From a virus, in IMG/VR virus record IMGVR_UViG_3300017769_000030, positions 1 to 42,050 of that record: DNA of 42,050 bases. One strand, written 5' to 3'. A program made the position numbers and the translations under genes. Below, piece after piece: positions 1-42,050 of this stretch. The notes under the pieces are model-generated. The model searched no databases, was not told the DNA's origin, and saw only the letters and a list, made by a program, of their open reading frames with translations. Numbering within the stretch: the stretch's first letter is position 1; each line of letters begins with the position of its first letter.

Positions 1-175
1 CCTGGCGTTAGGCTCGCGCAGGCCAGGGATGCTCTTCAGCACGCCGCTGCAGGAATCGACAAACCACCCTGCCCTTAATCACCTCGGACAGATAGAGCTC
101 CACGGGTGCGCCCCGCTTTGGAAAAGGGCCTTCTACGCGACCGGGGTGCCACTCCGAGGCCGAGCAATTATTCGG

Positions 176-198
176 TGGGGCAAAAAGTGGGGCAAAAA
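176..198 (+). repeat. Two tandem TGGGGCAAAAA repeats, 12-bp period
   Basis: Copies lie at 176-186 and 188-198. They sit about 50 bp outside the att core, the same relative place as the TTTTGATTT repeats at the other end of the prophage. Tandem repeats of this kind beside an att core are commonly integrase arm-binding sites; that role is inferred. Confidence 0.6.
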
Positions 199-210
199 TG
201 CCGGCAACAA

Positions 211-250
211 AAAAGGGGCTAGGCTGTGAATCGCCTAACCCCTTGTTTTA
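211..250. terminator. Bidirectional hairpin terminator left of attL
   Basis: Arms at 213-224 and 233-244 pair almost perfectly, with one C/A mismatch. A-rich sequence lies on the left and T-rich sequence on the right, so it could work on either strand. On the minus strand it would have ended the original tRNA-Pro transcript. Confidence 0.75.
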
Positions 251-300
251 TTTGGTCGGGACGGAAGGATTCGAACCTTCGACCCCTTGCACCCCATGCA
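251..300. repeat. attL: attL core, 50-bp direct repeat
   Basis: Identical to 41918-41967. It is the 3' part of a tRNA-Pro gene read on the minus strand: CCA end, acceptor 3' strand, T arm, variable loop, anticodon loop and part of the anticodon stem. It lacks the 5' half and so is not a working tRNA. The identity ends at 301 where the prophage begins. Confidence 0.95.
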
Positions 301-557
301 TGGGGTTTAATCGACCTATCTTATTGATTTTATTGGGTTTCAGACTTTCCCGACTGACCAAAAAGACAGTGCTTTGTGGCGTTTCGCAAACCTTGCAAAT
401 CAAAGACTTGCGGCAGAGTTTTGCATCACCGGAACACTGTCCGCCCGTCCTGTACTCCCAAGCTGACGCGATCTGACGCCACCGGCCTACAGACGCCGGC
501 CGCCCTACCCTGGCACTGTCCGTCGTCGGCATGGATGCCAGCGACCAGAGGTCAGCG
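301..557. other. Non-coding attL-proximal phage DNA with possible integrase arm sites
   Basis: No convincing gene. It holds TATTGATTT at 322-330 and an inverted CTTTGATTT at 397-405. Both resemble the TTTTGATTT direct repeats next to attR, so they are candidate P'-arm sites for the integrase. A weak CCGGC/GCCGG hairpin near 480-500 has no T-tract, so I see no clear terminator after the last late gene. Confidence 0.45.
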
Positions 558-920
558 TTACTCGGCGGGCACCTCAGGCACGATCCTCACCAGCCCCTCC
601 GGCTGCTCAGTACCCACGACGACATTATCGCACCATGCCTGTACGTCGGCCTCCTCCGGCGGCTCCCGCCCGTATTTGTCGGCCAGCGCGGTAAGCGCGG
701 CCAGGGCCTGCTCAGGGTCGGACAGCACCGGCAGATACTCGGCTTTGATCTGAGTGCTGGCCATGTAGTGAGTGGCTGGGGCCTCGCCCGTGGGACTCAA
801 GGCGCAAGCGCCAAAGGTCTCGGCACCGCCCGTGTCGAAATCGAATATTCGTGCCAGCCGGTTGGCGGCAGGAGCACACGTCACGGGGATTGTCAGTATT
901 GCTCGGGTCCATGTTTTCAT
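558..920 (-). CDS. Hypothetical distal tail-region protein
   Basis: 120 residues, the last gene of the late operon; its ATG overlaps the end of the upstream LamG-type tail protein by 4 bp (ATGA). No signal peptide or membrane segment. The N-terminus has a hydrophobic, cysteine-containing stretch (ILTIPVTCAPAANRLARIF), and the C-terminal half is acidic with a helical segment (ALAALTALADKYG). Its position after receptor-binding genes suggests a tail-fibre accessory or chaperone role, which is inference only. I do not recognise a named family. Confidence 0.7.
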   Translation of the reverse strand: MKTWTRAILTIPVTCAPAANRLARIFDFDTGGAETFGACALSPTGEAPATHYMASTQIKAEYLPVLSDPEQALAALTALADKYGREPPEEADVQAWCDNVVVGTEQPEGLVRIVPEVPAE

Positions 921-2122
921 GTGAGGCTCACTCCCGATTTTCCGGCAAGATACTGGTCAAGCTCTACCTGCGGCGCCGCCGAAACAATATAGTCAGTTAT
1001 GACAACACCGTAGAATCGGCCTTCAAATTCGGCGGTCCCATTATACAATCGCCCCAGAACGAGGCCCGCCAACCCTTGATTCCCTGCCGCCCCGGAGGCA
1101 ACCTGCGCCGCGTTTTTGTATATCTCCGATGACGCCCCATTGAAAATAGCCGTCAGAACCACGTTCTCAGCGGGGACAAATGCATCATTGGCTATTAGGC
1201 TGCCGCCTGCGTACATCCTGAAATCGGGGGCCGCATCCGCTACAGTAGAAATATCCATACGCTCGGCGCCCGAGCCATCATTGCCAGACGATGGCACGCC
1301 TGTGGAATTACTCTGCAAACCCAGCGACTGCTGGACAGGCTGGGCGAGAACAGCGGACGAAGCCACCAGATAATCATCTGCGCCATCAAATTCAAGCCAA
1401 TTGAGCCCGCCTCCAGTTCGATAAACAGGCTTCGATGCGGTAGTGGTCTGAGAGGCGTGGTGCCCATTCCCGGACTTATCCAGCATCAGACCCACGGGGT
1501 CGCCATCCCCTGTTACTGGGATCGTCCCTGCCGCATCCTGGAACAGAGTTGTGAGGTCTGATGGGTCGTACCAAGCACCGTCCTGGCTTGCCTCAAAAAG
1601 CTCAGCCGGAGTCCATTCGTAAATCTCAAAATCACCCGTCGCCAGCGCTGCTGCATCCGCGTCACTGATTGCCGAGGGTTTGTACACCATGTCGGCAACA
1701 GTCACCAAACCGCCCTCACAAATGTGTGTCGGCTCGGTCGGCGTGTAGCTCGCTACGGTATAAATGGCCTGCCCACCAGCCCAGACTTTCGCCGTCCCGC
1801 CCGAGTAGGAAACCACCATTTTGCCGGAACCTGAAAATCGTTCATTCAGGCCCATACCTTTCAGCGGCTCCGAGTTATAAAATTCTGCGTCGATAATCCA
1901 GTGGCCGGCAGAGGCATTAAACGCGGGCACGTCGTCGATAGCTGCCGTTTCGCTCAGTGAGGCGTCCAGAAGCAGGCCTTGGGCGACGCCGTTCGAGTAG
2001 TTGAAGCGCGGCTCATTCGCGGCGGCGGTCTGCGTGTTGCCGTCCTTGTCCTCGTAATCGGCCGGCGCAGGCCGGGTCAGGGTGAAGGCGACGCCGAAAT
2101 CAACGGTTTTGAGGTTCTGCAT
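917..2122 (-). CDS. Putative tail fibre / receptor-binding protein with LamG-like domain
   Basis: 401 residues. The first ~170 residues look like a beta-rich virion-attachment part. A characteristic stretch follows (WYDPSDLTTLFQDAAGT then LDKSGNGHHA), seen at the start of concanavalin-A/LamG-like modules in phage tail proteins, and the rest (~205-401) fits a jelly-roll carbohydrate-binding fold (WLEFDGADDYL). It probably binds a host surface glycan at the distal tail. It starts directly at the stop of the 210-residue tail protein upstream (1-bp overlap), so the two are translationally coupled. It could alternatively be a decoration protein. Confidence 0.75.
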   Translation of the reverse strand: MQNLKTVDFGVAFTLTRPAPADYEDKDGNTQTAAANEPRFNYSNGVAQGLLLDASLSETAAIDDVPAFNASAGHWIIDAEFYNSEPLKGMGLNERFSGSGKMVVSYSGGTAKVWAGGQAIYTVASYTPTEPTHICEGGLVTVADMVYKPSAISDADAAALATGDFEIYEWTPAELFEASQDGAWYDPSDLTTLFQDAAGTIPVTGDGDPVGLMLDKSGNGHHASQTTTASKPVYRTGGGLNWLEFDGADDYLVASSAVLAQPVQQSLGLQSNSTGVPSSGNDGSGAERMDISTVADAAPDFRMYAGGSLIANDAFVPAENVVLTAIFNGASSEIYKNAAQVASGAAGNQGLAGLVLGRLYNGTAEFEGRFYGVVITDYIVSAAPQVELDQYLAGKSGVSLT

Positions 2123-2754
2123 CAGACCTCCTCCAAGACGTAAGACTGGTTTTTAAAGTTGGCGAACAGCGTGCTGCCGCTGAAGTCGGGGTGCAGGCTG
2201 CCGATCAGGGCGAGAATCCGGCTTTCCTGGCTGTTGAGGGCGTCCACCGCGTCGGCGAGGGTCTGGCTGTTCGGGTAGTCGCCCTGAGCCACGGCGGTGC
2301 CGTTATCGTTCTGGTACAGGGTCAGGCCGCCCGCATCCGGCACCCAGAAGAACTCGGTGTCGGAGGTGCCCGCGATACCGGCCGCCGTGTCGCCGTAGGT
2401 CGGCGCGCCATTGGCCGCCACGCCGGTGATCAGGTTCAGCCTGCTCTGAATCTTCCGCATGGCGCGGGTGAAGATGGCGGCGGTCTCGATGTCGCCGCTG
2501 GCCATCTCGGGGATACCGTCGGCGGTGAAATCGCGCTGGATGGCGTAGGCGCCGGAGCGATCCGCGCCCTTGTACGGGACGGTCAGGGTCAACTGCGTAT
2601 CGCTGTCCACGCTGGCGATGTCGTAAACGACGCCCGTGCCGGCCATGACGAAGCTGTCCCCGGCGCTGACGTTCGCCAACCACGCCGTGCCGACGCCGGA
2701 CACAACGGCGCTATCCTGAACCGCCGACGCGGTTCCGGTTCTGTACTGTGACAT
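2122..2754 (-). CDS. Putative tail fibre / tail appendage protein
   Basis: 210 residues, beta-rich, starting MSQYRTGTASAV with typical short-fibre spacing and a repeating GT/AV pattern (VVSGVGTAWLANVSAGDSF), a fold common in phage baseplate-proximal proteins. The C-terminal ~60 residues are predicted helical (LADAVDALNSQESRILALIG), suiting a trimerisation stem. It lies between the J-like tip protein and the LamG-like protein, so it is likely part of the distal tail. No enzymatic motif is visible. Confidence 0.7.
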   Translation of the reverse strand: MSQYRTGTASAVQDSAVVSGVGTAWLANVSAGDSFVMAGTGVVYDIASVDSDTQLTLTVPYKGADRSGAYAIQRDFTADGIPEMASGDIETAAIFTRAMRKIQSRLNLITGVAANGAPTYGDTAAGIAGTSDTEFFWVPDAGGLTLYQNDNGTAVAQGDYPNSQTLADAVDALNSQESRILALIGSLHPDFSGSTLFANFKNQSYVLEEV

Positions 2755-2777
2755 GGGGTTCTCCGATAGTATTAACG

Positions 2778-5700
2778 TCAGGTCTTTCCTAAATACTTTA
2801 GGTCGCCTATATAAACGCTTCGGTCGGGTGAAACTCCGTTAATCCGGAATTGCATGCTAGGAAAAGGCTGACTGAGTGTTGTATCCGGAATGTTTGTCGT
2901 GATCGTCGCCACCAATTGCCTATTCACATAGAAGAGAACCCTGTCGGAGAGGGTCTGGAGTCCTAGCCGGAGACGGAACTGATTGGTGGCCGAGCCCATC
3001 AATCCAAGGCTGACTTCCGTGATAACGCCGTCACGACCACAAGCCGCGTGCCACTCAAGTGATCCGCCCACTGGCTTAAGCCAAAAACCAATCACATTCT
3101 TGCCGGCTGACGAGGGGTCTCCTCGCCCGATAAAGAAGTTGGCATCGTCGCTTATTTGAAGATTGCTGCCGAGCATCATCTCTGCTGTGATTTTAGTGTC
3201 GTACCCATCAAAAGTTTGGAAGCTGCCCTTATTTGTTTCTGGCACAACATAAATACTTCCCCCGTCCGTGCCGCTATCAATGCGTAGGCGGAGTGCGCCG
3301 AGACGGCCATATACGTTATTGCTCGGGTTATCCTCAACAGAGACCGAGGTGCCGGCTGGAGCGATTATTGAATAATCCAGCAGATTGTGTGTGACAATGT
3401 ATCTCGAATAATCTCCGGCGTTGAAATTAGCAAACCCCTGAAAATCTGTGTCCGCACCGATTGAAAGCATGGCGCCATCGAATCGAACGAACTGCCTGGA
3501 GCCGTCACCAAAGTAAAAGGTGCCATCATTCTGGATATAAGATCGCCAGTCGGCCCCGTCGTAATACCCCAGGTGGGTGGCGGTCAGATTCAGGCCGGTG
3601 GAGGGCGTATCACCCAGCCGGGACGGGATGCCGGACAGGTTGCTGTACCAGTCGGCGCCTAGGCTGCCCGAATCGTCCCAGGTGGTGCCGTTCCACCGCT
3701 TCAGCAGCTTGGTGCTGTCGTTGTACCAGAGGTCACCCACCGCCTCCGCCGTCGGGGTGCTGGTGGTGAAGAACGTGGTGACCTTGCCGTCGGCGGTGGC
3801 TTGGGCGTCAGCGGCCTCGGACAGCGCCGTGCTAATGCCGCTGTCCTGGGCGTCCTGCCATGCGGTGCCGTCGTACCGGTAGGCCCGATTACCGTCGTCC
3901 GTGTCGAACCACAGGTCGCCGTTGCTCATGCCGCTGGCCGGCTCCGCGTCTTGATAGAACGACTGGATTTTACCGTCGGCGGTGGACTGGGCGGCGGCGG
4001 CCTCGGCCAGCGCCTGACCAATGGCCGCATCCCGCACGTCCTGCCACACCGATCCGTCCCACCGATGCAGCCGGTTCTGGTCGTCGGTGTCCACCCACAG
4101 GTCGCCGACGGACTGTGCCGTGGGCTCGCCGGCTTGGTAGAAGGTAAGGATTTTGCTATCCGCCGTGCCCTGTGCCGTCGCGGCATCAGAAAGAGCCTGG
4201 CCGATGCCCTCATCCTGAATCTCCACCCATGAGGTGCCATCCCAGCGGTACAGGCGGTCAGTGTCGGAATCCACCCAGAGGTCGCCCACACCATCGGCGG
4301 TGGGCTCCGAGGACTGGTAAAAGCTCGCGACCTTGCCGTCTGCCGCCGCCTGGGCATCGGCTGCATCCAGGATTGCCTGGGCGGCGTCGGCGGATGCCTG
4401 GGTGAGCGTGTCCGCCTCGCCGCTGTTAATGTCCGCCAGGGAGCCGGGCTTGTCGCTCAGGTTGCTGTAACCGCTGCCGCCGGTGATCACCACGGAGCCG
4501 GAGAACGCTGCCGAGCCGTCGCTGTAGACGGCAAACAGGGTGGTCCCGGCGTACTGGTAGGTGATCATGCCGGTCTTGCCGTCGGCGGACTTCGGCCCCA
4601 GCGTGGCCACGGCATCGCCCACGACACTTTCCACCTGCCCCTCCACGCTGATCTTCTCGGTGGCGGCCAGGGTGCCGGTGACGATCTTGGAGGCGGTGAG
4701 CTTGACGATCTTGGTGCTGTCGATGGCGTCGTTGGCCAGATTGGCGTCGATGAACGCCCGGTCGGCGTCGGTGACCGTGGCCCAGGGGCTCAGGCCCTCC
4801 ACCTCACCAGCGGACAGCGACGGCGTGGTAACCGTGAACTGGCTGCTGATCGTGCCCTGGCCGAAGGCGTCATAGGTGGCAAACCGCAGGTAGTAGGTGC
4901 TGTTGTCGGTGAGGCCGGACAGCACCACCGGCCCGCCGTACTGCTGGGCCACCAGGTTCTCAGGGCCGGGGGTGAATCCGGTGGTCTGGCTCATCCATAC
5001 CCGGGAATCGCGGTAGTCCAGGTCTTCCGGCGGCTCGAAGTCAATCTGCGCACTGCGGAAGCCGGCGGAGATGGTCAGGGTGCCCGGCAGGGGCGGGGCC
5101 ACGTTCTCAACGCTCAATCGCGCGGCCTGGGCACTGATCTGGTTCTGCCGGCCCCGGCAGTACACCCGGACCTCAAACGCGCGCCATGCGCCCGCTGAGA
5201 GCGTCTCGCGCTGGTGGTCCTCGGCGTTCTTCTCGTAGGTGTAGACGAACTGCGGGTCATTCACCCATTCGGTGCGCACCAGGGACAGGGTGCCGTCCAC
5301 GTCCGCCCACACCTCGACCTGATAATCCCGGAAGTACAGGTCCAGCCCGCCAGAGCCGGCGCCCTGCTCGCCCTCCTGGCCCATTTCAAACCATTCGGTC
5401 ACCGAGGTCTTGCGCCAGACGAACTTGGCGTCGCGGCCACCGAACACGGTGTCGTTGCCCTGCTCGAACAGCTCCAGGCCGTTGACCGGCGGGGCCGGGA
5501 CCACCTCGTTCGGATCGTCCTCCGGCTCCTCGCTCACGTCGCCGGGCGAGCGGACATAGGTGGTCGTGATTTCCGCCACGGTGCCGTCCTGGTTCACCTT
5601 GCCGCGCAGGGAGACGCCCCGGACCTGGACTTCGTAGGTTTTGCCGTCGCTGGGCACCACGAACGTGGCTTCGGGCGAGGCCGGGCCAACCTCGAACCAG

Positions 5701-8570
5701 CCCGCCTGCCCCAGCTCGCGGTACTCCACCAAGCCGTAGGCGTAGTTGCTCACGCTCGGCGGCTGGACGCCCACCTCGATGGTGGAAAGGTTCGCGTTGG
5801 CCGAGCGAGGCGTGTTGGTGGCTTCCTGCAGGGTGACGGCCGGCGGGTTCAGCGTAACCGCCGGCTCATCCTCCACCGGCTCGATATAGCCGGTCAGGAT
5901 TTGCACGGTGAACGCGGTTTCCCAGACCATGGCGCCGGGCGCCGGCGATGTCGTGGCCGTGCCCTGCTGCGGGGCGGGGCCTTTGTCGCTGGAGACCGTG
6001 ACCACGCCATCATTGGTGATCTTGTAGGGCTTGAGGCGCCGGCCAGCCCACACCAGGTCGCCGCCGTTGGCGATCGCGGTGCGCTCGTTGATGCTGGGGG
6101 CGTTGGCCAGGCCGTCGATCAGGATGTAACAAGCGCCCGGGCCGCCCGGGCCGCCAGAGCCGGCCCAGATGTGCAGCTGGGGGTCCGCCGAAGGGCTGTA
6201 GTCGGAGCCCGGGGGCGTGCTGCCGGCCGCCCCGCTGACATCGATGTAACCGTTTACGCCGATGGTCATGCCTCGCGCCACGATCATCAGGCCCGCACCA
6301 CCGGCCCCGCCGTCACCGCCGGGCCGCTCGTACTCGATGAAGCCCTCGTAATTGGAGATCACCGAGCCGCCGCCGCTGCCGCTGGAGCCGCGCAGATCCA
6401 CCGGGTACAGCGTGATGCCGCTTTCGTCCTGGTCGTACACCGGGGGCGGCGTCTGGCCGGGCTGAATCTGGCCGCCAATGATTGCCCCGGCCGGGCGCAT
6501 GGTGGCCAGGCCGTCCACGTCCAGCAGGTACGGATCGAGCGTGCCCCGGTTCTGGTAGCCCCGTCCCCCCTGCGGCGTGGACTGGATGTCGATAAAGCCA
6601 GGGGTGCCCTTGTTCACCGCATCCCAGCGGCTGCCGTAGTTGAAGAAATAGCCGCCGGTGGAGACCATGCTGGTGGTTCCGGCGCCGCCCGGGCGCCCAC
6701 GGCCTTTGCCGTTGATCTTGGCGTTGTTCAGCGAGAAGAAGCCACGCACCAGCAGGGCGACGTTGTCGGAGATGCGGATCTCGGCCGCGTCGTCGCAGGT
6801 CAGGTCCGTTGCGCACCAGAAGAACGATGCCTCATCGTCCAGCCCTTCCCCTCCGGCCAGGTCCAGCAGCCCCTCCACGCGGGTGACGCCGCCAGAGACG
6901 GTCACCACGCCCGGGAAATTGGCCGGGCTGATCTCGGTGCCTCGCTCATACCATTCGTCCGGGATGGCCGTGCCGGTCTCCTGCGGCGGCAGCGCGCCGG
7001 CCTTCTGGCTGGACCCGAACAGCTTTACCTTGACCTTGCCGGTCCGCCAGTCGGTGCTGATCTGCTGGATCTCGAAGTTCCGGTTCAGATGGCCGTCGTC
7101 CGTGGTGCCGGTGTAATCCTGCACCTCGAACAGGTCGACCCGCACGATGTCGCCGACCTCGAGGTCGTTCTGGTCCGGGGTCAGGGTCAGATCCAGGCGC
7201 AGCGGCGGCCCCGCATATCGGTCCCGAAGGCTGGCGATCAGCCGCTGGATCGTCTGCGAGCTGTGCCGGCTGCTGTACAGGCCCCGGAACTCCAGGTCTT
7301 TCTGGTCCGCCTTGCCGTGGGTCTGGATTGATTCCAGGTCCGGCAGGTAGTTCAGGCGGGTAAACTCCTCCTGGAAGATGTCCCAGTTCCAGGACACGAA
7401 GATCTCATTGATCACCGCGCCCATGTCGTGGGTCAGGTCGCCGTAATCCGCCACGGTGTCGGCGTCCAGACGGCGGACGTAGCCGCCGGTGGAGTGCACG
7501 GCCGTCATGCGCTGCAGGCCCAGCTGGCCATCGGAGTAAATGGGCGCATAGCAGCCCATCAGCAGGAGCATCTCTTCCTCGAGGAACTTCTTGCCGTCTT
7601 CCTCTTCCAGGCCGGCCAGGCGAATGATGAAGCCCTGGTTGTCATCGTCCGGCACCCAGAGGTCCTCCCCGATATTCTCGAAGTCGCTGGTGCGGATGAA
7701 TTCGGCCGGAACGCCCAGGTGCCAGTGATCCGGCAGGTACTCGCCCGGGTAGCCGTAGATCGCGCCGGTGAGCACGGCGTAGGCCAGCATCGGCCCCGGC
7801 ATCTCCAGATACACGAACTCGGTGACCTTGGGGCTGGACTCGCTGTCGTCGGTGTTGCTGAGCTCGATGCGCAGCGGGGTGGTCCCGAACAGACCCCGAG
7901 TCACGCCGGTGAACTTGTTGGCCTCCTTGCCGGTGTAGGACGCGATCTCGAAATCGTCGTCATCGCCTTCCAGGCGAAGCAGGCCGATCTTCTGCCCGGC
8001 GGCCACGGCCCCGGCCGCGTTCGGATGCTGGTACGCCTCAAAGCCGTTGGTGGTCAGAACCTCGATTTCGTCAGCGCCGGCCTCCAGGGTGCGGTTCAGG
8101 CGCGTCTCTTTCGGCGTGAAAACGTCCTCACGGAGCATCCGCTGAACGTCGGCGCATTTGAAGCTGTAGGCCTGGTCGCGGTAGCTGGCCTCGTCCACGA
8201 TCTGAGTGGTGGCCAGGATATAGCTGGACCACGGCAGGGCCTCATCGCCGACATAGAACCGGACCGTCTTGCCCCGCAAACCTTTGCCCTGGCTCAGCCG
8301 CTCCGCCTGCAGCGCGGTCAGTCCATCGTCCAGCACCTCAAAGTTCAGGCTGCCGATCTCGGAGTTGGCCTTGTCCGGGTTCAGCTTCTGGGAGGTGCCG
8401 GAAATGCTCACCAGAACGCCCTCGATGACGTTCTCGCCGGTCAGGCCGGTGATGGCGTGGGAGGTCAGGTAGAACAGGTCATCGTCGCCGAAGTCGATGG
8501 ACACGACGAACTGGGGCGCCTGCCACTGGCTGTCGTTGACCTCGGCGAAGGCGCTGTTATCGATTCTCAT
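2778..8570 (-). CDS. J: Giant J-like tail tip / host specificity protein
   Basis: 1930 residues, the largest gene of the window. Residues ~1-540 form the conserved tail-tip part. About 600-800 is glycine-rich (GSSGSGGGS, GGDGGAGGAG), probably a surface loop or collagen-like section. About 900-1260 holds fibronectin-III-like repeats (YEVQVRG, YYLRFATYDAFG). About 1300-1400 resembles the central-fibre stem (DUF1983-like). About 1410-1650 carries three full and one partial copy of a ~61-residue repeat (GDLWVD..RLYRWDG..W). The end is LamG-like. The role is adsorption and DNA-injection trigger at the tail tip. It overlaps the next upstream gene by 4 bp. Lambda J is ~1130 residues, so this one is strongly extended. 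Confidence 0.9.
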   Translation of the reverse strand: MRIDNSAFAEVNDSQWQAPQFVVSIDFGDDDLFYLTSHAITGLTGENVIEGVLVSISGTSQKLNPDKANSEIGSLNFEVLDDGLTALQAERLSQGKGLRGKTVRFYVGDEALPWSSYILATTQIVDEASYRDQAYSFKCADVQRMLREDVFTPKETRLNRTLEAGADEIEVLTTNGFEAYQHPNAAGAVAAGQKIGLLRLEGDDDDFEIASYTGKEANKFTGVTRGLFGTTPLRIELSNTDDSESSPKVTEFVYLEMPGPMLAYAVLTGAIYGYPGEYLPDHWHLGVPAEFIRTSDFENIGEDLWVPDDDNQGFIIRLAGLEEEDGKKFLEEEMLLLMGCYAPIYSDGQLGLQRMTAVHSTGGYVRRLDADTVADYGDLTHDMGAVINEIFVSWNWDIFQEEFTRLNYLPDLESIQTHGKADQKDLEFRGLYSSRHSSQTIQRLIASLRDRYAGPPLRLDLTLTPDQNDLEVGDIVRVDLFEVQDYTGTTDDGHLNRNFEIQQISTDWRTGKVKVKLFGSSQKAGALPPQETGTAIPDEWYERGTEISPANFPGVVTVSGGVTRVEGLLDLAGGEGLDDEASFFWCATDLTCDDAAEIRISDNVALLVRGFFSLNNAKINGKGRGRPGGAGTTSMVSTGGYFFNYGSRWDAVNKGTPGFIDIQSTPQGGRGYQNRGTLDPYLLDVDGLATMRPAGAIIGGQIQPGQTPPPVYDQDESGITLYPVDLRGSSGSGGGSVISNYEGFIEYERPGGDGGAGGAGLMIVARGMTIGVNGYIDVSGAAGSTPPGSDYSPSADPQLHIWAGSGGPGGPGACYILIDGLANAPSINERTAIANGGDLVWAGRRLKPYKITNDGVVTVSSDKGPAPQQGTATTSPAPGAMVWETAFTVQILTGYIEPVEDEPAVTLNPPAVTLQEATNTPRSANANLSTIEVGVQPPSVSNYAYGLVEYRELGQAGWFEVGPASPEATFVVPSDGKTYEVQVRGVSLRGKVNQDGTVAEITTTYVRSPGDVSEEPEDDPNEVVPAPPVNGLELFEQGNDTVFGGRDAKFVWRKTSVTEWFEMGQEGEQGAGSGGLDLYFRDYQVEVWADVDGTLSLVRTEWVNDPQFVYTYEKNAEDHQRETLSAGAWRAFEVRVYCRGRQNQISAQAARLSVENVAPPLPGTLTISAGFRSAQIDFEPPEDLDYRDSRVWMSQTTGFTPGPENLVAQQYGGPVVLSGLTDNSTYYLRFATYDAFGQGTISSQFTVTTPSLSAGEVEGLSPWATVTDADRAFIDANLANDAIDSTKIVKLTASKIVTGTLAATEKISVEGQVESVVGDAVATLGPKSADGKTGMITYQYAGTTLFAVYSDGSAAFSGSVVITGGSGYSNLSDKPGSLADINSGEADTLTQASADAAQAILDAADAQAAADGKVASFYQSSEPTADGVGDLWVDSDTDRLYRWDGTSWVEIQDEGIGQALSDAATAQGTADSKILTFYQAGEPTAQSVGDLWVDTDDQNRLHRWDGSVWQDVRDAAIGQALAEAAAAQSTADGKIQSFYQDAEPASGMSNGDLWFDTDDGNRAYRYDGTAWQDAQDSGISTALSEAADAQATADGKVTTFFTTSTPTAEAVGDLWYNDSTKLLKRWNGTTWDDSGSLGADWYSNLSGIPSRLGDTPSTGLNLTATHLGYYDGADWRSYIQNDGTFYFGDGSRQFVRFDGAMLSIGADTDFQGFANFNAGDYSRYIVTHNLLDYSIIAPAGTSVSVEDNPSNNVYGRLGALRLRIDSGTDGGSIYVVPETNKGSFQTFDGYDTKITAEMMLGSNLQISDDANFFIGRGDPSSAGKNVIGFWLKPVGGSLEWHAACGRDGVITEVSLGLMGSATNQFRLRLGLQTLSDRVLFYVNRQLVATITTNIPDTTLSQPFPSMQFRINGVSPDRSVYIGDLKYLGKT

Positions 8571-8950
8571 ACGAACTCACGCACGTTGAAGTTGACCGAG
8601 TAGAAGCCGACGCTATTCACCAGCGACCAGCTGGGGTCGCCATCGATCTGGCAGGTGCGCAGCGTGCCGGAATGGGTTATTTCGAAAGTCTCGCCGCCGG
8701 ACACGGAATCCAGGAACTCCTCGAGCTGGGCCAACTTGGTTTCGTCGTCCTCGGCGACTGTGGAAGTGCGCCACTCCCGGTCAATTCGGGTCAGCCGCTC
8801 GAAGCGCCGGCCGGACAGAGAGGTGGAGCTGGCCACCTGTCGCCGGGGGCGCGGCGTCCAGTCGGAAATGGGCACCTCGAAGGTGTACTCCTCGCCCTCG
8901 ACATGCCCAGCCATCAGGCTGCGCTTGGCGATATAGGTGATCGTGGCCAT
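8567..8950 (-). CDS. Minor tail protein, tip assembly
   Basis: 127 residues, soluble, beta-rich (FERLTRIDREWRTSTVAEDD, FYSVNFNVREFV). It lies directly upstream of the J-like gene with a 4-bp ATGA overlap, where small tail-tip assembly proteins (the lambda M/L/K/I equivalents) are found. The ATG has GGAG eight bases upstream, and this ribosome site sits immediately after the T-tract of a minus-strand terminator. I do not recognise a named family; the tail role rests on position. Confidence 0.75.
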   Translation of the reverse strand: MATITYIAKRSLMAGHVEGEEYTFEVPISDWTPRPRRQVASSTSLSGRRFERLTRIDREWRTSTVAEDDETKLAQLEEFLDSVSGGETFEITHSGTLRTCQIDGDPSWSLVNSVGFYSVNFNVREFV

Positions 8951-8960
8951 TCAGGGCTCC

Positions 8961-8989
8961 AGAAACGAAAAACCGCCTCATGGGCGGTC
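8961..8989 (-). terminator. Intrinsic terminator before the tail-tip genes
   Basis: On the minus strand a CCGCC/GGCGG stem is followed by TTTTTCGTTTCTGG. The same 14-base tail follows two other terminators in this prophage. It would stop late transcription before the J-like gene unless antiterminated by Q. Confidence 0.75.
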
Positions 8990-9009
8990 AATAACAAGGC
9001 GGTCGGCTG

Positions 9010-9129
9010 TTACAGGGCAGCGATCAGAGCGGCCACGGAATTGATGATCTGGGCTGAGGCCCAAAGGCCGGCCACACCGATGACGGCCCAGGCCAGCCGC
9101 CGGGCATGCCGGTTCTCGGCGATCTGCAT
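9010..9129 (-). CDS. Small 39-residue membrane protein
   Basis: Starts at the ATG at 9129, with GGAGG six bases before it. The product has a basic N-terminus (NRHARRLAW) followed by one hydrophobic segment of about 25 residues (AVIGVAGLWASAQIIN...). It is bracketed by terminators at 8961-8989 and 9198-9232, so it may be a separate little transcription unit. Function unknown; it could be a membrane toxin-like peptide, an extra holin-like protein or an assembly factor. Confidence 0.6.
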   Translation of the reverse strand: MQIAENRHARRLAWAVIGVAGLWASAQIINSVAALIAAL

Positions 9130-9197
9130 GCAAACCTCCAGCAATTTGCTATAATCCAAATGCGTCGCTCCTTGGTCTGGTCAAGGGGTAGAACGAA

Positions 9198-9232
9198 GAA
9201 ACCCCGGAGGGTGGCTGCCCTGCCGGGGTTTC
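9198..9232. terminator. Strong bidirectional hairpin terminator
   Basis: GAAACCCCGG pairs with CCGGGGTTTC and an inner AGGG/CCCT extends the stem. It lies in the 200-bp gap between the small membrane gene and the 47-residue gene, which otherwise holds no gene. Confidence 0.75.
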
Positions 9233-9306
9233 GTTTGTCTGGGCCTCCGAAAGGCCAATCTAGCTTTTACCAGGGCCAGCAGCCGATGCGGCTGTCAGGC
9301 ACCCAT

Positions 9307-9327
9307 AAAAACCCGCCGGAGCGGGGT
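9307..9327 (-). terminator. Intrinsic terminator after the lipoprotein cassette
   Basis: On the minus strand CCCGC-TCCG-GCGGG is followed by TTTTTATG. It comes directly after the stop of the 47-residue gene and closes the lipoprotein cassette. Confidence 0.8.
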
Positions 9328-9331
9328 CTGT

Positions 9332-9475
9332 TTAGTGGGCTGGTCCGGTCGGGCCGGAATCGCCGTCATCGTCATCCTGCTTGGGCCGCAAGCCCTCCAT
9401 GATCAGATCCTCTAGTGGCGTTTCATCGGCGCTCGCGACCTGGGTTTCGCCAGCATTGTTCAGATGCACCGTCAT
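9332..9475 (-). CDS. Small acidic protein, 47 residues
   Basis: ATG at 9475 overlaps the stop of the upstream lipoprotein gene (ATGA) and is preceded by GGAGG, so it is translated with it. The product is hydrophilic and acidic (PKQDDDDGDSGPTG) and ends just before a terminator. No signal peptide or known motif. Being the last gene of a three-gene lipoprotein unit it probably works with those genes, but what it does is unknown. Confidence 0.6.
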   Translation of the reverse strand: MTVHLNNAGETQVASADETPLEDLIMEGLRPKQDDDDGDSGPTGPAH

Positions 9476-9888
9476 GGCGCCTCCTTCATGGCCTTAGCGC
9501 AGTACGGGGACGCCTTCACCAGGCCCTCGTCGGACCGCAGAATCGCATCCTTTGAAAGTGCATAATCCGACCGGATCACTATGGCGTCCGGCCTGACATC
9601 TCGGATTGAGGCGGTCGTGCTTTCCTGGAAGATGAGCCGCTTACCATCATATTTGAGTCTGTTTACGGCGTGCTTCTCGTTCCAGGAGTAGCAGTACAGG
9701 CCTGTGCCGTCCTCGTTGATCTTCAGGGTGAGCAGGTATGCGGACATGCTTCCGGTCCAGGTGCCCACCATCGAATCGCCGGGAGAGACCGCCCTCGTTT
9801 CTGAGAACCTTCCGCTGAGCATGTCATCGACCGGATTGGAGCAGCCGCCCAGGATGCCAGCGAATAGCACCAATGCACCGAACCTCAT
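9472..9888 (-). CDS. Predicted lipoprotein (moron candidate)
   Basis: 138 residues. The N-terminal signal ends in lipobox LGGC at about residue 16, so the mature protein should be lipid-anchored in the envelope. The body has a small beta-rich domain (MVGTWTGSMSAYLLTLKINEDGTG) like short calycin-type domains. It overlaps the upstream lipoprotein by 4 bp. Prophage lipoproteins between tape measure and tip genes often alter the lysogen's surface or block superinfection; that is inferred here. Confidence 0.75.
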   Translation of the reverse strand: MRFGALVLFAGILGGCSNPVDDMLSGRFSETRAVSPGDSMVGTWTGSMSAYLLTLKINEDGTGLYCYSWNEKHAVNRLKYDGKRLIFQESTTASIRDVRPDAIVIRSDYALSKDAILRSDEGLVKASPYCAKAMKEAP

Positions 9889-10412
9889 TGCTCCGATCCT
9901 TTTGGGGCAACCCTGAAGTGATCGCGCTCTTGGTGGGCCGTATGGACCACGTAGACATCCACGGGCTCGTCGGTGATGGGCTTCTCAAGCGGCACGATGG
10001 TCGTCGTCCACCACATCTTGAGGGAGCTGGAGCTGGGCACGTTGGGCACACTGTCGGTGCCTTCCTTCCGACTGACCTCTTCCCCGTCACGCTTAACCAC
10101 GATTTCCAGCCACTTCCCCTTCGCTGAATCCAGGGAGTAGGCGTCAAGGCGCACCACGAAATACCCGCCAGGCCAAGGGATCTCGTCCGCCTCTTTCATG
10201 GCCAATTCGGCCTCTTTGCGCTCACGCTCTTGGAGCATCGAGGGCGTGACATACTCCAGTGTGACTCGCCCCATGTAAGAGCTTTTCTCTACGTGCTCAA
10301 TGGGGTAGCCATTGCCCTCGTTCGTTGGGACCCCCATCATCTTGTCCATGTTGGCACAGCTGGACAACGCCAGGGTCAGCGCCAGCACCATGGATGCCAT
10401 TTTTATTGTCAT
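9885..10412 (-). CDS. Predicted lipoprotein (moron candidate)
   Basis: Start taken at 10412 (MTIKMAS) because AAGGGA lies at proper distance; an ATG six bases upstream is too near it. The signal peptide ends in LSSC at about residue 20. The ~155-residue mature part is hydrophilic, with a beta-rich centre (GGYFVVRLDAYSLDSAKGKW). It heads a three-gene unit with its own terminator. A Crp-type palindrome lies between this gene and the tape-measure stop, so the unit may be expressed from the lysogen. Confidence 0.75.
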   Translation of the reverse strand: MTIKMASMVLALTLALSSCANMDKMMGVPTNEGNGYPIEHVEKSSYMGRVTLEYVTPSMLQERERKEAELAMKEADEIPWPGGYFVVRLDAYSLDSAKGKWLEIVVKRDGEEVSRKEGTDSVPNVPSSSSLKMWWTTTIVPLEKPITDEPVDVYVVHTAHQERDHFRVAPKGSEQ

Positions 10413-10450
10413 GTGCATTCCCTTTTTTGCGTGTTGAGGCCCAAATCCTA

Positions 10451-10466
10451 TGTGATGCAGGTCACA
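10451..10466. promoter_or_regulatory. Crp/Vfr-type palindrome upstream of the lipoprotein genes
   Basis: TGTGATGCAGGTCACA matches the core TGTGA-N6-TCACA exactly. On the minus strand a possible promoter (TAGACG, 17 bp, TAGGAT) straddles it, with the palindrome in the spacer. It lies in the only gap between the tape-measure gene and the lipoproteins. Binding is inferred from consensus alone. Confidence 0.5.
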
Positions 10467-10470
10467 CCGT

Positions 10471-12663
10471 CTAGCGAAGGGTCCGCCCGTTTCGGCTGTT
10501 AGAGTCGATCAGCACGTAGTCCTTGTTGGCGATCCTTTCTTTTAAGGCGTCGCCGAACATATCCGCAAGCTCATCTTTGGTGGCGCCCACGACGCTGCCC
10601 TGAACTGTGATCGAGATCGAGCTGCCGCCGCCACTATCGGCCCCTCTGCCGCCGTCTAGCTGTACCGGTGCGGGTGCTGCCGGGACAGTGTTCACGCCCC
10701 CCGTGATAGCGGCCGCACCTCCGCCGCCGTTGAAATTGGCGGATTTAATGGCGCTGAGCTGTGCTGTCTGGGCCACTACGGCAGCGGTGGCAGCAATTGG
10801 CGCCAGGATGTGACCGATCACCGGCACCGCCGAGGCAGAGGCATATGCGTTGGTGGCTGCCAGCGGGATATTGATTGCCCCCTGCGCAATAGCCGCCGCC
10901 TTGCCAATCTCGAACATCTTGCGGTTTTCGCTGGCCATGAGGCCGGTCAGCAGGCCAAACACGTCGGCCGTGCCTTTAAGCTGCAATTTCCACCGCTGCT
11001 GGTCGAGATTGTTAAGGCTTTCCTTATGCCTCTCCTCCTCAGCAGCTATCGCATCATTCCATTTGGTGCGATTGTCGAAGTCGGCAGAGCGGGCCGCCTC
11101 CAGCACCTCGAGGCGCCGCTGATGATGCTCCCGAAGAAGCTCCTCCTCGGTCATGTACCGCTCAAGCAGCTGCTCGCCCGCGTCGATGTCGGTGGCGCGC
11201 TCCTTGTCCATCTCCGCCAGGATTTCAGCCGCGTCCCGGCGTGACTTGATGCTGAACTCCAGCGCCTTCTGCTCGGCCTCATACGCCTCGATCTGCCGGT
11301 ACGACCCTTCGATGGCGGCAAGCTGCGCGGCGGTGGCGCCTTCTTTCTGGGCGCGGTACAGCTCCTCCTGGCGGGCCGTCATGCCCAGGGTTTCGGCTTC
11401 CAGCTGGAGGGCTGCGACTCGCTTCTGGATGGAGTCTGTGGCTTTGTCGTCACCGCCGCCCCCCGGTGGCTCGGGCGGATCGCCGCCGCCCTGGTCCGGG
11501 TTGGTGTTGCCGAAGCCCTGGTTGAAACTCTGCTGTAGGTCGTAGGCCACCTCAAGCCGTTCGCGCACCTCCTCGATCTTGCGCTTGATCTCTTCGTCGC
11601 TGGTGAACACCAGCCCGATGTCTTTCTCCAGAAAGGAGGCATCCAGCTGCTTCTCCAGGCCGGCGAGCTCGCGCTCAAGCCTTGGGATGTCGTCGGCGGC
11701 CACGCCGTTGATCTTGGAGGCCAGCTCGGCACCAAGGTATTCGGTGAAGTTCACCACTTCGCTGGCGCCAGAGGCCATGGTGCCGATCAGTGTGGCGAAG
11801 GCTGTGCCAAGGGTGACCACGCTGTCTTTAAAGTTCGGGTCGGTGACAAGTTCCCGCAGGTCATCAATGGCGTCATTGAAGCCGGAAACGTCGGTCTCGC
11901 CGAAGGTGTCGATCAGGTCGTTGCGCAGCTGCTGGAGAGACTGGCCCACGGTGCGGGGCATGTCCTGGAATTCGCGGTTGATGCTGTCCGCGCTGGATAG
12001 GAGCGCCCGGGTCACCGCCGATCCGGTCAGCTGGCCCTCGGCGCCAAGGGTCCGCAGCTGGCCGATGGTCACGCCCAGGCCATCGGCAATGGCGCGCGCC
12101 AGGCGAGGGCTGTTCTCCAGGACCGAGTTCAGCTCCTCGCCGCGCAGCGTGCCGGAGGCCATGCCCTGGGAGAGCTGGAGGGTGGCGGAGGCCGCTTCCT
12201 GCGCGCTGGCGCCGGAGACCACGAACGACTGGTTAATCGCTCGGGTGACCGTCAAAAGCTGCTGGTTGGTCAGGTCGAGCTCTTCACTGGAGCGAGCCAG
12301 CCGGGCGTACAGGTTGATGGTTTCCTCGAGGCCGCCCCGGGTCTCCTGGGCTAGCTTGTAGGCCGCCTCGTAGGTGTCGTTCAGCTCCTCCTGGCTCTCG
12401 GTCACCAGTCGCAGCTGGGAGCGCAGCTCGGAGTAGGTATCCGAGGCCTGAACCACGGCGCGGATCGCCACACCAATGCCCACCGCCGCCAGGACATTGC
12501 GCAGGCCGCGATACGCCCCGCCCAGTTGGTCGGTGGCGCGGGTGAGCCGCTCGGTTTCCTGCTCCGCCCGGCGTGACTTGTCGGTCAGGCCATCCAGGGA
12601 CCGCTGGCCACGGTCCACTTCGCGGCTGTCAACGGCTAGTACGAGACGCGCTGTTTCGGTCAT
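10471..12663 (-). CDS. H: Tail tape measure protein
   Basis: 730 residues. The N-terminal ~50-270 matches the conserved tape-measure domain (RGLRNVLAAVGIGVAIRAVV, then YARLARSSEELDL). Long helical, coiled-coil stretches follow, with a hydrophobic segment near 560-640 and a Gly-rich tail (GGGGAAAITGG). The protein spans the tail lumen, sets tail length and is ejected with DNA. By the usual relation its size suits a tail of roughly 100 nm. The start overlaps the end of the T-frame by 35 bp, as in lambda. Confidence 0.93.
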   Translation of the reverse strand: MTETARLVLAVDSREVDRGQRSLDGLTDKSRRAEQETERLTRATDQLGGAYRGLRNVLAAVGIGVAIRAVVQASDTYSELRSQLRLVTESQEELNDTYEAAYKLAQETRGGLEETINLYARLARSSEELDLTNQQLLTVTRAINQSFVVSGASAQEAASATLQLSQGMASGTLRGEELNSVLENSPRLARAIADGLGVTIGQLRTLGAEGQLTGSAVTRALLSSADSINREFQDMPRTVGQSLQQLRNDLIDTFGETDVSGFNDAIDDLRELVTDPNFKDSVVTLGTAFATLIGTMASGASEVVNFTEYLGAELASKINGVAADDIPRLERELAGLEKQLDASFLEKDIGLVFTSDEEIKRKIEEVRERLEVAYDLQQSFNQGFGNTNPDQGGGDPPEPPGGGGDDKATDSIQKRVAALQLEAETLGMTARQEELYRAQKEGATAAQLAAIEGSYRQIEAYEAEQKALEFSIKSRRDAAEILAEMDKERATDIDAGEQLLERYMTEEELLREHHQRRLEVLEAARSADFDNRTKWNDAIAAEEERHKESLNNLDQQRWKLQLKGTADVFGLLTGLMASENRKMFEIGKAAAIAQGAINIPLAATNAYASASAVPVIGHILAPIAATAAVVAQTAQLSAIKSANFNGGGGAAAITGGVNTVPAAPAPVQLDGGRGADSGGGSSISITVQGSVVGATKDELADMFGDALKERIANKDYVLIDSNSRNGRTLR

Positions 12664-12936
12664 TCCAGGCCTTCGATCTCAGGTGGTCCAGATGCCGCAG
12701 CACATCCACTTCCCAGGGCAGGAGGTGGACGCGCTTCAGTGCGGCCCAGTGATGAATCTCGGTGTAGGAGCAGTCGCCCAGCTCACAGAACCAGCCCCAC
12801 AGGTAGGCGGTGCCCTCCGGTGGCGGATCTGTTCTCAGGCTCTTGGGTTTCTTGCCGGTCTGGCGGTAAACCGCCTCAAGCTGCTGCCGGCGGCTGGCGC
12901 CGGTCTTGGGGTCCGGAATCGTGTCCGCTATTTCTT
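12629..12936 (-). CDS. T: T-like tail assembly frame, made by -1 frameshift from G
   Basis: There is no ATG of its own in a good place. This open frame joins the preceding G-like gene if ribosomes slip back one base in CGG-AAA-AAG-AAA-TAG. The ~100 added residues (ADTIPDPKTGASRRQQLEAV ... WNDRNS) contain the Trp- and Cys-rich middle typical of tail assembly proteins (AYLWGWFCELGDCSY) and end 35 bp inside the tape-measure gene. By analogy with lambda gpGT, the fusion would bind tape measure and tail tube during assembly. The frame is read directly from the sequence; slippage is inferred. Confidence 0.8.
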
Positions 12937-12942
12937 TTTCCG
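12928..12942 (-). promoter_or_regulatory. Programmed -1 frameshift site
   Basis: On the minus strand the frame reads CGG AAA AAG AAA TAG. A one-base backward slip within the A-run gives GAA AAA GAA ATA GCG and opens the T frame. It is not the canonical GGGAAAG of lambda, but A-AAG is a known slip codon and the stop follows at once. Confidence 0.75.
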
Positions 12943-13320
12943 CCCACTCGTAGAGTCGGTGGACGGCTTCCCGAAAAAACGCGCATCACGCGAGGCGTGG
13001 CGGTCGATCATGTCCCGGAGCTGGGGAGCTTCGCGGAGCAAGGTCTTCACGTTCTCCTCGGTGAATTCTTCCGGCAGGTTCCAGCCGGCCACCAAGGTCG
13101 CGCACAGCGCCACATGGCGCTCGGTGCTGTTTACGGGCTGCCCCTTGGCGACCGCCTCCATGTCCTCGCGCCATGCGTCTTGCTTGGCCTGCTGGAAGGC
13201 GTCAGACCATTGGGAGCGGATAACCAGGTGGTATTCGGTCTTGGTGCCGTCCGGATGCGACAGGGGCACTTCCGTGCCCTCATTGGCTTTCTCGCGGGTG
13301 AAGAACGCTTTCATGCTCAT
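12928..13320 (-). CDS. G: G-like tail assembly chaperone
   Basis: 130 residues, ending RKKK-stop at the slippery A-run. It is a soluble helical protein (QWSDAFQQAKQDAWREDM, LREAPQLRDMIDRHASRDA). It lies between tail tube and tape measure, the fixed position of the lambda G gene in siphoviruses. Its ATG overlaps the stop of the tail-tube gene by one base. With its frameshifted form it acts as a chaperone for the tape measure and is absent from mature virions in the known cases. Confidence 0.85.
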   Translation of the reverse strand: MSMKAFFTREKANEGTEVPLSHPDGTKTEYHLVIRSQWSDAFQQAKQDAWREDMEAVAKGQPVNSTERHVALCATLVAGWNLPEEFTEENVKTLLREAPQLRDMIDRHASRDARFFGKPSTDSTSGRKKK

Positions 13321-14258
13321 TACGCAGCACCCCGCAGGATCACGATCTGGCTTTCCTCGGTGGCGTCATACAGGGCCTGGAAGTCCATGGAGACGGTGAC
13401 CTCGCCCTCGCCGCTCACGTCCGGCTGGCCGGAGTTGTACTTCACGCGCGGCAGGCTGAACGTGTAGGCGTTCGTGCCGTCGCTCAGGGCGAACTCCAGG
13501 CTGGATTCGGTTTCGTTAAGGAACTTCTCGTACAGCGTCTCGCTGTCGAAAAACGCCGTGATGGAGCCGGTCAGGTTGGAGCGGGCGATGCTCATGCACG
13601 CCGCCGTATCCGAGCCCACAACGAACAGCGGGGACAGACCGTTCTCCAGGGTCAGGGACAGCTCGGTGACGGTCGCAATGGGGGAGCCGCCCTCGCTGAC
13701 CTGGCCGGAGAACGAATCGAACGGGCTGGTGGTGCTCGCGTCCTGATAGGTGGCGCCCGCAATCGCGGTCTGAGCCGGCGCGTCCATGGAGCGGCCCACC
13801 AGACCAAACGAACTGGTGATGATGGCGTTGGTGGAGACCGTCAGGTTCCAGGTGTTGAACTCACAGCCCAGGTAGCGCAGGTACTGGCCGATGTCCGCAA
13901 AGTGCCGCTCGATGGTGAACGGCCGGCGAACCACGCCCGCTTTCAGCGTGTCGGTGCCGGCGGAGGGGGAATCTTCCTCCCACGTCCCGCACAGCACCGC
14001 CTCGAGCATCGGACCGAACGCACCGCCGAAGCTCAGCTCGGTGGAAATGTCGCCGCCCACCTGCTTGTTGCCGTGGCGCATGTCGGCGATCTGCCGGTCA
14101 GCGCGCAGCTCGTTGCTTTGCAGGGCCTCTTTCGTCAGGGCCAGCGTGGTGCCGGTCTGGCGAATCGGGGTGAAGTCGGGGGTTGCCGGAGTGGTGCCGG
14201 CTTCGGTTTCGGCCACCAGGGCCATAGAGTGGCGTGAGCCGTTTGCAGGGCAGCCCAT
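13320..14258 (-). CDS. V: Major tail tube protein
   Basis: 312 residues, with GGAGG seven bases before the ATG. The sequence looks like the phage tail tube families of siphoviruses (DUF/Phage_tube_2-like): N-terminal PDFTPIRQTGTTLALTKEAL and ELRADRQIADMRHGNKQVGG are typical of this family, and the C-terminus has VSMDFQALYD. A beta-sandwich fold with a possible Ig-like addition is expected. It polymerises round the tape measure to form the tail tube. It lies between a moron island and the G/T genes, one base overlapping G. Confidence 0.88.
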   Translation of the reverse strand: MGCPANGSRHSMALVAETEAGTTPATPDFTPIRQTGTTLALTKEALQSNELRADRQIADMRHGNKQVGGDISTELSFGGAFGPMLEAVLCGTWEEDSPSAGTDTLKAGVVRRPFTIERHFADIGQYLRYLGCEFNTWNLTVSTNAIITSSFGLVGRSMDAPAQTAIAGATYQDASTTSPFDSFSGQVSEGGSPIATVTELSLTLENGLSPLFVVGSDTAACMSIARSNLTGSITAFFDSETLYEKFLNETESSLEFALSDGTNAYTFSLPRVKYNSGQPDVSGEGEVTVSMDFQALYDATEESQIVILRGAA

Positions 14259-14284
14259 ATCGAACCTCCATCAAGGGAATGCCG

Positions 14285-14420
14285 CGTCTCACGACGGGGC
14301 GGTTTGGACGTCTCACGACGGCCAGAAACGAAAAAGGGCGAGGAAAGGCCGGCAAATCCGGTTTGATTCCTCGCCCTTTTGGGGTTGAAAAATGCACCAC
14401 GCCCCCACGTCTCACGACGG
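14285..14420 (+). repeat. Three copies of CGTCTCACGACGG in non-coding DNA
   Basis: Copies at 14285-14297, 14309-14321 and 14408-14420. Each holds CGTC-tcac-GACG, a small inverted repeat. The first two are 24 bp apart, the third 99 bp on, across a terminator. They occupy the gap between the tail tube gene and a 69-residue gene. A protein-binding or recombination role is possible; none is known to me. Confidence 0.7.
14333..14380. terminator. Strong bidirectional terminator between repeat copies
   Basis: A 13-bp stem (AAAGGGCGAGGAA pairing with TTCCTCGCCCTTT) with A- and T-runs on both sides. On the minus strand it ends in TTTTTCGTTTCTGG, the tail shared by two other terminators here. It separates the moron island from the tail tube gene. 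Confidence 0.85.
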
Positions 14421-14435
14421 TAGGGCGCAGCGGCT

Positions 14436-14645
14436 TTAAGTTTTGCTTCCGGGCACCACTTTCAGCAGGGAAGTGACGCTGCGCGGGAAGAATTTCTTGG
14501 TTTTCTGCACCATCTGCGCGTAGGCACGCTCGTATCTCGGCACATCCTCCGGCTCAAGATCGTTCAGGGGATCGCAGCACTCCATGGCATTGAGAACGGC
14601 CAGCACATCTTCGGCGTCCATTTCCAGAATTACGCGCTTGTTCAT
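14436..14645 (-). CDS. Small hypothetical protein in a moron island
   Basis: 69 residues, starting MNKRVILEMDAEDVLAVLNA, with a mixed-charge helical body and a basic C-terminus (VQKTKKFFPRSVTSLLKV). It is followed by the repeat/terminator block and lies divergent from the plus-strand gene at 14767. Short soluble proteins of this type in structural operons are often lysogen-expressed cargo. No family recognised. Weak GAGA ribosome site. Confidence 0.55.
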   Translation of the reverse strand: MNKRVILEMDAEDVLAVLNAMECCDPLNDLEPEDVPRYERAYAQMVQKTKKFFPRSVTSLLKVVPGSKT

Positions 14646-14734
14646 AGCAGTGTCTCATCCATAAAAAGGGTAAGGAATGGCTTCGGCAATAGGGGGCTAT
14701 TCATACCCCTTTCAGGTCTGACCGCCAAGCACTC

Positions 14735-14765
14735 TGAACAAACCCAATTCATAGAGGTTTGTTCA
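14735..14765. promoter_or_regulatory. Perfect 10-bp inverted repeat before the HTH moron
   Basis: TGAACAAACC (14735-14744) and GGTTTGTTCA (14756-14765) are separated by 11 bp, giving 21 bp centre to centre, two helical turns. It ends one base before the ATG of the small DNA-binding gene, so it is a likely autoregulatory operator in the divergent intergenic region. Confidence 0.65.
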
Positions 14766-14766
14766 A

Positions 14767-14967
14767 ATGAAGATTACCCCTCAAGGTGGCCTGACCACCA
14801 TTCAGTTTGGCGCACAAATCGGCATCAAGCCGGAATCTATCCGCGTGCGACTCTGCCAGACCGGCAGTTACTTCGGTGTTACCCCTCGCAAACTACCCAA
14901 TGGGCGGCTGTTGTGGCCCGCTGATGCGGCGGAACAGCTGCTCAGCCCGAGGCAGTCGCCCGGCTGA
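14767..14967 (+). CDS. Small helix-turn-helix protein, opposite to the late operon
   Basis: 66 residues. TTIQFGAQIGIKPESIRVRL fits a MerR/AlpA-type winged HTH, and GRLLWPADAAEQLL resembles the wing of excisionase-like proteins. It is the only plus-strand gene within the structural block, and its 3' end overlaps the convergent tail gene by 26 bp. A perfect inverted repeat lies directly in front of the start. It probably represses its own and the divergent gene's promoters; whether it acts elsewhere is unknown. Confidence 0.7.
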   Translation: MKITPQGGLTTIQFGAQIGIKPESIRVRLCQTGSYFGVTPRKLPNGRLLWPADAAEQLLSPRQSPG

Positions 14968-15418
14968 TCCAGGCGCTGTAGTAAATCGTCATCGTGGTTC
15001 GGGACCAGTTCTCGACCCGCCGAGGCTGCTCGTAGCCGCAGGAGCGGATCAGTACCGGCAACGGATCCCAAACCAGGAACTCCTGGGCCCGGAAATCAGC
15101 GATCAGGGTCTCGGACAGGGCTGGCGCGTTGAAGCGCGTGCCCGCCTTGTACCGCCGGGCGATCTGATCGGCCAGGGTGATGGCCGGGATGTCTCCGTCG
15201 TTGAGCGGGTGATTCAGGTCGATCTGCAGGACGCCGTCGTGCCGGTCCATGCCTTCGTCGCCGCAGGTGGCCACGCCGGGCTGGCTCGGCAGCAGGGACA
15301 GCGCCGCCCACGGGTCCGTGCCCGGGGTGAAATCCTTGTTCGGGAACGCCGTGGTCAGGCCGAAATCACCATCCAGCCAGCTCAGGACCAGCGCATTGCG
15401 AATATCCAGGTTTCTCAT
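14942..15418 (-). CDS. Tail terminator / completion protein
   Basis: 158 residues. N-terminal RNALVLSWLDGDFGLTTAFPNKDFTP and the C-terminal RTTMTIYYSAWISRATA suit the phage tail terminator family (DUF4128-like), which caps the tail tube and joins it to the head. Its ATG overlaps the HK97-gp10-like gene upstream (ATGA). The position before the tail tube gene is the usual one. The 3' end overlaps a convergent moron gene, suggesting the moron was added here. Confidence 0.75.
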   Translation of the reverse strand: MRNLDIRNALVLSWLDGDFGLTTAFPNKDFTPGTDPWAALSLLPSQPGVATCGDEGMDRHDGVLQIDLNHPLNDGDIPAITLADQIARRYKAGTRFNAPALSETLIADFRAQEFLVWDPLPVLIRSCGYEQPRRVENWSRTTMTIYYSAWISRATASG

Positions 15419-15813
15419 ACGCGGTTCTTCTTGGCAGCCTCGTCGGCGATCTGGTTAAAGCGGGCCACAGTCCGGCGGACCATGCCCTCCGGGGCCTGCC
15501 TGGACCAGCCCTCGAACTCCAGGCGGTACGCATACGGCAGGTTGTTGGCCATGAAGGTCACGCCGCCGCCCTTGAGCGCCGCAACCACCTCGTTCATCTC
15601 GTTGACGGCCTGCTGCTTCTCGATCTCGCGGGCCAGCTCGCCGTCCGTCGGCGCGCCTTGGGAAATTTGCCAGTTGCCGACGAAGCGGCCGGTGCGACGG
15701 GGTGACAGGTTGATCACCTCCGCGAACACCTGGATTTCCACGGCCCGGGCGGTCTTCTCCAGGGACTGACTCGCCATCCGGCTGAACTTCTTTACGTCCG
15801 CCGCGAAGCTCAT
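15415..15813 (-). CDS. HK97 gp10-like head-tail joining protein
   Basis: 132 residues. The features NLSPRRTGRFVGNW and NLPYAYRLEFEGWSRQAPEGMVR are the conserved RTG and YA..LE(F)GWS...GMVR motifs of gp10-family neck/tail completion proteins. It overlaps both neighbours by 4 bp (ATGA), consistent with stoichiometric expression. It acts at the head-tail interface. Confidence 0.88.
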   Translation of the reverse strand: MSFAADVKKFSRMASQSLEKTARAVEIQVFAEVINLSPRRTGRFVGNWQISQGAPTDGELAREIEKQQAVNEMNEVVAALKGGGVTFMANNLPYAYRLEFEGWSRQAPEGMVRRTVARFNQIADEAAKKNRV

Positions 15814-16163
15814 GCGTCCCTCAGTTGCACAATCCAGGCGACGGAGGCCGGATCCTGCCAGGTGTTCATCACCCGCTTGCCGCCGATGTCGTCGCCGATC
15901 TCCGGGTCTGTGCTGATCTCGCTTTGCAAAACGGTCAGCTTCTCGTCGGTGGCCAGGATGTGCTCGTTGTCGACCTGCTCGGTCTTGAAGCCCCCGAACA
16001 CGCCGCGACCCTGGAAGGTCTCGGTGGTCTCGGTTTCCTCGCCGGTCAGGGGGTTGTAATCCGTGCCAGTCACCCGGGTGAGGGTGAAGCTGCGCACCGC
16101 ATCAGCCAGGGCGCCGTCGAACGCCGCGGCGATGCCGGTTTGAACGTCAGCGCGAAGACCCAT
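15810..16163 (-). CDS. Head-tail joining / stopper protein
   Basis: 117 residues, starting MGLRADVQTGIAAAFDGALADA. The central TRVTGTDYNPLTGEETETTE and C-terminal DPASVAWIVQLRDA suit head-closure (stopper) proteins of siphoviruses. It lies between the connector-like gene and the gp10-like gene with overlapping start and stop codons. Function is assigned mainly from order and size. Confidence 0.7.
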   Translation of the reverse strand: MGLRADVQTGIAAAFDGALADAVRSFTLTRVTGTDYNPLTGEETETTETFQGRGVFGGFKTEQVDNEHILATDEKLTVLQSEISTDPEIGDDIGGKRVMNTWQDPASVAWIVQLRDA

Positions 16164-16540
16164 CAGGCTCTCCGCACCGGGAATGTGGACCCGCCACCGA
16201 CCGGGAAATACGGCCGGAGCAGGTCAAAGACAAAGGACAGGTTGCCCGAGCGAGCCCGGGCCCCGTCTTGGTACTCCGTTTCCGATTCCACCGTATCCGC
16301 TTTGACCCGGGTGCGCTTGATGTCGCCCTGAGTGTCGGCGTACAGGTTGCCGGCGGCCGCCTCTTGCGCCAGGTAAGCCCCGGCGGTCTTAATGGCGTCC
16401 TCTACCGGATCACCCGCCACCACGGAGCGGGCCGTCATCCAGGCATTGGCTTGGAGCACGGCGGGGGCTTTCTCGGCCTCATCTGCCCAGTCAACGCCCA
16501 GAATCTGGTCCACGTCCGCGGTGGTGATGTAATCGGTCAT
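16163..16540 (-). CDS. Head-tail connector (adaptor) protein
   Basis: 125 residues. TTADVDQILGVDW at the start and the helical middle (AVLQANAWMTARSV, AIKTAGAYLAQEAAAGNLY) fit the adaptor family often annotated as DnaT-like (PF20557-type) in phage genomes, though in this position it should be a connector below the portal. One-base overlap with the next gene. The C-terminus is Gly/Pro rich (PYFPVGGGSTFPVRRA), typical of the family. Confidence 0.75.
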   Translation of the reverse strand: MTDYITTADVDQILGVDWADEAEKAPAVLQANAWMTARSVVAGDPVEDAIKTAGAYLAQEAAAGNLYADTQGDIKRTRVKADTVESETEYQDGARARSGNLSFVFDLLRPYFPVGGGSTFPVRRA

Positions 16541-16543
16541 CGG

Positions 16544-16741
16544 TTATTCCTTCGGCTTGGCCGCCGTTTTGGCTTTTGCCGCCGGCTTGGCCGCCGTTTT
16601 GGCGCGCTCAGCAGCGTGCTTGCGCTCCAGGCGCAGGGCGGTCTCGATGTCCACCGGGGCGCCGGGGGTCAAGCCGTCTTTGTTCGCTTTTGGCTCGGCT
16701 TTGGGCTTCCCCTCAGCCTTTACTTCGTTTTCCTCAGCCAT
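16544..16741 (-). CDS. Lys/Ala-rich small protein after the capsid gene
   Basis: 65 residues, rich in Lys, Ala, Glu and Pro, with tandem AAKxKTAAKP-like C-terminal repeats. It has no hydrophobic core and is probably partly disordered. It lies between major capsid and connector genes, where small virion or DNA-contacting proteins are often encoded. Start chosen at 16741, 36 bp beyond the capsid stop. Function unknown. Confidence 0.65.
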   Translation of the reverse strand: MAEENEVKAEGKPKAEPKANKDGLTPGAPVDIETALRLERKHAAERAKTAAKPAAKAKTAAKPKE

Positions 16742-16756
16742 GATTGCCTCCGAAGA

Positions 16757-16774
16757 GGCGGCCCGAAGGCCGCC
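16757..16774 (-). other. UUCG-type hairpin directly after the capsid gene
   Basis: On the minus strand GGCGGCC-TTCG-GGCCGCC, starting 4 bases after the capsid stop. The T-tract is poor (TCTTCGG), so it may be a partial terminator or an mRNA-stabilising stem that favours capsid expression. Confidence 0.65.
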
Positions 16775-16777
16775 GGT

Positions 16778-17788
16778 TTAGTTGGTTACCATGAAGGCCA
16801 TCGGCACCAGCTTGCGCTCGAGCACACGGCTCCAAACGGCAGCGGTGGCCAGCTCGGCCTGGGTGAAGCTGTTGCCGGACGGGGTGCCGACCTGCTGGAA
16901 GCCGAACGGATGCAGCAGCCACGTTTTGCGCAGCCACAACTCTTCCACGCCGGCACCATCAGCGGCGGATTCGTCTTCATCCAGCGCCACCGGGTTCAGC
17001 GGGGAGCCCTCGCCGTAGCCGAAAATGCCCGGGCCGAACAGCACCGAGGTGTACTTCACGCCATCGGTGGTGCCGGCCACGGCGGGCAGGGAGTCGTCGA
17101 CGATGATCCGGCGACCCATGTACGCGCGGTACAGCAGGTTGCCCTCGGAGTCGCGCACGTCCTCGGCGTCGTTCAGCTTGGTGATCTGCTTCGCCACCAT
17201 GGAATGCACGGCGATAGCGGTCACGCCGTCCACCTGGTCGCCCATGGTGTAGGCGGCCTCGATGAAGGCATCGCGGCTGAAGCGAGTGTCGGCGCCCTGG
17301 CTGGCGACGGCCTCGGCGGCGATGTCGTAGACCATGTCGCCGTCGTCGTTGGCCACGTTGTCGGCCATCACGCCCTTAACCGCAGCGATCAGCCGGCGCT
17401 GCCACTGGCGCTGGAAGTACATGTCGGTCTTGGCGCGGATGGCATCCATCGCCTCGCCGCCCATAGCAAGCTCGGAAGCGAGATTGGCGGTTGACCAGCC
17501 CTTGTTCACGAACGCCTTGCGGGCGATCTGTTCGCCCTGGGTGATCTTGGACGGGGTGGCGTTGGAGGCCGGGTTATCCGAGCTGTAGTTGACCTCGTCA
17601 GCGCCGTCCAGGTCGTTCCAGTACGGCAGCTCGATCAGCTTGCCCGGCTGGGAGGCCATGGTGTCCAGCATGGCATTACGGGTAACGATGCCGGACTGGA
17701 AGAACGCGGTCTTTTCGGGACCGTTCACTTGCGGCAGATCCTGGAAGATCTCCACGTCGATGATGTCGGAAAGGCGGGTAGTCGCCAT
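16778..17788 (-). CDS. Major capsid protein
   Basis: 336 residues. It follows a scaffold gene and has the usual features of a phage coat protein of HK97 fold: QSGIVTRNAMLD, LPYWNDLDG near 55, and a P-domain type segment (AIAVHSMVAKQITKLNDAED). The C-terminus (RTWLLHPFGFQ-like segment and KLVPMAFMVTN) is like major coat proteins of this group. It forms the icosahedral shell. No delta-domain extension is visible, in accord with a separate scaffold gene. Confidence 0.88.
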   Translation of the reverse strand: MATTRLSDIIDVEIFQDLPQVNGPEKTAFFQSGIVTRNAMLDTMASQPGKLIELPYWNDLDGADEVNYSSDNPASNATPSKITQGEQIARKAFVNKGWSTANLASELAMGGEAMDAIRAKTDMYFQRQWQRRLIAAVKGVMADNVANDDGDMVYDIAAEAVASQGADTRFSRDAFIEAAYTMGDQVDGVTAIAVHSMVAKQITKLNDAEDVRDSEGNLLYRAYMGRRIIVDDSLPAVAGTTDGVKYTSVLFGPGIFGYGEGSPLNPVALDEDESAADGAGVEELWLRKTWLLHPFGFQQVGTPSGNSFTQAELATAAVWSRVLERKLVPMAFMVTN

Positions 17789-17800
17789 GATTGTTTACCT

Positions 17801-18496
17801 CTACTGGTGGAATTCGTCACGGAGGCGCTTGTAGGCTTCGGGATCCTGTTCTTTCAGGGCCTTCAGCTCTGCGCCTGTATGCTCAGAAAACTTCTTCGTG
17901 ACGGCCCCGCCGCCTTTCCCGCCGGGAGCCCCGCCCCCGGTCGCCTTGCTCCCATCCACGAGATGGGGGTTGTCTTCGGCCAGGAATTCGCCAAGCTTCT
18001 TGGCGTCCCAGGCATCGCCATCAGGGCCGTTGATCTTGATCCCTTCCGGCGTGTGGCTAATGTGCTGCATCGCCTCAGCCATGAGCTGCTTGTGGCGCTT
18101 CACACCATTGGTGGCGTCCTTGTCGATCAGTTGTGCGCAAATCTTTTCAGCTTCCAGGCGGCGCATAAACTCGGCATTCTTTTGGCGCTCTTCGGTCAGA
18201 TCGCGCTCCAGCTTCTCGGCGCGCTCACGCTCTGTCTTGGAGAGCTGCTCCCACTCCTGCTGCTTCTCGAGACGCTCCCGCTCGCGCTTCTCCGCCTCGC
18301 TCTCGAATTCCTGAAGCTTGCGCTTCGCCTCGGCCCGCTCTTCGCGCTCTTTGCGCAGGGCCTCTTTGAGCTCGTCGGCAGGGTCGATGCCGTCCACCTG
18401 GAGGCGGTAACCGTCGCCGTGCTCGCTGTACAGGGCCTGCTGAGCCTCTTCCAGCGCCTCGAACTCTTCCTTGGTGATCTCGAATTTCAGTGCCAT
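17801..18496 (-). CDS. Capsid scaffolding protein
   Basis: 231 residues with a long, highly charged coiled coil (about residues 40-125: KEALRKEREERAEAKRKLQE and following), then a Gly-rich linker (GGGAPGGKGGG) and a charged helical C-terminus (AELKALKEQDPEAYKRLRD) that should bind the capsid protein. This is the gp20-like scaffold pattern. It lies 12 bp upstream of the capsid gene, after a terminator-like hairpin. Confidence 0.87.
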   Translation of the reverse strand: MALKFEITKEEFEALEEAQQALYSEHGDGYRLQVDGIDPADELKEALRKEREERAEAKRKLQEFESEAEKRERERLEKQQEWEQLSKTERERAEKLERDLTEERQKNAEFMRRLEAEKICAQLIDKDATNGVKRHKQLMAEAMQHISHTPEGIKINGPDGDAWDAKKLGEFLAEDNPHLVDGSKATGGGAPGGKGGGAVTKKFSEHTGAELKALKEQDPEAYKRLRDEFHQ

Positions 18497-18538
18497 GTCT
18501 GCAAACCCCGTTTGCTGGTTTCGCCTGCCCCGCAGGCA

Positions 18539-18563
18539 TAAAAAAGGGCCGCTTGAGCGCCCC
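18539..18563 (-). terminator. Intrinsic terminator between minor head and scaffold genes
   Basis: On the minus strand GGGGCGC-TCAA-GCGGCCC (one G/G mismatch) followed by TTTTTTATGCC. It lies after the stop of the minor head gene and would need antitermination for capsid expression. Confidence 0.7.
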
Positions 18564-18581
18564 GTCTAAATCGAATGTCTG

Positions 18582-19589
18582 TTACAGCGTCAGCCCTTCT
18601 CGGGCCGCCAGTTGATCGAGCGTCAGCACCCGGCCGGCGTCATCGGTGAACTGGTTGATCTTGACCTTGCCGGAGCGGAACAGCGCCGCGCGGCGCGGCC
18701 CCAGCACGTCGTTTTGAAACTCTTTGCTCTGCTGGCGCAGGAAACCGCCGTAGGTCAGCTGGTTATCCACCGGCCCATCCATGCTGGCGCGTTCGCCCAA
18801 GCCGCCGAGCCGGTATTCCTCCTTCACCACCGGCACCCGGATGCTGCGGCACCGGTAATGGAGTGTCGGTCGCGGCCCCTGACCCAGCGGGTGCAGCGTG
18901 CGGTCGAAGCCGATGCACGTGATCGTGGTGTGGCTGTCCAGGGTGGCCATGAAGCGCTCACCCTCGAGAATGTCCGCGTTCGCCCGGTACACCTCATCAC
19001 GCGCCGTGGCGCCGATGTGGTTGGTGGCCGTGCGAATCACCGCCTCTGCCTGCTGCCGGGAACGGGTGCGGACCAGCTGCGACACCTCGCGGGCCATCGC
19101 ATCCGTGGTCTTGCCCTCCAGGACACCCGCCTGAACGACCCGCATGCTGTCGCGGCCGACGCCCTGGGCAAAGTCGTCGAATGCCTCGCGGATGGTGAGG
19201 CGCTTCTCCACGTTGCCGCTCAGCAGAGTCATCTTGCTGCGGGTCGTGATCGCCCGGATCTGCTCAGGCGTGAAGCCCTGACGAATCTCTACCGTAGCGC
19301 CGGAGGCCAGCAGCTTGGCGGCGAAGCCGGCCTCTTGCTCGGCGAAGTCTTCCAGCTCCAGAGCGCCCTGCATGCCGGTGGTGGCGTGGACGATGATTTC
19401 CCGCAGGTCGCGCTCCAGGGCCACCATTCGGCCCGCCTGAAACTCGGTAGCGCCGGCAATGCGCTGCTGCAGGTCTTTGGCCAGTTCCCGCAGGATCGGC
19501 AAAGCCCGCTTTACCTGACCTCCGCCGAACTGCTGGATGTAGATCTGGTGCCGGATCAGGGCCTCGAGGAGCTTGCCGTGCGAGGTCAA
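18582..19589 (-). CDS. Minor head / head morphogenesis protein (Mu F-like)
   Basis: 335 residues. The C-terminal half carries the SPP1 gp7/Mu gpF-type pattern (TRSRQQAEAVIRTATNHIGA, then TCIGFDRTLHPLGQGPRPTL-type with TLHYRCRSIRVPVV). These proteins sit inside the procapsid near the portal. It overlaps the portal gene by 4 bp. Confidence 0.87.
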   Translation of the reverse strand: MTSHGKLLEALIRHQIYIQQFGGGQVKRALPILRELAKDLQQRIAGATEFQAGRMVALERDLREIIVHATTGMQGALELEDFAEQEAGFAAKLLASGATVEIRQGFTPEQIRAITTRSKMTLLSGNVEKRLTIREAFDDFAQGVGRDSMRVVQAGVLEGKTTDAMAREVSQLVRTRSRQQAEAVIRTATNHIGATARDEVYRANADILEGERFMATLDSHTTITCIGFDRTLHPLGQGPRPTLHYRCRSIRVPVVKEEYRLGGLGERASMDGPVDNQLTYGGFLRQQSKEFQNDVLGPRRAALFRSGKVKINQFTDDAGRVLTLDQLAAREGLTL

Positions 19590-20950
19590 AGCTCAGTGCC
19601 CCCGGACTGGACCTCCGCGTCGATGTCCTCATCGGTGCGGTCGGGATCAATGCCGCCGGTCTTGCGGCGCCAGGCCCGGTAATCTGCCTTGGCAATCAGG
19701 CCCCGGTCCACCTCCTGGATGCGCGCCATGACCATTTGCGGATCGGCGTCCTGCTCGTAGAATTCCTGATTGAGCCGGAACGTGATGTCATCGAACACAT
19801 CGGCGCTGGCCATGAACAGGGCTGCCCATTCCAGGCAATTCTCGAGACCGTCGCTCACGTTGTCCGCCAAAGTGGACAGATTGGCGTTCTCGGCGCCCGT
19901 CCGGGCCTTCACAGCCTCTTCCCGCTCGTTGCCGCCGCGCTGCTCGATGAGCTTGGCGCCGATGGCCAGCATCTGGGCCTCTTTCTGCTCCATGAGCTTG
20001 AGCGGCAGATTGCGCTCTTCGGCCTGGACCAGATCCACGCTGCCGTTCTTCGTCTGGATGCCGCGACGCGCCCCGACAAGCACCCCGTTGGGGTTCAGGT
20101 CGTTCCATTCCTGAGTGCTGGTGTCGCCGATATTCACGTGGAACATGGGCTGGCCGACGATGAACGACGCCTCCTCCAGGTCCGCGCTGTTGCGGTAATG
20201 GGCGATGTTCACGTCCGCGATGTCCAGCAGGAGCGGATTGTCGGGATGCTCGTCGTTGTTGCCGGCGCCAATGAACTGGAACGGGATCACATCCCACCGT
20301 TCACCGTTGGCCTTGCGCGGTTCCGCCCGGGCAACCTCCTCGTTATTGCGGAAAACCCGCTGAACGTAGAGGCCGGCATCATCCAGGCTCAGGACGCGGT
20401 ATTGCGTCTCGCGATTGACCTGGAACTCATCGACATCAACGTCGTACCACTCGCGCAGCACCACCAAAACCAGCTTCTCGCCGTCACGGCGCCAGTTGGT
20501 GATGCTCGGCGAGGGGTAGGCGCGCAGCGTGGCCCGCAAGCCCTGGGTCTGCTCACGGGTCAGCCCGTCCTCGGCCTCCGGGTAGTCCACCAGAACGCCG
20601 TTGATGCCGTTGGTGGCCGTGTCGGACACCGCGCCCCTGGCAAACTGGGTCAGGCTCATGCCGGAGCCGTCGGCGTCGTCTCGCATGTACTCAATCACGG
20701 ACGGCAGCTCGGCCTCGGGCTTCTTGCGGAATACCGCGCCCAGCATCCCGTCGTGGGTGCGCTTCGTAACGCCCAGCCACAACGCCCGCAGCTTGTACTT
20801 GGCGTACCGGTCGGGATCGTCCGGATCAGGGTCCGGCAGGTACACAGTGCCGCGCCGTTTGATCGCGTCAGAGCCCTCAACCGCATCCCGGACCCGTCGC
20901 GCTTTCTCTTCATGGCGCGAGTAATCAGGGTGGAGCGTTTCAACGGGCAT
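19586..20950 (-). CDS. Portal protein (DUF4055 type)
   Basis: 454 residues. YLPDPDPDDPDRYAKYKLRA near the start, VFRKKPEAELPSVIEY and the later helical stem (QMLAIGAKLIEQRGGNEREE) are typical of the DUF4055 portal family. It makes the dodecameric ring through which DNA is packaged. It lies 4 bp after the large terminase gene and overlaps the minor head gene. Confidence 0.88.
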   Translation of the reverse strand: MPVETLHPDYSRHEEKARRVRDAVEGSDAIKRRGTVYLPDPDPDDPDRYAKYKLRALWLGVTKRTHDGMLGAVFRKKPEAELPSVIEYMRDDADGSGMSLTQFARGAVSDTATNGINGVLVDYPEAEDGLTREQTQGLRATLRAYPSPSITNWRRDGEKLVLVVLREWYDVDVDEFQVNRETQYRVLSLDDAGLYVQRVFRNNEEVARAEPRKANGERWDVIPFQFIGAGNNDEHPDNPLLLDIADVNIAHYRNSADLEEASFIVGQPMFHVNIGDTSTQEWNDLNPNGVLVGARRGIQTKNGSVDLVQAEERNLPLKLMEQKEAQMLAIGAKLIEQRGGNEREEAVKARTGAENANLSTLADNVSDGLENCLEWAALFMASADVFDDITFRLNQEFYEQDADPQMVMARIQEVDRGLIAKADYRAWRRKTGGIDPDRTDEDIDAEVQSGGTEL

Positions 20951-20954
20951 TCTG

Positions 20955-22187
20955 TTACCTCATGAACTTGATGGGGCCGACGCTGGCCGGCTTGATCACC
21001 GGGTACTCGTAATGGATGAAGTAGCCGCCGGCGTCCGGGAAGTGGTCGAGGCCCTGCTTCTTGTCCGGCTCGCCGTGCTGGTTGTAGGCCTGCTGTTCCA
21101 GGCACTTCACATACCCAGGGCAGCGGTCGACGTTGACCCTGTACCCACTCTGGAGCGCCGCGTTCATCGCGTTGATCCGGTCCTTGACCGGCGGGTTCTG
21201 CTTGGGCGCGTGGATCGTGAACCCGGCCTCCCGCAGGATGGCCAGGTCGGTCTTGCTGGCGTCGACACTGCGCCGGCCGCCACCGGAAGCGTCCGGGTAC
21301 ACATGGATGGCGTGGCCTTGGTAGCGATCTTTGATCAGCTGGACCATGTGCGGCGTGTCGTAGCCGTTGGCGATTTCGCCGACCGCTACCGGCTTGCCGT
21401 TGCGCTTCACATGGACGACCGCCGACATCTGGCCGACGTTGAAGTCCATGCCGATGAACAGTGGCTCACCGGCCTGCTCGGTTTCCTGGGTGTTGCACCG
21501 CTTTCGGTCGAACTGGATGTACACCGTGCCGGTCGTCAGGTTGACGAACTCGCCCTCGATGTAGGCGTCCAGCAGGTGCGACGGGTAGATGTCGCGCAGG
21601 CTGTCGATGTAGCCGTCCGGCAGGTGCGGATTGCTGTACGACGGCGCCCGGATGATCTCATAGCCCGGCGGGCGCTTTTCGTGCCACGTCTCGTAGACGA
21701 AGCGGAAGCCCTCCGGGGTAGTGGCCACGCCGACCGTGTTGGGCGAGCCGTCCGCCTTCCTCTGCCGGTTACGGGACAGCACCCGGCGCCAGACCTCGGC
21801 GGCGTCGTCGCGCTTCAGCGTGTCCAGCTCGTCCACGTCCGAATCGCCGACCTCAAAGCCGATGATCCGCTGGGGCGTGTCCATGCTCCTGAAGATGATC
21901 CGGCCGTAGCCGTCGATCTCCAGGATGTTGTGCGGGTGTTTCGTGAGCCGGTACGGCACCTTCAGGTCTGACAGCATCTCCTCGAAGCGCGGCCAGGCGA
22001 TCATCCGGATCAGGTCGTAGGTCGGCTCGTAGAACGCCCTGTCCGATTCAGGGTGCGCCAGCTTGCCCAGCAGGGAGCGGACGATCAGCGCCTCGGTCTT
22101 GCCGGCACCGAAGCCGGCGACGATGGCCGGGTATCGCGCCTCCGAGAAAATGAACTGGTCCTGAGGGACCGTCGGGTTAATTTCCAC
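20955..22187 (-). CDS. terL: Terminase large subunit
   Basis: 410 residues. The Walker A motif GFGAGKT is at residues 25-31, and Walker B-type DELDTLKRDD follows GFEVGDSDV. The nuclease domain begins with FIGMDFNVGQM (first catalytic Asp) and has HVYPDASGGGRRS, typical of the RNase H-like fold. It packages DNA at the portal vertex. It overlaps the small subunit by 11 bp. Cos or pac type cannot be told from the window. Confidence 0.93.
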   Translation of the reverse strand: MEINPTVPQDQFIFSEARYPAIVAGFGAGKTEALIVRSLLGKLAHPESDRAFYEPTYDLIRMIAWPRFEEMLSDLKVPYRLTKHPHNILEIDGYGRIIFRSMDTPQRIIGFEVGDSDVDELDTLKRDDAAEVWRRVLSRNRQRKADGSPNTVGVATTPEGFRFVYETWHEKRPPGYEIIRAPSYSNPHLPDGYIDSLRDIYPSHLLDAYIEGEFVNLTTGTVYIQFDRKRCNTQETEQAGEPLFIGMDFNVGQMSAVVHVKRNGKPVAVGEIANGYDTPHMVQLIKDRYQGHAIHVYPDASGGGRRSVDASKTDLAILREAGFTIHAPKQNPPVKDRINAMNAALQSGYRVNVDRCPGYVKCLEQQAYNQHGEPDKKQGLDHFPDAGGYFIHYEYPVIKPASVGPIKFMR

Positions 22188-22707
22188 CGGGGCGATTGAC
22201 CACTACGGTGACGCCCTCAGGCGGCAGAGAAATCTGGTCCTTGAACGCCTGAACGTCGATGTGCTTGCCGATCAGCTCCAGCCGCTTCACGCGGTCGGAC
22301 AGCTTGACCTTCACCACGACGCCGCAGGGCTCTTTCTCGCCATCGATGTATTCGTACTGCTGCTCAACGTCGATACCGGCCACCAAGCCCTTGCGCCAGA
22401 TCTCCGGCCACTGGTGAATCGGCTTCAGTCCACCGTCCTCGTTGTACAGGTCGGCAAGGTCTGCATCCGCCTCAGCAGCCAAGCGATTGAGCAGCCAGTC
22501 CGCGTCCACCTTGGTGCGCTCAGACCGGGAAGCCTTGGCCTGGGCGATAGCTTCGGCTATCTGGGGTTTTCTAAGGTTCTCGTTCCCCACGGATGCGGCC
22601 GTCTTGGCGCTGTAGCCGGCACGAATGGCCGCCTGTGTGGCGTTCAGGTCGCGCAGGTACTCGTCTACGAATGCCTGTTGCTTGTCGGTCAGCTTGGGAG
22701 TCAGCAC
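22177..22707 (-). CDS. terS: Terminase small subunit
   Basis: 176 residues. The N-terminal LTDKQQAFVDEYLRDLNATQ AAIRAGYSA motif defines the Terminase_2 family, followed by a helix with RKPQIAEAIAQAKASR. The C-terminal part binds the large subunit. It recognises the packaging start, which should lie in or near this gene. A 65-bp gap to the upstream gene holds a short GC hairpin without a T-tract. Confidence 0.92.
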   Translation of the reverse strand: MLTPKLTDKQQAFVDEYLRDLNATQAAIRAGYSAKTAASVGNENLRKPQIAEAIAQAKASRSERTKVDADWLLNRLAAEADADLADLYNEDGGLKPIHQWPEIWRKGLVAGIDVEQQYEYIDGEKEPCGVVVKVKLSDRVKRLELIGKHIDVQAFKDQISLPPEGVTVVVNRPGGN

Positions 22708-22771
22708 CGCTGAGTCCTCCTGTCCTGGGCCCCGCCCAGTTACTCGTTGCCGGGCACCGCCCGGGTTGGCT

Positions 22772-23095
22772 TTACTGGTCCGTCTGTGCCGGTGCGTTCT
22801 TCTCGATGATGATGGCGTCCATCTTGGGCATGACGCCGGCCAGGGCGATCAGCAGGGTGGCCAGTGCGACCAGCCCACCGAGAATCCAGACGGCGCCGCG
22901 CACAAACGAATTCATCTTGGCCAGGACCACCTTCATCTGAGTGGTGTCCTGTCGGATCACGTTCAGGTCTTGAATGCTGGCCTCCAGGTTGCCGACCCGG
23001 TGAGGGAGGCGCTCGGAGTCCAGGGCGTTTACGCGGTGGCGGAGAGTGTGCACTTCCTGCTCCACTGCCCCGAGTCTCGGGGGGATGCTGTCCAT
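22772..23095 (-). CDS. Coiled-coil, C-terminal membrane-anchored protein
   Basis: Start taken at 23095 (MDSIPPRLG) because GAGGA lies seven bases upstream; longer starts overlap the preceding gene. 107 residues: an amphipathic helix (EVHTLRHRVNALD, NLEASIQDLN) followed by one membrane segment (about 72-93, GAVWILGGLVALATLLIALAG) and a short tail. The build resembles haemolysin XhlA-like proteins, which assist holins. It lies between spanins and terminase. Confidence 0.7.
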   Translation of the reverse strand: MDSIPPRLGAVEQEVHTLRHRVNALDSERLPHRVGNLEASIQDLNVIRQDTTQMKVVLAKMNSFVRGAVWILGGLVALATLLIALAGVMPKMDAIIIEKNAPAQTDQ

Positions 23096-23105
23096 GTCGT
23101 ATTCC

Positions 23106-23231
23106 TCATGTGTCATCCCGGGACGATCTCCACCATTGCCGCGCAAGCCACGCAGCCACAAGCCAGAAAAGAAAAACGATAATCAGGGTCAGCGTCAGGG
23201 CGTACACCGTGGTGTACAGCCAGCGCTTCAT
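23106..23231 (-). CDS. Small 41-residue membrane protein in the lysis region
   Basis: ATG at 23231 overlaps the stop of the Rz1-like gene (ATGA), with GGAG just before. One strong hydrophobic segment (about 9-30, ending FLFWLVAAWLA) after a short basic N-terminus, then a basic tail. It could be a second holin, an antiholin or a pinholin-size protein; function is not proven. Confidence 0.65.
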   Translation of the reverse strand: MKRWLYTTVYALTLTLIIVFLFWLVAAWLARQWWRSSRDDT

Positions 23232-23470
23232 TCTCCGATGGCCTCGATCAGGCCGTTATGCCGGGTGGCGCAGTCGTGATACTGGCTGGCCCACTCGGTC
23301 ATGGCGCGCAGGACCGTGCCGGCCTCCCCGTCACTCAGGGTCGGCAGCGTCTCCGGGCACCGAGTCAGAAGATTCTGCTGGTACGGGCTCGCCTCGGGCG
23401 GCCGCGTTGAGCAGCCGGAGGCCAGACTCAGGCACGCACACATTGCGATAAACAGGATTCTGGATCTCAC
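23228..23470 (-). CDS. Rz1: Rz1-like outer-membrane spanin (lipoprotein)
   Basis: 80 residues with signal peptide ending LASGC (lipobox, Cys at 20) and a Pro-containing mature start (STRPPEASP). It starts inside the Rz gene in another frame and runs beyond its end, the classic overlapping Rz/Rz1 plan. As o-spanin it joins Rz across the periplasm to fuse the membranes in the last lysis step. Confidence 0.87.
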   Translation of the reverse strand: MRSRILFIAMCACLSLASGCSTRPPEASPYQQNLLTRCPETLPTLSDGEAGTVLRAMTEWASQYHDCATRHNGLIEAIGE

Positions 23471-23720
23471 GGATCACCCCACGGTCGATGATGCGTTCGT
23501 TGGCCTGCAGGTCGGCCAGGCGGTCTTCCACCTTCTCGGCGATCTTGGATTCGCGCTCCATGGCGGCGTCGATGGCGGCCTGGGCGCCCCGCTCTTCAGC
23601 GAGATCCCGGCTATCCTCGTACCAGCCACGGCCAACCCAGCCGCCGGCGGCGATGGCCGCGATCAAGGCGACAACCGCCAGATACGGTCCAATGCGGTTG
23701 AATAGGGTTAACCAGGTCAT
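23331..23720 (-). CDS. Rz: Rz-like inner-membrane spanin
   Basis: Start at 23720 (MTWLTLFNRIG), with a 4-bp overlap with the holin stop; an upstream GTG-type start is less likely. 129 residues: one N-terminal membrane segment (about 9-30), then a long helical periplasmic part (AQAAIDAAMERESKIAEKVE) and VYRNVCVPESGLRLLNAAA, a motif common in Rz proteins. Works with the overlapping Rz1. Confidence 0.87.
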   Translation of the reverse strand: MTWLTLFNRIGPYLAVVALIAAIAAGGWVGRGWYEDSRDLAEERGAQAAIDAAMERESKIAEKVEDRLADLQANERIIDRGVIREIQNPVYRNVCVPESGLRLLNAAARGEPVPAESSDSVPGDAADPE

Positions 23721-23929
23721 TTCTGCTCCCGGCGCCACTTCCAGATGCCAACCCCGATGGCCGGCAGGCCGAATACCGTGGCCAGCGCCGCAGCAGTGCC
23801 CGTGGGCACATCCGGTGGGCTGTCACCGAATACGCGGATGGTCACCCAGGTGGTCAGGGTGATTGCCCAAAGGATCACCGCCAGGCTCATGAGAGCGTTT
23901 TCAGTGATGAAGCGGTATAGGCGGCTCAT
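23717..23929 (-). CDS. Holin, two membrane segments
   Basis: 70 residues, with predicted membrane helices at about 13-33 and 44-62 separated by a short loop (GDSPPDVPTGTA), and a basic C-terminus (WKWRREQK). Place and size fit a class II holin that opens the inner membrane for the endolysin. It lies between an HNH endonuclease gene and Rz; the endonuclease separates it from the endolysin. Confidence 0.82.
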   Translation of the reverse strand: MSRLYRFITENALMSLAVILWAITLTTWVTIRVFGDSPPDVPTGTAAALATVFGLPAIGVGIWKWRREQK

Positions 23930-23932
23930 TTA

Positions 23933-24469
23933 TCACTTTGCCAGTGTCCACCCCTTCAGCTTTCCACGGCGGAAAGTGTGCGGCAGATCCTGGTGCTTCC
24001 TCGCATAGCTGATAGACGTATGATCAAACCCATAGCGACGCGTCGCCTCAAGGCCACTACCAAAATCGATCTCCTCGCCATCCGGCGAGATCAAAACAAA
24101 CGCTTTTGATCTATTGTGCTCTGCGCCAAACTTGCCAAGAGCACTTGGTGGAACCTTTTTACCAAGCACCCTTAGCGCATGCAGGTGATTCTCCGAGCAA
24201 GTGCACCACTCCAAGTTTTCAACCCGGTTGTCAGTTTTAACCCCATTTTTATGATTTACCTGAGGCAGCCCTTTCGGGTTCGGAATAAAAGCGCCTGCCA
24301 CTAATCGGTGAATCTGGTGGCGCTTAGGCTTTCCGTTAATGCAAAAGCAGACACTGTGATAACCCGGAGTTGATAGATTGGGCCGCAGCTTTTTTGTGCC
24401 ACTGAACACGTCACCGCGCTCGGTAACGGTGTAGCGGCCCTCATATCCTGGAACTATAGCTGTACGCAT
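23933..24469 (-). CDS. HNH homing endonuclease (NUMOD4 + HNH)
   Basis: 178 residues. The N-terminus is NUMOD4-like (VPGYEGRYTVTERGDVFSG). The HNH core is HQIHRLVAGAFIPNPKGLPQ, with VNHKNGVKTDNRVENLEW as the N/H part. The C-terminal part (GLEATRRYGFDHTSISYARK) is a DNA-binding NUMOD-type HTH. It is inserted between endolysin and holin. Its ribosome site lies in a hairpin loop, suggesting kept-low translation. A free-standing mobile gene, with no role in lysis. Confidence 0.92.
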   Translation of the reverse strand: MRTAIVPGYEGRYTVTERGDVFSGTKKLRPNLSTPGYHSVCFCINGKPKRHQIHRLVAGAFIPNPKGLPQVNHKNGVKTDNRVENLEWCTCSENHLHALRVLGKKVPPSALGKFGAEHNRSKAFVLISPDGEEIDFGSGLEATRRYGFDHTSISYARKHQDLPHTFRRGKLKGWTLAK

Positions 24470-24494
24470 GTAACTGTCCTCCTGAACAGTTACA
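24469..24494 (-). promoter_or_regulatory. Hairpin with the Shine-Dalgarno in its loop
   Basis: On the minus strand TGTAACTGT-TCAGGAGG-ACAGTTACA, a perfect 9-bp stem. The loop holds AGGAGG, and the last stem base is the A of the start codon of the homing endonuclease. It should limit translation of this gene from long transcripts. Confidence 0.75.
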
Positions 24495-24507
24495 TAATCA
24501 CTCGAAA

Positions 24508-24521
24508 TGACTAATTAGTCA
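24508..24521. repeat. 14-bp palindrome over the endolysin stop
   Basis: TGACTAATTAGTCA is a perfect palindrome spanning the last two sense codons and the TAG stop of the endolysin gene. It lies at the junction with the homing endonuclease gene and is not needed for either protein. Confidence 0.6.
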
Positions 24522-24924
24522 AAATTTCATAGTGAACGAGATCATCGAAATTGTTGTCGTCGACCTGGGTGTCGCGGTCCCAGTCGCCGCCCCACCGCAG
24601 GCCGTGGGTCATCCGGCCTTCAGCCTTGAGCCGTGCGGCCGTGCCCATCACGAAGCCAGCGAAATAGTGAAAGCGCTCCCGGTCCTGCCAGTTGATGGGA
24701 TACGGCGCCACATCAACCGCCTCGCTGGGCTCGCTGTTGTGCCGGCTGTTTGGCCAGCGGACCTGGCTCTTGCCCTGCTCCACCATGCGGTTCTGCGTCA
24801 CGCGGTCGCGGTGACCGGTGATGATGGTGCAGTCGAAGTCTTTCACGACCTCAGCCATCAGCACTTGCAGGTCGGCGTGGCAGGTCGCCAGACGATGTTT
24901 GCTGCGTTCGCTGAATTGGGGCAT
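24511..24924 (-). CDS. Endolysin, M15-type L-Ala-D-Glu / D-Ala-D-Ala peptidase
   Basis: Start at 24924 (MPQFSERSKHRLATCH), the usual beginning of this family; a GTG frame reaching into the preceding terminator was not used. 137 residues. The zinc site is seen as TGHRDR (near 45), HNSEPSEAVDVAPYP (near 75-90, the SxHxxGxAxD-type motif with substitutions) and FDDLVHYEI at the end (H ligand). It cuts peptide cross-links or stems in peptidoglycan. No signal peptide, so it needs the holin. The middle motif departs from SxHxxGxAxD: E-P-S-E replaces the Gly part. Confidence 0.88.
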   Translation of the reverse strand: MPQFSERSKHRLATCHADLQVLMAEVVKDFDCTIITGHRDRVTQNRMVEQGKSQVRWPNSRHNSEPSEAVDVAPYPINWQDRERFHYFAGFVMGTAARLKAEGRMTHGLRWGGDWDRDTQVDDNNFDDLVHYEILTN

Positions 24925-24945
24925 GTCCAGGTCCAGAAATAGAAA

Positions 24946-24964
24946 GACCCGCACGGGGCGGGTC
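24946..24964 (-). terminator. Second terminator before the endolysin
   Basis: On the minus strand GACCCGC-CCCGT-GCGGGTC followed by TTTCTATTTCTGG. The tail is a diverged copy of the TTTTTCGTTTCTGG tail of three other terminators. Together with 24996-25027 it forms a tandem stop to be read through by Q. Confidence 0.75.
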
Positions 24965-24995
24965 TCGGGGATGGCCGGGTCAGGGGGTCCGGCAT

Positions 24996-25027
24996 AAAAA
25001 AGCCCCGGCTTTGAGGGCCAGGGCTTT
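24996..25027 (-). terminator. tR'-like terminator after the late promoter
   Basis: On the minus strand an 11-bp stem (AAAGCCCTGGC pairing with GCCGGGGCTTT, one wobble), 7-base loop, then TTTTTTAT. It begins about 25-30 bases after the likely start of the late transcript. This is the arrangement of lambda PR'/tR', where Q lets polymerase read through. Confidence 0.85.
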
Positions 25028-25058
25028 CAGCAGCGGTCACTATGACCACCATAGCTGA

Positions 25059-25104
25059 AACATACCGCTGAGCGTCTGGACAGTCAACACCTGAACAGCG
25101 GTAT
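25059..25104 (-). promoter_or_regulatory. Late promoter (PR'-like) with perfect 9-bp inverted repeat
   Basis: On the minus strand: -35 TTGACT (25082-25087), 17 bp, -10 TATGTT (25059-25064). ATACCGCTG (25062-25070) and CAGCGGTAT (25096-25104) form an inverted repeat around the -35, with one arm over the -10. It lies ~15 bp after the Q-like gene, so the repeat is a candidate Q-binding element. Confidence 0.75.
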
Positions 25105-25116
25105 TTTCGCCAGTGT

Positions 25117-25500
25117 TCATGCGGCCAGGGCGGTCACCATGGAGGCCACCGCAGTGATCGCCGCGTACAGCCGCTTTGACGCCAGATCCTTGCTCACCTT
25201 GAGGCGGCGGCCCAGCTCGCGGACGCCGTGCCGGTCCTCGGCAAAGCCCACCGCGTAATACTGGTAGACAGCCTCGTAGGCATCAGGATTCTCGCCGCGC
25301 AGCACCGCCATCACGCGCCGGTCGAACACTTCCATCACCTCGTCCTCTTCGGTGAAACCGCTGGCGCCCTGCTGCTGCACCATGGCCTCCTCCAGAACCC
25401 CGGCGATGGATTTGTACGCCTTCGGCCCCGGGCGCCCCAGGCGGCACCACAGGCCCCACTGGTCCAGCATCCGCTCCGCATCATCATTCACCAGTGCCAT
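25117..25500 (-). CDS. Q: Q-like late antiterminator
   Basis: 127 residues. MLDQWGLWCRLGRPGPKAY and the C-terminal HTH-like part (GVRELGRRLKVSKDLASKRL) match the phage antitermination-Q type (PF06530-like). It should bind the late promoter region and let RNA polymerase pass the two terminators before the endolysin, turning on lysis and virion genes. It starts one base after a TraR-like gene and lies directly before a sigma70 promoter and terminator, which strongly supports the assignment. Confidence 0.82.
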   Translation of the reverse strand: MALVNDDAERMLDQWGLWCRLGRPGPKAYKSIAGVLEEAMVQQQGASGFTEEDEVMEVFDRRVMAVLRGENPDAYEAVYQYYAVGFAEDRHGVRELGRRLKVSKDLASKRLYAAITAVASMVTALAA

Positions 25501-25501
25501 A

Positions 25502-25714
25502 TCACCGCCCTCTCGCCTCGAAAATGCCCTGACAGTCCACGCAGCGGGTTATCCCGCCCAGTGCCCGCCGCCGCTCCGGTATTTCGTCGTCACAGTCCGC
25601 ACAGTGCGTTTCGGATTCGCACTCGAACTGTCGCCGGAGGGCCGCGATCACCTCCTCATTGGCCGCCTCCCGCTCCTCAATCAGCTCGCTTGCCAGGTCT
25701 GCTGCGTTAGCCAT
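25502..25714 (-). CDS. TraR/DksA-type zinc-finger protein
   Basis: 70 residues. The zinc motif is C-A-D-C-D ... C-V-D-C-Q (about residues 38-60, CxxC-x17-CxxC) with the typical IPERRRALGG between. The N-terminal helix (ASELIEEREAANEEVIAALR) would enter the RNA polymerase secondary channel. Small TraR-like proteins in phages change promoter choice. It overlaps the VRR-NUC gene by 8 bp and lies immediately upstream of Q. Confidence 0.87.
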   Translation of the reverse strand: MANAADLASELIEEREAANEEVIAALRRQFECESETHCADCDDEIPERRRALGGITRCVDCQGIFEARGR

Positions 25715-26087
25715 TTGCCTCTCCCAAATACGAATTGATCGTGTCCATGGCCGCCTGGGCGCCCTTGCACAGCGCCGTCATGTAGCCCTGCTCGGCCAGC
25801 CAGTTGAGCCAGTCCAGCTGCTCCCGGCTGGTGGTGCTGCCCTTCTGCCGCTTCATCTCGATGGCCAGCCCGTGGAAGCCCTGGGCCGGCACCGGCAGGA
25901 ACAGGTCGGGGAAGCCCGGGCGTAGGCCCTCGGCCTTCATGCGCGCCATCTTCATTGCCCGCTGCCTGCCGCTGCCTGCCAGGTGGGCACCGTTGGGCAC
26001 GGCCACCAGCCGGCCCTTGTAGGCGGCGTACTGCAGGTCGAACCAGCGGATCACGACGGTCTGTTCCTGGCTTTCGCTGGGGATCAT
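25707..26087 (-). CDS. VRR-NUC domain nuclease
   Basis: 126 residues, nearly all one VRR-NUC (PD-(D/E)XK) domain: VPNGAHLAGSGRQRAMKMAR, GFPDLFLPVP and GLAIEMKRQKG give the D...E-x-K active site, followed by SREQLDWLNWLAEQGY. In phages such stand-alone nucleases take the place of Holliday-junction resolvases (RusA/NinG) in the nin region. It lies between zinc-ribbon and TraR-like genes. Confidence 0.88.
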   Translation of the reverse strand: MIPSESQEQTVVIRWFDLQYAAYKGRLVAVPNGAHLAGSGRQRAMKMARMKAEGLRPGFPDLFLPVPAQGFHGLAIEMKRQKGSTTSREQLDWLNWLAEQGYMTALCKGAQAAMDTINSYLGEANG

Positions 26088-26090
26088 TGG

Positions 26091-26312
26091 CTAGGGCTCC
26101 GTTTTCATGGAGCGGAGTTGCAGGATGGCGTCATACGCTGCCGTCTCGACGATGTTCGAGCAGGTATTACACAGGTCGAAATACTGGAAATGGCCGACCG
26201 GCGGGTAATACTCCATGTCGCCGGTGTGGCCGATGTGGGAGCGCAGCTCGACGCGGCGTTTATGGGTGCCGGCTTCTTTCTGGCAGGCATCGCAGTAAGT
26301 GGTCACGCTCAT
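26091..26312 (-). CDS. Small zinc-ribbon protein
   Basis: Start at 26312 (MSVTTYCDACQ) because it overlaps the upstream stop as ATGA; longer frames are unlikely. 73 residues with CDAC near 7-10 and CNTC near 49-52, so a likely zinc ribbon, plus an aromatic middle (MEYYPPVGHFQYFD). Belongs to the nin-like run of small genes. Function unknown; may bind nucleic acid. Confidence 0.7.
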   Translation of the reverse strand: MSVTTYCDACQKEAGTHKRRVELRSHIGHTGDMEYYPPVGHFQYFDLCNTCSNIVETAAYDAILQLRSMKTEP

Positions 26313-27007
26313 GAGTCGCCGCCTCCCTGTGTGCCGTGCACACAATCCCAGCAACGGTGGGCTTCTATGCTATGACCCGTGGTCATTTTCCCGCACTGAC
26401 TGCATGCGGCCGAACGGCCTTTTGCTTCAATCTCCGAGGCAAGCACCGCCAAGGCCGACCGAAGCGCCTTTTTCAGGTGCGTCCCGGCAAGCATCTTTCG
26501 CCGTAACTCAACGGTTGGCAGCGCCCGGGCGAAAGCCCATGCCATTTCGTTCTCAAGATCAACCTCCGGAATCGCCGCGCTTGGCGCTAGATCTCGCCTC
26601 CAGGCAGAAATCAGAGGGTCAATCTCTTCGGCTTTTTCTTTCCATCCACTGGCCTCACCGAGGGCGCGCATCAGGTGCTGAGCGGATCGAATCCACTCCA
26701 GGACACCCTCTGGCAGGGTTGCTTTGGGCGCGCCACGCTTGAATAGCGGCGTGATAATCCGCAAGTCCTCGGGCGCGGCATGCTCCGGTCCATCCGTAAA
26801 TTCAGTTGGGCGCCCATTCACATCGGTGAAACAGTAGGCAAAAGGCGCCTCCCCCTCGGCATTAGAGAGGGCGGCTTGCCATGCGTCCCATGCAGCCTGG
26901 GCGTCGGGGTGCTGATAGCCGCCCTCTGTTCTGTCCGCCGGGATGATCGGGCGGACGTATTCGTCGTTATACCAAGCCTCAAACGCTTCTCTCTGCTGCT
27001 CGCTCAT
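26309..27007 (-). CDS. Mosaic hypothetical phage protein with C-terminal zinc knuckle
   Basis: Start at 27007 (MSEQQREAFEAW), with GAGG upstream; the longer frame has no support. 232 residues. The N-terminal EAFEAWYNDEYV ... AAWDAWQAAL is a widespread phage module; the C-terminus has CSQCGKM ... HRCWDC, a zinc-binding pair. In the middle, AALSNAEGEA is encoded by a 30-bp stretch also found in the gene at 39547, so it was built by module exchange. Function unknown. Confidence 0.7.
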   Translation of the reverse strand: MSEQQREAFEAWYNDEYVRPIIPADRTEGGYQHPDAQAAWDAWQAALSNAEGEAPFAYCFTDVNGRPTEFTDGPEHAAPEDLRIITPLFKRGAPKATLPEGVLEWIRSAQHLMRALGEASGWKEKAEEIDPLISAWRRDLAPSAAIPEVDLENEMAWAFARALPTVELRRKMLAGTHLKKALRSALAVLASEIEAKGRSAACSQCGKMTTGHSIEAHRCWDCVHGTQGGGDS

Positions 27008-27014
27008 ATCAACC

Positions 27015-27386
27015 TCACTTGTGGTAGTCCTCAATCGCGGCCAGCACCTCAGCCGAGCACGGCAGCTCGCCCTTCTGGCGACGGTAGTGCGCCACCAGGC
27101 CGGCAAAGATCAGCTTCTCCATGCCCCGCCGGCCGATGTCCCGCGGCTCGCCGTAATACTCGGTGACGAACTGGGCGGTGTTTTTGTCGATCGACGCCTC
27201 ATGCCGGTGGTGGCGCGGGCACAGAGGCAGGCAAAAATCTTGGCCTATCCACACCTTGTTGTGCTTCCCGGTGGACCCGACGCAGTGGTGAATCTCCGCC
27301 GGCATGCCGCAGCAGGCGCAGCCCTGCTCCCGGAGCCATTGATGCCACCGGCGCTGGGCTGCAGTAGGTGCTTTGCCGCCTTGCAT
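27015..27386 (-). CDS. Ref-like RecA-dependent HNH nuclease
   Basis: Start at 27386 (MQGGKAPT), overlapping the upstream stop by one base and preceded by GTGGAGC. 123 residues. CACCGMPAEIHHCVG, then WIGQDFCLPLCPRHHRHE gives the Cys/His pattern of the P1 Ref/recombination-enhancing nuclease family (HNH type). P1 Ref cuts DNA at RecA filaments and promotes recombination. Here it lies in the nin-like region, matching other temperate phages. Confidence 0.8.
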   Translation of the reverse strand: MQGGKAPTAAQRRWHQWLREQGCACCGMPAEIHHCVGSTGKHNKVWIGQDFCLPLCPRHHRHEASIDKNTAQFVTEYYGEPRDIGRRGMEKLIFAGLVAHYRRQKGELPCSAEVLAAIEDYHK

Positions 27387-27616
27387 CAGCTCCACCTCCA
27401 CTGGCGACCAAAAATCACAACGCCAACGCACTTAAACCAGGAAATGACAGGCGGCCCGTTTAATGGCCGGCCCAGCTCCTCGGAATGCTCTTGAATAAAA
27501 TCCTCTACCTTGTCCATCTGCCGGGTAATCGACCCGGTCACCAAAAATTCTCGACGGGAAACGATAGCGCCGCCTGGATAAGATCCTCTGCTGACCACAA
27601 AATAGATTCGCTTCAC
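27386..27616 (-). CDS. Small hypothetical protein
   Basis: 76 residues. Begins with a beta-rich part (KRIYFVVSRGSYPGGAIVSR) and has a helix (DKVEDFIQEHSEELG), ending in a hydrophobic, Trp-containing tail (WFKCVGVVIFGRQWRW). It overlaps both neighbours by 1-4 bp, so it is part of the nin-like operon. No recognised family; base use is like its neighbours. Confidence 0.6.
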   Translation of the reverse strand: MKRIYFVVSRGSYPGGAIVSRREFLVTGSITRQMDKVEDFIQEHSEELGRPLNGPPVISWFKCVGVVIFGRQWRWS

Positions 27617-28083
27617 GCTGCCACCCCCAGCAGATTGCTCATCTGCTCGATCTGGTCCTGCGTCAGCCCGCTCCAGTACATGTCGATGATGTGCTGGCAG
27701 AACTGGCCGTAGACCTGCTGGAATTCACCTTCGTCCATCTGGTCGAAGGACATGGATTTCGGCCACCGCTGGCTGACCACGCCATACCCGGGCACCTTCA
27801 CGTCCATTCGCTCGCAGCCGATGTCTGCCTCGAACTGGAGGCGCTTCAAAACGCTGTGCGCGTCCATGTTGGTGAAGTCGTCCAGATTCTCGATGAGGAG
27901 CTGGGCCAGCTTGTGGGCGCGTTTCCAGGCAGTGGGGTTCCGGGCCTTTTTCGGATCAGCCGACACCAGGTCACCGCGACGCAGTTTCCGCTGGCGCAGC
28001 AATTGCCGGCTCAGGTCGTCAGCGGGCACGAATGCGCCGTCGTCGGTGACGCGGAGCAGAACGGTTCGTCTCTGTTTAGCCAT
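27613..28083 (-). CDS. DUF1367 family protein (nin-region)
   Basis: Start at 28083 (MAKQRRTVLLR), with GGAGG just upstream. 156 residues. RNPTAWKRAHKLAQLLIENLDDF, the central RWPKSMSFDQMDEGEF and FCQHIIDMYW are the hallmarks of DUF1367, common in the nin region of lambda-like phages, of unknown biochemical role. It overlaps its neighbours on both sides. Confidence 0.82.
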   Translation of the reverse strand: MAKQRRTVLLRVTDDGAFVPADDLSRQLLRQRKLRRGDLVSADPKKARNPTAWKRAHKLAQLLIENLDDFTNMDAHSVLKRLQFEADIGCERMDVKVPGYGVVSQRWPKSMSFDQMDEGEFQQVYGQFCQHIIDMYWSGLTQDQIEQMSNLLGVAA

Positions 28084-28306
28084 GCACCACCTCCAGAATC
28101 TCCATGCCATGCGCCCGGTGTTTGGCCATGACGGTCATGCCCTGCTCGCCGTTGACGATGGCCTGGGGCCAGCCGGTTTGCTCTGCGAGGTAATGCGCTT
28201 CTTCCAGGGCGGCCTCGCTGTCGGTGAATACCGTCAGCGTTTGGCTCAAACTTGGCTCAGCTTTGGTTCGAGGTGATTTATTCGCGGTGTTTTGAGCCAG
28301 AGTCAT
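28076..28306 (-). CDS. Small hypothetical protein
   Basis: 76 residues. The N-terminal ~20 are hydrophilic and the rest has a compact alpha/beta look (EAALEEAHYLAEQTGWPQAIV, then GMTVMAKHRAHGMEI). Similar short proteins with AxYLAxxTGxPxAxV are common in phage nin regions. It starts in the stop of the homing endonuclease gene (ATGA). Function unknown. Confidence 0.65.
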   Translation of the reverse strand: MTLAQNTANKSPRTKAEPSLSQTLTVFTDSEAALEEAHYLAEQTGWPQAIVNGEQGMTVMAKHRAHGMEILEVVHG

Positions 28307-28824
28307 GCTGCAGCACTCTCCTGTTCAGAGGTCGGCAGCCCGACGGATAAATCAGGGAAGTTCAGGACGGCATACCGGCCGTGCAGCTTAATGGCGAGAA
28401 TATCTCGCTCCACGGCGGCCTCCAGCGCGGTCTCGCACTGCTTGGTATATCGAGCCCTGCCACCTTTTCTTACGACGCCAACATACTTGCCTCTCGCCTT
28501 CCTGAAATTGACGCCACGATAGCCGGTCATGTTCGGCTTCATGTTCGGCCGATTCCAAGAGTTCTCTGCTGCACTGCAGATGCGAAGGTTTCTCCGGCGA
28601 TTATCCAGGGTGTCATGATTTATGTGATCAACCTGCTGACCTTCACCTGCCTGCATGATTATCCGGTGCATATAAGAACCTGGAAGGCTGCGGTTCATCG
28701 CGTAGAATCCGCCGTGTCTGTTTTTGGCCTTCGAGGCACACCATGATCTCTGCGCCAAAAACTCATAATCTTCGTCATCTACGATGGCGACGAGTCCGCG
28801 TGTACACTTGATCTCCATGGTCAT
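28303..28824 (-). CDS. HNH endonuclease with AP2-like DNA-binding domain
   Basis: Start at 28824 (MTMEIK), overlapping the upstream stop as ATGA. 173 residues. YMHRIIMQAGEGQQVDHINH and DTLDNRRRNLRICSAAENSW form the HNH_3 core; MTGYRGVNFRKARGKYVGVV is the AP2-like C-terminal part. Short similar sequences (AGGAGAG..GC..AGCATGAC) lie at both ends, as if the gene entered at a stop/start junction and kept the coupling. A mobile gene in the replication operon. Confidence 0.9.
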   Translation of the reverse strand: MTMEIKCTRGLVAIVDDEDYEFLAQRSWCASKAKNRHGGFYAMNRSLPGSYMHRIIMQAGEGQQVDHINHDTLDNRRRNLRICSAAENSWNRPNMKPNMTGYRGVNFRKARGKYVGVVRKGGRARYTKQCETALEAAVERDILAIKLHGRYAVLNFPDLSVGLPTSEQESAAA

Positions 28825-29138
28825 GCTGCGCTCTCCTTGGTGAGGCTCCCCAGCCCAACCTTGTGCACGTTCCGCCCAGTCACCGGGCACGGCGTCAGGT
28901 CCTCGGATTCCACCAGCCGGCGGGCCTGGATCAGCGAGTTGGTGCGCGCCGCCACGGTGGACGTTTCCAGGCCGGTGATCGTGGCGATCTGCCGGCGACT
29001 GACCCATCCGTCGGCGTGCTGGCCGGTGCGGATCAGCAGGGCCACGCCGGCAAGCACCTGCTTCTGCTGCCGGCCCAGGTCGGCGGTTTTGAGGGCGTCG
29101 TAGGCCATGAGGCTGGATTCGCGGACGGAGGTTTTCAT
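28821..29138 (-). CDS. Winged-helix protein of the replication module
   Basis: 105 residues. LGRQQKQVLAGVALLIRTGQ then WVSRRQIATITGLETSTVAA form a winged HTH with RTNSLIQARRLVESED as wing. It follows the DnaC-like gene by one base. It may bind DNA in replication or regulation, like the small HTH proteins found between P-like and nin genes. Cysteine near the end (PCPVTGRN). Exact role unknown. Confidence 0.7.
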   Translation of the reverse strand: MKTSVRESSLMAYDALKTADLGRQQKQVLAGVALLIRTGQHADGWVSRRQIATITGLETSTVAARTNSLIQARRLVESEDLTPCPVTGRNVHKVGLGSLTKESAA

Positions 29139-29139
29139 G

Positions 29140-29976
29140 TCACTTGCCTCCCTTCAGGAAGCCGGCTTCGCGGCGCGGAACATCCAGCGCATCAGGCTGC
29201 TCGAACCGGCGGCTCTGACCCGTGCGGCGGTAGCTATCCCAGTCAAACGCCAGGATCGCCCCGCCGCCCTCGTACATCCGGTCAATGGCCCGATCACCGA
29301 TGTACCGGCCCAGCTCCGACTCCGGCAGGTTGGAGATCAGGATCGTTGGGCGCACCTCCTGGTAACGCTCGTCGATGATTTCTTGAGCCAGCAGCAACTC
29401 GGTTTCCGTGCCGCGCTGGGCGCCCACCTCGTCCAGGATCAGCAAATCGGGGTCCACGAAGCTGCGAATAACCTGCGCCTCGGTACGGTCTGACTTCGGG
29501 GTGTACGTCGCCTTCACCGCCCGGCTCATCTTCGTGACGGACGTGAACAGCGGCACCCGGAAGAACTCCCGCATGACGTGGTTCGCAATCGCGCAGGCCA
29601 GATGGGTTTTGCCGGTGCCGGGCTTGCCGCACAGAACCAGCCCGCCGCCCATCTGCAGGCGATCCTCGAAGCGCTCCGCGTAGCGCTGGCAGGCCGCCTT
29701 GATCTTTGCCGCCTTGTCGTTGGCTGGCTGGTAGTCGTCGAACCCATAGCCCTGAAACCGCTTGGGGATCAGTGCGCCCTGAGCCAGCTCCTCAACGCGG
29801 CGCTCCCGCGCAGCTCGGAGACGCTTTTCGTCATCCGCTTTCTGCTTCGCCTCGCGCTCCGCCTCGCACTCAGGGCAGCCAGTGGAAAACGTTCGGCCCA
29901 TGATTTCCTGAGCCTTGGATTCGTACTCGCCGTGGGTCTCGCATACGCCAGTGATGATTTTCTCTTGCGCTTCCAT
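29140..29976 (-). CDS. P: DnaC/P-like helicase loader ATPase
   Basis: Start at 29976, an ATG sharing its A with the upstream TGA stop and preceded by GGAGG. 278 residues. An N-terminal zinc finger (CETHGEYESK ... CPEC), a helical linker, then AAA+ core: Walker A GKPGTGKTHLA near 117, Walker B LLILDEVG near 178, arginine-finger region RAIDRMYEGGG. It delivers the host DnaB helicase to the phage origin. Works with the DUF1376/O-like initiator just upstream. Confidence 0.92.
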   Translation of the reverse strand: MEAQEKIITGVCETHGEYESKAQEIMGRTFSTGCPECEAEREAKQKADDEKRLRAARERRVEELAQGALIPKRFQGYGFDDYQPANDKAAKIKAACQRYAERFEDRLQMGGGLVLCGKPGTGKTHLACAIANHVMREFFRVPLFTSVTKMSRAVKATYTPKSDRTEAQVIRSFVDPDLLILDEVGAQRGTETELLLAQEIIDERYQEVRPTILISNLPESELGRYIGDRAIDRMYEGGGAILAFDWDSYRRTGQSRRFEQPDALDVPRREAGFLKGGK

Positions 29977-30848
29977 CACGCCTCCTTGGCCCAGTCGGGC
30001 AGGTGCTGGGTGAATTCTTGATCGGCAAAGCCGGTGTGCTTACCGGTGTGCGACTGGCCGGGACCACCACCAGGGGGTGGAGGCGTCCAGTCATCCAGGT
30101 AGTGTTCGCTGGGCCCGAAGAACGTGGCGCCCTGCTTCACGAATTCGGTGCCGGTCTTACCGGTGATGCGGCAGAACGCGGCGTACCGCTGAACGCCAGC
30201 CAGGATGTCATCAGGATCAGCCCCAGCCTTGACGCGGGCCTCCCAGGCTTTGCAGGCATCGCGTTTGTTGTTCCCTGGTCGCCTGGGGTACTCCTTCCAC
30301 GCTTGCTCGAACTCGTCGGGGTATGTGAGCTTGCGCTGCTTGCCAGCGCGAGGCGCCGAAGGCGCAATATCTTGTGACGGTCCTGGTGTTTGTAATGGTG
30401 AAGGTGAAGGTGATGGTGACGGGCACTCCTCATGCATTGCTTGAGCATTGCTTGTGGCATGCTTGGAGCATTGCTCGTTGCTTTGCTCTTGCTTTGCTTG
30501 CTGCTCCGCCTCTTTGTCCCAGCGCGCTTGTGCTGCGGCTTTCGCCTTCTCGCTGGCCTTCTGCTTCTTGTTGCGAGCGGCATCCATTTCGCGCTCGATG
30601 CGCTTGTGCTTCCACTCGCCGTTCTCAACCGTGAAGAAATGCTCAAGCGCTGCTCGGTGCATGCTCCAAGCATCCGGCGAAAGGCGGGTAATTTGAGCCA
30701 GGATGCCGTCGTTGTCGGGCAGCGCACCGTTCTTCCAATAGTCCATGATGAGCAGCAGGTAGGCCCCGTGCTGCTCAGTAGTGAGCCTGGAGGTTCCGGA
30801 CATGTAGTCGCCGATGTATAGCGGCATCCAGAGGTCAACATCAGCCAT
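29976..30848 (-). CDS. O: DUF1376 / O-like replication initiator
   Basis: 290 residues. Residues ~5-95 are a DUF1376 domain (WMPLYIGDYMSGTSRLTTEQ, WKNGALPDND). A charged helix (KKQKASEKAKAAAQARWDKE), a Ser/Pro linker (PSPSPSPSP) and a C-terminal helical domain (FEQAWKEYPRRPGNNKRDAC) follow. By position before a helicase loader it should be the origin-binding protein. The linker region of the gene carries six direct repeats (30434-30500), probably the origin itself, as in lambda O. No signal peptide. Confidence 0.85.
   Translation of the reverse strand: MADVDLWMPLYIGDYMSGTSRLTTEQHGAYLLLIMDYWKNGALPDNDGILAQITRLSPDAWSMHRAALEHFFTVENGEWKHKRIEREMDAARNKKQKASEKAKAAAQARWDKEAEQQAKQEQSNEQCSKHATSNAQAMHEECPSPSPSPSPLQTPGPSQDIAPSAPRAGKQRKLTYPDEFEQAWKEYPRRPGNNKRDACKAWEARVKAGADPDDILAGVQRYAAFCRITGKTGTEFVKQGATFFGPSEHYLDDWTPPPPGGGPGQSHTGKHTGFADQEFTQHLPDWAKEA
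30434..30500 (+). repeat. ori: Six iterons inside the initiator gene, likely origin of replication
   Basis: Units GCATTGCTTG (30434), GCATTGCTTG (30445), GCATGCTTG (30457), GCATTGCTCG (30468), GCTTTGCTCT (30480), GCTTTGCTTG (30491). Starts alternate 11, 12, 11, 12, 11 bp, so all face one side of the helix. They lie in the low-complexity linker coding part, where lambda O has its ori. A GGTGAA-type repeat precedes them at about 30395-30420. Confidence 0.7.
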
Positions 30849-31083
30849 TGCGGCGCTCCTCGGCGATGGCTATGGCACCGTCTACCGCCTCAATGATTTT
30901 CCGCGCAACTTCGTATGCCTGCATCGTCGGCAAGCGGATGCATGCGTCCTCCTCTGGGCCTAGACCGGGCTGCACCAGAAAGAAGCCGCTACCATCCTGG
31001 ATCGCCTCAAGCCTGAATGGCTCGTACTCTGTAACCAGGGGGGAATGTTTAGCTGTCTGGAAATCTGTGTCTGCCTTTGCCAT
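30841..31083 (-). CDS. Small hypothetical early protein
   Basis: Start at 31083 (MAKADTDFQ), preceded by GGAG. 80 residues, with a compact beta-beta-alpha look: EPFRLEAIQDGSGFFLVQPG then a helix (TMQAYEVARKIIEAVDGAI). It overlaps the initiator start by 8 bp. Similar short proteins occur before O-like genes in other phages; function unknown. A frame extended upstream to 31251 overlaps the HNH gene and was not used. Confidence 0.65.
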   Translation of the reverse strand: MAKADTDFQTAKHSPLVTEYEPFRLEAIQDGSGFFLVQPGLGPEEDACIRLPTMQAYEVARKIIEAVDGAIAIAEERRNG

Positions 31084-31104
31084 AATTAACTCCACGTTGT
31101 ATCC

Positions 31105-31139
31105 AAAGCCCCGGTTCCGCCTGCAAGCGCCGGGGCTTT
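31105..31139. terminator. Hairpin between the HNH gene and the replication genes
   Basis: AAAGCCCCGG and CCGGGGCTTT form a 10-bp stem with CTTTTCTGTTT on the plus side and a poor T-run on the minus side. It may partly stop transcription on the minus strand or protect RNA; a strong plus-strand terminator is more likely from its T-run. Confidence 0.6.
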
Positions 31140-31144
31140 TCTGT

Positions 31145-31735
31145 TTAAGCTGATTGCGCCTCAAGCTGGGCCAGTCGCGCCCGAAGCTCTGCCATTTCCT
31201 GTTCCGGGCTGACTTGCCGCCGGTCGCCATCGGAAAAGAATCCGCCGCCAATCACGCGTGCCGCCCCTTGGTACGCGGCGGATGCCGACTCTTTGCTGTC
31301 AAACAGCCCCAAGAAGTACGTTCTCCCGTGATTCTTAATCGCTGCCCGGTATTGCGTTGTGCCGCCCGAGATTACGGCACTGACACCCTTAAATTTCGTG
31401 GTGTTGTCGGATCGCATTGCGCCGTTAAGGCTGTTCTGCCATTGCTCGCAGCCCCTGAGATTCCAGGCTCTGTTGTCAGACGGGTTGCCGTTGATGTGGT
31501 CAACGTAACCGCGCGGACCCTCCCCGTTTATCAGCGCAAATATGATGCGGTGAGCAAGGTATTTGCGGCCCCGATACACAACCTGCCGATAACCTCTAGA
31601 GCTGCCCCTTGTGTCTGCTCTTTGCCCGATCTGGCGCTGAGAAACCTTCACCTTCCAGCGCAGGGCTCCTGTTGAGGGGCAGTAGTCCACCAACTCACGC
31701 CACATTGCTGCATCTATCGGTGTTGCGCTGCTCAT
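31145..31735 (-). CDS. HNH homing endonuclease with AP2-like domain
   Basis: 196 residues. LAHRIIFALINGEGPRGYVDH and INGNPSDNRAWNLRGCEQWQ are the HNH_3 core, and FKGVSAVISGGTTQYRAAIKNHG the AP2-like part. The last ~20 residues are a helix (MAELRARLAQLEAQ). Inserted between cII-like and initiator genes; the ATG overlaps the cII-like stop (ATGA). A mobile gene in the early operon, and one of four HNH genes here. Confidence 0.92.
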   Translation of the reverse strand: MSSATPIDAAMWRELVDYCPSTGALRWKVKVSQRQIGQRADTRGSSRGYRQVVYRGRKYLAHRIIFALINGEGPRGYVDHINGNPSDNRAWNLRGCEQWQNSLNGAMRSDNTTKFKGVSAVISGGTTQYRAAIKNHGRTYFLGLFDSKESASAAYQGAARVIGGGFFSDGDRRQVSPEQEMAELRARLAQLEAQSA

Positions 31736-32118
31736 GCCTCACCCCCAAACAGGCGCTCCGCCCGCTCAGCGATCTTTGCCAGCGCCTTGGTGGCGCCGAT
31801 GTATTCCCTCTGCAACTTCGCCCGTTCGTCCTCGGGCTCCAGAGGCTGGGGGCGGCTGTACCCGCATTCGTCAGCCATGAAGAACATGGCGGCGGAGGAA
31901 CCCTGTTCCCGGGCGCGGCGCATGATGAAAAGCATCTGCTCCAGGCCCAGCTTCTCGGCTTTGGCGGTGTTGATGCAGTCGGAAAGCCAGCGGCCGGCGG
32001 CTTGCGGGTCCGTTTCCGGCTTGAGCATCGCGCCCACCACCTTCGGCCCGCCCAGCATCAGGATGTCGGTGCGCAGCGCCTCGAAGATGTCCTCGTGAAA
32101 GAGGGTTGCCTGCTCCAT
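31732..32118 (-). CDS. cII: CII-like phage regulatory protein
   Basis: 128 residues. LGGPKVVGAMLKPETDPQAA and GRWLSDCINTAKAEKLGLEQ are the HTH signature of the phage regulatory CII-type (CP76/PF06892-like) family; ADECGYSRPQPLEPEDERAK is also typical. AGGAGAG ribosome site. It lies directly after the cro-like gene and a terminator, the cII place in lambda-like phages. It may steer lysogeny by activating repressor or int promoters; no such promoter is proven here. Confidence 0.72.
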   Translation of the reverse strand: MEQATLFHEDIFEALRTDILMLGGPKVVGAMLKPETDPQAAGRWLSDCINTAKAEKLGLEQMLFIMRRAREQGSSAAMFFMADECGYSRPQPLEPEDERAKLQREYIGATKALAKIAERAERLFGGEA

Positions 32119-32179
32119 CCGTCTCTCTCCTACTCGTTCCCACGCTGTCGGAAGGCGTCGGAAACCTGAATTCAGTCAA

Positions 32180-32205
32180 ATAAAAAGCGCTGCTCAGGCA
32201 GCGCT
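32180..32205 (-). terminator. tR1-like terminator overlapping the end of cro
   Basis: On the minus strand AGCGCTGC-CTGA-GCAGCGCT followed by TTTTTATTTGA. The TGA stop codon of the cro-like gene lies in the loop (32194-32196), so a ribosome ending cro translation would cover the hairpin. It separates cro from cII. Confidence 0.85.
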
Positions 32206-32379
32206 GGTATTTGCTGGTCGCTCAGCAACAAGCTTTCCGTCCGTCACCACCTGGATTTGGTACTGACGAGGAACGGGCGGCTTGTCGCCCCATTGGTGGA
32301 CCGCCGACCGGTTGATGCCCAGGGCTCGCGCCAGGGCGGCCGAACTGCCGAAATGCTGGATTGCGTCTGAAGTTTTCAT
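32194..32379 (-). CDS. cro: Cro-like HTH repressor
   Basis: Start at 32379 (MKTSDAIQHFG), with AGGTGA upstream; a GTG two codons earlier is possible. 61 residues. HFGSSAALARALGINRSAVH QWG is a typical Cro/YdaS-type HTH, followed by a short beta strand (YQIQVVTDGKL). First gene of the minus-strand early operon, divergent from the repressor, with operator oR between them. It should shut off repressor synthesis during lytic growth. Confidence 0.87.
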   Translation of the reverse strand: MKTSDAIQHFGSSAALARALGINRSAVHQWGDKPPVPRQYQIQVVTDGKLVAERPANTSAA

Positions 32380-32388
32380 AGTCACCTA

Positions 32389-32404
32389 GTTAAGCATGCT
32401 GGAC
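32389..32404. promoter_or_regulatory. Operator oR
   Basis: On the minus strand GTCCAGCATGCTTAAC, a near-perfect palindrome also found at oL1 and oL2. It lies between cro and the repressor and overlaps the likely -10/spacer of the cro promoter (TTGACG upstream) and the -35 region of the repressor promoter (-10 CATACT at 32419-32424). Confidence 0.8.
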
Positions 32405-32452
32405 TCTATGCCGTCAATCATACTAAACAGCGCAGGACTTATCATCCCCTGC

Positions 32453-32806
32453 ATGTCTACCATCGCTGAACGAATTCGGGACGCCCGCCTTTTTGCTGGC
32501 ATTACCGCACCTTCCGAGCTGGCCCGCCGATGCGGAGTCAGCCGCTCTGCTGTTTCTCAGTGGGAGAGCGGCGACACCAAGAACATCAAGCTGGCCAATC
32601 TTGAGAAGGTGGCGGAGGCCTGTAAGGTCGACATGGCCTGGCTTGTGACCGGCAAAGGCCGCAAAGAGGGCATTCCGCTTGAGGTTCAGCAATTGGCCGA
32701 AGCCATAAACAGCCGCCCTCCCCACCAGCGCGAGGCGTTACGGGCGCTACTTGGTCCGACTGATGAACACGACAACGGTGCCGAGTCCGCCACAGGAACT
32801 AATTAA
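32453..32806 (+). CDS. cI: CI-like lysogeny repressor, HTH only
   Basis: Start chosen at 32453 (MSTIAERIRDARL), where the HTH family begins; an ATG at 32396 lies in oR. 117 residues. The HTH_3 domain is at about 5-62 (ELARRCGVSRSAVSQWESGD, then VDMAWLVTGKG). The rest (~50 residues) is too short for the LexA-like peptidase domain of lambda CI, so RecA-triggered self-cleavage is not expected. It faces cro and is followed by a terminator and the two oL operators. Confidence 0.85.
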   Translation: MSTIAERIRDARLFAGITAPSELARRCGVSRSAVSQWESGDTKNIKLANLEKVAEACKVDMAWLVTGKGRKEGIPLEVQQLAEAINSRPPHQREALRALLGPTDEHDNGAESATGTN

Positions 32807-32833
32807 CGCCCTTTCCCGCCGCAATCGCAGATA

Positions 32834-32855
32834 GCCGCCTCTTGGCGGTTTTTTT
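32834..32855 (+). terminator. Intrinsic terminator after the repressor
   Basis: CCGCC-TCTT-GGCGG followed by TTTTTTT. It isolates repressor transcription from the pL-like promoter that starts 20 bp on. Confidence 0.9.
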
Positions 32856-32866
32856 GTAATTTGTTC

Positions 32867-32882
32867 GTCCAGCATGCTTGAC
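32867..32882. promoter_or_regulatory. Operator oL1
   Basis: GTCCAGCATGCTTGAC, 15 of 16 bases as oR. Its last part supplies the -35 hexamer (TTGACA, 32878-32883) of the plus-strand early promoter. Confidence 0.82.
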
Positions 32883-32907
32883 ACCTCATTCCTGAGTCGT
32901 CTAGCAT
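32878..32907 (+). promoter_or_regulatory. Early promoter pL
   Basis: -35 TTGACA (32878-32883, consensus) and -10 TAGCAT (32902-32907), 18-bp spacer. oL1 and oL2 sit on the two hexamers, so bound repressor should block polymerase. It drives the plus-strand operon from 32949. Confidence 0.75.
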
Positions 32908-32914
32908 GCTTAAC
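32899..32914. promoter_or_regulatory. Operator oL2
   Basis: GTCTAGCATGCTTAAC. Centre is 32 bp from oL1, three helical turns, good for cooperative binding on one face. It covers the -10 of pL. Confidence 0.82.
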
Positions 32915-32948
32915 ACATCAACACGGACAACCCGCAGGGGAACGAGAT

Positions 32949-33356
32949 ATGAACACAGCACTTTTGATTTACCTCTACATCGTCGCCGGCAACGTCGCAT
33001 CGGCATTTGCGGCCGCAGCTTTCATCTTGGCTATTGGCTACTTCGTGCCGCTAGCCGTAATGGGGCTCTTTAGCAGCTTCGGCTCTGACACTCACTGGAG
33101 TGGCGACGCGTTGAGCCCAGAAAGCAAAGGCTTCCTCGCGATGCGTCGGCACTTCAAGTCCGTCGTTATCGCCCTGGCGCTGCTTGGCTCCGTACCTGCC
33201 CTCTACCCCGACAAGGAAGACGTAGCCTGGATTCTTGGTGGCGCCGCCGCTGTGCATGTTGCTCAGACGGAAGAGGCTAAAAAGCTGCCCGACAACCTGC
33301 TGAGGGCCGCCAACACCTTCTTGGAAGGTATCTCCGAAACCGAATCCGAACAGTAA
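32949..33356 (+). CDS. Membrane protein, first gene of the pL operon
   Basis: Start at 32949 (MNTALLIYLYIVAG), after AGGGG; a frame starting at 32874 lies in the promoter. 135 residues. Two hydrophobic segments (about 1-30 and 34-45, FILAIGYFVPLAVMGLF), a charged middle with MRRHFKSVVIALALLGSVP, and an acidic tail. Proteins at this place in lambda-like phages are often superinfection-exclusion or host-control proteins; not recognised by family. No N-like protein lies here instead. Confidence 0.7.
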   Translation: MNTALLIYLYIVAGNVASAFAAAAFILAIGYFVPLAVMGLFSSFGSDTHWSGDALSPESKGFLAMRRHFKSVVIALALLGSVPALYPDKEDVAWILGGAAAVHVAQTEEAKKLPDNLLRAANTFLEGISETESEQ

Positions 33357-33379
33357 TCCGGCTTTTACGGGAGCGAACC

Positions 33380-33838
33380 ATGAACGCACATCAAGCCGCC
33401 AGCGATTGGGACTACCAGGATGCACTCCATCCGCAGCGTGCCGCCTACGACGCGTGGTGCGAGGCGTATCTGGTGGAGGCGCTCAAGTCCGACGAGCTCG
33501 AAACCGCGTTCAGCGCCCATGAGGACCTGGAATCCGAGTTCGACGCCCTGGTGCTGCTCCTCGCCTTCAGCGCCGCCGAGTTCCGCCCGCTGTGCCTGAG
33601 CGAGTTTCGCCGCCAGACGTTCGGCATGAGCCGGGATCAACTGCTGGACGTGCTGGAAGACGGCGAGATTGATCCGGTGGAGATTGTCCGACTGGCGGTG
33701 TTCGCGCCGGATGACGCGCGCCGGACCTGGGCGCCGCATGTTCGACAGGCCATGGACAGCTTCCACGACGCCGTGATGAAAGTCGCGCCGACCTGGGGCT
33801 GGGTGGAGACGATTTTTGAAGGGAGGAACGAGCCGTGA
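33380..33838 (+). CDS. Hypothetical early protein
   Basis: 152 residues, soluble, acidic and helical (DAWCEAYLVEALKSDELETA, FDALVLLLAFSAAEF). QLLDVLEDGEIDPVEIVRLA is a further helix pair. GGGAG ribosome site. It overlaps the next gene by 4 bp. Acidic small proteins in the pL region are often DNA mimics or host inhibitors; that is only a thought here. No family recognised. Confidence 0.6.
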   Translation: MNAHQAASDWDYQDALHPQRAAYDAWCEAYLVEALKSDELETAFSAHEDLESEFDALVLLLAFSAAEFRPLCLSEFRRQTFGMSRDQLLDVLEDGEIDPVEIVRLAVFAPDDARRTWAPHVRQAMDSFHDAVMKVAPTWGWVETIFEGRNEP

Positions 33839-34110
33839 ACAGCGATCAACTGCACAGCCTGACGGTGCTGGCCCACCAGGGATACCGGGCCGCGATTTCC
33901 TCGAACCACGATCTGGCCATGTTCTACCAGTGCCGCCTGGATGGCTGGTGGGAGTGCGCCCTCAGCGCAGGCGACATGGATCTCGCCTGCGCAGCGTACC
34001 GGGCCGAATCCTGGGTTCGGGCGGCCAGAAGCCTGGTTGATGGTCAGCCATACGCGGTAACCGTCAACGGTGCCAACCTGATGTGGAGGGGCAGTCATGA
34101 GCGAGATTGA
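33835..34110 (+). CDS. Hypothetical early protein
   Basis: 91 residues, mostly helical, aromatic-rich (HDLAMFYQCRLDGWWECALS). It overlaps its neighbours by 4 and 14 bp. No membrane segment or known motif. Part of the translationally coupled run from 33380 to 36025. Confidence 0.6.
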   Translation: MNSDQLHSLTVLAHQGYRAAISSNHDLAMFYQCRLDGWWECALSAGDMDLACAAYRAESWVRAARSLVDGQPYAVTVNGANLMWRGSHERD

Positions 34111-34645
34111 TTGGAGCAAGGCGCCGGAGGGTGCAACGCACGCCGCTTTTGGCGACGACAATATTCCCGGGTGGTACCGGAAGGAGGCGGGCTGCTGGCT
34201 TTTCTTCCCGGACTCATGTGGTCCCGCAAAGTGGACGACAGATTGTTCTCAGGAGCCTGAGAGAGAACGCCCAAGCCTCATCTGCCGTGCAGATCAGTGG
34301 AGGGGCCCTGAGTATGGGCTACCGCCCTGCGGCGTTGAGTGCGAAGGCTATGTCAGGGCGGAAACCGCCAATCATGGGGCGCCCGGAAACAAGTGGCTGC
34401 GCGGGGTTTCTGTGGGCGAGGCCGTAGCTCCAAACGGAGGCGTTGGTGGTCTTCTGAAAGCCGAGGATGGGAAGGTCCATTTTATTGGCGCCTGTACACA
34501 CTTCCGCCCCCTCAAATCCGACAAGGGGCGGGCGATTGATGCAGCCGTGGCGGCGACGATCCTGAAAGACGGCCCGCGCATCCGTGCCGCCCTGTCTGAC
34601 ATCTACGACGCCGGGCTCCTGCGCCTGCCGGAGGAACAGTCATGA
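34097..34645 (+). CDS. Hypothetical early protein
   Basis: 182 residues. Starts MSEIDWSKAPEGATHA, followed by GWYRKEAGCWLFFPD, a module repeatedly seen at the start of phage accessory proteins. The C-terminal part ends RAIDAAVAATILKDGPRI, suggesting a helix. Cysteines near 41, 50, 61 and 80 are spread out, without a clear zinc motif. Overlaps the gene before by 14 bp. Function unknown. Confidence 0.6.
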   Translation: MSEIDWSKAPEGATHAAFGDDNIPGWYRKEAGCWLFFPDSCGPAKWTTDCSQEPERERPSLICRADQWRGPEYGLPPCGVECEGYVRAETANHGAPGNKWLRGVSVGEAVAPNGGVGGLLKAEDGKVHFIGACTHFRPLKSDKGRAIDAAVAATILKDGPRIRAALSDIYDAGLLRLPEEQS

Positions 34646-34857
34646 GCGAGAAATTCCCAAGCCACCTCAAGCGCCTGGCTCCAACACTTAGCAAGTGGCG
34701 TCAAATGAAACGCCGCGAACTTCGGGCCGCCAAGGCGCAGTTTTCAGACCTTCGCGCCGGATGCATGTTCACGCCCGCTTACCGAGAAATCGTCGAGGCG
34801 GAAAAACTAATCGACTTGGCCCTGGCGAAGTGCAGCCAGAAGGAGTGGGGCAAATGA
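34642..34857 (+). CDS. Small basic hypothetical protein
   Basis: 71 residues, strongly basic and helical (HLKRLAPTLSKWRQMKRREL). ATGA overlaps at both ends. It may bind nucleic acid, judging by charge only. Not recognised. Confidence 0.55.
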   Translation: MSEKFPSHLKRLAPTLSKWRQMKRRELRAAKAQFSDLRAGCMFTPAYREIVEAEKLIDLALAKCSQKEWGK

Positions 34858-35132
34858 CCATCCTCGGACACGACGTAAACGGGCGCCCGCTGCGGGCTGG
34901 GGATCGGGTGGAGGTCGCCGAAGGTGCTGCGCACGGACACGGGCAGACAGGGCGGTTAATCGGTCCATGTCCGGATTTTGCGAACCAACTGGAAGCACAA
35001 ATGGATCACGGGCTCCTGGGCTCTGCACGGGCAGAGCACTGGCGCCGGCTCGACGACCGCACCGACCACCAGCCCAGCGAATACACGTTCGATTCACTAA
35101 TGGACCACCTGAAAAGCGGGGTGCCGGCATGA
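34854..35132 (+). CDS. Hypothetical early protein, SH3-like start
   Basis: Start at 34854, overlapping the stop before it (ATGA). 92 residues. The first half (GHDVNGRPLRAGDRVEVAEG, then GQTGRLIGP) looks like a small beta-barrel of the type often found in phage accessory proteins. The second half is acidic and helical (YTFDSLMDHLKSG). Function unknown. Confidence 0.6.
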   Translation: MTILGHDVNGRPLRAGDRVEVAEGAAHGHGQTGRLIGPCPDFANQLEAQMDHGLLGSARAEHWRRLDDRTDHQPSEYTFDSLMDHLKSGVPA

Positions 35133-35338
35133 ACAACTACAGCTTTGGCGAAATCCTGATGGGCGCCACGACGATCATCGCGTTTGTCGCCCTGATGACG
35201 GTCATCGGTGAGCAGGACTACCGCGATGCGCTGGCCGAGGAACGCACCGCCTGTTTGATGGTGGCACAAGGCCACTGGCCGGCAGAGACAGCAGAGGGCT
35301 ACGACTGCCCGAAACGAGTAGCAAGGAGCGAGTTATGA
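35129..35338 (+). CDS. Small membrane protein
   Basis: Start at 35129 (MNNYSFGEILMG), overlapping the upstream stop. 69 residues with one N-terminal membrane segment (about 8-25, EILMGATTIIAFVALMTV) and a soluble tail with two Cys. Overlaps next gene by 4 bp. Unknown; possibly an inner-membrane host-control protein. Confidence 0.6.
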   Translation: MNNYSFGEILMGATTIIAFVALMTVIGEQDYRDALAEERTACLMVAQGHWPAETAEGYDCPKRVARSEL

Positions 35339-35778
35339 GTGAGTTCAAGGGAACCAAGGGGCCGTGGCGCGCCGAGAAGGTTCATGGATGGAGTGGTGAT
35401 CTCTGCATTACTGCTCCCGGCGAATCTACACCGATTCTCAAGGCCATCAAGCCCAAGCGCTATTTCACTGATTATCCGACCCGGATCGATGAAGACGGCG
35501 AAGAGTGGACGGTTTGCAGTACTAGTGCTGCTAAGCAGGCAGGCAACTACGTGGCGACGCGAGAAATAGAAGAAGAGCTGGACGCTGTGGAGGCAGCAAA
35601 TATGCACCTGGTGGCCGCCGCACCGGATCTTCTGGAGGCGCTGGTCATGGTCCGTGACGCCGACGACGACAGCGGTAAAGACGGATTGCCGAGAATTCCG
35701 GGGGCGGCGCGCAGCAAGATTGATCGCGCCATCGCCAAAGCACTGAACACCGATACGAAGGGAGAGGGTCATGAGTGA
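35335..35778 (+). CDS. Widespread phage accessory protein (AAPDLLEAL type)
   Basis: 147 residues. The KGPWRAEKVHGWSG start, EAANMHLVAAAPDLLEAL centre and helical end are a pattern repeated in many phage genomes, of unknown function. It overlaps its neighbours by 4 and 8 bp. Might be an enzyme-independent regulator; no catalytic motif is seen. Confidence 0.7.
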   Translation: MSEFKGTKGPWRAEKVHGWSGDLCITAPGESTPILKAIKPKRYFTDYPTRIDEDGEEWTVCSTSAAKQAGNYVATREIEEELDAVEAANMHLVAAAPDLLEALVMVRDADDDSGKDGLPRIPGAARSKIDRAIAKALNTDTKGEGHE

Positions 35779-36025
35779 GCAGATGAAAGACGGCGGGTCG
35801 GCGTTCCCGGTTCCCAATGACGCCAATGTGAACGGACAGGAAGGCATGTACCTGCGGGACTACTTCGCGGCGAAGGTAATGCCGGAGTCATTGCGCGAGT
35901 TTCACGTTTTTGTGAATGACGGTGGGCAAGTCCCTGATAACTGGAGGGTCGGAATTGCCCTGGAGGCTTACGCAATGGCTGACGCCATGCTGATCGCCCG
36001 AGACACCGATACGACAGAGCGCTGA
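35771..36025 (+). CDS. Small phage accessory protein (LRDYFAAK type)
   Basis: 84 residues. GMYLRDYFAAKVMPESL and the C-terminal AYAMADAMLIARD are the conserved parts of a short family common in siphoviruses next to the recombination genes. A terminator follows after 10 bp. Function unknown. Confidence 0.72.
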   Translation: MSEQMKDGGSAFPVPNDANVNGQEGMYLRDYFAAKVMPESLREFHVFVNDGGQVPDNWRVGIALEAYAMADAMLIARDTDTTER

Positions 36026-36035
36026 TCTGTTGTTT

Positions 36036-36059
36036 GCGGGGTCCGCCCCGCCTTTTATT
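36036..36059 (+). terminator. Intrinsic terminator inside the pL operon
   Basis: GCGGGG-TCCG-CCCCGC followed by CTTTTATT. It separates the small accessory genes from the recombination genes, so full expression of those needs readthrough or another promoter. Confidence 0.82.
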
Positions 36060-36074
36060 CGATAGGAGCACGAC

Positions 36075-36797
36075 ATGAACGATCTGGCAGAACGACAAGA
36101 GGCCCAGGCGCCAGCTGTTGCCGGCGAAACCGGCGCCGTCCTGGCGATGATTGAGCGGGTGGCGACGAACCCCGAGGCCGACATGGACAAGCTGGAGCGC
36201 CTGCTGGATATGCAGGAGCGCGTGATGAACCGGAATGCCATGCAGGCGTTCAGTGCGGATATGGCCGCTATGCAGGCCGAACTGCCCACCGTTGCCGAAA
36301 CGGCAGAAGGCCACAACAAGGCCAAGTACGCGCCGTTGGAAAAGATCAACGAAACGATCCGCCCGGTGCTCCAGAAATACGGCTTCGCTGTGACGTTCCG
36401 CACCGAGCAGCAACAGGGCGCCGTGGCCATTACCGCCGTGCTGTCGCACCGGCAGGGCCATACCCAAGAATCCACCCTGGTGCTGCCCAACGACACCAGC
36501 GGCAACAAGAACACCGTCCAGGCCATCGGCTCCACGGTGAGCTACGGAAAGCGGTATGCCCTCTGTGCCCTGCTGAACATCAGCACTGGCGACGACTCTG
36601 ACGGCAAGCCGCCCCAGGCGGCAGGCCTCAACAAGGAGCAGGCAAAGCGGCTTCGTGACGCCCTGAAAGTGGCGGGCCTGGACGACACCTATATCTGCAA
36701 CGCAACCCACATCACGAAGCTGGAAGACCTGGACCCGCTGCGCCTGGATGCGGCCATCAACCACCTGAAGGCCAAGGCGCAAGGGGGCGACAAATGA
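36075..36797 (+). CDS. erf: ERF-family single-strand annealing protein
   Basis: 240 residues. Features of the family: QAFSADMAAMQAELPTV, KYAPLEKINETIRPVLQKYG, and SYGKRYALCALLNISTGDD. It anneals complementary single strands, in partnership with the exonuclease encoded next (4-bp overlap) and SSB. GGAG ribosome site. The C-terminal helix (RLRDALKVAGLDD) suits host-SSB or DNA contact. Confidence 0.92.
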   Translation: MNDLAERQEAQAPAVAGETGAVLAMIERVATNPEADMDKLERLLDMQERVMNRNAMQAFSADMAAMQAELPTVAETAEGHNKAKYAPLEKINETIRPVLQKYGFAVTFRTEQQQGAVAITAVLSHRQGHTQESTLVLPNDTSGNKNTVQAIGSTVSYGKRYALCALLNISTGDDSDGKPPQAAGLNKEQAKRLRDALKVAGLDDTYICNATHITKLEDLDPLRLDAAINHLKAKAQGGDK

Positions 36798-37456
36798 AAA
36801 TCATCACCGTACCCCAAGGCTCCCCGGAGTGGCATCAGGCCCGCGCCGGGGCCATCACCGCCAGCATGTTCTCCACCTGTCGGCAGATTCTCAAATCCGG
36901 CAAGAACAAGGGCGACTACAGCGCCGCCGCCAAGGATTACGCCTTCCGGCTGGCCGTGGAGCGCATCAGCGGCGAACCGCTGAATGAGGGCTTCGAGACC
37001 TACGCCATGCGCCGGGGGCATGAACTGGAACCGGAGGCCCGGCTCGCCCATGAGGCCCGCATTGAAATGCTGATCGAGCATGCCGGCGTGGTGTTGACCG
37101 ATGACGGCCTGTTCGGGGCCAGCGCCGACGGCCTGATCAATGACGACGGCGGCAGCGAGTACAAGTGCCTGATTGCCCCCGAGCGCATCCGCAGCATCGT
37201 CGTGGACCAGGATCTGAGCGAGTACCACGACCAGGTTCAGGGCTGCATGTGGCTGACCGGCCGGAAGTGGTGGCACTTCGTCCTCTACTGCCCTGCCCTG
37301 AAGCCCGCCGGCCTGGATCTGATCATCCATGAGCAGAAGCGCGACGACGACTACATCGAGGCGCTGGAGAAAGACCTGATCGCATTCAACGGGCTGGTGG
37401 AGCTCTACCGCCACCAGATCGAGAACGCAAGCGGCGGAATAACCGCAGCAGCTTAA
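36794..37456 (+). CDS. YqaJ/lambda-type exonuclease
   Basis: 220 residues. PEWHQARAGAITASMFSTC near the start, then GHELEPEARLAHEARIEML, GLFGASADGLINDDGGSEYK (catalytic D and E-x-K) and YHDQVQGCMWLTGRKWWHF (Q motif) are typical of YqaJ recombinases. It is a 5'-3' double-strand exonuclease that makes substrates for the ERF protein. Together they are a Red-type recombination system. Confidence 0.93.
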   Translation: MKIITVPQGSPEWHQARAGAITASMFSTCRQILKSGKNKGDYSAAAKDYAFRLAVERISGEPLNEGFETYAMRRGHELEPEARLAHEARIEMLIEHAGVVLTDDGLFGASADGLINDDGGSEYKCLIAPERIRSIVVDQDLSEYHDQVQGCMWLTGRKWWHFVLYCPALKPAGLDLIIHEQKRDDDYIEALEKDLIAFNGLVELYRHQIENASGGITAAA

Positions 37457-37476
37457 TCCGGCGCTCACCGGGGAGT

Positions 37477-37504
37477 GGCGGGCCTTACCCGCCCCCTTCG
37501 GGGG
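37477..37504 (+). other. Tandem hairpins after the exonuclease gene
   Basis: GGCGGG-CCTTA-CCCGCC followed by CCCC-TTCG-GGGG without a T-tract. In the 75-bp gap before the homing endonuclease gene. It may stabilise the upstream message or lower readthrough. Confidence 0.55.
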
Positions 37505-37531
37505 AACTGACAACGGAGAGAGATCGAGTCT

Positions 37532-38017
37532 ATGCCGAATCATAAAGCTATCGCACGGCTACTCCTGCGCCGCCATGTAAATGATGAAACCGGATGCTGG
37601 GAGTGGCAGGGCTGCATTCAAGGCAACGGATATGGGCGCATAAGATTTAATGGACGGACCCAATACGTGCATCGACTTTCTTTTGAGGCCCACAAGGCGC
37701 CAATTCCGGACGGGCTTGATGTTTGCCACACCTGCGATAACCGGCGCTGCTTCAACCCCGACCACCTTTTCGCCGGAACCCGCACGGACAACATGCGAGA
37801 CGCGGTACGGAAGGGCAGGCAAGCGCGAGGCGAGACGATTTCCAGGCTGCACAGAGGTGAGCTGTCCAACTTCTCGAAGCTTAAGAGACCTCAGGTAGTC
37901 GCCATCCGCGCCCTAAGGAGTAAAGGGGCCACCACTAATGAGCTCGCGACCCTGGCAAACGTGAGCGCGGACAACATACGCCGCATTTTGCGGAACGATA
38001 CCTGGAAGGAGGCATAA
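37532..38017 (+). CDS. HNH homing endonuclease with C-terminal HTH
   Basis: 161 residues. [39 protein letters not shown] is the HNH core with the zinc-type Cys pairs; the last ~50 residues hold an HTH ([20 protein letters not shown]). It is inserted between the exonuclease and SSB genes and its own last codons supply the GGAGG ribosome site of ssb. The only plus-strand member of the four HNH genes. Confidence 0.9.
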
Positions 38018-38020
38018 ATA

Positions 38021-38443
38021 ATGGCTCGAGGCGTTAATAAGGCAATTCTCATTGGCAATCTTTGCTCTGATCCAGAGTGCAGATTTATGCCCTCGGGAGG
38101 AGCCGTGACCAATTTCAGAATGGCGACCAGCGAACACTGGAAGGATCGGCAGACCGGCCAATCCAAAGAGAGGACAGAGTTCCACCGCTGCGTGGCCTTC
38201 AACAAGCTCGGTGAGATCTGCGGCGAGTACCTGAAGCGCGGTTCGAAGGTGTACGTGGAGGGCTCGCTGCGCACCCGCAAGTGGCAGGGGCAGGACGGGC
38301 AGGATCGCTTCACCACCGAGATCGTGCTGAGCGAAATGCAGATGCTCGACGGGCGTGGCGGCCAGAGCCAGGAGCCGGCCAATACCAGCCAGCAGCCCGC
38401 CCCGGCGGATGATTTCGATGATATGGGTTCGGTGCCTTTCTAG
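38021..38443 (+). CDS. ssb: Single-stranded DNA-binding protein
   Basis: 140 residues. Full OB-fold: [49 protein letters not shown]. The acidic tail ends [11 protein letters not shown], close to the DDDIPF consensus, so it can contact host SSB partners. It works with ERF and YqaJ in recombination and replication. Confidence 0.95.
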
Positions 38444-38451
38444 GAGTCGAC

Positions 38452-39012
38452 ATGAATATTCAGCAGCGCTGCGTGAGCGCATACCGGCAGCACAGACATC
38501 TGAAGTTGGCTGCGGAGGATGTTGGGATTCCCTGGCAAACGGTCTATGTCCATTTGCGGCGCGCCGGGGAGCCTGTAACAGGCAACAAACTCGCCTACGG
38601 GTCCGATGCCGACAAGCTGGCCGGCCTGGGTGAGCGGCAGTTTTTGTCTTTGGTGCCTGATGCTGAGGATATGAACGGCCGCAAATTCCAAAGCAAGGTC
38701 GACTTCTACGTTCGCGGCTATTCGGTAGACGTCAAGTGTTCGACGTTGAAGTTGGGCAGCAAGGGAACAGACCGGAGGCGCTGGGCATTCTCAGTGAAGA
38801 AGCAGGAAGCGATAGCGGACTTTTTTGTTTGTTTCGGTTTCGGCGCTGACAAGGAAATAGCGGCCTGTCTGCTAATCCCCGGCGAGATTTCAAGAAGGAT
38901 GACGACCATCAATCTGCCCGAGTCCGGCGGCAAATGGAGGGACTATGAAGTTGATCCCGGTTCGCTAAGGGCATTCTTCGATTCTCTGCCTCGGAAAGGG
39001 AGCCGCCCATGA
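38452..39012 (+). CDS. Probable PD-(D/E)XK nuclease with HTH N-terminus
   Basis: 186 residues. Residues ~14-40 are an HTH (LKLAAEDVGIPWQTVYVHLR). Then KVDFYVRGYSVDVKCSTLKL gives D...D-x-K, followed by FSVKKQEAIADFFVCFGF (a second Lys helix and strand), the pattern of the restriction-endonuclease-like fold. No partner methylase lies near. It could be a resolvase-type or degradative nuclease. Confidence in the fold is moderate and in the function low. Confidence 0.65.
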   Translation: MNIQQRCVSAYRQHRHLKLAAEDVGIPWQTVYVHLRRAGEPVTGNKLAYGSDADKLAGLGERQFLSLVPDAEDMNGRKFQSKVDFYVRGYSVDVKCSTLKLGSKGTDRRRWAFSVKKQEAIADFFVCFGFGADKEIAACLLIPGEISRRMTTINLPESGGKWRDYEVDPGSLRAFFDSLPRKGSRP

Positions 39013-39302
39013 TCCGCTACGCACTACTGCTGCTCCCCTGCGCCGCCCTGGCCGACCCGACGCTCTACGTTCAGGGCGGAATGGGCTACCAGATCGGGAT
39101 GACCGAACGCTGGACTTACGAGAGCGAACGCTACTCCGGGGAATACACCATGGACCTGCCGCCCCTGGTGGGTTCGGTGGAGGCCGGTATCAGCTACCGC
39201 AACTGGTTCATCCAGGGCCAGCACGTCAGCAGTGTGGAGACGGGCCAGGACCATGGGTTCAACGTCATCAGCGCCGGTTACCGGTGGGAATTCGAGTTTT
39301 AG
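39009..39302 (+). CDS. Exported beta-rich protein, possibly outer membrane
   Basis: 97 residues. A short signal peptide (RYALLLLPCAALA, cut before DPT) and then alternating aromatic beta strands ending in Phe (SAGYRWEFEF), the terminal pattern of outer-membrane barrel proteins, though too short for a full barrel. ATGA overlap with the nuclease gene. Expressed early, it could change the host surface or exclude other phages; not proven. Confidence 0.65.
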   Translation: MIRYALLLLPCAALADPTLYVQGGMGYQIGMTERWTYESERYSGEYTMDLPPLVGSVEAGISYRNWFIQGQHVSSVETGQDHGFNVISAGYRWEFEF

Positions 39303-39307
39303 GAGAT

Positions 39308-39562
39308 CGCAATGACTGAGCAGCAGAACTTTGGATTCATGAAGTATTTGTTTGTTGGTGCCGCGTCCGTATTCGTCCTGGTGGGCGCCACTGGCTGCGG
39401 CGAATACATACCGAGGACCGTCTATGAGATCAAAACAGTGGACGGGCAAACAATCAAACTCGCGTGCCCCGTGGTGGATGCTGGTCGTAGCGAGTTCACA
39501 TATTTAATCGACGGCGACTGTGTTGTTTACAAACAGGGGAACCGCAATGACTGAGCAGCAGA
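39308..39562 (+). repeat. 20-bp direct repeat at the starts of two successive genes
   Basis: CGCAATGACTGAGCAGCAGA at 39308-39327 and 39543-39562, each covering the start codon. One gene's beginning seems to have been copied, or two modules joined at the same sequence. Confidence 0.85.
39312..39554 (+). CDS. Predicted lipoprotein
   Basis: 80 residues from 39312 (GGAG six bases before). Hydrophobic segment and lipobox VGATGC at about residue 29; a start at the internal Met (MKYLFVGAAS) is equally possible and gives a normal signal length. The mature ~50 residues carry two Cys pairs of Val-rich strands. It follows the exported protein at 39009, so both may act in the envelope. Confidence 0.65.
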   Translation: MTEQQNFGFMKYLFVGAASVFVLVGATGCGEYIPRTVYEIKTVDGQTIKLACPVVDAGRSEFTYLIDGDCVVYKQGNRND

Positions 39563-40008
39563 GAGAAGCAATCCTGAGCGCGATCAAAGAGATCGACGCC
39601 ATTGCGGCACACAACGCTGGCTACTTCCCGGTGGACGCTCCCGGACAGCCTGAAATCCACGAATTGTGCGGGAAGGTTGAGGGGGCGCTGGCCGCCCTCT
39701 CCCATGCCGAGGGGGAGGCGGTGGAAATAGAGGCGCCGGAATTTCATGCGGAGGGCATGGGGTGCGGATTAGAAGATCGGGGCATCACAGACCGATACGA
39801 AGCCATGGAGTACGGATTCAACGAAGCGGTTGAGCAATACGAGGCCATCATTGACGGTTACGGCCAACTCTACACACACCCCGCGCCCCAGGTGGCGGTG
39901 CCGGAGGCGAAGAACCTCGACGCCCTGACGGACAGGGAAGACAAACTGATGGCCGCCGGCTGGAACGAGTGCCGCGCTGCCATGGCAGAGGGAGGGGAGC
40001 ATGGGTGA
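39547..40008 (+). CDS. Mosaic hypothetical phage protein
   Basis: Start at 39547, overlapping the lipoprotein stop. 153 residues. It begins MTEQQREAI (like the gene at 26309-27007), contains AALSHAEGEA encoded by a shared 30-bp stretch, and ends with AGWNECRAAM, a widespread ending. Acidic and helical. Function unknown. Confidence 0.65.
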   Translation: MTEQQREAILSAIKEIDAIAAHNAGYFPVDAPGQPEIHELCGKVEGALAALSHAEGEAVEIEAPEFHAEGMGCGLEDRGITDRYEAMEYGFNEAVEQYEAIIDGYGQLYTHPAPQVAVPEAKNLDALTDREDKLMAAGWNECRAAMAEGGEHG

Positions 40009-40189
40009 TCTGACCCTAGATAACGCCCCGAATGGGACAAAGGCCCCTGCAATTGGGGGCGGGCACTGGGAGCGGGTTGATCGTGGCTGGCGCTGGATCA
40101 GGGGCGCCACGTTTCCGCGCCCTGGCGGCGATTGGAATGGCCGCCTGATCCCGCCGGAGCCCCACCAGGTGCGTGGGGGTGGCGAGTGA
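40001..40189 (+). CDS. Small hypothetical protein
   Basis: 62 residues, overlapping the gene before by 8 bp. Trp- and Gly-rich (GGGHWERVDRGWRWIRGATF), no membrane segment. Similar short Trp-rich proteins occur in phage early regions. Unknown. Confidence 0.5.
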   Translation: MGDLTLDNAPNGTKAPAIGGGHWERVDRGWRWIRGATFPRPGGDWNGRLIPPEPHQVRGGGE

Positions 40190-40428
40190 GCATTTTCGGA
40201 ATCGGCAAGAGGCGCAACTGGATGATTGTCCTGCACAAACACCACGTCGGGTCTATTGGGTGGCGCCACGAAATATTGACGGAGGCCACCAGGCGAGAGG
40301 CGTTTGCGTACGCATTGGTGCGGGCTGACGAATGGAAAGGGCGAGACATCGCCAAGGTTTCCGGCCATGCCATTGAGTTGCCGGACCTTGTTCAGGTACA
40401 GGCCGCCCAGCGCGGCAGAGGGGAATGA
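40186..40428 (+). CDS. Hypothetical protein with GTG start
   Basis: GTG at 40186 overlaps the upstream stop (GTGA), with GGGGGTGGC just before. 80 residues. MSIFGIGKRRNWMIVLHKHH start, basic, one helix (EATRREAFAYALVRADEW). The GTG start is chosen because the alternative ATG lies out of place in the preceding gene. Unknown function. Confidence 0.55.
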   Translation: MSIFGIGKRRNWMIVLHKHHVGSIGWRHEILTEATRREAFAYALVRADEWKGRDIAKVSGHAIELPDLVQVQAAQRGRGE

Positions 40429-40526
40429 TGGGCATCAAAATCGTAGCCGCCCTGGCGTTGCTGCTGGTCCTGGCCGTGGGGTTCGGGCTGGCGTGGGTCA
40501 TGGCCCGGAAAGATAACGGAGGCTGA
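40425..40526 (+). CDS. 33-residue single-pass membrane protein
   Basis: Starts ATGATG at 40425 over the stop of the gene before. One hydrophobic span (AALALLLVLAVGFGLAWVM) and a short charged tail. Too short for a standard gene call but has good coupling and no alternative frame. Function unknown. Confidence 0.55.
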   Translation: MMGIKIVAALALLLVLAVGFGLAWVMARKDNGG

Positions 40527-40527
40527 A

Positions 40528-40740
40528 ATGCTCCAGCGAGAACTGATCAATATTGGCGAGTTTCAGCGGCGGGTCTGGGGCGAGAACGGCACCCCGCTCA
40601 CCGCCCAGGCGATCCGGAACCAGCTCAAACGCGGCGACCTGCCCGGGCAACAGGTGGGTAAGCTCTGGTTTGTGGACTGGACTGCCTACCAGCGCCAGAC
40701 TGGCGACGAACTGGTCGATGCCGTACTGAGGGCGAGCTGA
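40528..40740 (+). CDS. xis: Excisionase-like DNA-binding protein
   Basis: 70 residues. INIGEFQRRVWGENGTPLTA, AIRNQLKRGDLPGQQVGKLW and FVDWTAYQRQ are the winged-helix pattern of AlpA/excisionase-type proteins. It lies one base before the integrase gene (stop and start overlap), the usual place of a recombination directionality factor. It should bend DNA at att and favour excision. Confidence 0.8.
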   Translation: MLQRELINIGEFQRRVWGENGTPLTAQAIRNQLKRGDLPGQQVGKLWFVDWTAYQRQTGDELVDAVLRAS

Positions 40741-41831
40741 TGGCGCCGAGGCCCAGGAAGAAGCGAAACAGCGGATTGCCGCCGAACCTCTATGCGAACG
40801 GCCGGGCGTTCAAGTACCGCCGGCCGGACACAGGGACATGGCACGGCATGGGCGTAGATCGCGCCAAGGCCGTCGCCGCGGCGAACCAGCTTAACGGCCT
40901 GCTCATGGCCGGCGGCGACCTGGTGGCGGACGTGATGGGCGATTCCGTGAGCCTCAACGGGTTTCTGGACTACTACGAGGCCCAGGTACTGCCGCCCCGG
41001 GAGCTGGCCCAGGCCACGCTGGACCTGTACGCGGTGCGCTTCCGGCAGATCCGGGCGGCGCTGGGCGAGCGTGACGTCGCCCAGATCACCATCGGCATGG
41101 TCTCGGCGTTCCTCGACAGCCTGACGCCGCGGGCGTCGAATCAGGCCCGTGCCATCCTGGCGGATCTGCTCAACCATGCGGCCGCAAAAGGTCTGGTGGC
41201 GGACAACCCCGCCGAGGCGACGATACCCAGGCCCGAGAAGAAGGCGCGGCGTCGGCATACCGTGGCCGGCGTCCAGGCGATCTATGCCGTGGCGGAGCCC
41301 TGGCTGCAGAATGCGATTGATCTGGCCCTGCTGACCGCCCAGCGCCGCGAGGACATCACGACCATGCGGTTTGATGACATCTGGGACGACGCGCTGCACG
41401 TTGCCCAGCACAAGACCCGGCGTGCCAGTGATGCCGGCTGGATCCGGTTACCGATGACGCCGCAGCTCAAAGCTCTGGTGGCCCGGTGCCGCGACGAGGT
41501 GCCCTCCCCGTTTCTGGTACACCGCATCCCTGATCGCAGGATAAAAAGCAGCCTCCACTGGACACAGGTTTCCAATCACTACCTAACACGGGCGTTCAAG
41601 GAGGCGAGGGACGCCGCCAACCCCTACCCCGACTGGGGACCAGAAGAACAGCCGGGCTTCCATGAGCTGCGCGCCCTGAGCCTGCACCTGTACAAAAAAG
41701 CGGGCAAGGATGGGCAAAAGCTGGCCGGGCACAGCACGCGGAAGATGACCAAGAACTACGAGGCGGATCACGAAGAGGTGGTGTGGACCGAGGCCGTTGC
41801 CGACCTGGATTTGACCGGCATCACAGGCTGA
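40740..41831 (+). CDS. int: Tyrosine recombinase integrase
   Basis: 363 residues. N-terminal arm-binding part (PPNLYANGRAFKYRRPDTGT), a core-binding domain (~65-165) and a catalytic domain. Visible residues: R202 (TAQRRED), K225 (QHKTRR), H308 and R311 (HELR), H331 (LAGHSTRK) and the nucleophile Y340 (TKNYEADH). It cuts in the 50-bp core and joins attP to the tRNA-Pro gene. It ends 86 bp before attR; three arm-like repeats follow. Confidence 0.95.
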   Translation: MAPRPRKKRNSGLPPNLYANGRAFKYRRPDTGTWHGMGVDRAKAVAAANQLNGLLMAGGDLVADVMGDSVSLNGFLDYYEAQVLPPRELAQATLDLYAVRFRQIRAALGERDVAQITIGMVSAFLDSLTPRASNQARAILADLLNHAAAKGLVADNPAEATIPRPEKKARRRHTVAGVQAIYAVAEPWLQNAIDLALLTAQRREDITTMRFDDIWDDALHVAQHKTRRASDAGWIRLPMTPQLKALVARCRDEVPSPFLVHRIPDRRIKSSLHWTQVSNHYLTRAFKEARDAANPYPDWGPEEQPGFHELRALSLHLYKKAGKDGQKLAGHSTRKMTKNYEADHEEVVWTEAVADLDLTGITG

Positions 41832-41832
41832 G

Positions 41833-41863
41833 TTTTGATTTCATTTTGATTTTGTTTTGATTT
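41833..41863 (+). repeat. Three TTTTGATTT direct repeats, 11-bp period
   Basis: At 41833, 41844 and 41855, exactly 11 bp apart, between the integrase stop and the att core. They match similar single sites on the attL side (322-330 and inverted 397-405). Likely integrase arm-type binding sites. Confidence 0.65.
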
Positions 41864-41875
41864 GGTCCAGAAACG

Positions 41876-41908
41876 AAAAAGGGCCAGCGCTCGTAAGTCA
41901 CTGACCCT
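41876..41908. terminator. Terminator between integrase and attR, serving the tRNA
   Basis: AGGGCCAG and CTGACCCT pair (one mismatch) with T-runs on both strands. On the minus strand it is followed by TTTTTCGTTTCTGG. It replaces the terminator the tRNA lost on integration, so the phage carries both tRNA 3' end and terminator. Confidence 0.75.
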
Positions 41909-41917
41909 TCTACATTT

Positions 41918-41967
41918 TTTGGTCGGGACGGAAGGATTCGAACCTTCGACCCCTTGCACCCCATGCA
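41918..41967. repeat. attR: attR core, 50-bp direct repeat
   Basis: Identical to 251-300. Its right end is at the 5' side of the anticodon stem of tRNA-Pro, where phage-carried sequence meets host sequence. Confidence 0.95.
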
Positions 41968-41996
41968 AGTGCGCTACCAGGCTGCGCTACGCCACG
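41920..41996 (-). tRNA. tRNA-Pro (anticodon GGG)
   Basis: 77 bases including encoded CCA (41920-41922). Anticodon loop ATGGGGT gives anticodon GGG with G37; the D, anticodon and T stems pair fully. The acceptor stem has a T/C mismatch at 3:70 and a G/T wobble at 5:68 (5' CGTGGCG with 3' CGTCCCG). The 3' half is part of the att core, so integration rebuilt this gene. Confidence 0.93.
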
Positions 41997-42050
41997 GAAT
42001 TGTGCTGCTCCGCCAGGGGAAGGTTCAGTGCGGCGAAGCGGCGGGAATCA
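41997..42050. other. Host flank
   Basis: 54 bases beyond the 5' end of tRNA-Pro. Nothing can be assigned; it should hold the tRNA promoter region or a neighbouring gene end. Confidence 0.5.

Follow-up and report, generated by a model that had tools for sequence, protein, structure and literature searches.

A likely lambda-like replication origin within the DUF1376 initiator gene of a prophage

The window, meaning the whole stretch of 42,050 nt analysed here, is a virus record marked as a prophage by an att-like stretch of roughly 48 bp that recurs at both ends (about 252-300 and 41919-41967, the right end spanning 41919-41996), with the right copy lying within a tRNA-Pro(ggg) gene. The DUF1376 initiator gene, at 29976-30848 on the minus strand, encodes a protein of 290 residues whose sole Pfam match is DUF1376 (PF07120, E 2.6e-20, 73 bits against a curated cut-off of 30.1). 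The C-terminal half of this protein matches phage replication-initiation families in PHROGs (primosomal/replication initiation), and the Pfam search of the gene gave no membership of Phage_rep_O (PF04492). A DnaC-like helicase loader gene follows (29140-29979, minus strand; IstB/AAA matches in Pfam, phrog_50 at E 2e-79) and a cro/CI-type control region lies upstream, an order that is lambda-like. The small gene after the loader (28821-29138) has a weak Phage_rep_O match, below the cut-off (E 0.0007). The prophage also carries four HNH endonuclease genes (23933-24469, 28303-28830, 31145-31735 and 37532-38017) and a DUF968/RecA-dependent-nuclease-like gene (27015-27431). The second most repeat-rich spot of the window, at 41833-41863, consists of TTTTGATTTCA-type 11-bp repeats directly before attR.

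A structure model of the initiator was built on an alignment of the window protein with proteins from fetched relative loci. The predicted layout is a DUF1376 N-terminal domain, a disordered linker and a C-terminal domain of the replication-initiator type. Residues 1-130 (30459-30848, minus strand), the proposed iteron-binding part, are predicted with high confidence to form four helices, a two-strand wing and a long helix, which is the winged-helix order. Residues of about 131-177 have no regular structure in the model; they are encoded by the iterons, the hexamers and the sequence directly after them. A fold search of the PDB with the model returned nothing significant (best E 0.05), with mostly winged-helix DNA-binding domains among the top matches, and a viral structure library returned mainly other DUF1376 proteins. 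The sequence search of solved structures gave no relative of the initiator.

The first-pass annotation had proposed a lambda-style iteron origin in the linker-coding part of this gene, and both the positions of the units and the predicted disorder of the linker agree with that placement. Gene and units (unit CAAGCAATGC) are read on the minus strand. Direct reading and a weight matrix place iteron 1, CAAGCAAAGCA, at 30490-30500; iteron 2, AGAGCAAAGCA, a weak match, at 30479-30489; iteron 3, CGAGCAATGCT, at 30467-30477; iteron 4, CAAGCATGCCA, with one base deleted, at 30455-30465; iteron 5, CAAGCAATGCT, the best match to the relatives in 42 kb, at 30444-30454; and iteron 6, CAAGCAATGCA, at 30433-30443, all on the minus strand. 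The unit starts given in the annotation were recovered, namely GCATTGCTTG at 30434 and 30445, GCATGCTTG, one base shorter, at 30457, GCATTGCTCG at 30468, GCTTTGCTCT at 30480 and GCTTTGCTTG at 30491. Direct reading and repeat tools also returned the claimed alternation, with steps of 11, 12, 11, 12 and 11 bp; the accompanying claim of near-helical phasing fits less exactly, since the average of 11.5 bp slightly exceeds one helical turn. A possible seventh unit, TGAGGAGTGCC (30422-30432, minus strand), is recognised by its position against GAGCAATGCCC in relatives and was missed by the weight matrix; the alignment makes it probable that a degenerate unit stands in front of the hexamer block.

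Because some of the steps are not divisible by three, the units fall in different codon phases, and the array is therefore no codon repeat. The score for out-of-frame repeats was 47, compared with a mean of 11.5 in synonymous-codon shuffles, none of 3000 of which reached 47, and the top 120-bp windows of the whole 42 kb for this score lay at 30381-30421. Both the statistic and the region were chosen after the repeat had been seen, and the relatives are therefore the real test. Using a weight matrix built from distant relatives only, the three best matches in 42 kb on both strands were 30444-30454, 30433-30443 and 30467-30477. A single 10-bp unit with one mismatch allowed is uninformative, occurring at chance level (5 found, 4.0 expected), whereas the tandem arrangement exceeds chance. 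Unit-like sequences also occur in inverted orientation at 30634-30673, in the part that codes for the domain; they were taken as chance because distant relatives do not conserve the protein there. GC skew follows gene orientation and does not otherwise mark the site.

For comparison, 170 DUF1376 genes were collected and reduced to 110 by removal of near-copies. Linker repeats out of frame and above a protein-preserving null were found at p<0.05 in 49 and at p<0.01 in 26 of these 110 non-independent genes, while the same-gene controls gave 16 and 7 for the domain and 11 and 1 for the C-terminus. Chains of at least three units occurred in 39 of 58, 15 of 19 and 27 of 33 genes in three clades, A, B and C, set by simple sequence rules with a few members misplaced, where 9.2, 5.0 and 1.9 were expected. 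Of 204 steps within the chains, only 4 departed from 11 or 12 bp, with 10-13 bp permitted. Autocorrelation peaked at 11/12 and 22-24 bp across clades, and also at 34/35 bp in clade A, where the arrays of about a third of the genes are too degenerate to qualify as chains. The unit sequence differs between the three clades and co-varies with the DNA-binding domain; the spacing is the same, units of 9-10 bp recurring every 11-12 bp. The consensuses are hyphenated palindromes (AGCA-A-TGCT, AACG-AA-CGTT and TGCA-AA-TGCA), part of whose core was fixed by the search pattern. Linker iterons on an 11/12-bp step, proposed here as a feature of DUF1376 genes, are thus found in the window and in the family. 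The same protein without the repeats, the counter-case named in the first-pass annotation, was clear only in L185 and L190, both truncated DUF1376 genes (about 2501-3000 of these loci), in which the gene is cut at about residue 75 and joined to HNH-type sequence, with loss of the iterons; in both, the gene that follows is initiator-like but unrelated, and carries repeats of its own together with an ACAGAT block. Both loci are viral, with a Rhizobium phage protein as a relative.

Directly after the iterons lies the hexamer block TCACCA TCACCT TCACCT TCACCA (30396-30419, minus strand), which codes for SPSPSPSP, was recovered by the repeat tools and is fixed at the synonymous level in relatives. 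The first-pass annotation had mentioned a GGTGAA-type repeat beside the units, and this is the same block read on the other strand (TCACCN on the coding strand); beyond that bare mention, its conservation marks it as part of the putative origin. The stretch behind it (30372-30395, minus strand) is, in a duplex-stability comparison, the counterpart of the least stable DNA of the relatives, although only its first 12 bp are AT-rich in the window (0.67 against 0.40 for the gene). In all three clades, duplex stability is lowest within the 24-48 bp following the hexamer start; in clade B the low begins at the hexamers themselves, and in clade C, which has no hexamers, the distance was measured from a conserved GATACGGGCG. 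A low-stability region beside the iterons is therefore clear as a family average and weak in the GC-rich window. In clade C loci such as L157 and L173, a block GATACGGGCG...CCTCACTTCGTTCGG with nearly fixed codons replaces the hexamers after the iterons.

An operator or incompatibility array, with DUF1376 binding mainly regulating its own operon or copy number and the origin lying elsewhere, is the alternative that survives best. Iteron arrays in iteron replicons can have regulatory roles, and the array does sit inside the early operon. It lies, however, mid-gene, hundreds of bases from the gene start; conserved hexamers and a low-stability stretch stand at a fixed place behind it, as in known origins; and no second cluster of such units was seen elsewhere in the window by repeat scan or weight matrix. 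This makes a purely regulatory array quite unlikely.

Retention of the units at the synonymous level, put forward in the first-pass annotation as a check, was strongly borne out by the null shuffles, the unit chains and codon fixation. Mean codon homozygosity in conserved linker columns was 0.69, 0.73 and 0.73, compared with 0.42, 0.43 and 0.55 in the domain. Within the dipeptide runs that follow the iterons, every one of 171 Ser codons is TCA (166 of 786 elsewhere in the same genes), every one of 66 Thr codons ACA and every one of 54 Asp codons GAT, the third base of Pro being freer. Against window positions 27001-33000, the sole DNA-alignable stretch of the distant locus L012, whose protein is about 42-46% identical to that of the window, is 30393-30471, that is, iterons and hexamers, and L028 aligns over 30398-30472 and part of the domain. 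These data bear on a second alternative, in which the stretch is a low-complexity, SP-rich flexible linker, slippage produced the repeats, and any retention of them serves the protein. The repeat stretch does code for a predicted disordered linker, and the dipeptide runs hold one frame in 78 of the 80 ACAGAT loci listed, so the protein does constrain them; but the 11-bp iteron steps are out of frame and not reproduced by protein-preserving shuffles, codons are fixed across diverged genes, and DNA similarity to L012 is confined to the iteron/hexamer stretch, leaving this explanation very improbable.

Natural hybrids point to co-inheritance of the domain and its array. By DNA comparison with relatives, the junction zone at which hybrids switch the C-terminal domain lies at 30326-30364 (minus strand), directly past the putative origin. 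L003 matches the window over 30326-31146 at 95%, covering DUF1376 and the repeats, and then continues into another C-terminus with a weak DnaT match. Conversely, L010 and L011 share 30055-30364, and L008 shares 29110-30364, with the window at 90-92%, joined to other N-termini and other linker repeats. From these four hybrids, DUF1376 and the array evidently travel as a cassette with a border directly after the array. In L008, L010, L011 and L014 a window-type C-terminal domain is joined to different N-termini, and the short repeats in the linker differ as well (CAAGCCTAGT, and CCTGATTCC in L010), so the cassette principle may extend beyond DUF1376. Partition sites typically carry short tandem repeats and the hybrid border adjoins the array, but a site serving phage domain swapping or segregation instead of initiation is just as improbable as the protein-linker explanation, given that domain borders are expected to recombine anyway, that the unit sequence co-varies with the DNA-binding domain, and that the flanking genes are replication genes with no partition gene seen among those typed.

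The array is thus very probably a phage replication origin lying inside its own initiator gene, lambda-like in layout, which the winged-helix DUF1376 domain would bind, with opening and helicase loading proposed beyond it. The lambda-style origin that had been proposed is supported by synonymous conservation, the adjacent loader, the predicted winged helix and linker, and cassette exchange. We infer the following steps from this arrangement. The DUF1376 winged-helix domain would bind the head-to-tail array of short hyphenated palindromes, and a spacing close to one unit for each turn of the helix would account for the steps of 11 or 12 bp. Once assembled on the array, the protein would put strain on the adjacent DNA and promote its opening across, or just after, the hexamers and the AT-rich stretch that follows them. 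With the DNA open, the C-terminal domain, still attached through the disordered linker, would recruit the DnaC-like loader and the replicative helicase to the exposed strand.

The lambda origin comprises four 18-bp iterons and a 39-bp AT-rich region (PMC6022878), with the repeats and the AT-rich tract in the middle of gene O, hyphenated inverted repeats with central adenines, and the loader gene next (PMC6022878, PMC7466680). Like the lambda and Stx-phage origins, the window has its repeats midway through the initiator gene, in the linker that joins the DNA-binding and C-terminal domains, with the loader next, and the DUF1376 consensuses share the hyphenated dyad symmetry and central adenines of lambda. 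Unlike lambda, the window has six or seven palindromes of 9-10 bp, about half the length, on an 11-12 bp step; a hexamer block stands between the iterons and the AT-rich stretch; and the DNA-binding domain is DUF1376 and not Phage_rep_O. With no Phage_rep_O membership and a different unit length, the array would work like ori-lambda but is not filed with that family: of the earlier description as "ori-in-O", the origin layout stands, while the protein lies outside the O family. In SPP1, oriL has direct repeats and an unwinding element within the origin-binding protein gene 38, and loader and helicase are both phage-encoded (PMC6316719); the window is similar in having repeats within the initiator gene, and differs in protein and host group. 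Lambda ori and SPP1 oriL serve as working analogues. YdaU of the Rac prophage shares the N-terminal DUF1376; its gene (in L034) contains repeats in the linker part and a run of GATACA hexamers, with ydaV next. Its unit sequence is that of clade B.

Hexamer blocks recur outside DUF1376 genes. An exact, unbiased scan of viral contigs for ACAGATx4, which selects for exact arrays, found at least 80 loci, nearly all in the TDTD reading frame. Among 72 proteins from the matches listed, a DnaD-like loader family accounts for 32 and DUF1376 for 17, and Lin1244_N, Phage_rep_org_N and DUF6291 for a few more; the arrays among these matches lie mostly in initiator-like genes, many with unrelated N-terminal domains. 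The 43 non-redundant ACAGAT genes among the matches listed that have no recognised DUF1376 carry upstream out-of-frame repeats at 10-12, 20-23 and 30-31 bp, with 88 matches at 10 bp and 70 at 11 bp, where about 11 and 10 were expected. Since the same ACAGAT block follows different iterons and unrelated N-terminal domains, the hexamers would be read by something shared. It is conceivable, and offered tentatively, that the block (TCACCN or ACAGAT) is a general origin element of temperate phages, read by a host protein, loader or helicase and not by the DNA-binding domain, and that the block acts as a strand-specific opening or loading track in a position comparable to that of DnaA-trios. The DnaA-trio module consists of at least three tandem trinucleotides with a central A (NAN) next to DnaA boxes (PMC8287927). 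By analogy only, the window follows the same order of parts, with double-strand sites, a short spacer, a short tandem motif and an unwinding stretch, but its initiator is not DnaA, and its TCACCN hexamers, like the NNAGAT hexamers of relatives, do not fit the trio motif as defined (PMC8287927). The DnaD recognition element (TnnT pairs; PMC10201434) is likewise a misfit. TCACCT alone is not diagnostic, as its exact scan mixes initiators with unrelated EGEGEG proteins.

In the DUF1376/YdaU literature, covered in part and judged by titles and mention counts, no origin study was found, and a literature search of partial coverage for the ACAGAT repeat gave only an unrelated paper; a DUF1376 origin is therefore provisionally novel. 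What is added to the first-pass annotation is the hexamer block as a conserved element of the proposed origin, and the ACAGAT arrays in initiator-like genes beyond DUF1376. A widespread phage family on which hardly any literature was found thereby gains a likely function and a testable DNA target. For many temperate phages, a rule for locating origins would follow, namely to examine the DNA that encodes the linker of the initiator. The prediction is that initiator specificity travels as a cassette of domain and iterons, and the conserved hexamer block is singled out as an element whose role in origin opening is directly testable.
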